A stretch of 64,000 nucleotides of DNA from Oscillospiraceae bacterium (lineage in GTDB: Bacteria > Bacillota > Clostridia > Oscillospirales > Oscillospiraceae), in NCBI GenBank assembly GCA_017458335.1, contig JAFTFT010000004.1, forward strand, positions 123,118 through 187,117, written 5' to 3'. Below the pieces are notes generated by a model. That model saw only the letters and a list, made by a program, of their open reading frames with translations. It made no database searches and had not been told where the DNA came from. Below are positions 1 to 64,000 of this stretch, one piece after another; positions within the stretch are counted from its first letter, which is position 1, and every line of letters begins with the position of its first letter. Made by a program: the position numbers and the translations under genes.

Positions 1-3
1 ATC

Positions 4-1287
4 ATGAGTATGGTCGCGTGGCTTCTGATCAGCTTTGCGGTCCTGATGTTCCTCGGCGTTCCCATCGGCATCTCGCTTGGCCTCTCCGCCGTGGGCGGCA
101 TGCTCTTTATCAACAACAGCACGGATCTCATGACCATCACCAAGCGCATGTTCGAGGGCATGAACAGCTGGGCGCTGCTGGCGATTCCTCTCTACACCTT
201 CGCGGGCTACACCATGTCCAAGGGCGGCATTTCTTCCCGTTTGATGGACTTCTGCTATGCCATCGTGGGCCACATCTACGGCGGCCTGGCGCATGTGAAC
301 GTCCTGGCCTCGATGATCTTCGCCGGCATCTCCGGCTCCGCGGTCGCGGATACCGCGGGTGTCTCCGGCATGTTCATGCCGACGATGATCAAGAAGGGCT
401 ATTCCAAGGAACTGACGGTCACGGTCACGGGCGTGTCCTCCACCGTCGGCATCATTATCCCGCCCTCCATCCCGATGGTCGTCATCGCCGGCATCTGCTC
501 GATCTCCACCGGCAAGATGTTCCTCGGCGGCATCATCCCCGGCATCCTGATCGGCCTGAGCCAGATGATCATCTCCTACATCTTCGCAAAGAAGGAAAAG
601 GTTCAGCCGGAACCCGGCCACTTCCAGATGAGCGAAGTCTGGCGTACCTTCAAGGGCAGCTGGCCTGCCCTGCTGATGCCGGTCATCATCATCGGCACCA
701 TCACCGCAGGAATCGTCTCCCCGACCGAAGCGGGCGCCATCGCCGTTGTCTACGGCCTGATCTGCGGCGGCCTTGTCTACCGTGAGCTCAAATGGGCGGA
801 CCTGAAGTTCTGCTTCACCGAAACCGTCCGCGTCTCTGCGCGTATCTTCGTTGTCATCGGCTGCGCCAAGCTCTACACCATCATGCTCACCACGGCCGGC
901 TTCGACAAGTGGCTCACCGGAGCCATGCTGGGCGTCAGCACCAACCCCACGGTTATCCTGCTGATGATCCTGCTGCTGTTCTTCATCGTGACGATGTTCA
1001 TGGAATCCATCGCGGCCCTGACCCTGTTTATGCCCATCATTTTCCCGATCGCCATGTCCGTCGGCATCGACCCGATCGTCCTCGGCGTTCTGGTCACGGT
1101 CATGATCGGCGTCGGCCTTGTGACGCCGCCGGTCGGCATGTGCATCTATGTCGCCTGCGACATCATGAAGATCACCGTCGGCAGCACGCTGAAGTATCTG
1201 TTGTGGTACATTCTGGGCACCTTTGTGGTTATCGGTATCCTGATCGCCTTCCCGCAGCTGATCACGGCGCTGGGCGCCTTCGTTTGA
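4..1287 (+). CDS. dctM: TRAP transporter large permease (DctM family)
   Basis: This is the large membrane subunit of a tripartite ATP-independent periplasmic transporter, which carries organic acids across the membrane using an ion gradient. The 427 residues are almost wholly hydrophobic and have the family landmarks: GISGSAVADTAG near residue 107, IIIPPSIPMV near 150, TPTEAGAIAVVYG near 240 and VGLVTPPVGMC near 372. The length is normal for DctM. The start may be the ATG at 4 or the one at 10; the sequence before it is outside the window, and the small permease and binding protein are probably upstream there. A stem-loop terminator follows at 1337-1372. Substrate is not deducible. Confidence 0.93.
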   Translation: MSMVAWLLISFAVLMFLGVPIGISLGLSAVGGMLFINNSTDLMTITKRMFEGMNSWALLAIPLYTFAGYTMSKGGISSRLMDFCYAIVGHIYGGLAHVNVLASMIFAGISGSAVADTAGVSGMFMPTMIKKGYSKELTVTVTGVSSTVGIIIPPSIPMVVIAGICSISTGKMFLGGIIPGILIGLSQMIISYIFAKKEKVQPEPGHFQMSEVWRTFKGSWPALLMPVIIIGTITAGIVSPTEAGAIAVVYGLICGGLVYRELKWADLKFCFTETVRVSARIFVVIGCAKLYTIMLTTAGFDKWLTGAMLGVSTNPTVILLMILLLFFIVTMFMESIAALTLFMPIIFPIAMSVGIDPIVLGVLVTVMIGVGLVTPPVGMCIYVACDIMKITVGSTLKYLLWYILGTFVVIGILIAFPQLITALGAFV

Positions 1288-1336
1288 GCGGAAGGAGCAG
1301 TAGCTCCTCTCATTCCGATAAGCAAACTGAATTCAG

Positions 1337-1372
1337 GAGACCTCGAAGCGGCGGATACTGCTTCGAGGTCTC
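1337..1372 (+). terminator. Rho-independent terminator after dctM
   Basis: A perfect 13-bp inverted repeat (GAGACCTCGAAGC and its complement) around a 10-nt loop is followed by ATTTTACC. It closes the left-edge TRAP operon before the promoter at 1466. Confidence 0.75.
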
Positions 1373-1451
1373 ATTTTACCCCGGCAAAAAGAAAGGCCTT
1401 TTTGGCGTATCCTTTCCCGGCAAACTCAAGGTGGGTTTTAAACTGAAAAAG

Positions 1452-1464
1452 TTGGTAGGACGGT
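1452..1464. promoter_or_regulatory. Putative FadR/GntR operator, imperfect copy
   Basis: TTGGTAGGACGGT matches the first ten bases of the perfect 13-bp palindrome found at 3959 and 7008. It lies directly upstream of the -35 box at 1466, in front of the operon that contains the FadR-type regulator gene, so autoregulation is likely. The role is inferred from position and from typical FadR-family half-sites (TTGGT/ACCAA). Confidence 0.5.
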
Positions 1465-1465
1465 C

Positions 1466-1494
1466 TTGCCAAAGCCGCGGAAAGTGGCTATAAT
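1466..1494 (+). promoter_or_regulatory. Sigma-A-type promoter of the SGNH hydrolase/FadR operon
   Basis: TTGCCA at 1466-1471 and TATAAT at 1489-1494 are separated by exactly 17 bp. Transcription would start near 1501, about 60 nt before the SGNH hydrolase gene. Confidence 0.75.
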
Positions 1495-1560
1495 CAAAAC
1501 AGAATCGAGACAGTCCGGTTATGAGAAAGCCGGAAGGGACTGCGGAAAGGAAGCCGGAGA

Positions 1561-2172
1561 ATGGGGACAATCATCTGCCTCGGAGACAGCCTGACCTATG
1601 GATACGGGGTACGAAGAGCACAGTGCTGGACGGAACTGGCCGCCGGGATGAGCGGCTGGAACGTCGTTAACCGCGGCATCTGCGGCGACACGACCGGCGG
1701 AATGCTGGTGCGGCTGCGCGAGATCCTGCGGGAAGGCATCGGAAAGCGGGAGGAGCGCTGCTTCCTGCTGATGGGCGGCTGCAACGATATTTTCTTTTCC
1801 GGAAGCAGTACTGGCGCCAGAGAAAACATGGCCGCCATGGCGCATCAGCTTTTCGCGGAGGGAGAGATGCCGCTGATCGCCGTCGGACCCGGGATCGCGA
1901 AGGGGAACTTCCCAACGATGTGGTCCGACCTGGTGGATTTCCCGGCGGCGGGGGAAGTTGTCCGGGCGTACTATGAATGGCTGGAGCGCTTCTGCTTAAG
2001 CTTCGGTGTCCGGATGATCGACTTCCGGGGGGATTTCCGCGACCGGGAAGGGAACATCAGGACAGAACTCTATCTGGACGGACTGCACCTCAACCCGGAG
2101 GGCCACCGCGTGATGGCCGAACGGGTGGCAAAGGTGCTCGGCGTGATGGACCGGGAGACGATGAATCCGTAA
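1561..2172 (+). CDS. SGNH/GDSL-type esterase
   Basis: This is a 203-residue cytoplasmic hydrolase of the SGNH superfamily, which cleaves ester bonds in acyl or acetyl substrates. Block I is GDSL at residues 8-11, with Ser10 the predicted nucleophile. GGCND near residue 79 supplies the Gly/Asn oxyanion residues. The C-terminal DGLHLNPEGH supplies the Asp and His of the triad. No signal peptide is seen. It is the first gene of a two-gene operon with the FadR-type regulator at 2216 (43-nt gap). The natural ester is unknown. Confidence 0.9.
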   Translation: MGTIICLGDSLTYGYGVRRAQCWTELAAGMSGWNVVNRGICGDTTGGMLVRLREILREGIGKREERCFLLMGGCNDIFFSGSSTGARENMAAMAHQLFAEGEMPLIAVGPGIAKGNFPTMWSDLVDFPAAGEVVRAYYEWLERFCLSFGVRMIDFRGDFRDREGNIRTELYLDGLHLNPEGHRVMAERVAKVLGVMDRETMNP

Positions 2173-2215
2173 TCCGGGCAGATTGCGGGACAGCGACGTG
2201 TGAGGAGAGAACGAT

Positions 2216-2914
2216 ATGCAGTTTGAAAAGATCCAGAACAACGGACCGAAGGTTCCCGAGCTCGTCATGGACAGCCTGCTGAAGGCGATGGAAGCCGGGA
2301 CCATCCGGGTGGGAGAAGAGCTGCCTCCGGAGAGGGACCTGGCAGAGGCTCTTGGCATCTCCCGCAATTCCCTGCGAGAGTGCCTCGCGATCATGAGCTT
2401 CATGGGAATCGTGGAGAACCGGGGTAACCGCAAGATCCTGGTGAAGAACGCGGACCGCTTCCGGAAAGCCCGGTCGCTGATTGACCTCTCCTATTCCCGG
2501 GACACCTTTGAAGATTTCATGGAATTCCGCCGGACCAACGAGAGAGAAATCGCCCGGCTTGCCTGCATCCGGGCAACCGAAGAGGACCTGGAGCGGCTCC
2601 GCAACTCGGTGGAGCGTCTGGAAGCGGACGCGACGGACTTCGAGGCGGATGTGGACTTCCACGTCAATCTGGCCTATGCCAGCCACAACACGATCTTCGC
2701 CGCGATGCTGAACTACGTCAACAGCCTGATCCTGGAGCTGCGCATGCGCTTCTTTGAGCGGGAGGAGTACCACGGCAAGACCGCGGAAGCCCACCGTCGC
2801 ATCTATGAAGCGGTAAAAGCCAGGGATGAGGAACTGGCCGTGTACGAGATGGGCAGACATCTGAAGATCATCGAGAATTACGACGACACATCGACAAAGC
2901 CCGCGGAGCGGTGA
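2216..2914 (+). CDS. FadR/GntR-family transcriptional regulator
   Basis: This 232-residue DNA-binding regulator has an N-terminal winged helix (about residues 8-75, with LPPERDLAEALGISRNSLRECLAIM as the recognition region). A helical FCD effector-binding domain follows (about 85-220), including the Asp/His-containing stretch FEADVDFHVNLAYASHN typical of its metal or ligand pocket. A good ribosome site (GAGGAGA) lies 7 nt before the ATG. FadR-type regulators of this kind often sense lactate, pyruvate or other organic acids. Palindromes TTGGTAGGACCAA upstream of the adjacent TRAP operon and the 2-oxoacid dehydrogenase operon are its likely targets (inference). Confidence 0.92.
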   Translation: MQFEKIQNNGPKVPELVMDSLLKAMEAGTIRVGEELPPERDLAEALGISRNSLRECLAIMSFMGIVENRGNRKILVKNADRFRKARSLIDLSYSRDTFEDFMEFRRTNEREIARLACIRATEEDLERLRNSVERLEADATDFEADVDFHVNLAYASHNTIFAAMLNYVNSLILELRMRFFEREEYHGKTAEAHRRIYEAVKARDEELAVYEMGRHLKIIENYDDTSTKPAER

Positions 2915-2964
2915 ACCCGGCCGCCGGGCGTGACAGAAAGACACAAGATAAAGCAAATCAACGG

Positions 2965-3018
2965 CAAAACATCCTCTGTCCCGCGGCGCGTTTGACGCCC
3001 GGGACAGAGGATGTTTTG
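2965..3018. terminator. Bidirectional terminator between regulator and SdpI-like gene
   Basis: A perfect 19-bp inverted repeat, starting CAAAACATCC and ending GGATGTTTTG, surrounds a 16-nt loop. The A/T-rich ends let it act for the plus-strand regulator gene and the minus-strand gene that ends at 3042. Confidence 0.8.
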
Positions 3019-3041
3019 CTGATATCGGGATGATCGGAATA

Positions 3042-3764
3042 TCAGGATTTTCTCGAATAATATCTCGCCGCGGGGAATTCCGACAGAAGCAGGAGCACGG
3101 CCAGAACGAATGAGTACCAGGGGAGCGTTCCCAGAACAAAGTAGAAAACGAGAAGCTGCAGCCCGGCGAGCATCCAGCAGACACCGGCAAGCCGGTGCGT
3201 TTCCCGCCAGGGAGTTTCCCAATGCAGGATGGACGGAAAGCGGAAGGCAATCTGAGAGTCTCTTGGACAGTCAAAGAAGTGTGCACCCAGCAGAATCAGC
3301 AGCAGCGCGAGCAGACAGGGAAGAAAATACGCAAACTCCGTCGGCAGCCCCGCCGCACGGCGGTGCCAGAAGGAGCAGAGCAGCACGGAGATCACCGGAA
3401 TGCTCCAGCGGCCCGTGATCCGGATCGGCGCGGGCGGAAGGCGCTCGGTCTTCTGATGCAGCCAGAGCTGTCCGTGGCAGATCAGCGTCAGCACGCACAT
3501 GAGCCCGGGAAGGCCGAAGACCAGCACCGCACGGGGGAGGGAGTCGTCCTCACTGCCCATCGTGGTCAGACCGGTTTCGACAATCTCCGGGATCTGCTTC
3601 CACAGATGAAGCCCCAGCAGCATGGGGGACGCTGCGGTCAGGAGGGCAAAGCACAGCGAGACCAGGGCCTTGGCCGGCGTGACATGCCGGCCGAAATACC
3701 GGGTGGCTTCCCGCTCCTGCTCACGGGTGAGTCCGTATGAACTTTTTTGAGCCTGATCATTCAT
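3042..3764 (-). CDS. SdpI/YhfL-like multispanning membrane protein
   Basis: This is a hydrophobic protein of about 240 residues with roughly six membrane segments. The C-terminal part carries a motif like the SdpI family signature (TPWRETHRLAGVCWMLAGL); in Bacillus, SdpI is an immunity membrane protein and signal transducer for a killing peptide. The N-terminal half is less typical and no DUF1648 motif is clear. The start is placed at MNDQAQKSS (3764), because longer forms begin inside the promoter. There is no ribosome binding site, but a TATAAT box ends 7 nt before the ATG, suggesting a leaderless mRNA. Function here is unknown. Confidence 0.7.
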   Translation of the reverse strand: MNDQAQKSSYGLTREQEREATRYFGRHVTPAKALVSLCFALLTAASPMLLGLHLWKQIPEIVETGLTTMGSEDDSLPRAVLVFGLPGLMCVLTLICHGQLWLHQKTERLPPAPIRITGRWSIPVISVLLCSFWHRRAAGLPTEFAYFLPCLLALLLILLGAHFFDCPRDSQIAFRFPSILHWETPWRETHRLAGVCWMLAGLQLLVFYFVLGTLPWYSFVLAVLLLLSEFPAARYYSRKS

Positions 3765-3771
3765 GCGAACG

Positions 3772-3800
3772 ATTATAAGCCGATTGGCGCGGAAAGTAAA
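3772..3800 (-). promoter_or_regulatory. Promoter of the SdpI-like gene, possibly leaderless
   Basis: On the minus strand TTTACT (3800-3795) and TATAAT (3777-3772) are 17 bp apart. The ATG at 3764 is only 7 nt beyond the -10 box, so transcription would begin at or next to the start codon. Confidence 0.55.
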
Positions 3801-3915
3801 GAGCCTTGGCAAATTTCCGAAAACCTGAACGGAGTGACAAACTATTCACAGATTTTTTGGTTGATTTTCACAAAAACATCGAGCGTTTTTCGCCCTTTTG
3901 CCGAACGGATAAAGC

Positions 3916-3944
3916 TTGAAGAAATTGAAGGAAAGAGGTAGAAT
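3916..3944 (+). promoter_or_regulatory. Promoter of the dctQ-dctM-dctP operon
   Basis: TTGAAG at 3916-3921 and TAGAAT at 3939-3944 have a 17-bp spacer. The predicted start near 3951 lies just before the palindromic operator at 3959. Confidence 0.6.
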
Positions 3945-3958
3945 AAGCACAGCAAAAG

Positions 3959-3971
3959 TTGGTAGGACCAA
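3959..3971. promoter_or_regulatory. Putative FadR/GntR operator (perfect palindrome)
   Basis: TTGGTAGGACCAA is two 5-bp half-sites, TTGGT and ACCAA, around AGG. It sits about 8-20 nt downstream of the predicted transcription start of the TRAP operon, where a bound repressor would block transcription. An identical site precedes the dehydrogenase operon at 7008. Confidence 0.65.
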
Positions 3972-4017
3972 AATACCAAACGGAATGCGGCTACCGGCAT
4001 TCGAAAGGAATGATGGA

Positions 4018-4542
4018 ATGAAGATCTTTAAGAAGATCATGGATATCGTTGCCATGATCGAAAAATTTATACTGATTGTCACCGGTCTCGGCACGACAAT
4101 CATCACCTTCTTAGCCGTCGTAGGCCGTAAAACAGCTCTGTACAAATTCACATGGTCGGAAGAGATCGTCATCAATGTCTTCATCATCATGATCATGTGC
4201 GGCTGCGCGCTGGCGGCCAGAGAAGGCGGACTGATCAGTCTGTCGCTGATCTATGACGCGGTGCCGCTGAAAGCGAAAAAGGTCATCGCGACGCTCAGCA
4301 ACCTGGTCTGCTTTGTCTTCTACGGCATCGTCATCAAAACCGGTTTTGACAAGGTCGCGACCCAGATGGCCACGAACAAGCGGACGTCCATCCTGCTGTG
4401 GCCGGAATGGGTCTTCATGATCTTCCTGCCGATCGGGGCGATTCTGCTGGTGCTGCACACGCTTGAATATCTGTTGGGAATCTACGCGCTGAAAGAAGAT
4501 CCTGCGAAGAAAGCAGGCGGGGAGGAGGCGGAGCAGGCATGA
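4018..4542 (+). CDS. dctQ: TRAP transporter small permease (DctQ family)
   Basis: This is the small membrane subunit of a TRAP transporter, about 174 residues with four predicted membrane helices. Family features include WSEEIVINVFIIMIMCGCALAARE and a Trp/Pro-containing last helix. The start chosen is MKIFKKIMD because GAAAGGA lies 8-9 nt before it; a longer reading from 3916 would begin inside the promoter. It overlaps the dctM gene at 4539 by 4 nt, so translation is probably coupled. The operon is preceded by a putative FadR-type operator. Confidence 0.92.
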   Translation: MKIFKKIMDIVAMIEKFILIVTGLGTTIITFLAVVGRKTALYKFTWSEEIVINVFIIMIMCGCALAAREGGLISLSLIYDAVPLKAKKVIATLSNLVCFVFYGIVIKTGFDKVATQMATNKRTSILLWPEWVFMIFLPIGAILLVLHTLEYLLGIYALKEDPAKKAGGEEAEQA

Positions 4543-5843
4543 TCAACTTTATTCTCTTCGGGACGTTTTTCATCTTCCTGCTGCTGAATACCCCCATTGC
4601 GGTGAGCCTCGGCATGTCCTCGATTCTGGCCATGATCTATGCGGGGGACAAGATGTCGGTGATCCCGACGAATCTTTTCTCCGGCATGGCGAAGTTCCTG
4701 CTTCTGGCCATTCCGTTCTTCGTGCTCTCCGGAAACGTCATGGCCGAGTCCGGCATTTCCAAGCGTCTGGTTCATTTTATTGACAACTGCATCGGGCATG
4801 TCCGCGGCGGCATCGCCATCGTATGCGTTGTTGTCGCCATGTTCTTCGGCGCCATCTCCGGCTCCGGCCCCGCGACCGTGGCGGCGCTGGGCATCATCCT
4901 GATCCCCGCCATGATCAACCAGGGCGGCTTCTCCGCGCCGTTCGCGTCTTCCCTGATGGCGGCGGCTTCCTCCATCGCCATCGTCATTCCGCCGTCCATC
5001 GCCTTCGTCGTTTACGCTTCCATCACCGGCGTATCGGTCGGCGAGATGTTCATGTCCGGTATCGTGCCGGGCATCATGATGGGCCTTGCGCTGATTGTGA
5101 TTGTTGTGATCGAGGTCCACAAAAAGGGAATCGTCGCCTCCCGTGAGCGCGCCTCCTGGGGCGAGCGGCTGAAATCCTTCGGCTCTGCGTTCTGGGGGCT
5201 CATGGTCCCGGTCATCATCCTCGGCGGCATCTACGGCGGCATCTTCACCCCGACGGAAGCGGCGGCCGTATCCGTTGTGTATGCGCTTCTGGTCGGCCTG
5301 TTCATCTATCGGGAAGTCAAGTGGAAGCAGCTGGTCAAGATTCTTGTCGATTCCGGCAAAACCACCGGCGGCATCATGCTCATCATCGGCGCGGCGACGC
5401 TGTTTTCCTTCGTCTGCACCAAGCACGGGATTTCCAAGGCCGCGCAGGCGCTGCTGCTGAATGTCGCGGGCAACAAGTATGTCTTCCTGCTGACGGTCAA
5501 CATCATCTTCCTGATCGCGGGCTGCTTTGTGGACGCCAACTCCGCCATGTACATCTTCATCCCCATCATGTATCCGGTGGCGACGAAGCTCGGCATCGAT
5601 CCGATCCACTTCGGCATCATTTCGACGGTGAACCTTGCCATCGGCCAGGTGACTCCGCCTGTCGGCGTCAACCTCTTTGTGGCGATCGGCATCAGCGACA
5701 GGATGAAGGGCCTGCGGGACAAGACCAAGGTCACCATCGCATCCATGTCCGCAGCGGTCTGGCCGATGATCATCTCCTGCGTTGTGGCGCTGCTGCTCAT
5801 CACCTATGTCCCCTGGTTCAGCCTGTTTATCCTCGGACGCTGA
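4539..5843 (+). CDS. dctM: TRAP transporter large permease (DctM family)
   Basis: This 434-residue integral membrane protein forms the translocation channel of a TRAP system. It shows GAISGSGPATVAALG near residue 105, IVIPPSIAFV near 148, FTPTEAAAVSVVYALLVG near 240 and IGQVTPPVGVNLF near 370. It is translationally coupled to dctQ (4-nt overlap) and followed by the binding-protein gene after 63 nt. It has the same layout as the paralogues at 4, 22594 and 26802, but its sequence is clearly different, so the substrate may differ. Confidence 0.94.
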   Translation: MINFILFGTFFIFLLLNTPIAVSLGMSSILAMIYAGDKMSVIPTNLFSGMAKFLLLAIPFFVLSGNVMAESGISKRLVHFIDNCIGHVRGGIAIVCVVVAMFFGAISGSGPATVAALGIILIPAMINQGGFSAPFASSLMAAASSIAIVIPPSIAFVVYASITGVSVGEMFMSGIVPGIMMGLALIVIVVIEVHKKGIVASRERASWGERLKSFGSAFWGLMVPVIILGGIYGGIFTPTEAAAVSVVYALLVGLFIYREVKWKQLVKILVDSGKTTGGIMLIIGAATLFSFVCTKHGISKAAQALLLNVAGNKYVFLLTVNIIFLIAGCFVDANSAMYIFIPIMYPVATKLGIDPIHFGIISTVNLAIGQVTPPVGVNLFVAIGISDRMKGLRDKTKVTIASMSAAVWPMIISCVVALLLITYVPWFSLFILGR

Positions 5844-5859
5844 GCCTGAATCCGTACCC

Positions 5860-5877
5860 TAAACGCGCATGCGTTTA
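5860..5877. other. Small intercistronic hairpin between dctM and dctP
   Basis: TAAACGC and GCGTTTA pair perfectly around GCAT, followed by an A-rich stretch and the dctP ribosome site. It may adjust relative expression or mRNA stability of the operon parts. Confidence 0.4.
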
Positions 5878-5906
5878 AAAATAAAAAACATATCAGGAGG
5901 CAAAAC

Positions 5907-6944
5907 ATGAAAAAACTACTGGCAGTAATCCTGGCACTCTGCGTGGTCTTCTCCATGACATCCGCGGTCGCGTTTGCGGACGGAGACCTTGTCGAGTGCG
6001 ACGACGTCACCCTGACCTTCTGCTGCTCCGCGGCAGAGACCACCTGCTGGGCGCAGATGGCAAATGTCTTTGCAGACTATGTCAATGAGCGCACCACCGG
6101 CAACTTCGAGGTTGAGATCTATGCAATGGACCAGCTGACCAACGGCAGCCAGACCGAAGGCATCCAGGCTGTCTGCGACGGTTCCATCGATCTCTCCGCT
6201 CACTCCAACCTGATCTATTCCAACTTTGACCAGAGACTGAACGTCGTCTCCCTGCCGTTCATCTTCGACAACACCGATGAGGTTGACGAAGTCCTCGACG
6301 GCGCCGGCCGCGAAGCGCTCGCCCCGATCGTGGAGAGCATGGGCCTGCACCTGATGGGCATTGCCGAGAACGGTTTCCGTCATGTCACCAACAACCAGCG
6401 TCCTATCGAGAGCCTGGCCGATATGAAGGGCCTGGTCATCCGTGTCGCCGGCGCCCAGGTCCTGAAGGATGAATACGAAGCCTGGGGCACCAACTACACC
6501 ACCGCCAACTGGAGCGAAGTTTACACCGGCCTGCAGACCGGCACCTATGAGGCTCAGGAGAATCCTCTGCCCACCGCCGATGCCAGCTCCATCTCCGACG
6601 TTCAGGATTACGTCACCTACTGGACCGGCGTGTATGACTGCATCTTCTTCACCATGAACCAGGAACTCTATGACTCCTTCAGCCCCGAGATGCAGGCTCT
6701 GATCGATGAGGCGGGCGCCTATGCCGCCAACAATCAGCGTCAGCTCGAGCGCGAAGGCGACCAGGAAGTTCTCGACAAGTGGGAAAAGGGCGGCATGAAG
6801 GTTTCCACCCTGTCCGACGAAGCCGTTCAGGACTTCAAGGATGCCGCAGCCGGCGTTCCGGCGAAGTTTGTCCAGACCTGCGTCGGCCTCGGCTTTGACC
6901 AGGCTGAAGTGGAAGATCTGGTTGCGATCTTCACCGCGGACTGA
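5907..6944 (+). CDS. dctP: TRAP transporter solute-binding protein (DctP family)
   Basis: This 345-residue extracytoplasmic binding protein delivers substrate to the DctQ/DctM pair. Residues 1-24 are a signal peptide (MKKLL, hydrophobic core, AVAFA). The mature protein has the DctP pattern: FRHVTNNQRPIESLADMKGLVIRV near 155-180, where an Arg usually binds the substrate carboxylate, then TNWSEVYTGLQTGTYEAQENP in a slightly altered form. A strong AGGAGG site precedes the ATG. It is the last gene of dctQ-dctM-dctP and is followed by a terminator-like hairpin at 6963. The substrate is probably an organic or keto acid. Confidence 0.94.
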   Translation: MKKLLAVILALCVVFSMTSAVAFADGDLVECDDVTLTFCCSAAETTCWAQMANVFADYVNERTTGNFEVEIYAMDQLTNGSQTEGIQAVCDGSIDLSAHSNLIYSNFDQRLNVVSLPFIFDNTDEVDEVLDGAGREALAPIVESMGLHLMGIAENGFRHVTNNQRPIESLADMKGLVIRVAGAQVLKDEYEAWGTNYTTANWSEVYTGLQTGTYEAQENPLPTADASSISDVQDYVTYWTGVYDCIFFTMNQELYDSFSPEMQALIDEAGAYAANNQRQLEREGDQEVLDKWEKGGMKVSTLSDEAVQDFKDAAAGVPAKFVQTCVGLGFDQAEVEDLVAIFTAD

Positions 6945-6962
6945 TTTCAAGACACTCTAAAT

Positions 6963-6996
6963 AATATGCCCTGCGGAATCCTCTGCAGGGCATATT
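6963..6996 (+). terminator. Terminator after dctP
   Basis: A 12-bp perfect stem (AATATGCCCTGC and its complement) with a 10-nt loop ends in a short T tract. It separates the TRAP operon from the dehydrogenase operon, and the operator at 7008 follows directly. Confidence 0.7.
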
Positions 6997-7007
6997 TCCC
7001 AGACATA

Positions 7008-7020
7008 TTGGTAGGACCAA
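7008..7020. promoter_or_regulatory. Putative FadR/GntR operator upstream of the dehydrogenase operon
   Basis: This is an exact copy of TTGGTAGGACCAA at 3959. It lies 25 nt upstream of the PPC-domain gene and just after the terminator hairpin. No convincing -35/-10 pair could be assigned here. Confidence 0.65.
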
Positions 7021-7045
7021 CAGACCAGATAACGGGAGAACCGGA

Positions 7046-7522
7046 ATGAGCAAAGAACTGAATGCGGCAGAGGGCAGGCTCGGGCGGGTCGTGGTGGTAC
7101 GGCTGGCGCCGGGGACCGATCTGCTGAAAGGAATCCAGGAGGCCTGTGAACGCTATCAGATTCATAACGGCGTTGTCATCAGCGCCATCGGCAGCCTGAA
7201 GCAGGTCCGATTCTGTGATGTGGAAGCGCTTCCCGAAAAGAAGTGCGGCTACGGATACGGAAGGATCCTCGCCCTGGATGAGACCATCGAACTCACCGGT
7301 GCGGGCGGCGTGATCTGCAGCGATGCGGAGGGGAACATCAATCTCCACATCCACATTTGTATGAGCGATAAAAACGGCAAGGCCTACGGAGGACACCTTG
7401 TCGAAGGGACCGAAGTCCTCATGACCGCGGACATCGTCCTCGGCGAAATCGAAGGAATCTCCATGCTGCGGGAGTATAACGAGGACATGGACGTGTATCT
7501 CCTCTCCCCGAAGCAATTATAA
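7046..7522 (+). CDS. PPC/DUF296 domain protein
   Basis: This 158-residue protein consists of one PPC (plants and prokaryotes conserved, DUF296) domain. It shows the metal-binding-like pair HIHICMSDKNGKAYGGHLVEG near residues 108-128 and the typical core VVISAIGSL. In plants the domain accompanies AT-hook DNA-binding motifs; the bacterial single-domain forms are poorly understood and there is no AT hook here. It leads the operon with E1 alpha 30 nt downstream, which suggests a role in regulating, or binding a metabolite of, the dehydrogenase pathway (inference). Confidence 0.85.
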   Translation: MSKELNAAEGRLGRVVVVRLAPGTDLLKGIQEACERYQIHNGVVISAIGSLKQVRFCDVEALPEKKCGYGYGRILALDETIELTGAGGVICSDAEGNINLHIHICMSDKNGKAYGGHLVEGTEVLMTADIVLGEIEGISMLREYNEDMDVYLLSPKQL

Positions 7523-7552
7523 TTTTTACATTTTCAGAAAGGTGTGAGAACA

Positions 7553-8524
7553 TTGCCTGAAGTAACCAAAGAGCAAGCAAGAAAGTTCTACGAGACCATG
7601 TGCACCATCCGCTGCTTTGAGGAGTCGGTAAAGAAAGACTTCCTGAACGGCGAGATCCCGGGCTTCGTTCATCTGTATATCGGCGAGGAAGCCATCGCGA
7701 CCGGCGTCTGCGCCGCACTGCGTAAGACGGATTTTGTTGAGAGTACTCACCGCGGCCACGGCCACTGCATTGCCAAGGGCGCGGATGTAAATAAAATGAT
7801 GGCAGAGATCTTCGGAAAGATCGACGGCCTCTGCAAGGGCAAGGGCGGCAGCATGCACGTGGCGGACTTCTCGGTCGGCATGCTGGGCGCCAACGGCGTC
7901 GTGGGCGGCGGCTACAACCTGGCCACCGGCGCGGCACTGGCGAGCAAGATGGTCCTGAAGAACGACAACGTGTCGGTCGTGTTCTTCGGCGACGGCGCTT
8001 CCAACCGCGGCACCTTCCATGAGGCGGCCAACGTCGCGGCGGCCTGGAAGCTGCCGGTGGTGTTTGTCAACGAGATGAACTGCTGGGCCTCCACCACGCC
8101 GTACCGCACCACCACGGCCGTGGAGAACATCTCCGACCGCGCGCACGGCTACAACATGCCGGGCGTCATCGTCGACGGACAGAACGTCTTTGAGGTCTAT
8201 GCCGCTGCCTGCGAGGCGGTGGAGAGAGCCCGCCGCGGCGAAGGCCCGACCTTTATCGAGGCGAAGACCTACCGCATCGAAGGCCACTTTGTCGGCGACC
8301 CGGAGAAGTACCGGAAAAAGGAAGAGACCATGCAGATCTTCCATGACACCGACCCGCTGACTCACTTCCTGGGGATTCTCCCCGAGGGAATCGAGTTTAC
8401 CCAGGCGGAGCTGGACGAGATCCTGGCAGCAGCCCGCGCGAAGGTTGCCGCGGCAAAGGAATATGCGGTCGGCTGCGAGTATCCGGACGAGTCCGAGTTC
8501 TACAAAGACGTCTACGTCGATTAA
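7553..8524 (+). CDS. Thiamine-diphosphate dehydrogenase E1 component, alpha subunit (acetoin/pyruvate type)
   Basis: This is the alpha subunit of the E1 decarboxylase of a 2-oxoacid or acetoin dehydrogenase complex. It binds thiamine diphosphate and passes a two-carbon unit to the E2 lipoyl group. The GDGASNRGTFHEAANVAA motif with a following N matches the ThDP/Mg site, and HRGHGHCIAKG and GKGGSMHV are conserved in this family. The start is set at TTG 7553 (PEVTKEQ), with AGGTG 6 nt upstream; GTG 7544 is an alternative. About 323 residues is typical of acetoin dehydrogenase alpha subunits. It is followed by the beta subunit after 15 nt. Confidence 0.93.
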   Translation: MPEVTKEQARKFYETMCTIRCFEESVKKDFLNGEIPGFVHLYIGEEAIATGVCAALRKTDFVESTHRGHGHCIAKGADVNKMMAEIFGKIDGLCKGKGGSMHVADFSVGMLGANGVVGGGYNLATGAALASKMVLKNDNVSVVFFGDGASNRGTFHEAANVAAAWKLPVVFVNEMNCWASTTPYRTTTAVENISDRAHGYNMPGVIVDGQNVFEVYAAACEAVERARRGEGPTFIEAKTYRIEGHFVGDPEKYRKKEETMQIFHDTDPLTHFLGILPEGIEFTQAELDEILAAARAKVAAAKEYAVGCEYPDESEFYKDVYVD

Positions 8525-8539
8525 GGGAGGTGCCTGATT

Positions 8540-9514
8540 ATGCGTAAAATTACTTTCTCCGAGGCGACCCGTGAGGCCATGGCCGAGGAAATGGAAAAAT
8601 ACCCGGAAGTGTTTGTCATGGGTGAAGACCTCGCGCGTCAGGGCGGCATCTTCGGACAGTTCAAGGGCCTGCCGGATGAGTTCCCCGGCAGAGTGATCGA
8701 TACCCCGATCTCCGAGACCTTCATCGTCGGCGGCGGCGTCGGCGCGGCACTTGGCGGCGCCCGTCCGGTGGTTGACATGCACTTTGCAGACTTCATCGGC
8801 GTCTGCATGGATGAGGTGCTGAACCAGATGGCCAAGATCCGCTACATGTTCGGCGGCCAGGCGAAGATCCCCCTGGTGCTGCGCGCACCTGACGGACTGG
8901 CGGGCGGCGGTGCGGCCCAGCACTCCCAGAGCGTCGAGAGCTTCTTCATCCATATCCCCGGCATCAAGGTCGTGGCCCCCTCCAATCCCTACGATGCCAA
9001 GATGGTGCTGAAGGCCGCCATCGAGTGCGACGACCCGGTTCTGTACTTTGAGAACAAGGTCCTCTACAAGGAGACCGGCGAAGTCCCCGAGAAGGAGGAC
9101 GAGGTTCCCTATGAGATCGGCAAGGCCCGTGTCGAGCGCGAAGGAAAGGACGTCACCATCGTCTCCTACTCCATCGGCATGAAGAACGCCCGCGCCGCGG
9201 CGGACCAGCTGGCCAAGGACGGAATCCAGGCCGAAGTCATCGACCTGATCACCCTTTCCCCGTGGGACAAGGAGACCGTCCTGAACTCCGTGAAGAAGAC
9301 CCATCGCCTCTGCCTGGTGTCCGAGTGCGTCAAGCAGGGCGGCGCCATGGCGGAAGTCGCGGCGACGGTCGCGGAAGAGGCGCTGGAGTATCTTGACGCG
9401 CCGATCCTGCGCTACGGTGCGCCGTTTACCCCGATTCCCTTCGCGCCCACCCTCGAGAAGCTTTACAGAGTCTATCCCGACGATCTGGTCAAAGGCATCA
9501 AGGGCGTGCTGTAA
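8540..9514 (+). CDS. Dehydrogenase E1 component, beta subunit
   Basis: This is the 324-residue beta subunit of the ThDP-dependent E1 heterotetramer. It has a transketolase-like pyrimidine-binding N-terminal domain (GEDLARQGGIFGQFKGL near residue 28) and a C-terminal domain. Family motifs include HFADFIGVCMDEVLNQMAKIRYMFGGQ and the loop GGGAAQHSQSVESFF near 125. A strong ribosome site, GGGAGG, precedes the ATG. Together with 7553 it forms E1, and the downstream genes give E2 and E3, making a complete complex. Confidence 0.94.
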   Translation: MRKITFSEATREAMAEEMEKYPEVFVMGEDLARQGGIFGQFKGLPDEFPGRVIDTPISETFIVGGGVGAALGGARPVVDMHFADFIGVCMDEVLNQMAKIRYMFGGQAKIPLVLRAPDGLAGGGAAQHSQSVESFFIHIPGIKVVAPSNPYDAKMVLKAAIECDDPVLYFENKVLYKETGEVPEKEDEVPYEIGKARVEREGKDVTIVSYSIGMKNARAAADQLAKDGIQAEVIDLITLSPWDKETVLNSVKKTHRLCLVSECVKQGGAMAEVAATVAEEALEYLDAPILRYGAPFTPIPFAPTLEKLYRVYPDDLVKGIKGVL

Positions 9515-9539
9515 GGCAGCCCGGTAAGGAGAATGAGAT

Positions 9540-10886
9540 ATGGCAACAGAAGTATTAATGCCGAAGCTTGGCCTTACCATGACCGAGGGCACCATAGACG
9601 AGTGGAAGAAAAACGTCGGCGACACGGTAAAGAAGGGCGAAATCCTCTTCTCGGTCGAGACGGATAAGCTGACCAACGACGTCGAAGCCGAGGCGGACGG
9701 CGTCCTGCTGAAGATCCTCGTGCCGGCAGGGGAGACGGTGGCCTGCAAGACCCTGATCGGCTGGCTCGGCGCAGAAGGAGAGGCTGTTCCGGACGGAGCC
9801 GGCGCGGCCCCCGCGGCAGCGGCCGAAGCCCCTGCGGCTCCTGCGGCGGCAGTGAGCGCCGCGGCAGCCCCGGCGGCAGCGGGCACCGCACACGCGGCGG
9901 GAGCATATGTTCCCGCGACCCCGTACGCAAAGAAGCTTGCGAAGGAAAAGGGCTTTGATCTGGCGGCGATTCCCGCCACCGGCTACAAGGGCGTAGTGGT
10001 CGCGCGCGACGTGCTCGGGTTCACACCGGCGGCAGCGGCCCCGGCGGCCCCGGCCGTCAAGGCCAGCCCGCTGGCCGAGAAGGTCGCCGCGGATCTCGGC
10101 ATCGACCTGAAGGATGTCAAGGCGGCTCACGGCCGTGTCCTGGCGGAGGATCTCCTGCGCTATATCGCGGAAACCCGCGAGAAGGCACCGGACAGCGAAG
10201 CCACGGCCGAGCGCGAGGAAGTCAAGCCCATGAGCGGCATGCGCAAGGCCATCGCCAAGAACATGCAGAACTCGCACATGACCTCGCCGACCGTCACCTT
10301 CAACCTGGGCATCGACATGACCGAGATGAAGCGCTACCGCGAGCAGCTCAAGGCGAAGGAAATCAAGGTCAGCTATACCGACCTGCTGGTAAAGTTCGTC
10401 TCCAAGGCCCTGACGGAGTTCCCGCTGCTCAACTGCTCGGTCGAGGACAACAAGATCATCTACAAGCACTATGTCAACATGGGCGTCGCGGTGGCGCTGG
10501 ACAACGGCCTGGTGGTGCCCAACATCACGGACGCGGACAAGAAGAGCCTGACGGAGATCTCCGCCGAGGTCAAGGAACTGGCCAAACAGGCCCGCGAGGG
10601 CAAGCTGCCTCCCGAAAAGCTGCGCGGCGGCACCTTCACGATCACGAACCTGGGCATGTACGGCATCGAGAGCTTCTCCCCGATCATCAACCAGCCGGAG
10701 GTCGCGATCCTCGGCGTCAACACCATGGAGGACAAGGTCGTGGTGCGGAACGGTGAGATGTGCATCCGTCCGATCATGAACCTGAGCCTGACGGCGGACC
10801 ACCGTGTGGTGGACGGTTCCGTGGCGGCGCAGTTCCTGCAGAGAGTCAAGAGCCTGATGGAGAATCCGGCCCTTATCCTGGCATAA
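9540..10886 (+). CDS. Dihydrolipoamide acyltransferase (E2)
   Basis: This 448-residue core enzyme transfers the acyl group from lipoyl to CoA. It has an N-terminal lipoyl domain (about 1-76, acceptor Lys in ETDKLTN near 43), then an Ala/Pro-rich flexible linker (about 85-120). Two peripheral subunit-binding-like segments follow (around 122-160 and 175-205), then the catalytic domain (about 225-448) ending with LTADHRVVDG, which carries the active-site His and Asp. Two E1/E3-binding segments in tandem are somewhat unusual. The lipoyl domain is almost identical to that of the next gene. The acyl specificity (acetyl or another) is not certain. Confidence 0.94.
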   Translation: MATEVLMPKLGLTMTEGTIDEWKKNVGDTVKKGEILFSVETDKLTNDVEAEADGVLLKILVPAGETVACKTLIGWLGAEGEAVPDGAGAAPAAAAEAPAAPAAAVSAAAAPAAAGTAHAAGAYVPATPYAKKLAKEKGFDLAAIPATGYKGVVVARDVLGFTPAAAAPAAPAVKASPLAEKVAADLGIDLKDVKAAHGRVLAEDLLRYIAETREKAPDSEATAEREEVKPMSGMRKAIAKNMQNSHMTSPTVTFNLGIDMTEMKRYREQLKAKEIKVSYTDLLVKFVSKALTEFPLLNCSVEDNKIIYKHYVNMGVAVALDNGLVVPNITDADKKSLTEISAEVKELAKQAREGKLPPEKLRGGTFTITNLGMYGIESFSPIINQPEVAILGVNTMEDKVVVRNGEMCIRPIMNLSLTADHRVVDGSVAAQFLQRVKSLMENPALILA

Positions 10887-10901
10887 GGAGATGGCAGAAA
10901 C

Positions 10902-12611
10902 ATGGCAACAGAAGTATTAATGCCGAAGCTCGGCCTGACGATGACCGAGGGCACGATCGACGAGTGGAAGAAAAACGTCGGCGACACGGTGAAGAAGGGC
11001 GAGATTCTCTTCTCGGTGGAAACCGACAAACTGACAAACGATGTGGAAGCGGAAGCGGACGGCGTCCTGCTGAAGATCCTGGTTCCGGCCGGCGAGACGG
11101 TGGCCTGCAAGACCCTGGTCGGCTGGCTCGGCGCGGCCGGAGAGTCTGTCCCGGACGGAGCTCCCGCGGCGGCCCCCGCCGCGGCGCCCGCAGCATCGCC
11201 TGCACCGGCGGCTCCCGCGGCCGGTGACGCGGGCAGCGTCCTGGTGGTGGGCGGCGGCCCCGGCGGCTATGTCGCGGCGATCCGTGCCGCGCAGCTGGGC
11301 GCCAAGGTGACCCTGATCGAAAAGGACAAGATCGGCGGAACCTGCCTCAACCGCGGCTGCATGCCGACCAAGGCCATGCTCCACACCTCGGAAATCTATG
11401 ATGCCGCCACCCACAGCGCGGACATCGGCATCATCGGCGCCGACGTGAAGGTCGACTGGGAAAAGGTCCAGGCCTTCCGCGCCTCGGTGGTAGAGAAGCT
11501 GACCTCCGGCGTGAGAGCGCTGTGCAAGGCCAACAAGGTCAAGGTCGTGATGGGCGAGGCGAAGTTCACCGGCCCGAAGACGGTCTCGGTCGGCGGCGAC
11601 AGCTACACGGCGGAGAAGGTCATTATCGCGGCGGGCTCTCATCCGATCATTCCGGGCATCCCCGGCGTGAAGGAGAGCAAGGCCGTGCTGGATTCCACGG
11701 GCTGCCTGGAGCTGGACCACATCCCGGAGAGCCTGCTGATCATCGGCGGCGGCGTGATCGGTCTGGAGCTCGGCAGCGTGTACCTGCGCTACGGCGCCAA
11801 AGTCACGGTCATCGAGATGATGCCCAAACTGCTGCCCGGTATGGACGGCGAGCTCACGGCGCTTCTTCAGGCCAAGCTCAGCGGACAGGGAATGGAGATT
11901 TATACCGATTCCGCCGTGCAGAAGGTGGAGGACACCGACACGGGCGCGAAGGTCACCGTCAAGTGCCCGGACGGCGAGAAGGTCTTTGAAGCGGAGAAGG
12001 TCCTTCTGGCGGTTGGGCGCGGCCCCGAGACCGACGGCCTGGGTCTGGAGACCACGGGTGTCAAGGTCGAAAAGGGCTTCATCCAGACAGATGAGAAGAT
12101 GGAGACCTGCGTGCCCGGCGTTTATGCCATCGGCGACTGCACAGGCAAGCTGATGCTGGCCCACGGCGCCATGGCCATGGGCGAAGTCGCGGCGGAGAAC
12201 GCCATGGGCGGCGACCGGTGCTTCTATCCGGAGGAGAGCCCGTCCTGCGCCTACGTGGGACCGGAGTTCGCCGGCGTGGGCTTCACCGAAGAGAAGGCGA
12301 AGGAACTCGGCATCGCTTATAAGGTCGGCAAGTTCCCGACCAGCGGCAACGGCCGCAGCCTGGTGGCCGGCCATACCGATGGCATGATCAAGGTGCTGGC
12401 CGGGGAGAAGTACGGAGAGATCCTCGGCGTCCATATTCTGGCCCCCAGCGCCACGGAACTCATCGAGGAAGCCGCTCTGGCCATCAAGCTGGAGGCGACG
12501 CTGGAGGAGTTTACCCAGACCATCCACTGCCACCCGACGGTGGCGGAAGCGGTACGGGAAGCGGGCCTCGCCGTCGACAAGAAAGCCATCCATATTCCGA
12601 ACCGCAAGTAA
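10902..12611 (+). CDS. lpdA: Dihydrolipoamide dehydrogenase (E3) with N-terminal lipoyl domain
   Basis: This 569-residue FAD enzyme reoxidises dihydrolipoamide with NAD. Residues 1-76 are a lipoyl domain with the same first 72 residues as the E2 upstream. After an Ala/Pro linker the flavoprotein begins at VLVVGGGPGGYVAA near 108. The redox-active disulphide is in GGTCLNRGCMPTK near 145, the NAD site is IIGGGVIGLELGS near 283, and the C-terminal HCHPTVAEA supplies the His/Glu pair. Fused lipoyl-E3 proteins are known from acetoin and pyruvate dehydrogenase operons of anaerobic Firmicutes. It ends at a strong terminator. Confidence 0.95.
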   Translation: MATEVLMPKLGLTMTEGTIDEWKKNVGDTVKKGEILFSVETDKLTNDVEAEADGVLLKILVPAGETVACKTLVGWLGAAGESVPDGAPAAAPAAAPAASPAPAAPAAGDAGSVLVVGGGPGGYVAAIRAAQLGAKVTLIEKDKIGGTCLNRGCMPTKAMLHTSEIYDAATHSADIGIIGADVKVDWEKVQAFRASVVEKLTSGVRALCKANKVKVVMGEAKFTGPKTVSVGGDSYTAEKVIIAAGSHPIIPGIPGVKESKAVLDSTGCLELDHIPESLLIIGGGVIGLELGSVYLRYGAKVTVIEMMPKLLPGMDGELTALLQAKLSGQGMEIYTDSAVQKVEDTDTGAKVTVKCPDGEKVFEAEKVLLAVGRGPETDGLGLETTGVKVEKGFIQTDEKMETCVPGVYAIGDCTGKLMLAHGAMAMGEVAAENAMGGDRCFYPEESPSCAYVGPEFAGVGFTEEKAKELGIAYKVGKFPTSGNGRSLVAGHTDGMIKVLAGEKYGEILGVHILAPSATELIEEAALAIKLEATLEEFTQTIHCHPTVAEAVREAGLAVDKKAIHIPNRK

Positions 12612-12631
12612 TCATTTCATCAAAACAGAAT

Positions 12632-12659
12632 TCCCCGGAAGAACAGTTCCTTCCGGGGA
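12632..12659 (+). terminator. Terminator of the first dehydrogenase operon
   Basis: TCCCCGGAAG and its complement form a 10-bp stem with an 8-nt loop, followed by TTTTT. The same stem sequence recurs in the terminator at 33247. Confidence 0.85.
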
Positions 12660-12697
12660 TTTTTGACAGAATTCAGGAGAATCGGAAAGGGGAAAGC

Positions 12698-13732
12698 ATG
12701 CGAGGAATTGTAAAAGCGAGTGCAGGGAAGGGACTGGAGTTTCGTACCGACCTGCCGATTCCGGTGCCGGGCGACGACGAGGTGCTCATGAAGATCCGCT
12801 GCGCCTCCATCTGCGGCACGGATCTCGGCATCTATGACTGGGGCGCCTGGGCGCAGAAGCGGATCAAGACCTTCCCGCGTACCATCGGACATGAGACGAC
12901 GGGCGAGATCGTGGAGATCGGGAAGAACGTCAAGGACCGCTTTGTCGGGCAGCGGGTCTCGGTGGAGACGCATATCTGGGACGGAACCTGCCCGCACTGC
13001 CGGGCGGGAAACCGGCATATCTGCCAGCACATGACGCTTTACGGTATCCAGACCGACGGAGCCTTTGCGGAGTATTCCAAGGTACGGGCGGACGCAACCT
13101 ATGTGCTGGATGACGCACTCACGGATGAGCAGGGCTGTATCTTTGAACCGATGGGCTCGGGCGTCCACGGCGTGGAGGAAGCGGAAGTCGCCGGAAAGAC
13201 GGTTCTGGTGGCCGGCTGCGGCGCCATCGGGCTCACGGTCGTGGCGGCCTGCCATGTCTTCGGAGCAAAACGGATCATCGCCTGCGACCTCTTCGACGAG
13301 AAGCTGGCGGTCGCGAAAAAGATGGGCGCGGACATCGTCGTCAACAGCAGGAAGCAGAATCTGGTGTCCACGATCCTGGATCTGACTGACGGGCTCGGCG
13401 TGGAGGCGGCGATCGATGTCACGGGCAGCCCGGCCTCGCTGAACGCGTCTCTGAAGAGCGTGATGGCGGGCGGGCGCCTGGTCTCGGTAGGCCTCCCCGG
13501 TGAGCCGGTCACGATGGACATGACCGAGGATCTGTTCTACCGGCAGATTCGCCTCTCGGGCATCTGCGGCAGACGGATCTGGGAGACCTGGGACGACTTC
13601 ACGAAGGTGATGAAAGACCCGATTTATGACATGGATCAGGTCATCGGCGGGAAGTTCCGGCTGGAGGATTATGAAGAGGGCTTCGCCAGGATGCGCAGCG
13701 GCGCACCCGGAAAGATGTTTCTCTATCCCTGA
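12698..13732 (+). CDS. Zinc-dependent medium-chain alcohol dehydrogenase
   Basis: This 344-residue NAD(P)-dependent oxidoreductase of the MDR superfamily most resembles threonine or polyol dehydrogenases. Catalytic zinc ligands are Cys in SICGTD near 39 and His/Glu in GHETTGEI near 64. The Rossmann motif GCGAIGL is near 173. In the structural-zinc loop, WDGTCPHCRAGNRHIC has only three of the usual four Cys; Asp occupies the first position. It has its own ribosome site after the upstream terminator. The substrate is unknown; an acetoin, diol or hydroxy acid would fit the neighbourhood. Confidence 0.9.
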   Translation: MRGIVKASAGKGLEFRTDLPIPVPGDDEVLMKIRCASICGTDLGIYDWGAWAQKRIKTFPRTIGHETTGEIVEIGKNVKDRFVGQRVSVETHIWDGTCPHCRAGNRHICQHMTLYGIQTDGAFAEYSKVRADATYVLDDALTDEQGCIFEPMGSGVHGVEEAEVAGKTVLVAGCGAIGLTVVAACHVFGAKRIIACDLFDEKLAVAKKMGADIVVNSRKQNLVSTILDLTDGLGVEAAIDVTGSPASLNASLKSVMAGGRLVSVGLPGEPVTMDMTEDLFYRQIRLSGICGRRIWETWDDFTKVMKDPIYDMDQVIGGKFRLEDYEEGFARMRSGAPGKMFLYP

Positions 13733-13874
13733 TCGGAATTATACAATGCTGTCCGCGACATCAAATCCCAAAACAAGTTTTGACTTTTGATAAAACATTT
13801 GATGGGATATGAAAGCCGGAATCTTTGCTGCCGGATAAGGGCAATAGAGGTTCCGACTTTTTCGCTTTGTGGGA

Positions 13875-13903
13875 TTGTAGGCACCGTGGATTTATGATAA
13901 AAT
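13875..13903 (+). promoter_or_regulatory. Promoter of the methyltransferase-nuclease pair
   Basis: TTGTAG (13875-13880) and TAAAAT (13898-13903) are 17 bp apart in an AT-rich gap, 37 nt before the methyltransferase start. Confidence 0.55.
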
Positions 13904-13939
13904 CAAATTCAGAATAACAGTCAGTGGAGAGTGTGACGA

Positions 13940-15019
13940 ATGGCCAATACGAATGCTGTTCTAAATAAAGCAGGGGTCAACAAAAAGGACGAGTTTTATA
14001 CGCAGTTGACGGATATTGAGAAAGAGATGCGGTATTACCGGGACTATTTCAAAGGAAAAACGGTTCTTTGCAACTGCGATGATCCCTATGAAAGTAACTT
14101 CTTCAAGTATTTTGCGATGAATTTCAATTCGCTCGGCCTGAAGAAGCTGATTGCTACATGCTATGTCACATCTCCTATTATTTACACACAGTTGTCCCTG
14201 TTTGACGAGCCGGTGCCCTATGGACAGGAGATCAGGCCTGGAAAGCCTTACAAGGTTGAGATTACAGAGGTCACGGATGAAAACGGAGATGGAAGAGTCG
14301 ACCTGACCGATGTAGAATACCTGCTGAAAAACAAGAAAAATGTTCTGACATTGCTCCAAGGTGATGGGGATTTTCGCAGCCAGGAATGTATTGAACTCCT
14401 TAAGGAGGCCACGACCATCGTCACAAATCCTCCTTTTTCCCTGTTCAGAGAATATGTCGCTCAGCTGATGGAATACCAGAAGGACTTTATCATCATTGGG
14501 AATCAGAACGCCATCACCTATAAGGAAATATTTCCGCTGTTCATGCAGAACAAGATCTGGTACGGAGCATCTATCCACAGTCATGGGAGAGACTTTCGTG
14601 TACCGGATGATTACCCACTGCAGGCCTATGAGTTCCGGACGGATGAGAACGGCATCAAGTACATCAATGTGAAGGGTGTCCGTTGGTTTACCAATATTGA
14701 TTATAAAGAACGGCATGAGAAGCTGATTCTGTATAAGCCATATTCCGCAGAAGCTTATCCGAAATATGATAATTACGATGCGATCGAAGTAAGTAAGACG
14801 GCAGATATCCCTTGTGACTTTGACGGTGTAATGGGTGTCCCGATCAGCTTTATGGATAAGTACAACCCAGAGCAGTTTGAGATTCTGGGGTGCAGTGATA
14901 ATGGTGCAGTACCAGATGAATATAAACTACCGCACTTCAAACGGCACAATGAACCTTATGTAGCTGGGAAGAAACTTTATAAGCGTATTTTCATCCGCAG
15001 AAAGCAGGAGACAGCATGA
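13940..15019 (+). CDS. Adenine-specific DNA methyltransferase, EcoRI family
   Basis: This 359-residue protein matches the EcoRI-type adenine methyltransferase family, which moves a methyl group from S-adenosylmethionine to adenine N6. The catalytic motif IV is TNPPF near residue 162. The SAM-binding region is probably VLCNCDDPYESNFFKYFA near 47-64. The opening KDEFYTQLTDIEKEMRYY is typical. It is AT-richer than its neighbours, and the last 4 nt overlap the DUF262-HNH gene. The pair therefore looks like a modification-restriction unit, although the partner is not an EcoRI-type enzyme. The recognition site is unknown. Confidence 0.9.
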   Translation: MANTNAVLNKAGVNKKDEFYTQLTDIEKEMRYYRDYFKGKTVLCNCDDPYESNFFKYFAMNFNSLGLKKLIATCYVTSPIIYTQLSLFDEPVPYGQEIRPGKPYKVEITEVTDENGDGRVDLTDVEYLLKNKKNVLTLLQGDGDFRSQECIELLKEATTIVTNPPFSLFREYVAQLMEYQKDFIIIGNQNAITYKEIFPLFMQNKIWYGASIHSHGRDFRVPDDYPLQAYEFRTDENGIKYINVKGVRWFTNIDYKERHEKLILYKPYSAEAYPKYDNYDAIEVSKTADIPCDFDGVMGVPISFMDKYNPEQFEILGCSDNGAVPDEYKLPHFKRHNEPYVAGKKLYKRIFIRRKQETA

Positions 15020-16107
15020 AGATCGAACTGCATGAGATTCCGATCCGTGAAATCGTAAAGGGCTATGTCGACAGTGCGGAAAATGGCGTTGTTGCCTATG
15101 GCGGCAGACTGAATGTCCGTCCGGCATTTCAAAGGGAGTTTATCTATAAAGATAAGCAGCGTGATGAAGTTATCAACACAGTGCGGCACAATTTTCCGCT
15201 CAATGTGATGTACTGGGTGAAGAGCGATGACGGTAATTTTGAGGTTCTGGACGGGCAGCAGCGCACAATCAGTATTTGTCAGTATTACCAGGGCGATTTT
15301 TCTATCAATCATCAGGGCTTTGGAAATCTGACAAAGTCAGAGCAGGACCAGATCCTAGACTACCCGCTGATGATCTACCTCTGTGAGGGAACGGATAAGG
15401 AGAAGCTCGACTGGTTCAAGATCATCAACATTGCAGGAGAGCAGCTAACACCACAGGAACTTCGCAATGCTATTTATACCGGCGAGTGGCTGACGGAGGC
15501 AAAGAAGTATTTCAGTCGTTCCGGTTGTCCGGCCTATGGAATTGCGAGTGAATATCTGAGCGGGACTGCGATTCGTCAGGACTATCTGCAGACAGCAATC
15601 AAATGGATTTCACACCGGGACGGCATTGAAATCGAAGACTACATGGCCGCTCATCAGCATGATACCAATTGCAACGAGATCTGGTTGTATTTCCAGAGCG
15701 TTATAAACTGGGTGAAAGTGACATTCCCTCATTACCGCAAAGAGATGAAGGGACTCGACTGGGGCATTTTCTATAACAAGTACGGGCAGGGTAAATATGA
15801 CCCCAAAACGCTGGAAGCAAGAATTGTCGAGCTGATGGAAGACGATGATGTGACGAAGAATTCCGGCGTGTATGAATACTTGCTGGACGGTCAGGAAAAG
15901 CATCTTAGCCTCCGGGCGTTCACGCCCAAGATGGTCCGCGCTGCCTATGAGCGGCAGAACGGAGTCTGCCCAAAATGCGGGAAACACTATGAACTCTCAG
16001 AGATGCAGGCCGACCATATTACACCGTGGAGTAAAGGCGGGAAGACTATTTCTGAGAACTGCCAAATGCTTTGTGCTGATTGTAATCGGAAGAAATCAAA
16101 TTTATGA
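15016..16107 (+). CDS. DUF262 domain protein with C-terminal HNH nuclease
   Basis: This 363-residue protein has an N-terminal DUF262 (GmrS/ParB-like) domain, about residues 8-200, with FQREFIY near 36 and the DGQQRTIS signature near 80. A C-terminal HNH nuclease (about 315-363) has CPKCGKHY, ADHITPW and LCADCN, giving the two zinc knuckles plus the His-Asn-Asn metal site. DUF262 proteins such as GmrSD, BrxU and SspE act in nucleotide-dependent restriction of modified or unmodified DNA. The overlap with the methyltransferase suggests the two are co-translated. It could restrict DNA lacking, or carrying, the partner's mark. Confidence 0.87.
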   Translation: MKIELHEIPIREIVKGYVDSAENGVVAYGGRLNVRPAFQREFIYKDKQRDEVINTVRHNFPLNVMYWVKSDDGNFEVLDGQQRTISICQYYQGDFSINHQGFGNLTKSEQDQILDYPLMIYLCEGTDKEKLDWFKIINIAGEQLTPQELRNAIYTGEWLTEAKKYFSRSGCPAYGIASEYLSGTAIRQDYLQTAIKWISHRDGIEIEDYMAAHQHDTNCNEIWLYFQSVINWVKVTFPHYRKEMKGLDWGIFYNKYGQGKYDPKTLEARIVELMEDDDVTKNSGVYEYLLDGQEKHLSLRAFTPKMVRAAYERQNGVCPKCGKHYELSEMQADHITPWSKGGKTISENCQMLCADCNRKKSNL

Positions 16108-16191
16108 AAGAATGAGAAATAGCGGCAAGGACTAAAATATATAGTAACGGGAAGCCAGCTACAGATAGTTGGACTATAAATCCGCATTCTA

Positions 16192-18023
16192 AAAGGGGCT
16201 GTAGCAAAATAGCCCTGAAAAACAAGAAGCCAAGGTTGCCCAAAAGGGTCGCCTTGGCTTCTCATTTGTGGTAAAATAGTTGTGTGAAAAACAAATTACC
16301 GCAAAGAGATTATGGCACATGCAAGCGGAATGTGCAACTGTTAATTGATGAAAATTTTGCAGAAAAGGTAATCCCCGCAGATGACAGCGTACGGCTCTTA
16401 GATCAAATCGTGGAGGAGATGGATTTAAGTCAGCTGGAGAGAGCGTATAACGTACGAGGTCGGAAGCCTGCAATAGAACCGTCAACGATGTTGAAGATAT
16501 TGCTGTATGCGAACATGGAGGGGATCTACAGCTCAAGGAAGATCCGGACAGCATGCCAGCGGGATATCAATTATATGTGGCTTTTGAATGGGACAGCGGC
16601 ACCGAGTTATCACGAGATAGCCCGGTTCAGAAGCCAGCGTCTTTCAGAGTGTGCAGAAGGACTGTTCTTCCAGCTGGTAGAGAGAATGGCAGGATACGGA
16701 GAGATCAAGTATGAGCATCTGTTCGTAGACGGAACGAAGATTGAGGCCAACGCGAACAAATACAGCTTTGTATGGAAGAAAAGCACAACGAAATATGAGG
16801 CCCGAAATAACAAGAAACTGGAAGAAGCTGTAAAAACACTCTGCGAAAAATATGAAGAGCCCGCAGACAGTGAGGCAGAGAAATTGCTGGAAAAACTTCT
16901 GGGGAAGGTCACGGAACCCTTTGTTCACGGGAGAGGGCGTCGGAAAAGTGAGCTGCAGCGAGACATAGAGTTGCTGCAGGAACTACTGAAAAAGCGGAAG
17001 AAATATACCGGCTACCAGGAAATCTTTCAGGGCAGGAACAGCTTTTCAAAGACAGATCCGGATGCGACATTTATGCATATGAAGGAAGATCACATGCGAA
17101 ATGCGCAGTTGAAACCCGGATATAACATTCAGTTTGGTGTGGAAGGAGAGTACATAACCGGTGTCAGTGTTACTTCGGAACGAAGTGACCAACTTACCCT
17201 TATCCCTTTCATGGAAAACCTGCGTAATCATGGAATCGAATATACGGATGTAACAGCGGATGCCGGCTATGAAAGTGAAGAGAACTACAGCTATTTTGAG
17301 ACGATCTCAACAGAGTGCTACATCAAGCCGCAGAATTATGAACGCAGCAAAACAAAGAAGTTCGAGAGCAATATGGCACTGCGGGAGAATATGGCATATG
17401 ATTCTGAGAAGGATGAGTACACCTGTCAGGCTGAGAAAAAGATAAGGGCAAAGTATGTTGGCAAGCAGAAAACCAAAAGTGGATATGAGCGTGAGGTTAC
17501 CTATTACGAGTGTGATGACTGCAGTCAGTGCAAATTTAAAAAGAAATGCACACGGGCAAAAGGAAACCGGAAGCTGCAGGTGTCCAAGAAATTCATTGCG
17601 CAGCGGGCAGCATCACTGGAACGGATCACCAGCCCGAAAGGCATCCAGCTCAGGATGAATCGTTCGATCCAGTCTGAGGGGGCGTTTGGTGTCATCAAGC
17701 AGGACTATGGATTCCGGCAGTTTCTCCTGCGGGGAAACAAAAAAGTTACCACGGAAATCCTGCTGCTTGCCATGGCCTATGATGTAAATAAACTGCATTC
17801 CAAAATACAGAATAACCGTACAGGAACGCAGTTGTTCATAAAAGATTCAGCTTAGTCTACGTGAAACTGAATAGATCGTCAACATTGAGCAGGCCTGGTG
17901 TAGGTGTGCTCAGGGTTAAGGTCGCGGCAGTTCTTATCTATGTGGTGAGTTCTGCTGCTTTTTCTTTAAAAACGGGAGTAAAAAAGGAGCTGCGGCAAAA
18001 ATCCATTTTGCTACAGCTCCTTT
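16192..18023 (+). mobile_element. IS1182-family insertion sequence
   Basis: The element is about 1.83 kb and is bounded by 19-bp terminal inverted repeats: AAAGGGGCTGTAGCAAAAT at 16192-16210, and its complement at 18005-18023 with one mismatch. It contains one intact transposase gene. A long hairpin (AGAAGCCAAGG stem, about 16226-16262) lies just inside the left end, and a second hairpin is formed by the right repeat with the preceding bases. Both probably shield the transposase from outside transcription. No clear target duplication is seen. The right end abuts a broken XRE gene. Confidence 0.85.
16284..17855 (+). CDS. IS1182-family transposase
   Basis: This 523-residue DDE transposase starts at a GTG codon. 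Its N-terminal domain has the family opening (RGRKPAIEPSTMLKILLYANMEGIYSSRKI). The catalytic region includes FVDGTKIEANANKYSFVWKK (first Asp), ADAGYESEENYSYFE (second Asp) and QSEGAFGVIKQDYGFRQFLLRG (Glu region). A Cys cluster, CDDCSQCKFKKKC, lies before the last block. The reading frame is unbroken and the terminal repeats match, so the element may still be active. Confidence 0.93.
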   Translation: MKNKLPQRDYGTCKRNVQLLIDENFAEKVIPADDSVRLLDQIVEEMDLSQLERAYNVRGRKPAIEPSTMLKILLYANMEGIYSSRKIRTACQRDINYMWLLNGTAAPSYHEIARFRSQRLSECAEGLFFQLVERMAGYGEIKYEHLFVDGTKIEANANKYSFVWKKSTTKYEARNNKKLEEAVKTLCEKYEEPADSEAEKLLEKLLGKVTEPFVHGRGRRKSELQRDIELLQELLKKRKKYTGYQEIFQGRNSFSKTDPDATFMHMKEDHMRNAQLKPGYNIQFGVEGEYITGVSVTSERSDQLTLIPFMENLRNHGIEYTDVTADAGYESEENYSYFETISTECYIKPQNYERSKTKKFESNMALRENMAYDSEKDEYTCQAEKKIRAKYVGKQKTKSGYEREVTYYECDDCSQCKFKKKCTRAKGNRKLQVSKKFIAQRAASLERITSPKGIQLRMNRSIQSEGAFGVIKQDYGFRQFLLRGNKKVTTEILLLAMAYDVNKLHSKIQNNRTGTQLFIKDSA

Positions 18024-18041
18024 ATGCATATTTTGAGATAG

Positions 18042-18236
18042 TCTCTTCGAATCTCTGCCGGCATGACTCAGGTCACTTTCGGTTCCGATATGGGGGTGTC
18101 GAAAAAGACCGTAGAATCTTGGAAATCCGGACACAACCATCCGGACGGTGCGGGACACCGCCTGTTGTCCATCACGAAAACTGATCCTTTCTTTCCATGC
18201 AGATCAGGAATCATAAAGGAATATAAAAGATCGTAA
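18042..18236 (+). pseudogene. Truncated XRE-family antitoxin-like HTH gene
   Basis: Reading codons from 18042 gives IS-AGMTQVTFGSDMGVSKKTVESWKSGHNHPDGAGHRLLSI. This is the C-terminal half of a helix-turn-helix antitoxin of the HigA/NadS type, with GVSKKTVESW as the recognition helix. A stop codon (18039-18041) and the IS1182 right end (18023) lie directly upstream, and no start region is left. It seems the IS arrived in or next to this gene and its 5' part, and any toxin, was lost. The frame runs on past the domain to a stop at 18234. Confidence 0.55.
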
Positions 18237-18279
18237 AAATAGTTCGGAAATATAAAGAATCATAAAAGAATATAAAAAG
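18208..18279. repeat. AT-rich direct repeat
   Basis: Two nearly identical 23-bp units (18208-18230 and 18257-18279, beginning GAATCATAAA) are 49 bp apart in non-coding DNA downstream of the XRE remnant. The rest of 18237-18392 holds only a GC-rich imperfect inverted repeat (about 18303-18345) that may end the minus-strand operon. Confidence 0.6.
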
Positions 18280-18392
18280 AGTGGTAGATGGCGAATGCAT
18301 AAAGGGACGGCCCGGCAGTTTATATGCTGCACAGGCCGCCGCCTCTTTTTACGGAACTTACCTTAGAAGGACAAGCGTAAGCTTCCCGTTCT

Positions 18393-18962
18393 TCATTGAT
18401 AATACTTTTCTGCGTGGTACTGGAACAATCCTTTGATAACAGACGTAATGTTGCTTGTCGAGACCGTGGCTCCGCTGACCGCGTCCGGTTCGACCGTCTC
18501 GATCACATTGCCGTAGCCTTCCCATGCGTCATACTGCGCTTTGTTTGTTCCCACGAGCTTTTGGACAAGATTCTCATCCATATACTCGGTCGTGTACTCG
18601 GGATGCCCCATGATCGGGTTGCTGTCTCCCCAGAGACCGACGGTTGTGCCGTCGAGCTCGCCCAGCGTGATCTGGCGAATCGACGCCTCATCCGCGGTTT
18701 CCTTCGTGTTGAGGAGCTCAATGTACATGACAGAGCTGTAGTTTTTCTCCGCACCCCTGCAGGTACAGGAGGTATAAGCGACCTGATACCGCGTGAAAGT
18801 CTTGTTCTTGTTTTCAAAAAGAATCACGGCTTCCAGTTCTGTCGGCGTGCCGCCGCTGGCATATTGCGTATAGGGGAAGGTCGTGAGCTCAGCATGAGCA
18901 ACAGCCCCCAGCGACAGGAGAAGAACCGCACAGATCAGGCAGACTGTCAATTTCCTTTTCAT
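18393..18962 (-). CDS. Secreted protein with FMN-binding-like motif
   Basis: This 189-residue protein has a signal peptide (about 1-24, ending AHA). The C-terminal stretch DAVSGATVSTSN (160-171) matches the (S/T)GAT motif to which flavin is covalently attached in RnfG/NqrC-like FMN-binding domains. A Cys pair, CTC, lies at 66-68. It therefore probably acts outside the membrane in electron transfer or as a flavin-carrying domain. Its start overlaps the stop of the rhodanese-like gene (ATGA), so the two are co-translated. Assignment rests mostly on the motif. Confidence 0.65.
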   Translation of the reverse strand: MKRKLTVCLICAVLLLSLGAVAHAELTTFPYTQYASGGTPTELEAVILFENKNKTFTRYQVAYTSCTCRGAEKNYSSVMYIELLNTKETADEASIRQITLGELDGTTVGLWGDSNPIMGHPEYTTEYMDENLVQKLVGTNKAQYDAWEGYGNVIETVEPDAVSGATVSTSNITSVIKGLFQYHAEKYYQ

Positions 18963-19630
18963 GCGACAGGATGCAGACGGGAGAAGTCAATCAGCGCATA
19001 ATCGGCACGCCAGGTGCAGAAATAGTCGTTGCCGTTTGCGTCCTCAGAATACTCGATCAGCTCCACACCGTGATCACCCTGGTACTCCCAGTTGCCGCCG
19101 ACGTTGTAAAGCAGTTCGGGATCCCAGCCCAGGAAGATAAGGAGCGATTTGGTCATACCGGCGTATCCGCCGCCGCCGCACATCAGGAAGATCGGCTTGT
19201 CCTTCGGGAAGCAGTCTTCCAGGACGAGCATGGATTCCTCATAGTTCGGTTCCGCGGTTGCAATGCTGCCATCCTCGTTCCAAGTCAGGGTGAAGAGGGT
19301 TTCGGCGTCATACGCACCATCTACCGGCAGGCCGGTCAGTGTTGCCAGATAGGGATAGGGAACGATGCGGAAGCCTTCCACCGTAGAGGCCAGATCCGCA
19401 TTTCCGCCGATTGCGGCATAATCTGCCGGGTCAAACAGCATACGGACATCGCGATAGACCACATCGTCACGGCCAAGATACTCATCCAGTGTCTTCATGT
19501 TGATGTTCTTGTCCACGCCGAACATGTTGGTCTCATCCGGTTCCGGCGCCGGGAGCGCATCCGCAAAGGCCACACAGGACAGGCTCAAAGCCAGTGCAAG
19601 GATCAGGAAAAGCGCTGCAAGTTTTTTCAT
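18959..19630 (-). CDS. Secreted rhodanese-like domain protein
   Basis: This 223-residue protein has a signal peptide (about 1-24). It has a rhodanese-like fold: YRDVRMLFDPADYA near 59-72, corresponding to the usual active-site-proximal D-R region, then PIFLMCGGGGYAGMTKSLLIFLGW with the candidate sulphur-carrying Cys151. The loop CGGGGYA differs from the common CxxGxR form. An AGGAGG site precedes the ATG. It is co-transcribed with the FMN-binding-like protein (4-nt overlap). The pair suggests an extracytoplasmic sulphur or redox function, which is not known. Confidence 0.75.
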   Translation of the reverse strand: MKKLAALFLILALALSLSCVAFADALPAPEPDETNMFGVDKNINMKTLDEYLGRDDVVYRDVRMLFDPADYAAIGGNADLASTVEGFRIVPYPYLATLTGLPVDGAYDAETLFTLTWNEDGSIATAEPNYEESMLVLEDCFPKDKPIFLMCGGGGYAGMTKSLLIFLGWDPELLYNVGGNWEYQGDHGVELIEYSEDANGNDYFCTWRADYALIDFSRLHPVA

Positions 19631-19717
19631 TCCGATTCCTCCTATAATAAGTTTTTTCCGTAATAAACGGTTAAGTAAATTATACTATCGTACCGACAGC
19701 CTGTCAAACTATTGACA

Positions 19718-20737
19718 TTATAGGTTAGTGGTACGGCCGGTAAATATATTTTCATCCAGCAGAAGGGAGAGAACCTCTTCCTTCCGGATCCCGCCGAACA
19801 GGGAAGGGAGATCAAAACGATCCAGAACCTCTGTGAGGCTCTCCGCATCCAGACAGACACCGCGCATCGCTTCGGTCAGAGCGCCCAGGGGAGCAGTGGC
19901 CATGAAGTCGCCGAAGAAGGAAATATCTTCGATCCGACCGGCGTGGAGGTCCATGTATACCTCCAGAGTCCCGCCCGGGAATCGCCGGCGGCTGTGATAC
20001 TGAGAATCCGGGCTGCGGCCGTAGGTCCAGTCCCAGCTGCGATACTTTTCATCGGCCAGCCTGCGGACCTCCTGAAGCTCGTCGGGGGAGAGGACTTCCC
20101 GGATCAGACCGTCCCGGGTGAGCTCCTGCAGCAGAAGCTCCCAGAACCGAGGAAGATCGATTCCCTCGGGCAGATAATCCCGGAGATTTCCGACGCGGGA
20201 GCGGACGGATTTGGCGCTCTTGGAAGTGAACTTGGCGGGGTCGGCCCGCAGGGCTCCGGCGATCATGGCCGGGTCCGAGTCAAAGAGCAGCGTGCCGTGG
20301 TGGAGGATCCTCCCTTTGACAATACGCTGGGCTACGCCGGAGATCTTCTTCCCATCCACCAGGATGTCGTTGCGACCGCTGACGGAAGCCTGAACACCAA
20401 GTGCGGCCAGCGCCCGGCAGACCGGCTCGGTGAAGCGGCCGATGGTCAACTCCTCCGCGTTTCCGACGTCCCGGATGAAGGAATAATTCAGGTTCCCGAG
20501 GTCGTGATACACGGCTCCGCCGCCCGTCATACGGCGTACAACGGTGATGCCGTGCGCTTCCACGAAGGAAGCGTTGATCTCCTCGGTGGTGTTCTGGTTC
20601 AGGCCGACGACGACGGTGTTTCGGTTCTGCCAGAGCATGAGCCAGTCGCCCTCCCGCCGGTGCTCCAGAACGTACTGCTCCAGGGCGAGATTATAGCAGG
20701 GGTCGACGGAGCCCGGCTCAAGATAGTGAATGGACAT
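19718..20737 (-). CDS. lplA: Lipoate-protein ligase A
   Basis: This 339-residue enzyme activates free lipoate with ATP and attaches it to lipoyl domains. It has the N-terminal PCYNLALEQYVL motif, RRMTGGGAVYHDLGNLNYSF near residues 69-88 (lipoyl-AMP pocket) and a Lys-containing GKKISGVAQRIVKGRILHHGTLLFD near 130-154. A C-terminal accessory domain (about 245-339) is present, as in long LplA forms. No lipoate synthase is visible, so scavenging may be the route used to modify the E2 and E3 lipoyl domains at 9540, 10902 and 30125. Confidence 0.94.
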   Translation of the reverse strand: MSIHYLEPGSVDPCYNLALEQYVLEHRREGDWLMLWQNRNTVVVGLNQNTTEEINASFVEAHGITVVRRMTGGGAVYHDLGNLNYSFIRDVGNAEELTIGRFTEPVCRALAALGVQASVSGRNDILVDGKKISGVAQRIVKGRILHHGTLLFDSDPAMIAGALRADPAKFTSKSAKSVRSRVGNLRDYLPEGIDLPRFWELLLQELTRDGLIREVLSPDELQEVRRLADEKYRSWDWTYGRSPDSQYHSRRRFPGGTLEVYMDLHAGRIEDISFFGDFMATAPLGALTEAMRGVCLDAESLTEVLDRFDLPSLFGGIRKEEVLSLLLDENIFTGRTTNL

Positions 20738-20901
20738 GAAGAGACCCTCTTTCCTCGGTTTTGCCCATCATAGCACAGAGCGGCGGAACCGACAAGAAGA
20801 AGGATCAAAGCGGAAGACCTCTTTCACAGCCTGATTGTGAATATTATACAAAAAAGCGGAAAAAATCTTGTCATTACCCACAGTTTACTTTTTTGAAACA
20901 G

Positions 20902-20937
20902 CATGTTAACATGATAACAGAAAGTCCTATGTAGGAC
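20902..20937. promoter_or_regulatory. Two palindromes upstream of the third TRAP operon
   Basis: CATGTTAACATG (20902-20913) is a perfect 12-bp palindrome. GTCCTA-TG-TAGGAC (20924-20937) is a second inverted repeat. Both lie within 80 nt of the dctP start and resemble operators for dimeric regulators; the regulator is unknown. The remaining gap from 20738 also holds a possible TATAAT box on the minus strand (20848-20843) for lplA. Confidence 0.45.
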
Positions 20938-20978
20938 GTAGAACCAAGCACAAAAATACGAAGTAAAGGAGAAACAAC

Positions 20979-21983
20979 ATGAAAAAGATCTTAGCACTTG
21001 CCCTGGTCCTCACGATGATTGTTGCCCTTGCCGCAGTCGGCGGCACGGCCTATGCCGCGGCCCCCAAGTACACCATCACCGCAGCCCTGCACACCACGGC
21101 GGGCGGAATTGAAGAGCAGACCGTCCAGCGCTTCGGCGAACTGCTGAGCGAAGCCACCAACGGCGATGTCGTGGTTGAGACCTTCGGCGGCGCGGCCCTC
21201 GGCACCGAGGCCGAAAACCTCACCCAGATCAAGTCCGGCGAAGTGGAATTCGTGCTGTTCGGCGACGTGTTCCTGAGCCAGCTGCTCCAGGACTACAACG
21301 CCACCTCCATCCCCTTCGTGTTCGGCGATATTGATTCCGCCGTCGGTTACTGGGAATCCATCTCCGACACGGTCAACCAGATCTGCAAGGACGACGGCAA
21401 CATGTACATCGTCGGCCGTCAGTACCGCGCCCCGCGCCAGCTGACCGCCAGCAAGGCCATCGAGACCCCGGCGGATCTCAACGGCGTCAAGCTGCGTGTG
21501 CCGGAGACCACCTTCTACCTGAAGGTATGGGGCGGCCTGGGCGCCATCACCACGCCGGTCAACTGGTCCGAAGTCTTCACCGCGCTGCAGACCCATGTCG
21601 TCGACGCGCAGGAGAACCCGATTGAGACCTACTATGCCGCCGGCCTCTGCGAGGTTCAGTCCCACACCATGCTGACCAGCCACATCAACACCTTCTACAC
21701 CTGGGCGGTCAACTGCGACTTCTATGACAGCCTCCCCGAAGAGTATCAGAAGGCCTTTGACGAGTGCGCGGCTCAGGCCCTGAAGGAATGCAACGACGGC
21801 CTGATGGAGCGCCAGGATGCCATCGTCGAGAAGATGGTTGCCGAAGGCCATACCATCATCGAGGTCGACAAGGACGCATGGCGTGAAGCCGCGATGGACA
21901 GCATCATCGAGTGCGCCGACACCCTCGCGCCGATCGCCCGCGACGCGGTCTATGCCCAGCTCGGCATTGAACCGAAAGCCTGA
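20979..21983 (+). CDS. dctP: TRAP transporter solute-binding protein (DctP family)
   Basis: This 334-residue exported binding protein has a signal peptide at about 1-26 (MKKIL, ending AYAAA). The substrate-binding region includes the Arg-containing segment LRVPETTFYLKVWGGLGAITTPVNWSEVFTALQ and the family motif VDAQENPIETYY. A clear AAAGGAG site precedes the ATG. A U-tailed hairpin at 22021 separates it from dctQ, so binding protein is probably made in excess over the permease. It differs from the proteins at 5907 and 25151. Confidence 0.94.
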   Translation: MKKILALALVLTMIVALAAVGGTAYAAAPKYTITAALHTTAGGIEEQTVQRFGELLSEATNGDVVVETFGGAALGTEAENLTQIKSGEVEFVLFGDVFLSQLLQDYNATSIPFVFGDIDSAVGYWESISDTVNQICKDDGNMYIVGRQYRAPRQLTASKAIETPADLNGVKLRVPETTFYLKVWGGLGAITTPVNWSEVFTALQTHVVDAQENPIETYYAAGLCEVQSHTMLTSHINTFYTWAVNCDFYDSLPEEYQKAFDECAAQALKECNDGLMERQDAIVEKMVAEGHTIIEVDKDAWREAAMDSIIECADTLAPIARDAVYAQLGIEPKA

Positions 21984-22020
21984 TTCATTCTGAACCGGTA
22001 CGAGACGTTTCCTTTCTGAT

Positions 22021-22049
22021 GGGGTAAGGGAGATCCCCTCCCTTGCCCC
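22021..22049 (+). terminator. Intercistronic attenuating terminator between dctP and dctQ
   Basis: A 12-bp GC-rich stem (GGGGTAAGGGAG with CTCCCTTGCCCC) is followed by GCCTTTTTATT. It lies inside an operon, so partial read-through is expected to give less dctQ-dctM mRNA than dctP mRNA. Confidence 0.7.
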
Positions 22050-22099
22050 GCCTTTTTATTGCACAAGGCAAGCCAGCCACCTGAAAGCGAGGGATCGGA

Positions 22100-22597
22100 A
22101 TGTGGCAAAAACTGGACAGGATCATGGCGGGAATCGGGACCGTGCTCTCGGTGATTTCCGTCGGGATCGTTGTCATTCTGGGTATCTTACAGGTACTCTT
22201 TCGTTTTATTCTGAAGGTTTCCGTCCCCTGGACGGAAGAGATGATGCGGGCGCTCTTTATCTATATCGTGTTCTTCGGCCTGATCCTGGTGGAGCGGGAG
22301 AACGGGGAAGTGCGCACCACCATGCTGATCGAAAAGCTGCCGTACAAGGCCTATCATGTCTGGGAGAGCATCGTGTCACTGCTCTCGATCCTCTTTAACG
22401 TGCTGGTAATTATCGGCTGCTTCCAGGCCATGAAGGTCACCAACACCACGCTGAGCGCGCTGCCGCAGATTTCGATGAAGATGTTCTTCTATCCGATGGT
22501 CATCAGTCTCCCGCTGATGGTGATCTATCAGATCTATCACATGATCGGGCATATCCGGAAGCTGTCCGGCAAACCCGGAGAGGAGGCGGAGGCATGA
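22100..22597 (+). CDS. dctQ: TRAP transporter small permease (DctQ family)
   Basis: This 165-residue protein has four predicted membrane helices. The DctQ pattern VPWTEEMMRALFIYIVFFGLILVERENGE is near residues 42-70. It overlaps the following dctM by 4 nt. It is the second gene of the dctP-dctQ-dctM-adh operon. Because its partner dctM carries an amber codon, the whole transporter may be non-functional. Confidence 0.92.
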   Translation: MWQKLDRIMAGIGTVLSVISVGIVVILGILQVLFRFILKVSVPWTEEMMRALFIYIVFFGLILVERENGEVRTTMLIEKLPYKAYHVWESIVSLLSILFNVLVIIGCFQAMKVTNTTLSALPQISMKMFFYPMVISLPLMVIYQIYHMIGHIRKLSGKPGEEAEA

Positions 22598-23886
22598 TCA
22601 TCGCGGTATTCCTGGGCGGCCTGGTGCTGCTGTTCCTGCTGGGTTTCGGCGCACCGTATGCCATCGGCCTCGTGTCTATGCTGGTGCTGATCATGACCCG
22701 CGGCATCGGAAACATCCCGCTGGACATGGTGGCGACCAAGCTGGCGTTTTCGGCCAACAACTTCACGCTTCTCGCGATCCCGTTCTTCCTGCTGGCGGGC
22801 AAACTCATGAACACGGGTTCCATCACGACGAGGATCTTCCGTTTCTGCAACACGCTGATCGGCTAGATTCCCGGCGGCCTCGGGCACGCAAACGTGCTGG
22901 CGAGCATTGTCTTTGCCGGGATGAGCGGCTCGGCCGTCGCGGACGCGGCCGGCCTCGGCACTATCGAGATCCGTGCCATGGAGAACGAGGGCTTTGACCG
23001 CGAATTTTCCGCTGCGGTCACGGCGGCCTCCTCCACCATCGGACCCATCATCCCGCCGAGTATCCCCCTGATCGTCTTCGGCGTTTCGGCCGGTGGCGTC
23101 TCGATCGCCAAGCTCCTGATCGGGGGCGTGGTGCCGGGCGTCCTGGTGGGCATCAGCCTGAGCATCATGGTCTTCTACTTCGCGGTCAAACGGAACTATC
23201 CCAAAAGCAAGTTCCCGACCGGAAAAAAGATCTGGAACGATTTCAAAAGTGCCTTTTTCCCGCTGCTGACCCCGGTGATTCTGATCGGCGGCATCCTGTC
23301 CGGCGTCTTTACCCCGACGGAGGGCGCGGCGGTGGCGTCGCTGTACGCCTTTATCCTGACGATGATCGTCTACCGTGAGACCACATGGAAGGACTTCCTG
23401 CTGATCCTGCGGGATACGGCGAAGGAATCGGCCAGCATCATGTTCATCGTCTGCGCGTCGTCCCTCTACGGCTATCTGCTGACCCGCACCAGACTGCCGA
23501 ACCAGTTCATGAACGCGATCTTCACCGTTACGCAGAACAAGTACCTGATCCTCCTGCTGCTGAACGTCTTCTTCCTGGTGATCGGCTGCTTCATGGAGAC
23601 CAACGCGGCGCTCATCATCCTGGTGCCGATCCTGACGCCGATGGCAAACGCGCTGGGGATCGACCTGCTGCACCTGGGTGTGATGATCGTGCTGAACCTA
23701 ATGATCGGGCTTCTGACCCCGCCGGTGGGCATGTGCCTGTATGCCACGGCCAAGGTGGCGGACATCAGTCTGGACCGGATGATCAAGGCGATTCTGCCCT
23801 TCTATGTACCGCTGATTATTGCGCTGCTGCTGGTCACCTTTGTGCCGGGCATCGTGACCTGGCTGCCGAACGCGCTGATCCACTGA
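22594..23886 (+). pseudogene. dctM: TRAP large permease (DctM) with in-frame amber codon
   Basis: The frame codes a complete DctM of about 430 codons, but codon 91 (22864-22866) is TAG. The paralogue at 26802 has Trp there (VGWIPGGLGHANV); here the text reads LIG-stop-IPGGLGHANV. A single TGG to TAG change explains it. The rest is intact on both sides: AGMSGSAVADAAGLG, IIPPSIPLIVFG, FTPTEGAAVASLYAF, IGLLTPPVGMC. A start at 22894 exists but would lack the first two to three helices. It may be a recent pseudogene, a suppressed stop or a base-call error. Confidence 0.85.
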
Positions 23887-23902
23887 AAGAGAGGAAACAA
23901 AC

Positions 23903-24934
23903 ATGAGAGCTGCTTTTCTGGAAGAAGTAGAAAAAATGGGGATGCGGGACATTCCCGTTCCCGAGATCGGACCGGACGATGTTCTGGTCCGGATAAAGGC
24001 CGCGGGCGTCTGCGGCTCGGACCTGCATGCCTACATCGGCAAGCATATCTTCCGCTTCCCGCCGGTGATGCTGGGCCATGAGGGCGCCGGCGTGATCGCG
24101 AAGATCGGGGAGAACGTGACGGGTTTTCAGATCGGCGACCGGGTGACGGTGGACCCGACGATCCCCTGCGGGAAGTGCCGCTGCTGCCGTGAGGGGAACA
24201 CCAACCTCTGCCCGGACCGCGTCGCGCCGGGGACCAAGGCCTGGTGGGGCGGCATGGGCACCTGGGGGGACTACTTCCCGATCCGGGCGGACCACGTCTA
24301 TCACATAGGCGACGATGTCTCCTTTGCCAAGGCCGCGCTGTGCGAGCCGATGGCCAACAGCATGCATATTATTTCCCAGATTCAGGGAAAGGAAAAGAAC
24401 TCGATCTGCGTGATCGGCTGCGGGACCATCGGGCTGTTTGCCGTGCTGCTGGCAAAGCATGCGGGCTATAAGACCGTGATCGGCAGTGATCCGGTGGCCT
24501 TCAACCGGGAGACGGCGGAGAAGGTCGGAGCGGACCTCACGGTCGACCCGATCCATCAGAACATTGAGAAGATCATCCTGGACGCCACAAACGGAGAGGG
24601 CGTCGACGTCACGATCGTCGCGGCGGGCGCGCCGGGGATCCTGGACCAGGCGATTCATCTCACCAAACGCACGGGCGAAATCATGCTGATCGCCATGATG
24701 TCCGAACCCATCGCCTTTGACAGCTGGGCCCTTCTCTCCCGGCAGCAGAGCCTGCGCGGCTCGATGCTGTACAACACGCCGGACTTCGAGGCCTGCCTGA
24801 AGCTCATCAACGAGGGCATCGACCTGAGCCCCTTCATGACGCACAGCATGCCGGTGGAGGAAGCCGGCAGAGCGCTGGAGCTTCTGAAGAACAGGAATGA
24901 AAACGTGGTGAAGGTCACGCTGACGCTGGACTGA
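23903..24934 (+). CDS. Zinc-dependent alcohol/polyol dehydrogenase (MDR family)
   Basis: This 343-residue NAD-dependent dehydrogenase resembles sorbitol and threonine dehydrogenases. Catalytic zinc ligands are Cys in GVCGSD near 37 and His/Glu in GHEGAG near 60. All four structural Cys are present in CGKCRCCREGNTNLC near 90-104. The cofactor motif is GCGTIGL near 172. It lies 16 nt after the amber-containing dctM in the same operon, suggesting that it oxidises the imported compound. Confidence 0.92.
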   Translation: MRAAFLEEVEKMGMRDIPVPEIGPDDVLVRIKAAGVCGSDLHAYIGKHIFRFPPVMLGHEGAGVIAKIGENVTGFQIGDRVTVDPTIPCGKCRCCREGNTNLCPDRVAPGTKAWWGGMGTWGDYFPIRADHVYHIGDDVSFAKAALCEPMANSMHIISQIQGKEKNSICVIGCGTIGLFAVLLAKHAGYKTVIGSDPVAFNRETAEKVGADLTVDPIHQNIEKIILDATNGEGVDVTIVAAGAPGILDQAIHLTKRTGEIMLIAMMSEPIAFDSWALLSRQQSLRGSMLYNTPDFEACLKLINEGIDLSPFMTHSMPVEEAGRALELLKNRNENVVKVTLTLD

Positions 24935-25049
24935 GCGGCCGTTCCGATCTGTGCTGACGCCGGTATAAAAAACAGGCAGATTAATACCGGCAAATGATTT
25001 GTCTAACTTCCACAAAACGGCAGGCCCGCATTTAGGGAAATTGCCGTTA

Positions 25050-25077
25050 TTGACAGGATTGGAAATCGGTTTATAAT
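25050..25077 (+). promoter_or_regulatory. Promoter of the fourth TRAP operon
   Basis: A consensus TTGACA (25050-25055) and TATAAT (25072-25077) are 16 bp apart. The 5' leader contains a 7-bp stem hairpin (TCCGAAG at 25093-25099 with CTTCGGA at 25115-25121) 30 nt before the start codon. Confidence 0.8.
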
Positions 25078-25150
25078 TATTTTGTTCAAATATCCGAAGG
25101 ATTTTGAAGATTTTCTTCGGAGAAATAACAACAATTTGAGGAGGAACAAC

Positions 25151-26152
25151 ATGAAAAAGCTGCTTTCCCTGCTTCTGGTTCTGACAATGGTCTTCGCCGT
25201 TGCCTGTGCCGGAACGACCGTGTCATCCGCCGCGGATGACAGCATCAAGCTCATCGCCTACTGCCCCGGCGCCGGCGTCCCCTTCCAGACCGTTGAGAAG
25301 TTCGCCGAGATCGTCAATGCCGCCGACTGCGGCGTTGTGGTCGAAGTCCACGAGAACGGCACCCTCGGCAACGACGCCGAGGCCATCGAGTCCACCCGTA
25401 TGGGCACCATCGACGTGATCTGCGCCGGTACCTCCGGCTTCACCGCGTTCTATGAGCCTGCGAAGGTCCTCGACCTGCCCTTCCTTTTCAGCGATGCGAA
25501 GCAGGCCTGTGACGTCATGAACGGCGAAGTCGGCGAAGAGATCTTCGCAAACTTCCCCCAGTTCGGCCTGGTCTACCTCGGTGAAGGCGACAACGGCCTG
25601 CGCCACATCTCCACCACCAACCGCCCGATCCACACTGCTGCCGATGTCGAGGGCCTGAAGATCCGTGTCCCGACCAGCCAGCTGTATCTGGATGTGTGGG
25701 AAGCCCTGGGTGCCACCCCGGTCGCCCTGGCCCTGCCTGAGCTGGCCCTCGCCCTTGCCAACGGCACTGCCGAGGCACAGGACAACGCCACCTACCACCT
25801 GGTTGCCAACGCCACCTATGACAACATCAAGTACTTCTCCTACATCAACTACATGTGGATGGGCACCACCATCGCCATGAACAGCGTCTCCTACAGCAAG
25901 CTCAGCGAAGAGCAGCAGAAGGTCGTCAAGGAAGCCGGTTATGAGGCCGGACGCTATGGCTTCGAGCTGATCGAGGAAGCCAACGCCGAAGGCGAAGCGA
26001 CCCTGAAGGAAGCCGGCGTGGAATTCGACGCCGAGCCCGATGTGCAGTCCTTCAAGGACAAGCTGGACATCCCGGCCTACTATGATCGCTATGAGAACGA
26101 GAGCTGGTTCAACCGCGATCTGCTGAATGCCATTCTGGAGGCCATCGCCTGA
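25151..26152 (+). CDS. dctP: TRAP transporter solute-binding protein (DctP family)
   Basis: This 333-residue exported binding protein starts at MKKLLSLLL with GAGGAGG 7 nt upstream; a longer reading from 25082 would begin inside the leader hairpin region. The signal peptide runs to about residue 25. Conserved features are LRHISTTNRPIHTAADVEGLKIRV (substrate-binding Arg region), followed by LPELALALANGTAEAQDN, which replaces the more common WSEVYTALQTG form. A perfect hairpin at 26239 follows. Confidence 0.94.
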   Translation: MKKLLSLLLVLTMVFAVACAGTTVSSAADDSIKLIAYCPGAGVPFQTVEKFAEIVNAADCGVVVEVHENGTLGNDAEAIESTRMGTIDVICAGTSGFTAFYEPAKVLDLPFLFSDAKQACDVMNGEVGEEIFANFPQFGLVYLGEGDNGLRHISTTNRPIHTAADVEGLKIRVPTSQLYLDVWEALGATPVALALPELALALANGTAEAQDNATYHLVANATYDNIKYFSYINYMWMGTTIAMNSVSYSKLSEEQQKVVKEAGYEAGRYGFELIEEANAEGEATLKEAGVEFDAEPDVQSFKDKLDIPAYYDRYENESWFNRDLLNAILEAIA

Positions 26153-26238
26153 TCCGTCTCAGCCGCTATACGGCGTAACGGCATGCCTGCCCTGTGTAAG
26201 GCAGCGCGTTTCGTTCATGCGTATACATTGTCACCGTG

Positions 26239-26270
26239 CAGTTGCATAGGTCCTTCGACCTATGCAACTG
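26239..26270 (+). other. Strong intercistronic hairpin between dctP and dctQ
   Basis: CAGTTGCATAGGTC and its exact complement form a perfect 14-bp stem closed by CTTC. What follows is TTATTAAAG rather than a U run, so it is more likely a 3' mRNA-stabilising or processing structure than a full terminator. The dctQ ribosome site begins 7 nt after it. Confidence 0.75.
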
Positions 26271-26289
26271 TTATTAAAGAGGTGTGTTC

Positions 26290-26808
26290 ATGAAACTTTA
26301 CAGGAAAATCACGGATATCATCGCCAAAATCGCAACCGCGATCGCGATGATCGCGGTTGTCGTTATCGTCTTTTTCATCGTTTCGGAGCTGATCCGCCGG
26401 AACATCTTCAACAAGTCCTTCCGGCCGACCATTGAGATCTGCGGCATTGCCTTTCTGTGGATGGCCTTCATGGGGATCATCCCGCTCTATCACGCAGGCG
26501 GCCTGATGCGTCTGGACTTCCTGATCTCCCGCAGCAGGGGCGCGGCGCGGGACGTCATGATCCTGCTCAATAAGCTGTTCTCCCTGATGCTGGGCGTCAT
26601 CATGGTGATCGCGTTCAACGCGCAGTACCCGTTTGTCAGCACCCGTTTTTATTCAACCTTTGCCATGAAGATCCCCTATACGGTGCAGTATGTTCCCATG
26701 GCCATCGCCGGCGGATTCATGGCACTGGACGCGCTGCGGGAACTGATTGAGTGGTGCATCCGCGTATTCGGCAAGAAAACAGAAGGGGAGGAGGCGAAAG
26801 CATGCTAG
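26290..26808 (+). CDS. dctQ: TRAP transporter small permease (DctQ family)
   Basis: This is a protein of about 172 residues with four predicted membrane helices. It includes FRPTIEICGIAFLWMAFMGIIPLYHAGGLMRLDFL in the place of the usual WxEE loop. The start is set at ATG 26290 because AGAGGTG lies about 6 nt upstream; GTG 26284 is an alternative. It overlaps dctM by 7 nt. Confidence 0.91.
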   Translation: MKLYRKITDIIAKIATAIAMIAVVVIVFFIVSELIRRNIFNKSFRPTIEICGIAFLWMAFMGIIPLYHAGGLMRLDFLISRSRGAARDVMILLNKLFSLMLGVIMVIAFNAQYPFVSTRFYSTFAMKIPYTVQYVPMAIAGGFMALDALRELIEWCIRVFGKKTEGEEAKAC

Positions 26809-28070
26809 TATTCCTGATCGGATTTGTGATTCTGCTGGTGATCGGCGTGCCGATCAGCATTTCCATCGGCGCCTCGGCGGTGCTCGGCTGCCTGTCGCTG
26901 GGCTACCCCATGGTGGTCATCGGGCAGAAGATGGTCAGCGGGATAGACTCCTTCCTTCTGATCGCGATTCCTCTCTTTATCTTTGCCGGAAACCTCATGA
27001 ATGCCGGCAGCATCACGGAGAAAATCTTCAACACCGCCCGCGAACTGGTGGGCTGGATCCCCGGCGGCCTGGGGCACGCGAATGTCATCGCCTCGGTCAT
27101 TTTTGCCGGCATGTCCGGCTCGGCGGTGGCGGACGCCGGCGGCCTCGGCGCCATCGAGATGGAGGCCATGAAGTCCAACGGCTATGACGAGGACTTTGCG
27201 GGGGCCGTGACGGCGGCTTCCTCGGTCATCGGCCCGATCTTTCCGCCGTCCATCCCGCTGATCATCTACGGCAGCGTCGCCAGCGTCAGCGTGAGCAAGC
27301 TGTTCATGGGCGGCGTGGTGCCGGCCGTCATCATGGCGGTGCTGCTGATGGTGATGGTGTACTACTTCGCCGTCCGCCGCAAGTATGAGAGGCACCCCTT
27401 CAGCGCCAAGGCGCTCTGGAGAGAGTTCAAGGGCTCCATCCTCGCCCTGATCACCCCGATCATCATCCTCTCCGGCTTTACGGTGGGCTGGTTCACGCCG
27501 ACCGAGGCCTCCAGCATCGCGGTGATCTATGCGCTCATCATCTCGGCCCTAGCCTACCGCACGATGACCTGGAAGGGCTTTCTCAAGTGCCTGAAGGATT
27601 CGGCACTGTCCTCGGCCAACACCCTGTTCATCATCGGCAGCTCCACGCTCTTCACCTACGTGATGGCCATGGAGGGCATCTCCAACAAGATCGCAGCCTT
27701 CATCCTGGGCATCAGCAGCTCACCGGTTATCATTCTCCTGATTCTGAACGTGATCCTGCTGCTCCTGGGCATGGTGATGGAACCGGGCGCCATCCTGACC
27801 CTGATGCTGCCCGTCCTGCTGCCGGTCGCCAAGGCGATCAACATGGATCTGGTGCACTTTGGCGTGATGCTGGTGCTGAACCTGATGATCGGTCAGGTGA
27901 CGCCGCCTTTCGGCGTCTGCCTGTTCGTGATCTCGGATGTCAACAAGCTCAAGCTCGAACACCTGTACAAGGCGATCCTGCCATGGTGTATCCCGCTGGT
28001 ACTGACCCTGATGCTGGTCACGTATCTGCCGGGAATTGTCACGTGGCTGCCCGGGGTGCTGCTGGGCTGA
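26802..28070 (+). CDS. dctM: TRAP transporter large permease (DctM family)
   Basis: This 422-residue multispanning channel subunit has the family segments GWIPGGLGHANVIASVIFAGMSGSAVADAGG near residues 83-113, IFPPSIPLIIYG near 147, FTPTEASSIAVIYAL near 235 and IGQVTPPFGVCLF near 360. The start is ATG 26802, with GGGGAGG a few bases upstream. It is intact, unlike its close paralogue at 22594, and ends this dctP-dctQ-dctM operon at a strong terminator. Confidence 0.94.
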   Translation: MLVFLIGFVILLVIGVPISISIGASAVLGCLSLGYPMVVIGQKMVSGIDSFLLIAIPLFIFAGNLMNAGSITEKIFNTARELVGWIPGGLGHANVIASVIFAGMSGSAVADAGGLGAIEMEAMKSNGYDEDFAGAVTAASSVIGPIFPPSIPLIIYGSVASVSVSKLFMGGVVPAVIMAVLLMVMVYYFAVRRKYERHPFSAKALWREFKGSILALITPIIILSGFTVGWFTPTEASSIAVIYALIISALAYRTMTWKGFLKCLKDSALSSANTLFIIGSSTLFTYVMAMEGISNKIAAFILGISSSPVIILLILNVILLLLGMVMEPGAILTLMLPVLLPVAKAINMDLVHFGVMLVLNLMIGQVTPPFGVCLFVISDVNKLKLEHLYKAILPWCIPLVLTLMLVTYLPGIVTWLPGVLLG

Positions 28071-28076
28071 TCACAG

Positions 28077-28110
28077 AAATCCCGGCGGCAGCCCGTGCCG
28101 CCGGGATTTT
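28077..28110 (+). terminator. Terminator after the fourth TRAP operon
   Basis: AAATCCCGGCGGCA and TGCCGCCGGGATTT form a 14-bp stem with a 5-nt loop, followed by further T. It separates TRAP and dehydrogenase genes. Confidence 0.85.
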
Positions 28111-28164
28111 TCAGAGGGTTGTCAGAAAACAACCGGAAATCAATGAGAAAGGACCGATGCAGCA

Positions 28165-29136
28165 GTGCAGACGGAAGAGAGTAAAAGCCTTCTCCGCGCC
28201 ATGTATGCCAACATGCTCCGGATTCGGCGCTTCGAGGAAGAGGTTTTTGAGTTTTACAAGTGCGGAAAGATGCCGGGACTGGCGCATCTGTATATCGGGG
28301 AAGAAGCCGTCGCCACCGGGGCCTGCGCCGTGCTCCGGGCTGATGATTATGTCAGCAGCACGCACCGCGGCCACGGGCACCTGATCGCCAGGGGAGCGGA
28401 CCTGCGGAAGATGATGGCGGAGATCCTGGGCCGGCAGGACGGCTACTGCCACGGCAAGGGCGGCTCCATGCACATCATGGACATGAGTCTCGGCATCCTG
28501 GGCGCCAACGGCATCGTCGGCGGGGGCATCCCCATCGCCACCGGCGCGGCCTACAGCTGCAGGTACCGGGGCACCGATCAGGTGGTGCTGTGCTTCTTCG
28601 GCGACGGCGCCTCCAACGAGGGAACCTTCCATGAGAGCCTGAACATGGCTGCCGCCTGGGACCTGCCGGTGGTGTATATCATCGAGAACAACCAGTACGG
28701 CATCACCGTCAACATCAACCGCGTGACCCGCGAGCATGACCTGTCAAAGCGGGCGGCGGCCTACGGCATCGACGGCGTCTCCGTCGATGGGAACGACGTG
28801 CTGGCCGTCTATCATGCGGTCGAAAAAGCCGTGGATAACGCGAGAGCCGGAAAAGGCCCCACCCTCATCGAGTGCAGGACCTACCGGCAGCATGGGCACA
28901 ATGGAAACGACAACGGCGCCTACCGCGCAGCGGGAGAGCTGGAACACTGGCTGAGCCGGGATCCGATCCTGCTGTTTGAGCAGAAGGACTATCTTGACCC
29001 GGAGGAACGGGAGAACGTGCGGGCCCAGGTCGAGGCGGAGATCCGGGACGCCTGTGAGTTCGCCCGGAACAGCCCGGAACCCGCCCCCGAAACCCTGATG
29101 GAAGGGATCTTCTATGAAGGAGGGGAGCACAGATGA
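28165..29136 (+). CDS. Thiamine-diphosphate dehydrogenase E1 component, alpha subunit (second complex)
   Basis: This 323-residue E1 alpha subunit starts at GTG with AAAGGA about 10 nt upstream. The ThDP/Mg site is GDGASNEGTFHESLNMAA near 152, and STHRGHGHLIARGADLRKM and HGKGGSMHIMD are conserved. It is clearly homologous to the protein at 7553 but divergent enough to suggest a different 2-oxoacid or acetoin-like substrate. It overlaps the beta-subunit gene by 4 nt. Confidence 0.93.
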   Translation: MQTEESKSLLRAMYANMLRIRRFEEEVFEFYKCGKMPGLAHLYIGEEAVATGACAVLRADDYVSSTHRGHGHLIARGADLRKMMAEILGRQDGYCHGKGGSMHIMDMSLGILGANGIVGGGIPIATGAAYSCRYRGTDQVVLCFFGDGASNEGTFHESLNMAAAWDLPVVYIIENNQYGITVNINRVTREHDLSKRAAAYGIDGVSVDGNDVLAVYHAVEKAVDNARAGKGPTLIECRTYRQHGHNGNDNGAYRAAGELEHWLSRDPILLFEQKDYLDPEERENVRAQVEAEIRDACEFARNSPEPAPETLMEGIFYEGGEHR

Positions 29137-30113
29137 GGACGGTGTATTATCGCGATGCCGTTCGGGAGGCCATCGATGAAGAGATGGCACGGGATCCGTC
29201 GGTTCTGGTACTGGGCGAAGACATGGGGCCGAACGGGGGAACCTGGAAGGAAACCCGCGGACTCTGGGAAAAATACGGCGACCTCCGGATGAAGGACACA
29301 CCCATCAGCGAATCCGGATTTGTCGGCATGTCGGTCGGCATGGCGCTCACCGGTCTGCGCCCGGTGGCGAAAGTGATGTTCTCGGACTTTATGCTGGTGG
29401 CCATGGACCAGATCGCAAACCAGATGGCGAAGATCACCTATATGTCCGGCGGCCAGATGCCGGTGCCGATGGTCCTGCGGACCACCATCGGCCTGGGACG
29501 CTCCAGCGCGGCGCAGCATTCTCAGAACCTGAACGCGGTTATCGCGCACTTCCCGGGCCTGAAGATCGCGGTGCCGTCCAACGCGAGAACGGCGAAGGGC
29601 CTGCTGAAGACAGCCATCCGGGACAACGACCCGGTGATCGTGGTGGAAAACCGCCTCCATTACGGACGGCAGTTTGAGCTTCCCGATGAGGGAGAAGAGG
29701 AAGAACTGATTCCGCTGGGGAAGGCGGCCGTGCTGCACGAGGGGGCCGACCTGACGGTAGTCAGCTGCTCCGAGCCGGTGAATACCTGCCTGCGCGTCGC
29801 GGCAGAGTTCGAAAAGGACGGAATCGGCATTGAGGTCATCGACCTGCAGAGCATCCGGCCGCTCGACCGTGAGACCATCATCCGCTCCGTCAAAAAGACC
29901 GGGCGGCTCCTGCTGGTGGACGAGGGCTACACCAGTTTCGGCATCACGGGGGAGATTGCATTGTCGATCATGCCGGATGTGTTCTATGATCTGGACGCGC
30001 CCATCATGCGCCTCTGCTCCCCGGATGTGCCGGTGCCGTTCAGCCCGGCATTGGAAAAACTGATCATTCCGGATGAAAACCGCATCCGGGAGGCGATCCG
30101 GAAGATGCTCTGA
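29133..30113 (+). CDS. Dehydrogenase E1 component, beta subunit (second complex)
   Basis: This 326-residue transketolase-like subunit has GEDMGPNGGTWKETRGLW near 28-45, MFSDFMLVAMDQIANQMAKITYMSGGQ near 85-111 and SSAAQHSQNLNAV near 126. The start is coupled to E1 alpha. It pairs with 28165 to form E1 and is followed 11 nt later by E2. Confidence 0.93.
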   Translation: MRTVYYRDAVREAIDEEMARDPSVLVLGEDMGPNGGTWKETRGLWEKYGDLRMKDTPISESGFVGMSVGMALTGLRPVAKVMFSDFMLVAMDQIANQMAKITYMSGGQMPVPMVLRTTIGLGRSSAAQHSQNLNAVIAHFPGLKIAVPSNARTAKGLLKTAIRDNDPVIVVENRLHYGRQFELPDEGEEEELIPLGKAAVLHEGADLTVVSCSEPVNTCLRVAAEFEKDGIGIEVIDLQSIRPLDRETIIRSVKKTGRLLLVDEGYTSFGITGEIALSIMPDVFYDLDAPIMRLCSPDVPVPFSPALEKLIIPDENRIREAIRKML

Positions 30114-30124
30114 GGAGGCGGCGG

Positions 30125-31453
30125 ATGGGAAAAGTCGTAATCATGCCGAAGCTGGGTTATACCCAGGACGAGGGCGAACTGATCGAATGGTACAAGGCGG
30201 AAGGGGAGACGGTCCGAAAGGGCGAGGCCTTCTTTGAGGTCCAGACGGACAAGACCGTGATCCGCGTGGACGCCACCGAGGACGGAACCGTCCTGAAGCT
30301 GCTGGCGGAGCCGGGGACCATGATGCCGGTCTTCACCCCCATTGCCGTGGTGGGGCAGCCGGGAGAGAACCCGGAAGAGATCCTGAGGAGCGGACAGGCG
30401 GAGGGAGCTTCCGCGTCTGCCGCCGTCTCCGCCCCTTCCACGGAACCCGGATCCTCCGCGGCCGCCGCGGAAGACAGCGAGGCGGAAGACAAGACGATCC
30501 GCATGACTCCGAGAGCGCGGAGATTTGCGGCGGAGCAGCAGCTGGATCTCAAAGAGATTGCCGGAATCAAAGGGACAGGCTACGAGGGGGGCATCACGGA
30601 GCGGGACATCAAAGCTTCGCCCCTTGCAAGAAAGATGGCGCCGGATCTGGGCGTGGATCTCAGAGCGGTACAGGGAAGCGGCGTACAGGGGAAGATCCGG
30701 AAAGCAGACGTCCTCCGGGCAGCGGCAGCGGCTGCAGCGCAGGAGAAACCCGGCCTTCGCATCGCGGAGGAAACTCCGTACCGCGGAACCCGCAGAGTCA
30801 TCGGAGAGCGCCTCTCCGGGAGCAAGCGGGAGGTGCCGCACGCCTATTTCAGCGATTCGGTCGACACCGGGAAGCTGACGGCGCTGCGCAGCCTGATCAA
30901 CGAAGAGGGAGAGTACCGGGTTTCGATCTCCGACCTGTTGATTGTCGCGGCGGCGAAAGCCCTGCGGAGATACCCCGGGATGAACGTCTCCCTGCAGGGA
31001 GACCGCATCCTCCGCTATGAAAGCATCAACATCGGGACCGCCGTGGCCGGTAAAGCCGGACTGATCGTGCCGGTGGTGAAGAATGTTCAGGACAAGACCC
31101 TGCGGCAGATCGCCGCGGAGACAAGAGAACTCTTCCCGAGAGCGCAGAAAGGACAGCTCCGTCCGGAGGAGTACAGCGGGGGAACCTTCACGGTGTCGAA
31201 CCTCGGTATGACCGGGATCGAGGACTTCTGCGCGATCGTCAATCCACCGGAGGCGGGGATCCTGGCCGTCAGCGCTATCCGGAAAAAGCCGGTGGTTGTG
31301 ACCGGAGAGGACGGGGAGGACCGGATCGAAATCCGCCCCATGATGAACATCCGTCTCTCAGCAGACCACCGTCTGGTGGACGGCCTTCTGGCAGCACAGT
31401 TTGTGCACGAGATCAGACGGCTGCTGGAAGAACCGACGCTGCTCCTGCTCTGA
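30125..31453 (+). CDS. Dihydrolipoamide acyltransferase (E2, second complex)
   Basis: This 442-residue E2 has an N-terminal lipoyl domain (about 1-76, acceptor Lys in VQTDKTVIRV near 42) and a Ser/Ala/Pro-rich linker (about 90-125). Two peripheral subunit-binding-like segments follow (about 127-160 and 163-195), then a catalytic domain ending LSADHRLVDG. Its lipoyl domain is unlike those at 9540 and 10902. No E3 gene follows, so the lipoyl-E3 at 10902 probably serves both complexes. Confidence 0.93.
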   Translation: MGKVVIMPKLGYTQDEGELIEWYKAEGETVRKGEAFFEVQTDKTVIRVDATEDGTVLKLLAEPGTMMPVFTPIAVVGQPGENPEEILRSGQAEGASASAAVSAPSTEPGSSAAAAEDSEAEDKTIRMTPRARRFAAEQQLDLKEIAGIKGTGYEGGITERDIKASPLARKMAPDLGVDLRAVQGSGVQGKIRKADVLRAAAAAAAQEKPGLRIAEETPYRGTRRVIGERLSGSKREVPHAYFSDSVDTGKLTALRSLINEEGEYRVSISDLLIVAAAKALRRYPGMNVSLQGDRILRYESINIGTAVAGKAGLIVPVVKNVQDKTLRQIAAETRELFPRAQKGQLRPEEYSGGTFTVSNLGMTGIEDFCAIVNPPEAGILAVSAIRKKPVVVTGEDGEDRIEIRPMMNIRLSADHRLVDGLLAAQFVHEIRRLLEEPTLLLL

Positions 31454-31582
31454 GCGGGGCGCGAACACGCCGGGGCGGATGCAAAACCACAGGATGCATG
31501 CAATTTGCGCTTGTGTTTTATGGCAGAAAGGTGTATTCTGCTGAATCAGAGAATCCAAGATCGAAAAAAGGAAGGTAACAGA

Positions 31583-32221
31583 ATGAAAATCGCACTGATC
31601 AATGAAAACAGCCAGGCACCCAAAAACGAACTGATCTTCAACACCCTGAAGAAGGTCGCCGAGCCTCTGGGACACGAATGCTTCAACTACGGCAGATACT
31701 CCGCCGAGGACCCCGTGGAGAAGTCCTATGTCCAGGAAGGCCTGCTGGCCGCGATCCTGCTCAATTCCGGCGCGGCCGACTTCGTCATCACCGGCTGCGG
31801 TACCGGCATGGGCGCCATGCTCGCGCTGAACTCCTTCCCCGGCGTCATGTGCGGCTGGGCACATGAGCCTCTGGAGAGCTATCTGTTTTCCCAGGTCAAT
31901 GCCGGCAACGCCCTCTCCATCCCCTTTGCGATGGACTTCGGCTGGGGTGCGGAGCTGAATCTGGAGTATATCTTTGAAAAGCTGCTGAGCTCCCCCATGG
32001 GCGGCGGTTATCCCGAAGCCTGGGCGGCCCCGGAAAAGAGAAACCGCGGCATTCTGGCCGAGGTCAAGAAGGTCACCCACAAGGACATGCTCACCGTCCT
32101 GAAGGAAATCGACCAGGACTTCCTGAAGCAGACCATCGGCGAGCCCAATTTTGCCGAGATGTTTTTTGCCAACTGCAAGAATGAAGAGATCGCGGCATAC
32201 ATCCGCGGTGTGCTGGCCTGA
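31583..32221 (+). CDS. RpiB/LacA/LacB-family sugar-phosphate isomerase-like protein
   Basis: This is a protein of about 212 residues whose first 150 residues match the RpiB/LacAB fold: MKIALINENSQAPKNELI opening, ADFVITGCGTGMGAMLALNSFPGVMCG near 66-92 with the catalytic-type Cys, and NAGNALSIPF. An extra C-terminal segment of about 60 residues is present. The family interconverts aldose and ketose phosphates, but its place beside an oxoacid dehydrogenase and a hydroxyacid dehydrogenase suggests a sugar-acid or keto-acid derivative. The start is set at 31583, with AAGGAAGG upstream. Confidence 0.82.
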   Translation: MKIALINENSQAPKNELIFNTLKKVAEPLGHECFNYGRYSAEDPVEKSYVQEGLLAAILLNSGAADFVITGCGTGMGAMLALNSFPGVMCGWAHEPLESYLFSQVNAGNALSIPFAMDFGWGAELNLEYIFEKLLSSPMGGGYPEAWAAPEKRNRGILAEVKKVTHKDMLTVLKEIDQDFLKQTIGEPNFAEMFFANCKNEEIAAYIRGVLA

Positions 32222-32273
32222 GCCGCAGACCATTCGACTGACGGAAAAATCAGAATAACGGAGGAAATCACAC

Positions 32274-33227
32274 ATGACCATCATGTATACAGACACCGAC
32301 CACCCGAGTCTGGATATAGAGCGTTCGGTCATCGAAGGCGCGGGAATGAGCTTCACGGTGAAGCAGTGCAAGACCGAAGATGACGTGATCGCAAACTGCC
32401 GGGACGCGGATATCCTCATCAACCAGTACGCTCCCATCACCGCGAGAGTGATGGACAATCTGCCGAACTTCAAGATGGTGGTCCGCTACGGTGTCGGTGT
32501 CGACAACATCGAAGTCGCCGAAGCGGTCAAACGCGGGATTGTCGTCTGCAATATCCCGGATTACGGAACCAACGAAGTGGCCGATCAGGCGCTGGCGCTG
32601 ATGATGGCGCTGGTCCGGAAGGTCGTTTACATGAACCGCAGGACAAAGGAAGACGGATGGGACTGCACAATGGCCTTCCCGATCCAGAGACTTTCCACCC
32701 TGACCGTGGGCATCCTCGGCTTCGGGCGGATCGGAAGCGCGTTTGCCAAGCGCGTGCACGCCCTGGGTTGCAACATCATCGCCTGTGACCATCACCTGGA
32801 GCCGGGCGAGACCGCGCCCTGCGGCTATGTCACCGGCGTCACACTGGACGAGCTCATCGAGAAGTCCGACATCATCTCCATCCACTGCCCGCCGCTGAAG
32901 GGACAGTATATCTTTGATGAGGATGCGTTCAAACGGATGAAGAAGGGCATCTACATCATCAACGACGCCAGAGGCGGCATCATCGACGAGGAAGCCCTGG
33001 ACCGCGCTCTCACGGACGGAACCGTGGCCGGCGCGGCACTGGACTGCATGAAGGGAGAGCCCATCCCGACGGACTATAAACTCTACCGGCATGAAAATCT
33101 GATCGTCTCCCCGCATATGGGCTGGTATTCCGTGCAGGCGGCCATCGACCTCAAGAGAAAGGTCGCAGAGCAGGCCGTGAAGTTCGCCCAGACCGGAACG
33201 GTCGATTATCCCGTGTACAAAAACTGA
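32274..33227 (+). CDS. D-isomer specific 2-hydroxyacid dehydrogenase (CtBP/phosphoglycerate-dehydrogenase type)
   Basis: This 317-residue NAD-dependent enzyme interconverts 2-hydroxy and 2-oxo acids. The Rossmann motif is GILGFGRIGSAFAKR near 145. Catalytic Arg lies in NDARGGIIDE near 232, Glu in the GALDCMKGEP-like region near 260, and His in SPHMGW near 281. A good GGAGG site precedes the ATG. It follows the isomerase-like gene by 52 nt and ends at a strong bidirectional terminator. It could supply the oxo acid used by the preceding dehydrogenase complex. Confidence 0.92.
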   Translation: MTIMYTDTDHPSLDIERSVIEGAGMSFTVKQCKTEDDVIANCRDADILINQYAPITARVMDNLPNFKMVVRYGVGVDNIEVAEAVKRGIVVCNIPDYGTNEVADQALALMMALVRKVVYMNRRTKEDGWDCTMAFPIQRLSTLTVGILGFGRIGSAFAKRVHALGCNIIACDHHLEPGETAPCGYVTGVTLDELIEKSDIISIHCPPLKGQYIFDEDAFKRMKKGIYIINDARGGIIDEEALDRALTDGTVAGAALDCMKGEPIPTDYKLYRHENLIVSPHMGWYSVQAAIDLKRKVAEQAVKFAQTGTVDYPVYKN

Positions 33228-33246
33228 TTTCAACAGATCGATCAGG

Positions 33247-33283
33247 AAAAATCCCCGGAAGAACGCATCTTCCGGGGATTTTT
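33247..33283. terminator. Bidirectional terminator
   Basis: AAAAATCCCCGGAAGA and TCTTCCGGGGATTTTT form a perfect 16-bp stem around ACGCA. It serves the plus-strand dehydrogenase and the minus-strand gene ending at 33325. The stem repeats that of 12632. Confidence 0.9.
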
Positions 33284-33324
33284 CCGTAAAGAGACCGCAA
33301 CGAAAGCGGAGAAATGGGAGAAAA

Positions 33325-33879
33325 TCAGTCCACTTCCCAGGGGAGATCGACAAAAGTGGGCTCATGCCCGACGGCGGGCAGGATCTTCTCAAACAGATCC
33401 GCCGTACGGAAGCGCAGGCTGCTGGTATTGAGACAGGGATGACAGCCGAAAAACTCTTCAGAGAGCAGATCCCGGTCGACGAGCAAACAGACCTCGTGTT
33501 CACGGTCGTTCATCAGGCCGAGAACGCTGGCGGAACCCGGATGGGTGTCCAGATACCGCTCCATCTGTTCCGGGGTACCGAAGCTCAGACGGGCGGTACC
33601 GATCTGTTTGGAGAGGATTCTGGTCTTGAAGGGCTTTTCCCCGGGCATGATCAGAAGGTAAAAATCGGTCTGCTGCCGGTTGGTCAGGAACAGATTCTTG
33701 CAGATGCGGCAGCCGAGCAGCCCTTCCACCAGTTCACAGTCCTGGATGGTGTCGGCATGCTCGTGATCAACACGGTAATATTCCACGGAAAGAGAGTCCA
33801 GAAGATCATAGCAGCGCTCTTCCCGGTCGCTGCGCTTTTCCTCCGGTCTCCCGGTAAACAGTGTCTCGACAATCGTCAT
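33325..33879 (-). CDS. Prolyl-tRNA synthetase-associated (YbaK/ProX) editing domain protein
   Basis: This is a free-standing editing domain of about 184 residues that hydrolyses mischarged tRNAs, typically Ala-tRNA(Pro) in the ProXp-ala group. It shows CKNLFLTNRQQTDFYLLIMPGEKPFKTRILSKQIG near 55-90, with the conserved Lys, and SASVLGLMNDREHEVCLLVDRDL near 112-135. The start at MTIVETLF has AAAGGAG 8 nt before it; longer forms run into the promoter region. Confidence 0.88.
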   Translation of the reverse strand: MTIVETLFTGRPEEKRSDREERCYDLLDSLSVEYYRVDHEHADTIQDCELVEGLLGCRICKNLFLTNRQQTDFYLLIMPGEKPFKTRILSKQIGTARLSFGTPEQMERYLDTHPGSASVLGLMNDREHEVCLLVDRDLLSEEFFGCHPCLNTSSLRFRTADLFEKILPAVGHEPTFVDLPWEVD

Positions 33880-33991
33880 ATAAAAACTCCTTTGAGACCG
33901 CGGTTTCAGACAGTCGGTCATGAGGATTGTAACACAGCTTTCCCGAAACGGCAACCGTTATACTGCTTAACGGTATCGTTTGCCGTGTGAG

Positions 33992-34025
33992 GTATATCTC
34001 CCCGTCTGCGGCGGGGGAGATATAC
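33992..34025. other. Perfect hairpin in intergenic region
   Basis: GTATATCTCCCC and its complement form a 12-bp stem with a 10-nt loop and no T run. It lies between the divergent genes at 33879 and 34159. Role unclear. Confidence 0.5.
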
Positions 34026-34094
34026 AGGCAATGCATTTCGCTAAAGCGGAGAAGAGACGGTCCCGATCAGAACCGATCCGCGGACGGCCGCAGG

Positions 34095-34123
34095 TTGACC
34101 TTTATTCCGCCAGCTGGTATAAT
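34095..34123 (+). promoter_or_regulatory. Promoter of the lipoprotein-TIR operon
   Basis: TTGACC (34095-34100) and TATAAT (34118-34123) are 17 bp apart, 36 nt before the lipoprotein start. Confidence 0.75.
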
Positions 34124-34158
34124 TTCAGAGAAATCCGAGATACAAGGAGGATTTGAGG

Positions 34159-34986
34159 ATGAGAGCGAAAGCGGGATGGATTGTCCTGGTGCTGGCGGGA
34201 TGCATGCTGCTTCTTTGCGGCTGTGGCAAGACCGTGGAACATATAGAAGAAAATGCTGCTGTTATTCAGGAGAGCGCGGAACCTGTTCAGGAAACGGAAG
34301 AGACTGCTGAAGAAGCAGCAAAACCGGCCGGAGAAACAATTGCGGAGGCGGAAGCCAATGCTGAGCCGAAAGCCGACGGAGAGCCGAAGGCGGAACCGGC
34401 AAAGACTCCCGTGACAGAGAAAGCGGAACAGGAGGAACCGGCCGAACCGGAGAAAACGGCGGAAGAACCGGCGCCCGCTGCGGCAGCACCGGAAGAGACA
34501 GAACCCGTAAATGAGAAACTCGTGATCGAAGCGCCCACGCCCGAGCAAACTGAAAATCAAAGAACCGTCGAGATCACGGTGCCGGCGAAATATGCCGACG
34601 TGCGCTACCGGATCGGGGAGATTACCTGGAACCCGGACGACTCGGCGACCTATCGCCTGACGGAAGAAGAACATGCCCGCCTGCTGGCAGAGGTCCGGTC
34701 GGATATTCAGCAGGAGCTGAATGAGATGTGCGAATCTCCGTACTTCCTTGATTTCTTCTCGATCAAGGCGAACGAGGACTGCTCGGTCTTTACGGTGGTC
34801 TGCCTCTCGATCGAGACGACCATGGCAGAGCAGGAGTCGGTCTCCCGGCTTTACGAATACGGCAGGAAGTTTGCCGCCTATGAGGGAAAAGAACCCGGCA
34901 ACATCCGCATCGACTTTATGACGAAGCTCGGAAATACCTTCGTTACACGCGATTCGGAGCGGGATGAACGGCAGGTAATTCCCGGG
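34159..34986 (+). CDS. Lipoprotein with Glu/Ala/Pro-rich spacer
   Basis: This is a protein of about 275 residues with a type II signal sequence ending LLLCGC (lipidated Cys near 22). Residues about 30-130 are low-complexity Glu, Ala, Pro and Thr repeats, probably an extended stalk. A folded domain of about 145 residues follows (from TVEITVPAKYADVRYRIGEI) with no family I recognise. The ATG at 34159 is favoured because AAGGAGG lies 8 nt upstream. It precedes the TIR-propeller gene by 57 nt, is probably co-transcribed, and may be an outer partner of that membrane protein. Confidence 0.75.
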
Positions 34987-35043
34987 TAACTGACTTATAC
35001 AGTGGAAAAATAAAACAGAGTAAAAACCAGCGGCGGTGATCGA

Positions 35044-38000
35044 ATGAACGAATACAGATACAACGCCTTTATCTCCTACCGGCGGACAGAGAGGGACGTC
35101 GCGGTGGCAAAGGAGATCCAGAGCAGCCTGGAACACTTTCGGGTGCCGAAGGGGATCCGCAGTGCCGGAGGAAAAGACCGAATCGACCGGATCTTCCGGG
35201 ATCAGGAAGAGCTTGAGATCACCAGCGATCTTTCCAGACGGATCGAGGACGCGCTGAGAACCTCGGAATACCTGATTGTGATCTGCTCGCCGGGATACAA
35301 GCAGTCCCTCTGGTGCCTGCGGGAACTGGAGACCTTCCTGAAACTCCGCGGACCGGAATATGTGCTCTGTGTACTGTCCGAAGGAGAGCCGCCGGAGGTT
35401 TTCCCGGATCTGCTGCGGCACGGCAGAAAAGAGATCACCGCAGAGGACGGAACAAAGGTCACCGTCGAGACGGACATCGAGCCGCTGGCCTGCGACTACA
35501 GAGGCGGCTTCAAGGCGGCACGGAAAACGGAACTGCCGCGGCTGGCAGCGGTGCTGCTGGGCTGCCGCTATGACGAGCTGGTCATGCGGCGGGAGCGTTA
35601 TCGCCGCAGACGGCTTGCCGCTTTCTTTTCAGCTGGCTTCATGGCGGCCGCGGCGGCCATCACATGGCTGATCTGGAGCAACGCGCAGATCAGCAAAAAC
35701 TACCGCCGGTCACTCATCAGCGAGTCCAGACTGCTGGCAATGCGGTCCCTGGATGCCTATGATACACAGGATCGCCTGCAGGCACTGACGACCGCGCTGC
35801 AGGCTCTGCCCAGCGAGGAGATGGACCGGCCGATCACGGATGAAGCGCAGTACGCGCTCGCACAGGCCAGCTATGCCTATCTTGTTCCGTATCAATTGCT
35901 GGAGACCTGGCGGATTGATGAAGCCGCGGATATCGACGTGTGCTTCATCAGCCGGGATGAAAAAACGCTGGTCTGTATGGATCACACGGGTACTTTCCGG
36001 AGCTATGAGCTCGAGACGAAAAAGCCGCTTGCCGTCTTTCGCGCTGCAGAGAACAATGCGCCGGTACAGACGGCAGAGGGAAGGGACGGAGAGCTGCTCT
36101 GCGCTCTCGACAATGGAAATCTGGTATCGGTGAATTACCGGACGGGAGCGGAAAACTGGCAGACACCAATCACCACGGCAATCAAGTGTTTCTGCCTGAA
36201 TAACAGAGGGACGCAGATTGCGGCCGGGGATGTGGACGGGGTTATGCTGCTCAACCCGGAGGGAAAGCCAATCCGCAGCCTTCCTCTGCCGGAGGCCTTT
36301 AACGGATATATTACAGAGCTCTGCTGGTCCCTGGATGACCGTCAGATCGCGGTGAAACTCAAACACTCCGGCGCTTCTCAATACCAGATGGGGATCTTTC
36401 AGGTCGAAAACGGGGAATTCTCGCTTCTGGATCCGGTGCTGCACCGGGTGGAGCAGTTCTGCTTCGATCAGGAGGGAGATTTCTATCTTCTGGGGAGTGA
36501 CGCGGAAAGCGGGATGGGACCGTCGGGAAATGTGACAAATCTGTCTCTGGTGCCCCATGTGCTGAGTGCCTTCCGAAACGAAGAAGAGCGATGGACACAG
36601 CCTCTGACGGCGGACGGCAGTGTCGGTACAGGGAAGATGCTTATCGGCGGAGAAGGAGACGGCCTCTGCCTCGCACTGGGCAGCACCATCATCCGCTTTG
36701 ACCGGGAGGGGACGCTGCTGGGAAGCCGGAATGTGGCACGGGAGATTCTGTGCCTTGTGTCCGCGGATTCCGGGGAAGTGAACTTCATTACGGTGAATGG
36801 GGAGATCGGCACGGTGTTTCCGGAAAGCGGCAGCGGCACCCTGGTCCGGACTTTCCCGGAACAGCTGGACGAGGCCCTCTGGTGTCATACCGGCGCGTTC
36901 CGGGAGCTTTGCTATCTGGTGCGGTCGAACGGAAATCTCTATTGCTACGAGAACGTCCGCGACGAATCTTTTTCCGCCTTTGAAGGAGAGGGAATCCCAT
37001 ATCGTCCGGAGGGATTCCTCCGCAGCGGGGACAGGCTGCTGGTACAGGCGGAGAAAAGACTGCTGATCTACAACCTGGAAACACATAGAATGGAACACAG
37101 CAGGGATCTGGAAGAGGGGGACGCCTGGCATCTTCTGACCGAGACCGGCGGCCTGGCCTGGCTGCTGCGGATCAGCGGGGAGGACGGAAGACTTTCGGCC
37201 ATGGCGCTGGATATGGAGAGCGGAGAACCGGTGTCCGACACGGCGTTTCCGGCTTATGACTTTTTCACTTCGGAAGGGTGGCTGAACCCTGCCGTCAGGT
37301 CGGATGCGATGTATCTCGAACGGTATTACGCGGCGCCTTCGCCGGCGGCGGTTCAGGGGAAGCTGATGGCGGTGCATGACCGGCAGAACTACAACAGGAT
37401 CGTGCTGTTCCGCCTGGACGACGGAACGGTACGGGAGCTGGATGTGGATGAAGCCATGGGAGACTGCGTCCTGATCTGTGAGCAAAACGCGGTACTGCTC
37501 CCATCCCCCCTGAGCCTGTCCCCGGATGGAAAGCGGATCTTTGCCGCCTGTACGGATCCGCGTGATGCGGGCAGGCATGCTGTCCTGATCAGCACGGAGG
37601 ACGGTGCGGTCACGTTCCTTCCGGGAGCGCCGGCGGATCTCAGCCTTGCGGCGTTCACGGAAAACGGAGTTATTTTCCCGGAAGCGGATGGAATTTCGGC
37701 TTACGGGGATGACGGGGAACGACAGTGGAAGATTCCCTATTCCGGAGAGGAAGCGAAGTCGTTTGCCTGGTTTGAGAACCGCCTCTACTGTGTTTTTCCA
37801 GACGGGAGTCTCGTCATCTATGAAGACGGAAAGGAACTTCGTCGGGTTCCGCTCTCCTTTGACCTGAGTCTGGATGTGATCACGGGAAAAGAGTTTCGGT
37901 ACGAATTTACTCCGTCGCGGCTGTACCTGTACTGTAATGGGCATATGAACGCGGTAACGCTGGATTCGGACAGTGACACGGCGGTTTATTACGCGTCTTC

Positions 38001-38208
38001 CGTGCTTGGAAGGCTTGAAGACCGTCAGGAACTGGTTTCCTACAGCCTGATCCCGGAAAAGATCCATCAGAGCGGCGAGATGAATCTCTATCTCGGATGT
38101 TTCCGGGAGTACAGCGTGGGTGAACTGATCGACCGGGCCCGGGAGCAGCTGGAACTCTATGAACCGGAGGCAGGGGAAGCAGAGGCAGCCGAACAAAAGA
38201 CGGCATAA
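35044..38208 (+). CDS. TIR domain - transmembrane - beta-propeller protein
   Basis: This is a 1054-residue protein. Residues about 4-175 form a TIR domain: YNAFISYRRTERD opens it, FRDQEELEI is box-2-like, and SLWCLRELE contains the predicted NAD-cleaving Glu94. A basic patch (183-190) and one hydrophobic helix (about 191-211) follow. The remaining 840 residues are repeating beta-rich blades resembling WD40 or PQQ propellers without strict WD motifs. Positive-inside charge puts TIR in the cytoplasm and the propeller outside. TIR domains in bacteria commonly degrade NAD in antiviral defence; this receptor-like layout could instead sense surface signals. The natural trigger is unknown. Confidence 0.85.
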   Translation: MNEYRYNAFISYRRTERDVAVAKEIQSSLEHFRVPKGIRSAGGKDRIDRIFRDQEELEITSDLSRRIEDALRTSEYLIVICSPGYKQSLWCLRELETFLKLRGPEYVLCVLSEGEPPEVFPDLLRHGRKEITAEDGTKVTVETDIEPLACDYRGGFKAARKTELPRLAAVLLGCRYDELVMRRERYRRRRLAAFFSAGFMAAAAAITWLIWSNAQISKNYRRSLISESRLLAMRSLDAYDTQDRLQALTTALQALPSEEMDRPITDEAQYALAQASYAYLVPYQLLETWRIDEAADIDVCFISRDEKTLVCMDHTGTFRSYELETKKPLAVFRAAENNAPVQTAEGRDGELLCALDNGNLVSVNYRTGAENWQTPITTAIKCFCLNNRGTQIAAGDVDGVMLLNPEGKPIRSLPLPEAFNGYITELCWSLDDRQIAVKLKHSGASQYQMGIFQVENGEFSLLDPVLHRVEQFCFDQEGDFYLLGSDAESGMGPSGNVTNLSLVPHVLSAFRNEEERWTQPLTADGSVGTGKMLIGGEGDGLCLALGSTIIRFDREGTLLGSRNVAREILCLVSADSGEVNFITVNGEIGTVFPESGSGTLVRTFPEQLDEALWCHTGAFRELCYLVRSNGNLYCYENVRDESFSAFEGEGIPYRPEGFLRSGDRLLVQAEKRLLIYNLETHRMEHSRDLEEGDAWHLLTETGGLAWLLRISGEDGRLSAMALDMESGEPVSDTAFPAYDFFTSEGWLNPAVRSDAMYLERYYAAPSPAAVQGKLMAVHDRQNYNRIVLFRLDDGTVRELDVDEAMGDCVLICEQNAVLLPSPLSLSPDGKRIFAACTDPRDAGRHAVLISTEDGAVTFLPGAPADLSLAAFTENGVIFPEADGISAYGDDGERQWKIPYSGEEAKSFAWFENRLYCVFPDGSLVIYEDGKELRRVPLSFDLSLDVITGKEFRYEFTPSRLYLYCNGHMNAVTLDSDSDTAVYYASSVLGRLEDRQELVSYSLIPEKIHQSGEMNLYLGCFREYSVGELIDRAREQLELYEPEAGEAEAAEQKTA

Positions 38209-38227
38209 GAACAAAAAGAAAAAAACA

Positions 38228-38264
38228 GAGCGCAGCTGCGGATCCACATTCCGCAATTGCGCTC
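38228..38264. terminator. Bidirectional terminator between the convergent TIR genes
   Basis: GAGCGCA and TGCGGA pair with TCCGCA and TGCGCTC around a 2-nt internal bulge. A CCTTTTTT run lies on one side and an A-rich tract (T run on the minus strand) on the other. Confidence 0.8.
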
Positions 38265-38273
38265 CGTCCTTTT

Positions 38274-39404
38274 TTATGAAGAAGGTACCACGGTGACCGT
38301 ATTGGCAGAAGTTCCGTCCGATTCCACAATCACCACGTTGTCAGTTCCCGGCGTCGGAGTGGGCGTCGGTGTCGGCTCAACGATCTGCGGCTCAGGCGTC
38401 TGGATCGTTTCCGGCGTGGGCGTCGGAGTCGGGGTGGGCGTCGGGGTGGGAACCGGTGTGAGTTCCGGTGTCACGACAGGTGTCAGGGTCGGGGTAGGAG
38501 TCGGCATGACTTCCGGCGCCAGGGTTGGTGTGGGGGAGGACTCCGCGGTCGGCGACGGTTCAAGAATGGGTGTGGGTGTCGCCTCAATGTCAAGCTCCGC
38601 TTCCGTGGAAACGGTGGGGGAAACGGATTCCGCTGTTTCCGCCGGTGGTGGGGGCGGCGCGGCAGGAGCCGAGGTGCCGGAATCAGCAAAATAGTAGTAC
38701 AGCAGATAAGCGCCGCCGAGCAGCAGGGCAATGATCAGAAGAACGCCGAGCACCTTGCCCACAGAGCCGGAAGAGGGAGGCTCTGCCTCTGCACGCGGCT
38801 TTGCGGGAACCTCACGGGAGCGGTCACGCTGCGTGCTCCGGTCGGAAGGCGACGGGGCGGAACTGCGGGAGGCTGAGACGGGACGGGAGCCGGAAGAAGA
38901 CCGGGGAGCAGAAGAACTCCGTGCCGCGGAAGCTGTGCCGGAGACCGCGGGGACGGCACGCCGGCTGCACCGGTCGAGTCCATCCGCCGAAAAGACTTTC
39001 CGGTAGAATTCTTCGGTGGCGGGATACTGGCTGTAATGCACCGCGAAGAGGCGGCCCAAACGCAGCTCCATGCCGGCCGGGAGTTCCACCTCGTCCAGAT
39101 AGATCAGGAGGATGGGCTTGTTTTTGTCACGGGCATAGTTCAGCTCGTCTTTGCAGTTGGAGGAAGCGAGATACTCCCGTGTAATAAGCGCGACAAAATA
39201 TCCGCAGCGCATGATGATGCGGGCGATGTTCTCATCCCATTCACGCCCGGGGATCAGACCCTCGTCATACCAGACGCGGTAGCCTGAGCGGTTCAGGCTG
39301 CGGATGACGGCGGTGGCACGATCCGCGTTGCGATGGGAATAACTGATGAATATGTAGGGCTCACTGCCGTGATAGGCGGCGAGAGAAGAATCTTGATAGG
39401 CCAT
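38274..39404 (-). CDS. TIR domain - transmembrane - Pro/Thr-repeat protein
   Basis: This is a 376-residue protein. Residues about 15-140 are a TIR domain: [29 protein letters not shown] and NCKDELNYA with the predicted catalytic Glu87. Residues about 150-215 are a Ser/Arg/Pro-rich linker. One membrane helix (about 217-240) is followed by a tail of about 135 residues dominated by PTPT repeats and acidic residues. The TIR domain is predicted inside and the repeat tail outside, in the wall. It faces the larger TIR gene tail to tail across a shared terminator. It may be a companion sensor or effector. Confidence 0.85.
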
Positions 39405-39449
39405 GGATGATACACTCCGGGGGAGAGTCAGGAAGAATCCTGCGGGGAA

Positions 39450-39478
39450 AGTATACGACCCGGCTCAAGCTCTGTCAA
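39450..39478 (-). promoter_or_regulatory. Promoter of the small TIR gene
   Basis: On the minus strand TTGACA (39478-39473) and TATACT (39455-39450) are 17 bp apart. A small GC hairpin with a T run (about 39501-39482) lies just upstream. Confidence 0.75.
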
Positions 39479-39551
39479 GCAAAAGCCGCCCGTAAGGGCG
39501 GAAGGTTCATAGCCTGTTAACATCCAAAATGTGTCAGATCGGGCTTGAGAC

Positions 39552-39580
39552 TTGCCATTTTCAGGCAGATGATTTATACT
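39552..39580 (+). promoter_or_regulatory. Promoter of glf
   Basis: TTGCCA (39552-39557) and TATACT (39575-39580) are 17 bp apart, about 55 nt before the gene. Confidence 0.65.
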
Positions 39581-39634
39581 GAAACAGCATTGTAAACAAA
39601 GAAAACAGGAGCAGAGACCATGGAGGGGCAAGTC

Positions 39635-40747
39635 ATGTATGATTATCTGATTGTCGGCGCGGGGCTGTACGGCGCGGTGTTCGCCAGGGAGGCGAAAGAA
39701 GCCGGAAAGAAGGTTCTCGTCGTTGATAAGCGGCCCAATATCGCAGGCAATGTCTATACCGAAGATGTGGAGGGAATCAAGGTCCATGTCTACGGGGCGC
39801 ATATCTTCCATACCAACAACCGGGAGGTCTGGGACTACGTGAATCGCTTCGCTGCGTTTAACCGGTTTACCAACTCTCCGGTGGCCAATTACAAAGGAGA
39901 GCTCTACAGCCTGCCGTTTAACATGTACACCTTCAACAAAATGTGGGGTGTGGTGACACCGGAAGAGGCTGCGACGAAAATCGCCGAGCAGCGGAAGGAG
40001 ATCTCCGGCGAGCCGAAGAATCTTGAAGAACAGGCGATCTCGCTGGTAGGCCGTGACATCTTTGAGAAGCTTGTAAAGGGGTATACCGAAAAACAGTGGG
40101 GCCGCGACTGTAAGGATCTGCCGGCTTTCATCATCCGGCGGCTCCCGGTGCGGCTGACCTTTGACAACAATTACTTCAACGCCCTGTATCAGGGAATCCC
40201 CACCGAGGGATACACGAAGCTGGTGGAGCGGCTGCTGGACGGGATCGAAGTGCGTCTGAGCTGTGATTATCTGGAGAACCGGGAAGCGCTGGACCGTGAG
40301 GCAAAGCGGGTGGTCTATACCGGACCCATCGACGCGTTCTTCGGCTTCCGCCTGGGCACGCTGGAGTACAGGAGCGTGCGCTTCGAGACGGAGCTGCTGG
40401 ATCAGCCGAATTTCCAGGGGAACGCAGCGGTCAACTATACGGACCGGGAGACCCCGTGGACGAGAATCATCGAACACAAGTGGTTCACCTTCGGAAAAGA
40501 CGAACAGGGAAACGAGCTTCCGAAGACCGTGATTTCCCGCGAATACTCGGCAGAGTGGAAACCGGGGGACGAGCCGTATTATCCGGTGAACGATGAGAAA
40601 AACAGCGCGCTGTACCGGCAGTACAGGGCACTGGCCGAGCGGGAGGAGAAGGTCGTCTTCGGCGGACGTCTGGGCGAGTATAAATACTATGACATGGACC
40701 AGGTCATCGCCGCGGCGCTTCAGAAGGCGAGAGAGGAACTGACCTGA
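39635..40747 (+). CDS. glf: UDP-galactopyranose mutase
   Basis: This FAD enzyme of about 370 residues converts UDP-galactopyranose to UDP-galactofuranose for cell-surface glycans. It has the dinucleotide motif LIVGAGLYGAVFAREA at the N-terminus, then YGAHIFHTNN near 54, FNRFTNSP, GYTEKQWGRDCKDLP and TGPIDAFFGFRLGTLEYRS, all typical of Glf. The start MYDYLIVGAG has GGAGGGG 6 nt upstream; ATG 39620 is also possible. No glycosyltransferase neighbours are visible. Confidence 0.95.
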   Translation: MYDYLIVGAGLYGAVFAREAKEAGKKVLVVDKRPNIAGNVYTEDVEGIKVHVYGAHIFHTNNREVWDYVNRFAAFNRFTNSPVANYKGELYSLPFNMYTFNKMWGVVTPEEAATKIAEQRKEISGEPKNLEEQAISLVGRDIFEKLVKGYTEKQWGRDCKDLPAFIIRRLPVRLTFDNNYFNALYQGIPTEGYTKLVERLLDGIEVRLSCDYLENREALDREAKRVVYTGPIDAFFGFRLGTLEYRSVRFETELLDQPNFQGNAAVNYTDRETPWTRIIEHKWFTFGKDEQGNELPKTVISREYSAEWKPGDEPYYPVNDEKNSALYRQYRALAEREEKVVFGGRLGEYKYYDMDQVIAAALQKAREELT

Positions 40748-40825
40748 GTTCAGGGCGAAAGACAGCGGACATAAGGAGAGAGACCGCGGCGTTCCATCCA
40801 GAGCATCGGTCGGTCGGGTCGAAAC

Positions 40826-41590
40826 ATGAGAAGAAATGAATTGCGGGAGAACCGCTCCCCCGGCGCGATCCTTCTGAACATGCTGATCGCGGCCGTGAGC
40901 CTGTTTGTCAACGGATTTGGGATCTATCTGACCATTCAGGCAAATATCGGCGCAGCGCCCTGGGATGTGCTGAATCTGGGGCTTTCAAAGAGCCTTGGAA
41001 TCCTCTACGGAAACGCCTCTATTGCGATCTCGGTCACCATCCTGGTCATCGACATTCTGCTGAAAGAGCCGATCGGCATCGCCATGTTTATCGACGCGGT
41101 GATCGTCGGAAAGGCCGTGGACTTTTTCAACTGGCTCCATCCCGTTTCACCGTGCCAGTCTCTGCTCACAGCGATCCCGGTTATGATTGCGGGCTTGTTT
41201 GTCCTGGCCTATACGCAGTATACCTATATGATGGCTTCCCTGGGCTGCGGCCCGCGAGATACCCTGATGGTCGGCCTGGCCAAGCGCCTGAAAAAACTTC
41301 CCATTGCGCTGGTCAGCATTGCGCTGCTCAGTACGGCGACTTTCATCGGCTGGCTGCTGGGCGGGCCTGTCGGGATCGGTACGATCATCTGTGCTTTCTG
41401 CTCCGGGCCGATCATGCAGTTCGCCTTTCGTACCGTCCGGTTCGACGCGACGGGGATCCGGCATCAGCGGCTGAAAGACTCAGTCAGAGTATTTTGTCCG
41501 AAACCCGTATCATTCACAGGAGGTGGAAAGACATGGATCTCTTTGCGCTCAAAGGGAATATTTTATATACACCGCAGAGAAAAGAACTGA
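40826..41590 (+). CDS. YczE/YitT-family integral membrane protein
   Basis: This 254-residue protein has about five to six membrane helices. It shows the YczE-type pattern NGFGIYLTIQANIGAAPWDVLNLGLSK near residues 29-55 and a repeated version, MMASLGCGPRDTLMVGLAK, near 135. In Bacillus, YczE influences surfactin production, but the biochemical function is unknown. The hydrophilic last 40 residues overlap the start of the broken guanine deaminase, and the true C-terminus may have been altered by the same changes. Confidence 0.82.
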   Translation: MRRNELRENRSPGAILLNMLIAAVSLFVNGFGIYLTIQANIGAAPWDVLNLGLSKSLGILYGNASIAISVTILVIDILLKEPIGIAMFIDAVIVGKAVDFFNWLHPVSPCQSLLTAIPVMIAGLFVLAYTQYTYMMASLGCGPRDTLMVGLAKRLKKLPIALVSIALLSTATFIGWLLGGPVGIGTIICAFCSGPIMQFAFRTVRFDATGIRHQRLKDSVRVFCPKPVSFTGGGKTWISLRSKGIFYIHRREKN

Positions 41591-42563
41591 AGGTTCTTCC
41601 AAATGCTTATGCAGTCTGCGGGATGGATTGTGCGAAGGAACCTGTCAGACCCTGCCGGATGAATTCAAAGAGATCCCGGTTGTCGATTTTGGCGACGCCC
41701 TCATTATTCCCGGAATGGTAGATCTGCATATTCACGCACCGCAGTATGCCTTTCGAGGCACCGGAATGGACTGTGAACTGCTGGAATGGCTGAAGACGCA
41801 TACCTTCCCGGAAGAGGCTAGATATGCAGACATCGAGTATGCTTCCCTTGCATATGGGCAGTTCGCCGAGCAGATGAAAAAAGCGCGACAACCCGCGCGG
41901 TTGTTTTTGGTACGGTGCACAGGGAAGCAACGCTGCTTCTCATGGACCTGCTGGAAGCAAGCGGTATTGTCAGCTATGTGGGAAAGGTAAATATGGATCG
42001 GGACGCACCGGAATCATTGCGGGAACCGTCGGCAGATGCATCTGCCTTTGACACATTCGGGTTTGTCAATGCCGCCGCCAGACGCAACTATCAGCATACC
42101 ATGCCGATCCTGACCCCGCGCTTTATCCCAAGCTGCTCCAATGCGCTTTTGAATGAACTGTCGGAAGTGCGCCGGACCTACGACCTCCCGGTTCAGTCAC
42201 ACCTGTCGGAGAACCCGGAAGAGGTGGAACTGGTAAAACGGCTGATGCCAGAGGCGGAATTCTTCGGCAATTCCGCTGTCATTTGCGGAGAGCTTCTATC
42301 TGGCCACCAAGGGAGGCGGGTCTTCCTTCGGTAAGGCAAGAAGCTTCGAGAAGGAGTTTGAATTCGACGCGGTGGTGCTGGATGATTCCCGCGTTCCGCA
42401 TCCGCGAAAGCTGTCCCTCGCAGAGCGGCTCGAGCGTGCGGTGTATCTCGGCCTCGACCGGGACGGGATTCTGGCAAAATATGTGAGAGGAAGACGGACG
42501 GAAGGCTTCTCCGGTGAACAGCCCGCGGGAACCCCGGATGAAGCTGTGAAAGGGATAGGATGA
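41533..42563 (+). pseudogene. guaD: Guanine deaminase, frameshifted and internally deleted
   Basis: Pieces of one guanine deaminase (amidohydrolase family, guanine to xanthine) are spread over three frames. These are an N-terminal piece from MDLFALKGNILYTP, a segment IIPGMVDLHIHAPQYAFRGTGMD with the zinc HxH, a segment VGKVNMDRDAP to LPVQSHLSENPEEVE, and a C-terminal piece ATKGGGSSFGKARSFEKEFEFDAVVLDD. Frameshifts lie near 41620-41650 and 41890-41910. About 100 residues, including the later zinc His and catalytic Asp, are missing near 42285. The good ribosome site GGAGG remains, so decay is fairly recent. Confidence 0.85.
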
Positions 42564-42649
42564 TGAAAATGCAGGAAATCCTGCTCAAAAGTGCAATGAC
42601 CAAATCCTGCCTGCCGGTATCGGACTGTTTCGTAAACCGCCATGCATGA
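42563..42649 (+). pseudogene. N-terminal remnant of a radical SAM (SPL-like) protein
   Basis: A 28-codon frame reads MKMQEILLKSAMTKSCLPVSDC followed by FVNRHA. It resembles the first residues of SPL-type radical SAM proteins (LTKS-LPVSDY-NPYVGC), but it stops before the Cys cluster. It overlaps the start of the DUF5131 gene by 8 nt. It is probably a deletion scar joining two once-separate genes; short length limits certainty. Confidence 0.35.
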
Positions 42650-43511
42650 CATCTGGAATCCGTGGCACGGCTGCAAAAAGTGCAGCGAGGGCTGCCAGAA
42701 CTGCTACATGTACTATCTGGACGCCCAGCGCGGGAAAGACGGAGGAGAGATTTACCGCACCAAGGCGGGCTTCCGATATCCGCTTTCGAAAGATCGGGAA
42801 GGACACTACAAGGTCAAAAGCGGGGAGATGCTGCGCGTTTGTATGACCTCCGATTTCTTCCTGGAGGAAGCCGACCCCTGGCGGGACGAGGCCTGGGAGA
42901 TCATGCGGCAGCGCCCGGACGTAAAATTCTTTCTGCTGACCAAGCGGCCGCAGCGGGTGGCAGAACATCTGCCATGGAATTGGGGCGACGGATGGGAGAA
43001 TGTGATGTTCAACGTCACCTGCGAAAACCAGCGCCGCGCCGACGAGCGTATCCCGATTCTGCTGGACCTGCCCTTTAAGCACAAGGGCATCATGTGTGCG
43101 CCCTTCATCGGCCCGGTCACGATAAAAGAATACCTGCCGACCGGTCAGATCGAGCAGGTGTTGTGCGATGGAGAGAACTATGGCGGCGCACGCCCCTGTC
43201 ATTATGAATGGGTCAAGGCCCTGCATGACGAGTGCGCAGCGTATCATGTGACCTTTGTTTTCTGCGGTACCGGGCGCCGCTTTGTGAAAAACGGCAAAAC
43301 CTACAGGCTCGAGGGCAGCGTACAAACAGAGCAGGCCAATAAGTCCGGCCTGAGCTTTCTGGGAAAGCCGATCGATTTCAAGCTCTGCGATACCTGGGGC
43401 TATCCGATTCCGAAGGAAGAGCTCTATGTGCCCCACTACGGCGTGCGCTGTGAAAACTGCGGCATGAGACTCACCTGCAACGGGTGCAGCCGGTGCGGAA
43501 AGTGTGAATAA
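42642..43511 (+). CDS. DUF5131 family protein (phage Gp37/Gp68-like)
   Basis: This 289-residue protein has the DUF5131 opening IWNPWHGCKKCSEGCQNCYM, with a Cys cluster that probably binds iron-sulphur in a radical-SAM-like fold. FFLLTKRPQRVAEHLPWNWGDGWENVMFNVTCENQ, near 95-130, is also typical. A C-terminal Cys-rich knuckle (CENCGMRLTCNGCSRCGKC) may bind zinc or a second cluster. The family is common in phages and mobile DNA; its reaction is unknown. The gene begins inside the radical-SAM remnant. Confidence 0.85.
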   Translation: MHDIWNPWHGCKKCSEGCQNCYMYYLDAQRGKDGGEIYRTKAGFRYPLSKDREGHYKVKSGEMLRVCMTSDFFLEEADPWRDEAWEIMRQRPDVKFFLLTKRPQRVAEHLPWNWGDGWENVMFNVTCENQRRADERIPILLDLPFKHKGIMCAPFIGPVTIKEYLPTGQIEQVLCDGENYGGARPCHYEWVKALHDECAAYHVTFVFCGTGRRFVKNGKTYRLEGSVQTEQANKSGLSFLGKPIDFKLCDTWGYPIPKEELYVPHYGVRCENCGMRLTCNGCSRCGKCE

Positions 43512-43604
43512 GGTCTTATGAATTGACCTGATGGACCTGTCCCTATTCACGCCTCCAGGTGATAGTGCCGATTACTTTTTCAAAATCGAACTGCTTCAAC
43601 CCGG

Positions 43605-44438
43605 TCAGCTGTTCAGCATGCGGATATATTCCGGCAGGACCAGCTCGAATTTAACACCGTACCAGTGATTTGCATCACCCTGGGTTACCTCAATGCAGCC
43701 GAGGGTATAGTCTGCCGCGAGAGATGCCGCCTCATATGCGGTTTTGCCGCGAAGCAGGGCCCCGACAAAGGCGGACGCATAGACATCGCCGGTACCGTGA
43801 CAGCCCTTTGCGATTTTCCGGTGTTCGTAATAGGAGCGGATGCCGTTGTCCTGAACGACAACACCGGTTTTCCCGGGTTCATAACCGACACCGGTCAGGA
43901 TAATGGTTTTCGCCCCGGCGCCTGTAAGCCGATCCAGCAGATCGTTGATGTAAGCAGTGTCATACTCTTCCCGGTATTCTACGCCTGTCAGGAAGACGGC
44001 TTCGGTGATATTCGGAAGAATAATATCCGCGGAGAAGGCGAGACGCTTCATTGCCTCGACATATTCCGCGTTGAAGGCGGGATAGAGCTTCCCGTTATCG
44101 GCCATAGCGGGATCCACAATGCTCACGGCGCCGTCCGCGCTGCGGGTGCGGATGATGTCCCGGACATAGTCGATCTGTTCTGTACTGCCCAGGTATCCGG
44201 TATAGATCGCGTCAAAGAAGATCCCTTCCTTTGCCCAGTGGGCCGCAATGGCCGGAATGTCCTCGGTCAGATCACGGACAGTGAAGCCGCTGAATCCTGC
44301 GGTGTGAGTAGAGAGAACGGCTGACGGCAGGATACAGGTCTCCATGCCGGCGGCAGAGAGAATCGGCAGAGCTACCGTAAGAGAGCACTGACCGACGCAG
44401 GAAATGTCCTGAATGGTAAGGACCCTTTTGTATGACAT
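43605..44438 (-). CDS. pdxY: Pyridoxal/pyridoxamine kinase
   Basis: This is a ribokinase-fold kinase of about 277 residues that phosphorylates vitamin B6 forms. It has LTIQDISCVGQCSLTVALPILSAAG at the N-terminus, typical of the PdxK/PdxY and ThiD-like group, a DPAMADNGKLY motif near 115, and the anion-hole signature KGCHGTGDVYASAF near 210-223, with the catalytic Asp. The start MSYKRVL is chosen because GGAGG lies 7 nt upstream; ATG 44444 is too close to it. Confidence 0.9.
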   Translation of the reverse strand: MSYKRVLTIQDISCVGQCSLTVALPILSAAGMETCILPSAVLSTHTAGFSGFTVRDLTEDIPAIAAHWAKEGIFFDAIYTGYLGSTEQIDYVRDIIRTRSADGAVSIVDPAMADNGKLYPAFNAEYVEAMKRLAFSADIILPNITEAVFLTGVEYREEYDTAYINDLLDRLTGAGAKTIILTGVGYEPGKTGVVVQDNGIRSYYEHRKIAKGCHGTGDVYASAFVGALLRGKTAYEAASLAADYTLGCIEVTQGDANHWYGVKFELVLPEYIRMLNS

Positions 44439-44523
44439 GTTCATTCCTCCGATCGTTGGCATCGTCAAGCAGGAAACCGATACCCTGTGATGAGTCTGTT
44501 TTATCAACAGCACCCGTATCATA

Positions 44524-44561
44524 ACAGAAATCTGGCCCTATGAAAACGGCCAGATTTCTGT
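44524..44561. other. Perfect hairpin upstream of the pyridoxal kinase gene
   Basis: ACAGAAATCTGGCC and its complement form a 14-bp stem with a 10-nt loop. It lies between the end of the LysR gene (44674) and the kinase start, and lacks a T run on the minus strand. It may be a weak terminator or a leader structure. Confidence 0.5.
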
Positions 44562-44673
44562 AATTTTAGCATGCCAGAACAGAACAAATCAGAACGCCGG
44601 CAAAAACAGCGGTGAGCTGGTGGCTTTAGAGGGCTTTCAGGATCGCAGCCCTCCGCTCACGACGGCCACGCAC

Positions 44674-45546
44674 TCAAAAACTGCTTTGAACCTGTGCCAG
44701 AAACCTTTCGGCGATAGGCGTAAATGCCTGATATCGATTCCAGATCAGATACAGCCTTGTCTCCAGCGTTGGAAACAGCGGGCGAAACGTCAGTCCGCTG
44801 TTTTCCGATACGTCAACAAGATTGCGGAACGATAATTGATAGCCAAGGCCTTCCCGTACAAACATAGAGGCATTGTAGGCCAAACGGAAGGAGCCTTCCA
44901 GATGCAGTTCTTTGAACCGTTCTCCTGCCCATCCCCTGATGTCGCCTTCCCAGCCCTGCTCGGACGTGAAGAGCGGCAACCCGACCAGATCATCAATTCT
45001 GATCACATCTTTTTCAGCCAGTGGCGCATCGGCAGGGAGAATCAGACCCCATATGTCACCTTCCGGGAAGGCGATAGACTCATATTTCCTCTCGTTGGGC
45101 GCATCACAGATTACGGCAAAATCCAGCAGCCCCTTGTCCAGTTTCTCCGTGACCTGTTCCGTGTCTCCGCTGGTAATATGGTATGTAAGGCCGGGGTACC
45201 GTGCCTTCAGAATGTGAAGTTCCCGGGCAATGTAGCGGATCTGGTAGGACTCGGCAAGACCGAAGTACAGGTCGCCGCCTGTAAGATCATCCAGCGACAG
45301 GAACTCTTTTTCAATCTTGTCTGCCATCGAGATCAGATCCTCTGCGCGATCCCGAAGGAGAGCGCCCTCCTCTGTGAGCGCAATGCTGAAGCTGTGGCGG
45401 GTAAACAGCTTTTTGCCCAGTTCGTCCTCCAGCGATTTCAGCGCCTTGGAAAGTGTCGGCTGTGTCACATGAAGCATTTCGGCGGCTCGGGTCATGTTTT
45501 CTTCCCGGGCCACCGCGAGGAAATAGCGTAAGATCCGGATTTCCAA
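44674..45546 (-). CDS. LysR-family transcriptional regulator
   Basis: This is a regulator of about 290 residues. It has an N-terminal winged HTH (MTRAAEMLHVTQPTLSKALKSLEDELGKKLFTR) and a periplasmic-binding-like effector domain (from about 88). The start is set at TTG 45546 (LEIRILRYFL), with AAGGAG 9 nt upstream; ATG 45576 has only a weak site. It is transcribed away from the small gene and hydrolase at 45669-46923, which are its likely targets. Confidence 0.9.
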   Translation of the reverse strand: MEIRILRYFLAVAREENMTRAAEMLHVTQPTLSKALKSLEDELGKKLFTRHSFSIALTEEGALLRDRAEDLISMADKIEKEFLSLDDLTGGDLYFGLAESYQIRYIARELHILKARYPGLTYHITSGDTEQVTEKLDKGLLDFAVICDAPNERKYESIAFPEGDIWGLILPADAPLAEKDVIRIDDLVGLPLFTSEQGWEGDIRGWAGERFKELHLEGSFRLAYNASMFVREGLGYQLSFRNLVDVSENSGLTFRPLFPTLETRLYLIWNRYQAFTPIAERFLAQVQSSF

Positions 45547-45668
45547 AGAAAAACACTCCTTCTCTTGATATTCCATTCCGGAATTTCATGATATTCATTA
45601 TAACCATTAGCGCGTGAAAAAGCAATCCACTATAATGATGATGCAGAAATGAATCGGAGGAATCGGAT

Positions 45669-45884
45669 ATGGACGAAAGAATCACCCTTCGCAGTCAAAT
45701 GGAGGATGCCGGATGCGATGAATCCAGCATTGCCAGAGCCGAGGCGCTCTACGCCGCCGGCGCGAAGGAGGATCTGGTCCGGTGTCTGCGCTGCTGCCGC
45801 TGTGACCAGCTGGACGCACTGCATGATCGCCAGAAGCAGCTGGACCGTCTGGATCTGCTCATCCGGAAAGCACAACAGATGTGA
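45669..45884 (+). CDS. Small conserved Cys/Asp-rich protein of unknown function
   Basis: This 71-residue protein contains GCDESSIARAEALYAAG, LVRCLRCCRCDQLDALHDRQKQLDRLDLLIRKAQQ. It resembles a family of short Firmicutes proteins that end in a helix of this LHxxQKxLDxLDxLI type. A GGAGG site precedes the ATG. It is co-directional with the hydrolase at 45925 and is probably regulated by the divergent LysR gene. No function is known. Confidence 0.7.
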   Translation: MDERITLRSQMEDAGCDESSIARAEALYAAGAKEDLVRCLRCCRCDQLDALHDRQKQLDRLDLLIRKAQQM

Positions 45885-45924
45885 AGAAGAATGAATGATT
45901 GAGAAAAGGAGAGCGATCATCATA

Positions 45925-46923
45925 ATGAAAATCGAAAATCTGACGCTGACACAGGAATGGGACAAAACCTTCCCAAAGAGCGAAAAAGTGGACCACTGCA
46001 AAGTAAGCTTTGTCAATCGTTACGGGATCACGCTGGCGGCAGACATGTATGTGCCGAAAAACGCGGAGGGCAGACTTCCGGCCGTCGCCGTCTGCGGCCC
46101 CTTCGGTGCGGTCAAGGAGCAATGTGCCGGCCTTTACGCGCAGACCATGGCGGAGCGCGGCTTCTTGACGATTGCCTTTGACCCGTCCTTCACCGGCGAG
46201 AGCGGCGGCAATGTGCGCTATATGGCGTCCCCGGACATCAATACCGAGGACTTCATGGCGGCGGTGGATTTCCTCTCCCTGTGCGACAAAGTGGATCCCG
46301 ACCGTGTCGGTATCATCGGCATCTGCGGCTGGGGCGGCATGGCCCTGAACACCGCGGCACTGGATACCCGCGTCAAGGCAACGGTGGTCTCGACCATGTA
46401 CGACATGACCCGCGTGAGCGCGAAGGGGTACTTCGATGCCGAAGACAGCGAAGAAGCACGTTATGCCAAGCGCGCTGCCATGTGCGCCCAGCGCCTTGCC
46501 GATCTGAAGGCCGGGGAATACACGCTCGGCGGAGGCGTCGTCGATCCCCTGCCGGAGGATGCGCCCTACTTTGTGAAGGACTACTACGACTACTACAAGA
46601 CCCCGCGGGGCTACCATGCCAGATCCCTCAATTCCAACGGCGGCTGGAACGTGATCGGATGCGAATCCTTTCTTAATCAGCCGATCCTGCAGTACTCCAA
46701 TGAGATCCGTTCCGCAGTCCTGATCATGCACGGCGACAAGGCGCATTCCTGCTACATGGGGAAGGACGCCTATGCTGACATGGTAAAGGACAGCAAGTAC
46801 ACCGAAAACAAGGAACTGCTGATCATTCCCGGCGCTTCTCACACGGATCTGTATGATGGCGGCGGCAAGGACGCGATCCCCTTTGACAAGCTTCAGAGCT
46901 TCTTTGAAGAATACCTGAAATAA
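45925..46923 (+). CDS. Alpha/beta hydrolase (dienelactone-hydrolase-like)
   Basis: This is a cytoplasmic hydrolase of about 332 residues. The nucleophile elbow is GICGWGG near residue 135, with Cys in the place of Ser, as in dienelactone hydrolases. HGDKAHS and a C-terminal PGASHTDLYD give the Asp and His region. It belongs to the group that also contains acetyl-xylan-esterase-like YcjY proteins. The start is set at MKIENLTLTQEWDKTFP; ATG 45895 is possible. Substrate unknown. Confidence 0.85.
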   Translation: MKIENLTLTQEWDKTFPKSEKVDHCKVSFVNRYGITLAADMYVPKNAEGRLPAVAVCGPFGAVKEQCAGLYAQTMAERGFLTIAFDPSFTGESGGNVRYMASPDINTEDFMAAVDFLSLCDKVDPDRVGIIGICGWGGMALNTAALDTRVKATVVSTMYDMTRVSAKGYFDAEDSEEARYAKRAAMCAQRLADLKAGEYTLGGGVVDPLPEDAPYFVKDYYDYYKTPRGYHARSLNSNGGWNVIGCESFLNQPILQYSNEIRSAVLIMHGDKAHSCYMGKDAYADMVKDSKYTENKELLIIPGASHTDLYDGGGKDAIPFDKLQSFFEEYLK

Positions 46924-46948
46924 TCCGGGTCAGGGGAGGAGGCAGATC

Positions 46949-47974
46949 ATGAACGGGAAGAGACGCCTTGCGGCATGGATGGCTTTTGCGCTTGTTTTGA
47001 CCTGCCTGTCTGCCTGCCGGGCGGCAGTGCAGGCGGATTTCACCCCGGATACGGGAGCTCAGAGCGGGCTCAATGCTGCACGTACAGAGGAGCCCGATGG
47101 AGAAGGAGAGCCTATGGCGAGTCAGACGAATGTTGAGAAACAAACGGGTGTTTTTGATTTTGAGAGCAGAACGGTTTTGCTGAACAGCGGATACACGATG
47201 CCAATCATGGGACTCGGGACCTACGCGCTGGATCATGATGCCTGTGTCAACTCTGTCATGGCGCTGCTGGCAAACGGCGGAAGGCTGATCGATACCGCCT
47301 ATATGTACGGAAACGAAGAGGCCGTCGGTGAAGGTGTCCGCAGAGGAATGGAAGAATACGGCATTCCCCGTGAAGAGATCTTCGTCATCACCAAAATCTA
47401 CCCGAATCAGTTTCATGACCCGGAAGCCGCGATCGACATGGCGCTTGAAAAGCTGAACCTTGACTATGTTGACATGATGCTGCTGCACCATCCGGGAACA
47501 GACGATGTGAAGGCCTACAAAGCGATGGAGAAGTATGTGGAGCAGGGAAAAATCCGCTCACTCGGTCTGTCCAACTGGTATATCAAAGAACTGACCTCTT
47601 TCCTGCCGCAGGTCACGATCACACCGGCGCTGGTGCAGAACGAGATCCATCCATATTATCAGGAGAAGGATGTCGTGCCCTTTATTCAGGAGAAGGGCAT
47701 TGTGGTGCAGTGCTGGTATCCACTGGGAGGGAGAGGCTATACAGCCGACCTGCTGGGAAATGAAACGATCAAGGCCATTGCGGAAGCTCACGGAGTATCT
47801 TCCGCGCAGGTCATCCTCCGCTGGGATCTGCAGCGCGGCATCGTCGTGATTCCCGGTTCGAGCAACCCTGATCATATCAGAGAAAACCTTGACCTGTTTG
47901 GTTTTGAACTGACGGACGGTGAGATGAAGCAGATCAGTCAGCTTGACCGGAACGAAAAGCACGACTGGTATTGA
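46949..47974 (+). CDS. Aldo/keto reductase with lipoprotein signal
   Basis: This 341-residue protein begins with a type II signal sequence (LVLTCLSAC, lipidated Cys near 23) and a polar spacer to about 65. A complete aldo/keto reductase barrel follows. The tetrad is visible: Asp and Tyr in LIDTAYMYGNE, Lys in VITKIYP and His in MLLHHPG. The 2,5-diketogluconate-reductase-like end VIPGSSNPDHIREN binds NADPH phosphate. An NADPH enzyme outside the membrane is odd, so either the sequence is a recent fusion or the protein stays tethered inside. A bidirectional terminator follows. Confidence 0.87.
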   Translation: MNGKRRLAAWMAFALVLTCLSACRAAVQADFTPDTGAQSGLNAARTEEPDGEGEPMASQTNVEKQTGVFDFESRTVLLNSGYTMPIMGLGTYALDHDACVNSVMALLANGGRLIDTAYMYGNEEAVGEGVRRGMEEYGIPREEIFVITKIYPNQFHDPEAAIDMALEKLNLDYVDMMLLHHPGTDDVKAYKAMEKYVEQGKIRSLGLSNWYIKELTSFLPQVTITPALVQNEIHPYYQEKDVVPFIQEKGIVVQCWYPLGGRGYTADLLGNETIKAIAEAHGVSSAQVILRWDLQRGIVVIPGSSNPDHIRENLDLFGFELTDGEMKQISQLDRNEKHDWY

Positions 47975-48015
47975 GAAAGCAGGTGAATGCCGGTCACCAG
48001 ATTCCTGCTCACAGA

Positions 48016-48063
48016 AAAAGCTCCAATATAGTAGCATGTGAAGTCTGCTATATTGGAGCTTTT
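48016..48063. terminator. Bidirectional terminator after the aldo/keto reductase
   Basis: AAAAGCTCCAATATAG and its complement form a 16-bp stem with a 16-nt loop. It is suitable for both the plus-strand reductase and the minus-strand acetyltransferase ending at 48183. The gap 48064-48182 holds nothing I can assign. Confidence 0.8.
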
Positions 48064-48182
48064 GTGTCAGCGGCTTCTTTACCATGTGACAGGCTCGGAA
48101 AGCGGGTTTATTATTTTATGGAAGCCCGACAGAGCCTGCAGCCGATATAGACGATCACGGCATTCGCATGAGCATTCCAATA

Positions 48183-48767
48183 TTATTCCCTCTGTTCTGA
48201 CGGATCAAGCATGCGGATCACCTTTGCCGGGACGCCGCCCACAACGGCATAGTCAGGCACGTCTTTCGTGACGGCCGCACCTGCCGCAACAACAGCGTAT
48301 GCACCGATCGTTACGCCGGGGCAGATTGTGACGTTCATGCCGAGCCATGCGTTCTTCTTTACCAGCACTTTTCCATAGGTGTATCTGGTGTGGCGCTCAT
48401 TCATGTCATGGTTGATCGTGGCGATCCGCAGTCCCGGTGCAGCCATGGAACCGTCCTCGAATTCGATCCCTCCGGAGGCTGACAGAATGGCGGAGTGATT
48501 GATGAAAGCGCCCTTTCCGAACTTGACCCGATTTCCGAAATCGCAGATGAACGGGGTGAGGATCCGCACGTCATCCAGCTTTCTGCCAAACAGCTCTTCC
48601 AGATATCCCACATAGGCGGGATCGTCAGGCATCGTCGCGTTGGCCTTGGCGCAGAGTGTTCTGGCACGCATCATTTCTTCCACGGCCTCTTTGAAATAGG
48701 GTTCCCGGGTATCCGTCGGCCCGCCCTGATCCATCAGGTCGTATACATATCCTTTTCTATAGTCCAT
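48183..48767 (-). CDS. Maltose/galactoside O-acetyltransferase (LbH hexapeptide family)
   Basis: This 194-residue acetyl-CoA-dependent O-acetyltransferase forms a left-handed beta-helix. It has the N-terminal mac domain (YFKEAVEEMMRARTLCAKANAT) and hexapeptide repeats. NHDMNERHTRYTYGKVLVKKNAWLGMNVTICPGVTIGAYAVVAAGAAVTKDVPDYAVVGGVPAKVI contains the catalytic His region. It lies 11 nt after the flavodoxin gene in the same direction. Confidence 0.92.
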   Translation of the reverse strand: MDYRKGYVYDLMDQGGPTDTREPYFKEAVEEMMRARTLCAKANATMPDDPAYVGYLEELFGRKLDDVRILTPFICDFGNRVKFGKGAFINHSAILSASGGIEFEDGSMAAPGLRIATINHDMNERHTRYTYGKVLVKKNAWLGMNVTICPGVTIGAYAVVAAGAAVTKDVPDYAVVGGVPAKVIRMLDPSEQRE

Positions 48768-48778
48768 CTGTTTTCTCC

Positions 48779-49300
48779 TTACAGCAGGCCGTTTGCGGCC
48801 AGCCAGCGCTGTACGGCGCCTTTTGAATCTGCCGCGCTGCTTCCCGTGATGGAGAGACCGCTCTTCACAGTTGCGCCGGGGCAGCTGTGTTTGATGTCAC
48901 GCTCACTTCCGCCCATGCCGCTTCCTTCGTTGGTGCAAAGCGGAAGAATGGTTTTGCCGGAGAAATCGTAATGCTCAAGGAAGGTGAAGACGGCCATCGG
49001 CATGGTGCCCCAATAGTTCGGATAGGCAAGAACAATGGTATCATATCCGTCGATGGAGTCCGGCATGGATACAAGCTCCGGCCTTGCCTTCGACCGCAGA
49101 TCTTTCTTTGCCTCTTCGATGCAGGTCATATAAACCGGTGAGTAAGGATTCTTCATCTCGATTTTGAAGCTGTCCGCCGGAAGAAGCTCTTTCATGATGT
49201 TACAGACGATTTCCGTGTTGCCGACTTTCACATAACGCATTGCGCCGCCGAAGTAGTTTTCGTCCGCTCTGGAATAATACGCGATCAAAGTTTTAGCCAT
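48779..49300 (-). CDS. Flavodoxin
   Basis: This 173-residue FMN electron carrier has the phosphate loop region TLIAYYSRADENYFGGAMRYVKVGNTE at the N-terminus and YDTIVLAYPNYWGTMPMAVFTFLEHYDFSGKTILPLCTNEGSGMGGS, typical of the Flavodoxin_4 group. GAGGA lies upstream of the ATG. It is divergent from a LysR regulator with overlapping promoters, so it is probably controlled by it. Confidence 0.92.
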   Translation of the reverse strand: MAKTLIAYYSRADENYFGGAMRYVKVGNTEIVCNIMKELLPADSFKIEMKNPYSPVYMTCIEEAKKDLRSKARPELVSMPDSIDGYDTIVLAYPNYWGTMPMAVFTFLEHYDFSGKTILPLCTNEGSGMGGSERDIKHSCPGATVKSGLSITGSSAADSKGAVQRWLAANGLL

Positions 49301-49331
49301 TGCTGTTTTCCTCCTGTTCAGTTCTGATTAA

Positions 49332-49378
49332 ATTATACGCAATGACTATTGTAATGTCCAATTGGAATAGTGTATAAT
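49332..49378. promoter_or_regulatory. Overlapping divergent promoters with LysR-type palindrome
   Basis: On the plus strand TTGTAA (49349-49354) and TATAAT (49373-49378) are 18 bp apart. On the minus strand TGGACA (49360-49355) and TATAAT (49337-49332) are 17 bp apart. The palindrome TCCAATTGGA (49357-49366) sits between them and is a candidate LysR operator for the flavodoxin and lysR genes. Confidence 0.65.
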
Positions 49379-49409
49379 TGATTTAATTTTTAAATAGCAG
49401 GAGCGAGCG

Positions 49410-50297
49410 ATGACCACCAAACAGATTGACTATTGCATCGAACTGGCCCACACACTGAACTTCAGCCGGGCAGCAGAGAACATGTTTGTCAGCCAGCCGA
49501 CCCTGACCTATCAGATCAGACTGCTGGAAGAAGAGGTTGGTTTCACGATCTTTGAACGAAGCGGGAAAGGCGCAGCGCTGACGCCTGCAGGGACGCAGTT
49601 CGTTGCTTTCCTTGCAGGAATGCGGGAGGATCTGAAACGTGCCATCGAACAGGGGCAGAATTTCAGTGCAACATACCGGGACAGCATCTCCATCAGCCTC
49701 ATGGTTCGCCAGGCCGTATACTTTCTCCCGGAGGCCATACGGCTTTTTTCAGAGACAAACAGCGACGTTCAGATCACTCCTGTATTTCGGTATGAAAACG
49801 GAGTCGAATCCTTTCTGCGAAACGAAGTGGATATCCTGTTTGCCCTGAAAGAGCAGACAAAACAGATCCCCGGCATTGCCGTCCATGAACTGTTTGAAAG
49901 CCGGGTCTATCTGATTGCGGACAGAGCAGATCCGCTCGCGGGGAAGAATATCATCCAGGAAGAGGATCTCTACGGACGCACTCTTATGGTTGGCGGCGGC
50001 TCTCCTCCCGCGCTGAAGGCAGTGCAGCATCAATTGATCAATTCCGGGAAGATCCGGTATTTCAACAGTCCGGATCATGATACGACGCTGACGAATGTTG
50101 CCGCCGGAAGAGGCATCTGCCTCGCTCCCGGTTTCCTGAACGACCACAGCGGTCAGTTCGCCTGGATCCCCTATGACTGCAAAGAGTCGTTTTCCTGTGT
50201 CCTTTGCACCCATAAAGCGGATAAGCGTCCAAGCGTATCAGCGTTTATTGATATTCTGAGCAGCTTGTATCGAGAAGCTGTGGCATTCCCGCTGTAA
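49410..50297 (+). CDS. LysR-family transcriptional regulator
   Basis: This 295-residue regulator has an N-terminal HTH (IELAHTLNFSRAAENMFVSQPTLTYQIRLLEEEVGFTIFERSG) and an effector-binding domain from about residue 90. GGAG lies upstream of the ATG. It is divergently transcribed from flavodoxin. Its last codons lie in the first copy of a 42-bp tandem duplication. Confidence 0.92.
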   Translation: MTTKQIDYCIELAHTLNFSRAAENMFVSQPTLTYQIRLLEEEVGFTIFERSGKGAALTPAGTQFVAFLAGMREDLKRAIEQGQNFSATYRDSISISLMVRQAVYFLPEAIRLFSETNSDVQITPVFRYENGVESFLRNEVDILFALKEQTKQIPGIAVHELFESRVYLIADRADPLAGKNIIQEEDLYGRTLMVGGGSPPALKAVQHQLINSGKIRYFNSPDHDTTLTNVAAGRGICLAPGFLNDHSGQFAWIPYDCKESFSCVLCTHKADKRPSVSAFIDILSSLYREAVAFPL

Positions 50298-50371
50298 TGC
50301 TTGGTGCTTGCAACATATCTCGACACATTCCCGCTGTAATGCTTGGTGCTTGCAACATATCTCGACACATT
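50284..50371. repeat. 42-bp tandem duplication at the end of lysR
   Basis: Two exact 42-bp copies (50284-50325, 50326-50367), plus four bases of a third, begin CATTCCCGCTG. The first copy contains the lysR stop codon; the second reaches into the promoter of the next operon. Slipped replication or the edge of an insertion could explain it. Confidence 0.9.
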
Positions 50372-50378
50372 GTATAAT
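50350..50378 (+). promoter_or_regulatory. Promoter of the nuclease-helicase gene
   Basis: TTGCAA (50350-50355) and TATAAT (50373-50378) are 17 bp apart. The -35 box lies in the second copy of the tandem repeat and the -10 box just beyond it, so the junction created this promoter. Confidence 0.6.
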
Positions 50379-50519
50379 AAAACAGTCAACAATTATGAAT
50401 GTAATGTAATAAAGGCAAGATGCTTTGCAATTAGATCGTGATGGGCAGGCCCACAGATAATTATCAAACGAACACCTCTATGATGGCTTCAGGCTAGAAC
50501 AACTGGAAGGAGCGTTTCA

Positions 50520-52658
50520 ATGAATAAGACTCCCCGCTGTTTGTTCCACAGTAATCTTGCGGCTTTTTCTACCGCGGATGAAACTGGTATTTTTGGATTA
50601 TTATGCGACAACTACCATGGGGACGCGCTGACCACGACGCGGGAGGCTTGGAAGTCAGAGCTGTCGATTTTGAAGCAGGTTTTAGCTCCGTATCAAGCCG
50701 AAAATGGGCAGATCATTTTTGAGTATGATATTCCACGTCTTGGTAAAAGAATCGACGCAGTGCTACTTCTTCGCGGAATTATCTTCTGCCTTGAGTTCAA
50801 GGTCGGCGAAGCACATATCTTAGAGGCTGATGTAGACCAAGTATTGGATTATGCCCTTGATCTGAAAAACTTCCACAAGTTTAGTCAGGATAGGATTATT
50901 GTACCGATCCTGATTGCGACGAATTATCGATCGTCTTCTACCGACGTGCAGATGTCAACCTATGATGACATGGTGGTTAACCCATTGGTCACAGGTAAAG
51001 ACGGTCTTCACCAGATGATTAGAATGGTCATAAACAAGTACCCAGGTGAAGCCCCGGTCAACCCCAACTGGATTATCAGCCCCTATGCCCCTACGCCGAC
51101 GATTATCGAGGCGGCGAGGACTCTGTATGAGAATCATTCTGTTGAAAACATTACTCGGCACGAAGCAGATAAGGTTTCCACAGACCGAACAATCGCAACA
51201 ATTCTGCAAATCATTCACGACAGCAAAGTGGCACAGAAAAAGAGTATATGTTTTGTGACGGGTGTCCCCGGAGCGGGTAAAACCCTCGTCGGCCTAGATG
51301 TGGCTATTAGACAGACCTACCAAGGCCTCGACGAACCAGTGAAAGACGAAGGAGCTGTTTATCTGTCCGGCAATGGCCCTCTTGTAGCTGTGCTGACAGA
51401 AGCCCTTGCGCAGGACAATCAGAAACGTTGCCGCGAGAGGAATGAGAAAAAGAAGATGTCAGATTCTCGCCGCGAGGTGAGCAAGTCGATCCAGATGATC
51501 CACCGATATCGGGATAATATGTTGGCGAAAATCAAAAACCCTGTTGAAAACGGCATTCTTGAAATCGATCCAGAGAAGGCTATCAAGTTGGAACGGACTG
51601 GATATGGCGAGGTGGAGCACGTCGCCATATTCGATGAAGCGCAACGGGCATGGACGAAAAAGCGCCTTGCTGACTATCTCAAACGAGGGGGAACCTATGG
51701 CAACAAGCTAAAGGTTCCGAACTTCCCCATGTCGGAAGCGGCTTTCTTGATCTGGTCACTGAATCAACGAGAAGACTGGGCCACAATTATTTGCCTCGTT
51801 GGCGGTGGTCAGGAAATAAACACGGGTGAGGCGGGGATATCCGAATGGATTACTGCTTTGAATGAGCATTTCCCAGATTGGCATGTCTACATTTCTCCCA
51901 AACTAACCGAAGCAGAATACGCAGAGGGGAGAGTCAAAGAGCTATTGAAGGACAATCCCCATGTGACATACAATGAAGATCTGCATCTGGGTGTGTCGCT
52001 ACGTTCCTTTCGGGCGGAAAAGTTATCAGCATTTGTCCATTCCCTGCTGGCGTTTGATAACATTTCTGCATCGATTTATGCTGAAATCAAAGATAAATAT
52101 CCGATTGTGCTGACACGAGATATGGCGAAAGCGAGAAGATGGCTCCATGAGAGAGTAAGAGGTTCGGAACGCACGGGAATCCTTGTGACAAAAGAATCTG
52201 CCAGATTCAAGCCTTTGGCAGTACATATTTTACCGTCTGGAGACGAAAATGCGGTTCATTGGTTCCTGGAGGACAAAGCGGATACGCGGTCTTCAAATTA
52301 CTTGGAAGACGCCGCCACTGAAATTCAGGTGCAGGGCCTGGAACTTGATTATACCTGTGTGTTATGGGATGCGGATATGAGATACGATAATGGGAAGTGG
52401 CGCTATTATCGATTCAACGGGCAAACAAAATGGGCCGAGATGACGCCAACTAGTGAAAGCAAACAAGATTTGATAAAGTATATGCTAAATGCCTACCGTG
52501 TCCTACTCACCCGTGCAAGAATGGGCATGGTTATCTGCGTCCCAGAAGGAAATGGGAATAAAACTGCCACTGGTTTCTGGGAAGACAGCACCCGCCTTCC
52601 AGAGTATTACAACGGAACATATCAGTATCTAAAGAGCTTGGGGATCGAGGAAATCTGA
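50520..52658 (+). CDS. DUF2075 helicase with N-terminal nuclease-like domain
   Basis: This is a 712-residue protein. The N-terminal 200 residues show a PD-(D/E)xK-like core: RIDAVLLL near 77 and CLEFKVG near 91. A superfamily I-type helicase/ATPase (DUF2075, Schlafen-group-3-like) follows, with Walker A GVPGAGKT near 248, Walker B IFDEAQRAW near 370, and late motifs QVQGLELDYTCVLWD and AYRVLLTRARMGMVICVP near 603 and 660. GGAAGGAG precedes the ATG. It forms an operon with a Nudix gene. Such nuclease-helicase proteins occur in defence islands, though no defined role is known. Confidence 0.85.
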   Translation: MNKTPRCLFHSNLAAFSTADETGIFGLLCDNYHGDALTTTREAWKSELSILKQVLAPYQAENGQIIFEYDIPRLGKRIDAVLLLRGIIFCLEFKVGEAHILEADVDQVLDYALDLKNFHKFSQDRIIVPILIATNYRSSSTDVQMSTYDDMVVNPLVTGKDGLHQMIRMVINKYPGEAPVNPNWIISPYAPTPTIIEAARTLYENHSVENITRHEADKVSTDRTIATILQIIHDSKVAQKKSICFVTGVPGAGKTLVGLDVAIRQTYQGLDEPVKDEGAVYLSGNGPLVAVLTEALAQDNQKRCRERNEKKKMSDSRREVSKSIQMIHRYRDNMLAKIKNPVENGILEIDPEKAIKLERTGYGEVEHVAIFDEAQRAWTKKRLADYLKRGGTYGNKLKVPNFPMSEAAFLIWSLNQREDWATIICLVGGGQEINTGEAGISEWITALNEHFPDWHVYISPKLTEAEYAEGRVKELLKDNPHVTYNEDLHLGVSLRSFRAEKLSAFVHSLLAFDNISASIYAEIKDKYPIVLTRDMAKARRWLHERVRGSERTGILVTKESARFKPLAVHILPSGDENAVHWFLEDKADTRSSNYLEDAATEIQVQGLELDYTCVLWDADMRYDNGKWRYYRFNGQTKWAEMTPTSESKQDLIKYMLNAYRVLLTRARMGMVICVPEGNGNKTATGFWEDSTRLPEYYNGTYQYLKSLGIEEI

Positions 52659-52679
52659 TCATTGAATAATCAAAGAAAA

Positions 52680-53072
52680 ATGAAGACTATAAACGTGGTA
52701 GCAGCTATCATCCGTGATGGCAACAAAGTTTTTGCAACACAACGAGGGTACGGCGAATATAAAGATGGTTGGGAGTTTCCAGGTGGAAAGATCGAGCCAG
52801 GCGAAACACCACAGGAGGCTCTAGCTCGGGAGATAAAAGAAGAACTGGATTCAGAGATTGTGGTTGTGGATTATTTCACTACCATCGAGTTTGATTACCC
52901 CATATTTCATCTCAGTATGCAGTGCTTCTGGTGCCAGATCGCCGAAGGGACGCCCGTGCTAAAAGAGCATGAAGCGGCGCGGTGGTTGGATTTCAGAAAT
53001 ATTGACAGCGTTGATTGGCTTCCGGCTGATCAGACAATAATCCCAGCTGTTGCTGCGGCGTTGGAAAAGTAA
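52680..53072 (+). CDS. Nudix hydrolase (MutT-like)
   Basis: This is an (oxy)nucleoside triphosphate pyrophosphatase of about 130 residues. The Nudix box GGKIEPGETPQEALAREIKEEL is complete. The family start MKTINVVAAIIRDGNKVFATQRGYGEYKDGWEF places the start at 52680; TTG 52662, 4 nt after the helicase stop, has a GAGG site and is an alternative. Tight linkage to the nuclease-helicase suggests a joint function, for example clearing a nucleotide signal. Confidence 0.9.
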   Translation: MKTINVVAAIIRDGNKVFATQRGYGEYKDGWEFPGGKIEPGETPQEALAREIKEELDSEIVVVDYFTTIEFDYPIFHLSMQCFWCQIAEGTPVLKEHEAARWLDFRNIDSVDWLPADQTIIPAVAAALEK

Positions 53073-53169
53073 CCCGGTTTTTGTATCCAGAAGAAAGGAC
53101 CAAGACTTCTTCTTCGGTTTCTTCGCTGGGAACACGAGACCATTGATCTTGACACCGGTCGCGGACTGG

Positions 53170-53365
53170 ATTAGGATCCAGGCGATCTAGAGCGTATTTC
53201 CTGCACAGTGATCGTTCGCTGAGCAAAGCATGCACCGGACTTCAGATGCCAAGAGGATGGGATGTTGCTCTCTGTCTTTCCTTTCAGATGCTTCTTCCTG
53301 TCCAGCTGCAGGAAAGAGAATTGTCCGGAATATCTCTCCGGCAGAATTTGCATTTCAAGCGATCA
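53170..53365 (-). pseudogene. Decayed N-terminal fragment of a tyrosine integrase
   Basis: The only recognisable content of the gene-free stretch 53073-53515 is on the minus strand. One frame gives KCKFCRRDIPDNSLSCSW. After a frameshift a second gives KKHLKGKTESNIPSSWHLKSG. Together they resemble the zinc-knuckle plus SAM-like N-terminus of phage or conjugative-element integrases (IPDGS-CWCG... VPKPRQLPSG). Stops and frameshifts make it non-functional. The call is tentative. Confidence 0.4.
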
Positions 53366-53515
53366 TGACCTTCCCAAATGTGGAAATAGTTCCTGCGAAA
53401 AGATAAATAATTACTAAATTATCCGACGGACCTGTTGACTTAGCGAACATAAGTGTGGTAAAAATATAAAAAAGAGGTCAGGATCCACGGAACCAATAGA
53501 AAGAGGATGATGAAT

Positions 53516-53698
53516 ATGGCGACGAAAAGCATCCTGAAAACCGTGTACATAAAAGACAATGACGCTGCAAAACGACTTGCAAATGCATTAGAAAATGCCG
53601 CACAGAAATCTTCGGATCCCGTTAACTATAAACGTTCAGTATCGACCGCATCCAGAAAAGAGATACGAGAGATGTTTATAGAGGAGACATCACGGTGA
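53516..53698 (+). CDS. Small protein, putative antitoxin
   Basis: This 60-residue basic protein (MATKSILKTVYIKDNDAAKRLANALENAA) ends in KEIREMFIEE. Its 3' end overlaps the GNAT-like gene by 4 nt. Size, charge and linkage fit an antitoxin. The start at 53516 is preceded by AAAGAGG at 9 nt; ATG 53507 is an alternative. No family is firmly recognised. Confidence 0.6.
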   Translation: MATKSILKTVYIKDNDAAKRLANALENAAQKSSDPVNYKRSVSTASRKEIREMFIEETSR

Positions 53699-54303
53699 TT
53701 CACGGGTACAAGGTTGTCAATTTGCAGGAACTTATTGAAGAAGTCGGAGAGGAATTCGCAAAGGATTACCTCTCCAAATTTTCATGTCCACTGAATCAGG
53801 ATGTTGAAAACTTCTTGAAGTTCAAGGCTATCGAATTTTCTAAGCAGGGGTTGTCCCAAACACATCTGGTTATGGCCTCCCACAAAAAGAAAATGGTGCT
53901 GGTGGGGTACTTTACACTTGCCAACAAGACGATCTCTGTTTCTTCGAAGAGCTTAAGCAACACAGCAAAAAAGAGAATAGGAAAGTTCTCTATCTATTAT
54001 CCTCAGATTCGGAAGTATGTCTTAAGCGCACCGCTTATTGCACAGATCGGGAAAAACTACACAGATGGAAATAATAAGATTATCAGCGGGGATGAACTGC
54101 TGGGGATTGCTTGTGACAAAGTAAAAGCTGTACAATATGACCTCGGTGGCCGGTATGCCTATCTGGAGTGTGAGGATAAGCCTGCCTTGACGGGTTTTTA
54201 CAGCAGAAATGGATTCTATGAATTCGACCGGAGAGCGCTGGACAAAGAGGAGACCGATCTTGACGGTGAGTATCTGGTGCAGATGTTAAAGTACCTCAAA
54301 TGA
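53695..54303 (+). CDS. GNAT-like acetyltransferase, putative toxin
   Basis: This 202-residue protein starts at GTG. The C-terminal part, GGRYAYLECEDKPALTGFYSRNGFYEFDRR, is typical of the acetyl-CoA-binding end of GNAT proteins. The middle region, LGIACDKVKAVQYDLGG, precedes it as in the fold. GNAT proteins with a small upstream partner are known toxins that acetylate aminoacyl-tRNA. The N-terminal 70 residues are not recognised. Overlap with the small gene suggests a two-gene module. Confidence 0.65.
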   Translation: MIHGYKVVNLQELIEEVGEEFAKDYLSKFSCPLNQDVENFLKFKAIEFSKQGLSQTHLVMASHKKKMVLVGYFTLANKTISVSSKSLSNTAKKRIGKFSIYYPQIRKYVLSAPLIAQIGKNYTDGNNKIISGDELLGIACDKVKAVQYDLGGRYAYLECEDKPALTGFYSRNGFYEFDRRALDKEETDLDGEYLVQMLKYLK

Positions 54304-54447
54304 CAGATTCCTTGGAAACAGTTCGTTAATCGAAAGGACTTCGCTCTTCGTCTCAATACGTTTTTTCTGCATAGTTCAGACACCCTGCCTGTCGCCAAAT
54401 TCCGAAAAAAGCAGGGTGTCTGAAAATTTAAGACAAGATAGAGAAAA

Positions 54448-54474
54448 CCCCCGAAAACATTGCGTTTTCGAGGG
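54448..54474 (-). terminator. Terminator of the tRNA operon
   Basis: On the minus strand, CCCTCGAAAAC pairs with GTTTTCGGGGG (one G-T pair) around a 5-nt loop, followed by TTTTCTC. It lies just after the tRNA-Lys 3' end. Confidence 0.8.
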
Positions 54475-54477
54475 CTT

Positions 54478-54552
54478 GGTGCTCCAGCGGGGACTCGAAC
54501 CCCGGACACCCTGCTTAAAAGGCAGGTGCTCTACCTCCTGAGCTACTGGGGC
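54478..54552 (-). tRNA. tRNA-Lys (anticodon UUU)
   Basis: The cloverleaf is complete with an encoded CCA. The anticodon arm is CCTGC-CTTTTAA-GCAGG, giving UUU. The acceptor GCCCCAG pairs with CTGGAGC except for a C-A mismatch at the third pair. It is the last gene of a five-tRNA minus-strand cluster. Confidence 0.92.
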
Positions 54553-54556
54553 AGGC

Positions 54557-54630
54557 TGGCTGGGATGGCGGGACTCGAACCCACTATATCGGAGTCAAAG
54601 TCCGGTGTGTTACCATTACACTACATCCCA
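54557..54630 (-). tRNA. tRNA-Gln (anticodon UUG)
   Basis: The acceptor TGGGATG pairs with CATCCCA, and GCCA is encoded. The anticodon loop CTTTGAC gives UUG. The T arm GTGGGTTCGAGTCCCGC is standard. Confidence 0.93.
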
Positions 54631-54680
54631 ATATGAAGGAGACTTGTGAATGAGCCCGGCCAGGCCGGGCTCATTCTGTG

Positions 54681-54757
54681 TGGGGTGGGATATGGGGCTC
54701 GAACCCACGACACCCGGAACCACAATCCGGTGCTCTACCAACTGAGCTAATCCCACC
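54681..54757 (-). tRNA. tRNA-His (anticodon GUG)
   Basis: The acceptor GTGGGAT pairs with ATCCCAC, with the extra 5' G opposite C73 that marks tRNA-His. The anticodon arm CCGGA-TTGTGGT-TCCGG gives GUG. CCA is encoded. Confidence 0.95.
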
Positions 54758-54762
54758 ACATC

Positions 54763-54839
54763 TGGCACGCCAAGAGGGATTCGAACCCCCGACCTACTGC
54801 TTAGAAGGCAGTTGCTCTATCCTGCTGAGCTATTGGCGC
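54763..54839 (-). tRNA. tRNA-Arg (anticodon UCU)
   Basis: The acceptor GCGCCAA pairs with TTGGCGT (one G-T). The anticodon arm CTGC-CTTCTAA-GCAG gives UCU. CCA is encoded. Confidence 0.93.
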
Positions 54840-54874
54840 ATATTGCGACGTAAACTGAGGACGGAGCGGGCGAT

Positions 54875-54948
54875 TGGAGCGGGTGATGGGAATCGAACCC
54901 ACGTATCCAGCTTGGAAGGCTGGTGTTCTACCATTGAACTACACCCGC
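54875..54948 (-). tRNA. tRNA-Gly (anticodon UCC)
   Basis: The acceptor GCGGGTG pairs with CACCCGC. The anticodon arm CCAGC-CTTCCAA-GCTGG gives UCC. CCA is encoded. It is the first tRNA after the promoter at 54974-55003. Confidence 0.95.
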
Positions 54949-54973
54949 ACGGCCAAAGCTTTTCAGCTTGAAA

Positions 54974-55003
54974 ATGATACCACAGTTTAGGCCCTGCTGT
55001 CAA
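54974..55003 (-). promoter_or_regulatory. Promoter of the tRNA cluster
   Basis: On the minus strand TTGACA (55003-54998) and TATCAT (54979-54974) are 18 bp apart, about 25 nt before tRNA-Gly. The glucosidase gene on the other strand starts about 100 nt away. Confidence 0.8.
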
Positions 55004-55099
55004 TCCTTTTTTTATTTCTTTTTTTCTTCCGTGTCCATTGCAGAAGCAATGTGTTTTGTGATACACTAATAAAAAGCTGGATGAAAGGCGGTGGTTCGA

Positions 55100-56824
55100 A
55101 TGGCGAAAACGCAGTGGTACAAGGAGATGACGGTTTACCAGATCTGGACGCGGAGCTTCTGCGACGGGAACGGCGACGGAATCGGAGATCTTTACGGAGT
55201 CCTGAAGAAGCTGGATTATATCAAAAGTCTTGGCGTGGATGCAATCTGGTTTTCCCCGATCTACCCGTCTCCGAACGCGGATTTCGGCTATGACATCTCC
55301 GACTATATGAATATTCACCGGGATTACGGAACCCTGGATACCTTCCGCGAGGTGCTCGAACGCGCACACGGAATGGGGATGCGGGTGTTCATGGACCTGG
55401 TGGTGAACCATACCTCGGACGAGCATCCCTGGTTCAAGGAGAGCCGGAGAGCCCATACCAATCCCTATCATGACTACTACATCTGGCGGCATGGCCGGGT
55501 CAGCCGCGGCAAGCGCTATCCGCCGAACAACTGGACCAGCATGTTTGAAGGCGGCGCCTGGGAGTATGACGAGTTCCTGGACGAATACTATCTGCACCTG
55601 TTTGCCAGGAAGCAGCCGGATCTGAACATGGCCAACCCGAAGGTCCGGGAAGAGGTCAAGAGGATCATGCGCTTCTGGCTCGACATGGGAGTGGACGGCT
55701 TCCGCGAAGACGTGATCACCTATATCGGCAAAGCCCCCGGTCTTCCCGATGCCTACCCGAAACTGCCCATCGCCAACGGACACCGCTACTATTCCAACCA
55801 GCCGGAGGCGCACAAGTATCTGAAGGAATTCAAACACGATGTGCTGGATCACTATGACTGCTTCACGGTGGGAGAGAGCCCCCTGACGACGGCGGATATT
55901 GCCCTGAGCTACGTCACGGAGGGACCGGAGCAGGTACTGGACGAGATGATCGCCTTTTCGCACATGGAGGCGGACTGCTTCATGACGGACATGATCCAGA
56001 CGAAGTTCGACCTGCGGAAGATGAAGCGGGCCTTTTCCGACTGGCAGGAGAAACTGCAGGGCAAGGCCTGGAATGCGCTGTATATCGAGAACCACGACCA
56101 CCCGCGTATCATCAGCCGCTACGGGAGCGAAGCCTACCGTGTGGAGAGCGGGAAAATGCTCGCCGCGATGTATATGCTGCAGCGCGGCACGCCGTTTATC
56201 TACCAGGGGCAGGAAATCGGCATGACCAACATCCGCCTGAAGAGTCTGGACCAGTTTCAGGATGTCATGACGCATAACAGCATCCGTATGCTTCAGGGGC
56301 TGCTGCCGCAGACCACGATCCTGAAAATGGTGAACAAGGGCAACAGGGAAAATTCGAGGACGCCGGTGCAGTGGAACGCGGAGAAGAATGCCGGCTTCAC
56401 CGAAGGCGAGCCATGGTTCCCGGTGAACGAAAACTATCGGGAGATCAACGTCGCGTCGCAGGAGAACGATCCGGATTCGCTGCTGAATTTCTACCGGAGG
56501 CTGATCGCGTTTCGAAAGGCGAATAAGGTCGCGCTCTACGGAGACTACATCGAGCATGACAAGAAGAATAAAGATTTTTACGTCTACGAGCGGAACTATC
56601 TCAACAAAAAGCTGCTGGTGATCTGCTTCTTCTCCAAGGAGCAGAAACGCTTTGACGCGCCGGCGGGCATCAGCCTCGAGAACGGGCATCTGGTGTTTTA
56701 CAACTATGAGATGAACCAGGTGGTCTCCAACGGCTTCACGGCAAGACCGTACGAGCTGCGCGTGTATCTGTTTGATCCTGAGCAGCCGAAAGATCCTTAT
56801 GAAGGACTGCGGAAACAGACATGA
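55100..56824 (+). CDS. Alpha-glucosidase / oligo-1,6-glucosidase (GH13)
   Basis: This is a glycoside hydrolase of about 574 residues that cleaves alpha-1,6 or alpha-1,4 glucose links in short oligosaccharides. The GH13 regions are visible: FMDLVVNHTSDEHPWF, GVDGFREDVI (nucleophile Asp), TVGESPLTT (acid/base Glu) and IENHDHPR (second Asp). There is no signal peptide, so it acts in the cytoplasm. The start MAKTQWYKEMTVYQIW is typical of the subfamily, with AAAGG upstream. The last 4 nt overlap ispE. Confidence 0.94.
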   Translation: MAKTQWYKEMTVYQIWTRSFCDGNGDGIGDLYGVLKKLDYIKSLGVDAIWFSPIYPSPNADFGYDISDYMNIHRDYGTLDTFREVLERAHGMGMRVFMDLVVNHTSDEHPWFKESRRAHTNPYHDYYIWRHGRVSRGKRYPPNNWTSMFEGGAWEYDEFLDEYYLHLFARKQPDLNMANPKVREEVKRIMRFWLDMGVDGFREDVITYIGKAPGLPDAYPKLPIANGHRYYSNQPEAHKYLKEFKHDVLDHYDCFTVGESPLTTADIALSYVTEGPEQVLDEMIAFSHMEADCFMTDMIQTKFDLRKMKRAFSDWQEKLQGKAWNALYIENHDHPRIISRYGSEAYRVESGKMLAAMYMLQRGTPFIYQGQEIGMTNIRLKSLDQFQDVMTHNSIRMLQGLLPQTTILKMVNKGNRENSRTPVQWNAEKNAGFTEGEPWFPVNENYREINVASQENDPDSLLNFYRRLIAFRKANKVALYGDYIEHDKKNKDFYVYERNYLNKKLLVICFFSKEQKRFDAPAGISLENGHLVFYNYEMNQVVSNGFTARPYELRVYLFDPEQPKDPYEGLRKQT

Positions 56825-57690
56825 GAGTACAGGAATATGCTTACGCAAAGTTAAATCTGACGCTGGATGTGACGGCGAAGCGGGATGACGGCTATCACGA
56901 TATGCTGATGGTGATGCAGACCGTGTCGGTCACGGACAGCATCGTGCTGGAGCAGACCGGAGAAAAAGGAATCCGCGCCTCCTCCAACTTCCGCTACATC
57001 CCGACGGACGAGCGGAACCTGGCTGTGCGTGCGGCGGGGGCGTATCTCGACGCCGTCGGGGAAGAGAAGAACGGAATCCTGATCCGGATGGATAAAAGCA
57101 TTCCCGTCGGCGCGGGAATGGCCGGGGGATCGGCCGACGCGGCGGCGGTGCTGCGCGGGATGAACCGGCTGCACGGCAACCGCATGAACCGCAGAGAGCT
57201 CGAAAAGCTGGGCGAGCAGGTCGGTTCGGACGTGGCATTCTGCGTGGCGGGCGGGACGGCGCTGGCCAGGGGCAGGGGAGAAGTGCTGGAGGATCTTACG
57301 CCGATGCCGGACTGCGCAATCGTCATCTGCAAACCCGGGTTTTCCATCTCCACACCGGAACTGTTCCGGAAGCTGGATCAGACCGGCCTGCGCACCCACC
57401 CGGATACGGCGGGGATGCTGAGCGCATTGGAGAGCGGGAACCTGAAGGAGATTTCCATGCGGATGTTCAACGTCTTTGAAGAGGTCGACGACCGCCGGAT
57501 GCGCAGTGAGGCGGAGATCAAGCACGTCCTGCTGGACTACGGTGCGCTGGGAGCTGTAATGACCGGAACCGGATCCGCCGTTTTCGGCGTTTTCGGCGAC
57601 GAGAATGCCGCTGAGACCTGTGCGGCGTATCTGCGTTCGGAACATAAATTCTGTCATGTGGCCAGGCCGGTGAAACGGCTGGAGCTGTGA
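56821..57690 (+). CDS. ispE: 4-diphosphocytidyl-2-C-methyl-D-erythritol kinase
   Basis: This 289-residue GHMP kinase is the fourth enzyme of the MEP isoprenoid pathway. It has YAYAKLNLTLDVTAKRDDGYHDMLMVMQTVSV at the N-terminus, the ATP loop VGAGMAGGSADAAA near 96-109, and a C-terminal GAVMTGTGSAVFGVF. It overlaps the glucosidase gene by 4 nt and is probably translated from the same mRNA, although the functions are unrelated. Confidence 0.95.
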   Translation: MRVQEYAYAKLNLTLDVTAKRDDGYHDMLMVMQTVSVTDSIVLEQTGEKGIRASSNFRYIPTDERNLAVRAAGAYLDAVGEEKNGILIRMDKSIPVGAGMAGGSADAAAVLRGMNRLHGNRMNRRELEKLGEQVGSDVAFCVAGGTALARGRGEVLEDLTPMPDCAIVICKPGFSISTPELFRKLDQTGLRTHPDTAGMLSALESGNLKEISMRMFNVFEEVDDRRMRSEAEIKHVLLDYGALGAVMTGTGSAVFGVFGDENAAETCAAYLRSEHKFCHVARPVKRLEL

Positions 57691-57757
57691 AGAAACGCGT
57701 GCAGGCGTGAATCCTTCAGTTTATTGAATATAACAAAAGTTGGTAGGAATAAAAAAC

Positions 57758-57809
57758 CCGCATCCATAATCCCCCGAAGCCCGTCAGGGCCGCGGAGATC
57801 TGGATGCGG
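57758..57809. terminator. Terminator between ispE and carD
   Basis: CCGCATCCA (57758-57766) and TGGATGCGG (57801-57809) form the outer stem of a larger hairpin. A T run follows on both strands, so it can stop convergent transcription. Confidence 0.7.
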
Positions 57810-57827
57810 TTTTACCTTCGGGAAAGA

Positions 57828-58319
57828 TCAGGCTTCGCCGATGCGGTCCCGAATGTACCCCTCTACCTGATCAAACTCGATATCCAGCGCCACGGAGAGC
57901 TCTCCGTGCAGAATATCCTTTGCACGCTTCATGGTCGCTTCGGCCCGGCTGCTGCGGGTCTTCTTCTCGGCCATCCGGCAGCGCAGCCCCTTGATCACGG
58001 AGACCAGCGCTTCATTGGTGTGGAGCTTGAAGAGCTCGCGATAGAACGCATCCACATGATTGAAGCGGCTGTCGTTGCAGATCGCGGGGGCGATCCCCGG
58101 CATGGAATCAATCAGAGCGTCCGCTTCGTCCCGGCTGATGATCGGCCGCATGAAGGCGTTGGTATCCACAGGCGCAAAGTAGGTTCCGGAACCGACCAGG
58201 GGTGTCAGGTAGTAATATAGTTTTTCTTTGGATGCCCCGCTCATTTCCAGGGGCGCGATTCTCTCGACTGTACAGACTCCATTCTCACCGTAAATTATTT
58301 TTTCACCAATATCAAACAT
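57828..58319 (-). CDS. CarD-family transcriptional regulator
   Basis: This 163-residue protein binds RNA polymerase and promoters. The N-terminal CarD/TRCF-RID domain (about 1-60) has FDIGEKIIYGENGVCTVERI and YYYLTPLVGSGTYFAPVD. The helical C-terminal domain (about 65-163) binds DNA. AGAGAGG precedes the ATG, and a TATAAT box lies about 55 nt upstream on the minus strand. It probably modulates housekeeping promoters. Confidence 0.93.
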   Translation of the reverse strand: MFDIGEKIIYGENGVCTVERIAPLEMSGASKEKLYYYLTPLVGSGTYFAPVDTNAFMRPIISRDEADALIDSMPGIAPAICNDSRFNHVDAFYRELFKLHTNEALVSVIKGLRCRMAEKKTRSSRAEATMKRAKDILHGELSVALDIEFDQVEGYIRDRIGEA

Positions 58320-58459
58320 GTATCCCTCTCTTCACCACACACAGCCAAAAACTCGCAAATTCATCGGATATACTATTATACATGAAAATCAGCTAAATTT
58401 CTACTGTCTTTTTTAACAAAATATATGAAAATACACTGCAAATACGATGTTTTTACGCA

Positions 58460-58488
58460 TTGCCATTCCGATAAAGCTCTGATATAAT
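58460..58488 (+). promoter_or_regulatory. Promoter of hemZ, probably leaderless
   Basis: TTGCCA (58460-58465) and TATAAT (58483-58488) are 17 bp apart. The hemZ ATG begins at 58496, 7 nt after the -10 box, with no ribosome binding site between them. Confidence 0.75.
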
Positions 58489-58495
58489 CAGACCC

Positions 58496-60013
58496 ATGAA
58501 ACTATATTTTTTCGGACATGAATATCAATATGGCGCGGAACAGATGCTGATGACCCTGTTCCCGGGGGAGAGACCGGAGTATCCGAACGGGAAACCGGAA
58601 GGGCAGCGGATGGAAATCCGCCTCCGTGAAGGCACGCGGATGACCACGGCGAGCTGCCTGTACTGTGACGGCAGACAGAACTTTCATGGGCGTGCGGCCG
58701 TACAGAGCAGGCGCCTGACCGATCGGATTCAAACCGACAGCCTCTGCCAGCAGATCGTGAAGCTCGCGATCTACCGCTCGGTATTGCGTTCCGGGCGGAA
58801 GAAGCCGGTCTGGGGCGCCCTGACGGGGGTACGGCCGGGAAAACTGATGAGCCCGATGCTGGAGCGCGGTGTGCCGGAGAAGGAGGCCTTGAGGCGGTTT
58901 GAGACGGAATACGACGTCTCGCACGACAGGGCGCTGCTCTGCCTTGACACCTCGAGAGCCACCGTCCGGGCGGACCGCCTGCTGGAGCCGGGGGATGTCT
59001 GCCTCTATGTGGGGATCCCGTTCTGCCCGACACGCTGTGCCTACTGCAGCTTTGTCAGCCAGTCCGTGGAGAAGAGCATGAGGCAGATTCCGGCGTTCCT
59101 GGGCGCTCTGGAACAGGAACTGCATGCGGTGGCGGAACAGGTGCGCGACAACGGCCTTCGGGTGGTGTCGATTTACATGGGCGGAGGAACCCCGACGACC
59201 CTGAACGAAGGTCAGCTGGACCGCCTCCTGACGGAGATCGAAATGGAATTCGATCTCTCGGCGCTGAGAGAATGCACCGTAGAAGCCGGACGGCCGGACA
59301 CCATCACCGAGGAAAAGCTTCACACGCTCCGGAAGCACGGCGTGGACCGGGTGAGCGTCAATCCCCAGACGATGGAAGATGCGGTGCTGGAGGCGATCGG
59401 AAGAAAGCACAGCGCGCAGGATATCGTGTGGGCGCTGCGGCAGGTCCGCAAGGTCGGAGGTTTCGCGGTGAACATGGATCTGATCGCCGGGCTTCCGACC
59501 GACACGGAGGAAGGCTTTCGACGGACGGTGGACACAGTCCTGGAGCTGGAACCGGAGAACATCACCATCCACACCCTCAGCATCAAGCGCGGAGCGAGGC
59601 TTCATTTCGGAGAGGGAACACTTCCGTCTGACGAAGCGGTGGAGGCGATGCTGAACTATGCCAACGCCAGGCTTCGGGAGGCAGGCTACAGCCCGTATTA
59701 TCTCTACCGGCAGAAGAACATGTCCGGGGGCTTCGAGAATATCGGCTGGACCCGGCCGGGGTATGAGAACCTTTACAATATTTGCATCATGGAGGAACTC
59801 AGCAGCATTCTTGCCGCGGGAGCAGGCGGCTCCACCAAGCTGATCCGCCGTGACGGCGGGAGGAACGACCGCCTGGTGGCGCCGAAGTATCCCACGGAAT
59901 ACATCGAGAACATCGGACGGATCTGCGAAGAGAAGAAAAAAATCAGCGCATTTTACCAAAACCTGCCGAGTAATATGACCATGACAGAAGGAGGAGAAAC
60001 TGATGGCATATAG
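58496..60013 (+). CDS. hemZ: Coproporphyrinogen dehydrogenase HemZ (radical SAM)
   Basis: This is a 505-residue oxygen-independent coproporphyrinogen III dehydrogenase-like radical SAM enzyme. The N-terminal 160 residues are the HemZ-specific extension. The cluster motif is GIPFCPTRCAYCSF near 171-184. YMGGGTPTTLNEGQLDRLL and the C-terminal SGGFENIGWTRPGYENLYN are typical of the HemN/HemZ family. The promoter lies so close that the mRNA probably starts at the ATG. Its end overlaps the kinase gene by 11 nt. No other haem genes are near. Confidence 0.93.
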   Translation: MKLYFFGHEYQYGAEQMLMTLFPGERPEYPNGKPEGQRMEIRLREGTRMTTASCLYCDGRQNFHGRAAVQSRRLTDRIQTDSLCQQIVKLAIYRSVLRSGRKKPVWGALTGVRPGKLMSPMLERGVPEKEALRRFETEYDVSHDRALLCLDTSRATVRADRLLEPGDVCLYVGIPFCPTRCAYCSFVSQSVEKSMRQIPAFLGALEQELHAVAEQVRDNGLRVVSIYMGGGTPTTLNEGQLDRLLTEIEMEFDLSALRECTVEAGRPDTITEEKLHTLRKHGVDRVSVNPQTMEDAVLEAIGRKHSAQDIVWALRQVRKVGGFAVNMDLIAGLPTDTEEGFRRTVDTVLELEPENITIHTLSIKRGARLHFGEGTLPSDEAVEAMLNYANARLREAGYSPYYLYRQKNMSGGFENIGWTRPGYENLYNICIMEELSSILAAGAGGSTKLIRRDGGRNDRLVAPKYPTEYIENIGRICEEKKKISAFYQNLPSNMTMTEGGETDGI

Positions 60014-60938
60014 ACTGGAAGATATCAACTACAGGACGGTTGCAGACCCGAAGGGACTGATCGAGGAAGCGGACGCGCTGTATGCCAAGAAGGTCGAGAC
60101 AGCGGCGGAAAGCATCCTGGAGAACCGGAAAAACAGCCCGATCATTCTGCTCTCCGGCCCATCCGGCTCCGGCAAAACCACCACGGCGATGAAGATCTCC
60201 GAGGCGCTGGAGAAGCGCGGTGTCAAGACGCACTATGTCGCGATGGATGACTATTACAACACCATCCAGCCGGAGACCGTGCCCAGAACGCCCGATGGGG
60301 AAATGGATCTTGAGTCGCCGCTCTGCCTGGATCTGGAGCTGTTGAACCGGCATTTTACGGAGCTCTCCCAGGGGAAGAGAATCTATGTTCCGAAGTACGA
60401 ATTCTCGCGCCGGATGCGGATCCAGGAACCGTCCAAATCCATCAAGCTGAAAAAGGACGAGATGGTTGTCTTCGAAGGAATCCACGCGCTCAACAGCATG
60501 ATCACAAATGTGCATCCGGAAGCCTTCAAGCTCTACATTTCGGCCAGAAGCGACGTAACGTTTCAGGGCGCAAAAGTGTTCGACAGAAGCTGGTTCCGCC
60601 TGGTGCGGCGTACGGTGAGAGATTATAAGTTCCGCGGAACCGACCCGGTGACGACGATCTCCATGTGGGCCAATGTGATGCGGGGAGAGTACAACTATAT
60701 CGCACCCTTCAAGGACAAGGCGGATTATCAGTTCGACAGCTCCTTTTCCTATGAGCTTCCGGTGCTGAACGCGACGGCGACGGAGCTTTTCAAGGCCATT
60801 CCGAAGGGAGTCGAACGCTTTGATGAGCTGAAGAAGGTTTTCCCGGCCCTGCTTCTTTTCGGGCACATCGATGAGAGCCTGGTTGCGGAAGATGCCGTGC
60901 TGAGAGAGTTCATCGGCGGCGGGATTTACGAATACTGA
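60003..60938 (+). CDS. Uridine kinase-like nucleoside kinase (phosphoribulokinase/uridine kinase family)
   Basis: This 311-residue P-loop kinase has Walker A LSGPSGSGKTT near 50-60. VAMDDYYNTIQPETVPRTPDGEMDLESP near 80-107 is typical of uridine kinase-like proteins. VVFEGIHALNSMI near 157 and the lid Arg in SWFRLVRRTVRDYKFRG near 200 are present. The N-terminal 45 residues are extra compared with classic Udk. GGAGG precedes the ATG, and it overlaps hemZ by 11 nt. Confidence 0.88.
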   Translation: MAYRLEDINYRTVADPKGLIEEADALYAKKVETAAESILENRKNSPIILLSGPSGSGKTTTAMKISEALEKRGVKTHYVAMDDYYNTIQPETVPRTPDGEMDLESPLCLDLELLNRHFTELSQGKRIYVPKYEFSRRMRIQEPSKSIKLKKDEMVVFEGIHALNSMITNVHPEAFKLYISARSDVTFQGAKVFDRSWFRLVRRTVRDYKFRGTDPVTTISMWANVMRGEYNYIAPFKDKADYQFDSSFSYELPVLNATATELFKAIPKGVERFDELKKVFPALLLFGHIDESLVAEDAVLREFIGGGIYEY

Positions 60939-61023
60939 CAGATTTCACAATTCTTATCGAAAAAACGACGGATTATTGATGAATTTTCGGCACTATTTTG
61001 TCTAAAATCCATAGCCTTGGAAC

Positions 61024-61097
61024 TTGATTTTTAGACCGGTTTTATGCTAAAATTTAGTGGCTGTCCGGGGAGGACTCCGACGGGGATTTCCGGACAG
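61024..61097 (+). promoter_or_regulatory. Promoter and leader hairpin of gap
   Basis: TTGATT (61024-61029) and TAAAAT (61048-61053) are 18 bp apart. The transcript would begin directly with a hairpin whose 8-bp stem, CTGTCCGG/CCGGACAG, spans 61061-61097; a 5'-end hairpin may protect the mRNA. Confidence 0.65.
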
Positions 61098-61112
61098 AAA
61101 TGAGTCGCATAA

Positions 61113-62165
<1,053 letters not shown>

Positions 62166-62180
62166 TCAGAATGATATTTT

Positions 62181-62211
62181 GTGTAATCCCCGCCTGCGGC
62201 GGGGATTACAC
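62181..62211 (+). terminator. First terminator after gap
   Basis: GTGTAATCCCCGCC and its complement form a 14-bp stem with a 3-nt loop, followed by TTTGAT. Confidence 0.8.
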
Positions 62212-62265
62212 TTTGATATGGTTCCTGTAAGACCTGATATGGTATCCAAAAGAGCAATAGATCAC

Positions 62266-62300
62266 AAAACCTCTTTCCGCATCTCGCGGAAAGAGGTTTT
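62266..62300. terminator. Second terminator after gap
   Basis: AAAACCTCTTTCCGC and its complement form a 15-bp stem with a 5-nt loop, followed by more T. It ensures that gap transcription does not reach the next operon. Confidence 0.85.
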
Positions 62301-62364
62301 TCTTGCATTGGAACGGGAACTTTCGTATAATGTGGCCATAGAATAGTCAATGGAGATGTGCAAT

Positions 62365-62805
62365 ATGCTGTCTGTCTATTATGGGGATATGCCGGAGGCA
62401 ATCTATAATCCGGCCCTTTTTTTTAAGAACAGCTATTCAGATGACTGGATTACAGAGGAACTGTCGAAGGAAATGATCCGGGATGTGGACAAATCTGAAG
62501 TGATCGGGCCGAGAATTATTGACAGCCCGGTACTTGGAGGCATCACGCCGCGGGAACTTTCCGGCGGTGTGAAGACCCTGATCTGTATCTACAAAAGACC
62601 GGATCGGGTTTTCAATGCGTCTGCCTGCGGGGATAACTGTGCAAAATGGCTTCTTGAAATCGGGAAAAGGCAGGACGTAACAATTAATCTTCGCCATCTG
62701 ATGGATTTTGGAGAAAAAGAATTTACGATAAAAGTTCTGAATACCGACCAGATTGTCCATAACATGGATGAGCTTTTGCCCGTCGCCGCGATGATTGTCA
62801 GGTGA
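62365..62805 (+). CDS. DUF4869 family protein
   Basis: This is a protein of about 146 residues matching the DUF4869 pattern: MLSVYYGDMPEAIYNPALFFKN, MIRDVDKSEVIGPRIIDSPVLGGITPRELSGGVKTLI, NASACGDNCAKWLLEIG and INLRHLMDFG. The function is unknown. The start is set at 62365, with GGAGA about 9 nt upstream. It lies 6 nt before the ATPase gene, a pairing that suggests a two-component module. Confidence 0.8.
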   Translation: MLSVYYGDMPEAIYNPALFFKNSYSDDWITEELSKEMIRDVDKSEVIGPRIIDSPVLGGITPRELSGGVKTLICIYKRPDRVFNASACGDNCAKWLLEIGKRQDVTINLRHLMDFGEKEFTIKVLNTDQIVHNMDELLPVAAMIVR

Positions 62806-62811
62806 TCCGCG

Positions 62812-63774
62812 ATGACAGGAAGCTTTCAGATCACTGTTTCCAATGAGACAGTGAAATATGAATTCGTAATTCGAAGAAACATCACCATTATTCGCGGAGA
62901 CAGCGCAACCGGAAAAACAACCCTTGTAGAGATGATCCGGGAGTATTATGAATCAGGAGAAAACAGCGGCATTCAATTGAATTGTCAGCGTCCCTGCCGG
63001 ACTCTTTCCGGGCGTGACTGGAAGATTTTGCTGGAGGCGACGAAGGAGAGCATTGTCTTTGTCGATGAAGACAATGATTTTATCCTGACCGACGAGTTCG
63101 CCGCTGCTGCGCGTGATTCAGACAATTATTACGTGATCGTCACCCGGGAGGGATTGCCAAACCTTCCTTACAGCGTGGATGAAATCTATGGAATCCGCAG
63201 CTCCGGCAGATATGCGGGAATACGGCAGATCTACCACGAATTGTATCATATCTATGGCTCTTTCGAATTCAGCCGTGAATTTGTACCGGATCTTGTGATT
63301 GTTGAGGATTCCAATGCGGGATATGAATTTTTCCGTGGCGTCGGAGCTGAAAAACCCTATTCGGTGGTCAGCGCGGAAGGAAAATCAAACATATTCAGAA
63401 TGCTGCTTGAGGCGGACGCTGAGCGAATAGTCGTCATAGCGGACGGAGCGGCTTTTGGTTCTGAAATTGACCGTGTGCTGAAAATAGCGAACCGAAAAAA
63501 GACCGTGGCGATATTTCTGCCGGAATCCTTTGAATGGCTGGTCCTGAACTCCGGCGTGGTGAAGCAGGGTAATCTGCAGAAGATTCTGGATCAACCGGGT
63601 GAATATATTGAAAGCCGAGATTATTTCAGCTGGGAACGTTATTTTACCCATCTGCTGATCGATCTGACAAAGGGCGGCTATCTGCAATATGCAAAGAAAA
63701 AGCTGAATCCGGCGTATCTTGAGGAAAAGATACGGGAACGAATCACGGATCAAATCAAGAAGATCGAGCTGTAA
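62812..63774 (+). CDS. P-loop ATP-binding protein partner of DUF4869
   Basis: This 320-residue protein has Walker A RGDSATGKTTL near residues 28-38 and a Walker B-like SIVFVDEDN near 82-90. FFRGVGAEKPYSVVSAEGKSNIFRMLL is near 185, and a second segment ADAERIVVIADGAAFGSEIDRVL is near 203-225, like a toprim-type acidic patch. Homologues are often labelled only as ATP-binding or translation-factor-like proteins. With DUF4869 it may form an uncharacterised nucleotide-dependent system. Confidence 0.7.
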   Translation: MTGSFQITVSNETVKYEFVIRRNITIIRGDSATGKTTLVEMIREYYESGENSGIQLNCQRPCRTLSGRDWKILLEATKESIVFVDEDNDFILTDEFAAAARDSDNYYVIVTREGLPNLPYSVDEIYGIRSSGRYAGIRQIYHELYHIYGSFEFSREFVPDLVIVEDSNAGYEFFRGVGAEKPYSVVSAEGKSNIFRMLLEADAERIVVIADGAAFGSEIDRVLKIANRKKTVAIFLPESFEWLVLNSGVVKQGNLQKILDQPGEYIESRDYFSWERYFTHLLIDLTKGGYLQYAKKKLNPAYLEEKIRERITDQIKKIEL

Positions 63775-63951
63775 CAGCGAAATGGGACAACAGCCAGAAA
63801 TCGCGAAACTCTTTCATACCTCTTTCCGAATCCTCACAAGAACGGAAGGGGGTATTTTATTCGTGTTAGTCGGAAACTTAGGACCTAGAGACATTTTTAG
63901 GACAGTATCTTCGCTATAATGGTGTCATCCGAGATCGAAAGGATGATTCAG

Positions 63952-64000
63952 ATGACATTTACAGACCTTCAGGCCGCCATTCCGGAACTCAGCCCATACC
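63952..64000 (+). CDS. Partial gene at the right edge
   Basis: An ATG at 63952 with AAAGGA 8 nt upstream opens a frame (MTFTDLQAAIPELSPY) that runs off the window. TATAAT at 63915-63920 could be its -10 box. The repeated element TTAGGAC in 63878-63904 might be the end of a mobile element. Too short to identify. Confidence 0.45.
   Translation, partial: MTFTDLQAAIPELSPY

Follow-up and report, generated by a model that had tools for sequence, protein, structure and literature searches.

Predicted single-pass TIR proteins of an Oscillospiraceae genome as possible members of a modular receptor family

Bacterial TIR proteins have mostly been treated as intracellular defence enzymes. A layout with an N-terminal output domain, one membrane helix and a C-terminal sensor is, in turn, that of the PASTA-type kinases. 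Part of the text of PMC13142454 describes known bacterial TIR defence proteins as depleting NAD or producing NAD-derived signals, and the TIR-NBD-WD40/TPR architecture of bacteria is named in a portion of PMC9153377. Here, we analysed a locus within a window of 64,000 nucleotides (the whole stretch of DNA under study) from an Oscillospiraceae genome, in which a predicted lipoprotein gene (P0001) precedes a gene for a TIR-helix-propeller protein (P0002), and both face a gene for a TIR-helix-proline/threonine (PT) tail protein (P0003). With modest confidence, we favour the reading that P0002 and P0003 belong, each independently, to a modular family of single-pass receptors in which a signal from outside would be coupled to clustering of the TIRs and cleavage of NAD.

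Organization of the locus

The open reading frames of all three proteins are present where the original prediction had placed them (Table 1), and both TIR domains, recognized by TIR_2 matches above the cut-off, carry the glutamate it had singled out as catalytic, E94 in P0002 and E87 in P0003. Given the gap of 54 nt between P0001 and P0002, we infer that the two genes share one transcript. The separate promoter proposed for P0003 was also recovered as a near-consensus site; the window contains eight promoter-like sites, compared to 1.5 ± 1.2 in shuffled sequences. The hairpin between the convergent genes is strong (z −6.7 on the plus strand and −3.1 on the minus strand), and we propose that P0003 is an independent gene converging on P0002 by chance.

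Table 1. Coordinates of the genes, domains and putative regulatory signals in the window
Feature	Position	Strand	Description
Sigma-70 type promoter upstream of P0001	34095..34123	+	TTGACC-17-TATAAT, 11/12 consensus bases
P0001	34159..34989	+	Predicted lipoprotein; E/A/P-rich linker; small C-terminal domain without Pfam name
P0002	35044..38208	+	TIR, single membrane helix, WD40-type propeller; 1054 aa
P0002 TIR domain, residues 9-117	35068..35394	+	TIR_2, E 1.4e-10
P0002 predicted catalytic Glu94 codon	35323..35325	+	Glu in 11/11 rows of alignment A4
P0002 predicted membrane helix, residues 192-210	35617..35673	+	K/R: 7 in preceding 15 residues, 3 in following 15
P0002 propeller portion recognized by Pfam, residues 293-418	35920..36297	+	More WD40-like sequence downstream (profile positions)
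Hairpin between convergent P0002/P0003 ends	38225..38267	.	T-run on either side; likely terminator of both genes
P0003	38274..39404	-	TIR, single membrane helix, proline/threonine tail; 376 aa
P0003 proline/threonine-rich tail, likely stalk	38277..38696	-	Composition
P0003 predicted membrane helix, residues 218-236	38697..38753	-	K/R: 2 before, 0 after
P0003 TIR domain, residues 18-126	39027..39353	-	TIR_2, E 1.4e-20
P0003 predicted catalytic Glu87 codon	39144..39146	-	Glu seen in sequence and alignment
Sigma-70 type promoter upstream of P0003	39450..39478	-	TTGACA-17-TATACT, 11/12 consensus bases

P0001 (276 aa) was assigned as a lipoprotein by eye, its N-terminus being hydrophobic up to the motif LLCGC, after which the linker begins; a cysteine at position −2 of the lipobox, as found here, is unusual. 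Its weak PADLOC and NCBIfam matches (PD-T4-6, GltJ and others) were judged to be low-complexity hits originating from the linker. The membrane helix of P0002 is of moderate hydropathy (1.83), and no NTPase domain was found in this protein with Pfam. Its propeller yields a single Pfam match above the cut-off, of the NUP159/214 type (E 1.9e-7), and a profile derived from 11 long relatives, P0002 included, matches WD40 structures with E-values down to 4.8e-31. In alignment A4, which comprises P0002 and ten long relatives, the propeller match is absent from two of the 11 rows. The tail of P0003 contains 35 prolines and 31 threonines in 140 residues, and the many matches covering this tail alone were excluded from the relatives of the protein.

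A modular family of TIR-helix proteins

A single predicted helix follows the TIR domain in 41 of the 65 TIR_2 matches from the same genome and genus, and in 6 of 27 from other genera of the order. The anatomy of P0002 and P0003 is common in their lineage, and the two proteins are not exceptional there. Helices and charges were called with a simple hydropathy window rather than a trained topology predictor; by this measure, lysine and arginine are more numerous on the TIR side of the helix in 38 of the 41 genus members, equal in two and fewer in one. The position corresponding to Glu94 is at least 90% conserved across the same set. Four of the 25 long relatives have no helix at the hydropathy cut, an observation that runs against a receptor reading.

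The portion accompanying the TIR and helix varies widely. Among the 41 proteins, Pfam modules (E ≤ 0.001, some below the curated cut-off) include LRR_4 (13 proteins), TPR_2 (8), RCC1_2 (3), Sel1 (2), BspA-type LRR (1) and Peripla_BP_4 (1), their position after the helix being checked for the proteins that were scanned individually. One of the RCC1 proteins, L149, has its RCC1 matches ahead of the predicted helix; the Peripla_BP_4 (L147) and BspA-type LRR (L157) modules, both of normally extracytoplasmic types, are C-terminal to it. P0003 belongs to a clade of PT-tail and RCC1 forms (99/99), and P0002 to one of WD40, TPR and Sel1 forms (99/98). The top-scoring relative of P0003 (L080) is a TIR-helix-RCC1 protein whose gene is convergent with one for a kinase-helix-RCC1 protein. 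A TIR-helix model finds matches in 39 of 391 genomes of the class and 18 of 223 genera, the genome and genus studied here included. P0002 and P0003 fit the modular pattern of their genus, namely, a Glu-bearing TIR, one helix after it and a variable C-terminal module; judged by sequence, they are members of a larger bacterial family that would swap its sensor parts. In the literature covered, which included parts of PMC7159879, PMC7075850, PMC13142454, PMC8635717, PMC11204291, PMC9153377, PMC7824862 and PMC10907252, with subscription papers and most preprints lying outside its scope, no family of single-pass TIR receptors is described for Clostridia.

Possible mechanism and competing readings

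In the favoured scheme, the N-terminal TIR would be cytoplasmic, one helix would cross the membrane and the C-terminal part would lie outside, where the WD40-type propeller of P0002 and the PT stalk of P0003 may sense an extracellular cue or one from the envelope. Through binding or clustering on the outer side, the TIR domains would be brought together inside, whereupon NAD would be cleaved through the conserved glutamate, yielding a nucleotide product that serves as a signal or, at high output, draining NAD. The P0001 lipoprotein may act as an accessory to P0002. Lipoproteins of the P0001 type occur also without a TIR neighbour, which, taken by itself, counts against a receptor reading.

A nucleotide signal appears somewhat likelier than plain NAD loss, because a DHH phosphoesterase adjoins 8 of the 25 long TIR relatives, in three gene arrangements, and because, in 19 loci, a TIR bearing the glutamate is accompanied by a membrane TIR that lacks it, the genes overlapping by 4 nt in 8 of 12 pairs. 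Six of the eight DHH-linked loci come from a single genus, and the DHH gene is missing from the other 17 of the 25, another observation at odds with the receptor reading. Neither a DHH neighbour nor a Glu-less partner TIR was found with P0002 or P0003. No DHH match was found in the same genome; across the 60 genomes searched, the DHH matches were weak (E 4.7e-9 at best), none extending beyond residue 318 of 494, and no full-length match was obtained. The enzyme was rejected as a partner of P0002 on these grounds.

A wider proposal, which we consider less likely than not, is that Clostridia may possess true Toll-type receptors: a large modular single-pass family whose outside sensors (LRR, propeller, periplasmic-binding-protein, RCC1 and others) would control TIR enzymes in the cytoplasm, the latter producing a nucleotide second messenger. 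Adjacent, catalytically dead membrane TIRs would be co-receptors, in some lineages the DHH phosphoesterase would act as an off-switch, and membrane kinases would share the sensor modules. A family combining TIR, helix and sensors of many types would extend NAD-based signalling by TIRs to the sensing of the outside world. It would also allow direct comparison with animal Toll receptors and provide pairs of active and dead TIRs for testing, with the DHH phosphoesterase as a candidate for signal breakdown.

We consider it unlikely that the two proteins are instead membrane-anchored abortive-infection effectors, in which phage contact or wall damage would trigger NAD drain and stop the cell, with no dedicated second messenger. 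In favour of this reading, both TIRs retain the catalytic glutamate, and the NAD chemistry described in part of PMC13142454 would suit such effectors. Both TIRs match the PADLOC models for SAVED-TIR and ThsB, and that of P0003 also the Argonaute-linked TIR (best E 1.1e-7); among solved structures, the P0003 TIR is closest in sequence to Cat1, a CRISPR-associated TIR (E 6.2e-5). However, no defence island was seen among the ten flanking genes: a single one, encoding a DUF5131 protein, has a PADLOC match (to two candidate models), eight of the remaining nine have Pfam names that point to metabolism or housekeeping, and the ninth has no Pfam name. The DHH neighbours and Glu-less partner TIRs of the relatives, moreover, are a better match for signalling.

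That the TIRs have no enzymatic function and act as docking platforms, like those of animal Toll-like receptors, with the glutamate playing a structural role, is improbable. The 19 loci in which a Glu-less membrane TIR stands beside a Glu-bearing one do suggest that some TIRs act without catalysis. Yet the glutamate is kept in every row of A4 and appears to be held where the remaining TIR is canonical, since it occupies the aligned position in all nine canonical LRR-type TIRs, whereas another residue is found there in eight of eight partners.

We judge equally improbable a cytoplasmic propeller, with the hydrophobic segment serving as a non-crossing anchor or the whole protein being inverted. 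Repeats of the WD40, TPR and Sel1 types usually reside in the cytoplasm, and intracellular repeat types predominate in the family; the moderate hydropathy of the P0002 helix and the four long relatives in which no helix passes the cut point the same way. The charge bias in 38 of 41 members and the normally extracytoplasmic modules behind the helix in two relatives argue against this reading, and the charge bias fits a sensor outside and a TIR inside. Cysteine content is uninformative: P0002 C-terminal to the helix contains 2.13% cysteine, not a low value, against 1.50% in exported and 1.80% in cytosolic proteins, a low-power contrast in this lineage. Cysteine exclusion was discarded as a topology test on account of this small contrast; the composition of the propeller lends no support to an outside position, and in this respect speaks against a receptor reading.

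The receptor-like layout of the original prediction gains from charge bias and from modules that are normally outside, whereas its conserved three-gene unit was not borne out: the search of related genomes upheld the P0001-P0002 order, found also in Lachnospira sp. UBA4285 (locus L106, ~73% identity), but not the linkage of P0003. It is very unlikely that the three genes act together as a single functional system: they are adjacent and convergent, with a near-consensus promoter per unit and the P0001-P0002 order held in a second species, but no P0003 gene was recovered from the genome of UBA4285 (of unstated completeness), the relatives of P0001 and of P0003 are located away from P0002-like genes where seen, and the strong terminator-like hairpin separates P0002 from P0003.

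Comparison with known systems

Cat1 resembles P0003 within TIR residues 18-92, whereas P0003 has a membrane helix and a PT tail, with no CRISPR-type sensor domain reported. Thoeris is comparable in that Pfam ThsB_TIR is distantly related to the two TIRs (19.2 and 12 bits, both below the cut-off of 21.2), the catalytic glutamate is present and a nucleotide signal is plausible, but P0002 and P0003 are predicted to span the membrane and carry a large portion beyond the helix. The match to NCBIfam ThcB4 (Thoeris type III) is far below cut-off. Membership in Thoeris was rejected, as no ThsA gene adjoins those of P0002 and P0003, none being found among the ten flanking genes. A STALD search for ThsA of the SIR2-SLOG type gave no match in the same genome, nor any in the control genomes. 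ThsA of the TM-macro type was not found in the genome, which is 84% complete: three of its four macro-domain matches lie in ORFs without a helix, and the fourth (L188) has one weak hydrophobic stretch (1.61).

The TIR-NBD-WD40/TPR proteins named in part of PMC9153377 share with P0002 an N-terminal TIR and C-terminal WD40 or TPR repeats, but P0002 has a membrane helix in between and no Pfam NTPase domain. Membrane Ser/Thr kinases share the order of output, helix and sensor and, in one locus, the RCC1 module of a neighbouring TIR protein, although the output of P0002 and P0003 is a TIR and not a kinase. As in Toll-like and IL-1 receptors, one membrane helix separates the sensor from a TIR predicted to be inside, and the LRR_4 matches in 13 of the 41 genus members recall Toll-like receptors in particular. 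The order, however, is reversed, the TIR lying at the N-terminus, which in Toll-like receptors is outside, instead of at the C-terminus; in place of an outside LRR domain stand a propeller in P0002 and a PT tail in P0003, for which no homology to the receptors is claimed; and both proteins, unlike those receptors, keep the catalytic glutamate.

Three genes and their linkage

Reading of the open reading frames placed the three genes where the original prediction had put them, and both TIR domains retain the predicted catalytic glutamate, as had been claimed (Glu94 in P0002 and Glu87 in P0003).

Features of the window (P0001 to P0003 and the DUF5131 gene) and of two loci of relatives (L147 and L080, in coordinates of each locus)
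Feature	Position	Strand	Description
P0001	34159-34989	+	Predicted lipoprotein, 276 aa; hydrophobic N-terminus ending LLCGC; E/A/P-rich linker; small C-terminal domain
P0002	35044-38208	+	1054 aa; TIR_2 9-117; one hydrophobic helix 192-210; then propeller matches
P0003	38274-39404	-	376 aa; TIR_2 18-126; helix 218-236; 140-residue P/T-rich tail
DUF5131 gene	42642-43511	+	Matches PADLOC candidate models PDC-M30B and PDC-M41B; 3 kb from P0003
L147	1435-3054		TIR 23-135; helix 166-184; Peripla_BP_4 204-508 (E 9.9e-17)
L080	1148-8376		TIR-helix-RCC1 gene convergent with a kinase-helix-RCC1 gene; adjacent kinase-helix gene with DUF285 repeats

The profile of an 11-row alignment of P0002 with ten long relatives, two of which (L030 and L148) lack a propeller match, hit WD40 structures in the PDB with E-values down to 4.8e-31 in two separated profile blocks. 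The Glu94 column is occupied by Glu in all 11 rows and is at least 90% conserved across the 41 TIR_2 proteins of this genome and genus that have exactly one helix after the TIR. Near-consensus promoters precede P0001 and P0003, the latter in agreement with the promoter originally assigned to it. Since a hairpin with T-runs on either side separates the convergent ends of P0002 and P0003, the two genes are probably separate transcription units. They encode the only TIR_2 matches (E <= 0.01) in their own genome (2.95 Mb, 84% complete). The C-terminal domain of P0001 has no Pfam name and is shared with other lipoproteins or anchored proteins, including one encoded in the same genome.

A conserved three-gene arrangement, named in the original prediction as a check, was searched for in related genomes and not borne out; only the P0001-P0002 adjacency recurs. 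Among 60 genomes (the own genome and relatives, several of them incomplete assemblies), matches to P0002, P0003 and P0001 are present in 13, 35 and 5, respectively, own included, although many of the P0003 matches span the repetitive tail only. In Lachnospira sp. UBA4285, a closer relative, the end of a P0001-like gene is followed after 184 bases by a gene for a P0002-like protein (73% identity) on a 3.2-kb contig, the ends of which cut both genes; P0003 was not found in this genome, for which completeness is not given. Adjacency of P0001 and P0002 is thus supported in two species, and P0003 looks independent of the pair. Relatives of the genes also occur apart: P0002-like and P0003-like genes lie on different contigs in one genome (G022), as do P0001-like and P0003-like genes in another (G010), where the P0001-like gene adjoins a ribosomal protein L21-like gene (identified by eye) on a 3.5-kb contig carrying no TIR. 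Accordingly, we rejected the three genes as one unit.

Membrane-anchored TIR proteins of the genus

Searching at E <= 1e-4 yielded 92 TIR_2 matches in 30 of the 60 genomes, and the surrounding frame was read from sequence for each. By a simple hydropathy predictor, 41 of the 65 proteins from the own genome and genus have exactly one helix after the TIR, two have multiple helices there, 21 lack one and a single protein has it before the TIR; for the 27 proteins from other genera of the order, the corresponding numbers are 6, 1, 20 and 0. In 35 of the 41, the TIR begins no later than residue 60. The start lies near residue 160 in L141, L149 and L150, with the helix some 260-400 residues further on, and beyond residue 60 in L036, L040 and L137, where start-codon choice may explain it. 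Lys and Arg are more frequent over the 15 residues preceding the helix than over the 15 following it in 38 of the 41 proteins, equal in two and less frequent in one (means 5.1 versus 2.1). A membrane anchor is thus a common attribute of TIR proteins in this genus, not a peculiarity of the window.

Across the order, P0002 matched in 8 of 394 genomes at E <= 1e-30. A TIR-helix model (E <= 1e-20) matched in 39 of 391 genomes of the class, from 18 of 223 genera, and in 6 of 398 genomes of a phylum sample, own included in all these counts; the own and three further matching genomes are common to the class and phylum samples. Of the 63 class frames listed, 34 are 1000-1070 aa long.

A Pfam scan of the 41 at E <= 0.001, with some matches below the curated cut-off, returned 51 families, and the 25 shown include TIR_2 (41), LRR_4 (13), TPR_2 (8), PQQ_2 (4), RCC1_2 (3), Sel1 (2), DUF6273 (2), BspA-type LRR_5 (1) and Peripla_BP_4 (1). 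In the individually scanned members, in which module positions were read, LRR, TPR-type, Sel1, WD40, BspA and Peripla_BP_4 modules lie C-terminal to the helix, as does RCC1 in L080 and L141; in L149, RCC1 matches precede a weak predicted helix (hydropathy 1.75), with DUF6273 alone behind it. A single contig (L149 and L150) encodes five large TIR proteins, of which one carries RCC1 and two end in DUF6273. L147, a TIR-helix-periplasmic binding protein, is a candidate ligand-sensing TIR receptor, and L157 is a TIR-helix-BspA LRR protein. Peripla_BP_4 and BspA-type LRR modules are normally extracytoplasmic, which supports the orientation originally proposed, TIR inside and sensor outside, for relatives of L147 and L157.

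A tree built from 42 TIR regions, with several long branches and some joins that may be false, places P0002 with WD40, TPR and Sel1 forms (99/98), and P0003 with PT-tail, RCC1 and other tails and one long-branch LRR row (99/99); RCC1 forms occur in two distant clades. The best-scoring relative of P0003 is the TIR-helix-RCC1 protein of L080 (52% identity over residues 1-186); two others share 56-57% over 147 residues. In L080, the RCC1 module occurs on two output types, TIR and kinase, as expected of a receptor family.

Neighbouring genes in relatives

In 19 loci, two neighbouring genes encode membrane TIR proteins of which only one retains the Glu. In the eight LRR-type pairs (L092, L093, L094, L095, L121, L136, L139 and L151), the partner carries S, A, F or N instead of the Glu, and at that column all nine canonical TIRs aligned, including one from L137 that contributed only this row, have E. 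TPR-type pairs were found six times in the genus of the window (L032-L035, L039 and L040; Glu column read from alignment rows) and five times in another family of the class (L246-L250), where the Glu-bearing gene of L250 is no more than a short fragment and that of L247 has a frame extending beyond the retrieved sequence. Of the 12 pairs measured, 8 have reading frames that share 4 nt (6 of 7 among the LRR type). The LRR-type genes and their Glu-less neighbours possibly represent receptor pairs of an active and a dead TIR; P0002 and P0003 have no such partner.

We also surveyed neighbours in 25 fetched loci of long TIR proteins from 24 genomes, a subset of the P0002 and TIR-helix model matches. 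The helix after the TIR exceeds the hydropathy cut in 21 and is absent at that cut in four. Four of the 25 TIR proteins were scanned against Pfam, and each has propeller matches. A DHH-DHHA1 phosphoesterase of ~495 aa, Pfam-scanned in four cases, is the next gene in 8 of the 25 by raw count (L226, L230, L231, L232, L235, L236, L241 and L242) and is not a neighbour in the other 17. It converges on the TIR gene in six loci; of the other two, one has it downstream in the same orientation and one has it upstream, with the genes overlapping by one base. These loci span two families and three genera; genus g221 accounts for six of them, with the phosphoesterase present in six of the seven g221 loci fetched. 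Shared descent therefore accounts for some of the linkage, and the differing arrangements suggest that it does not account for the whole. Searching with the DHH protein found nothing in the own genome, and in relatives nothing beyond weak partial matches.

Possible function and known TIR systems

The outside part, on meeting its cue, would cause the proteins to cluster, and the clustered TIR domains would assemble and cleave NAD via the Glu. Possible additions in some relatives are a dead TIR partner that tunes assembly and a DHH enzyme that clears the product. For the cue, the clustering, the NAD cleavage and the partner roles, we infer beyond the anatomy. A nucleotide messenger appears somewhat favoured over plain NAD loss, because DHH enzymes are reported to act on cyclic nucleotide linkages (PMC7824862). 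The propeller of P0002 is not Cys-poor (2.13%, against 1.50% in exported and 1.80% in cytosolic proteins), a comparison of little power in this lineage that does not support its placement outside.

No defence or Thoeris context for P0002 and P0003 emerged from the ten flanking genes or from own-genome searches, in which the STALD query for a SIR2-SLOG-type ThsA matched no control genome either. At locus L187, a macro-domain gene is followed directly by a DarT-like gene (by eye), a possible DarTG toxin-antitoxin pair. The TIR parts match PADLOC defence models (SAVED-TIR, ThsB and others), and the solved structure closest to the P0003 TIR is that of Cat1, making descent from intracellular defence TIRs possible. 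No description of the present modular single-pass TIR family was found in the accessible parts of the literature searched. TIR proteins with short extra membrane segments are mentioned in print, as are TIRs connected to WD40 or TPR repeats by a nucleotide-binding domain (PMC9153377).
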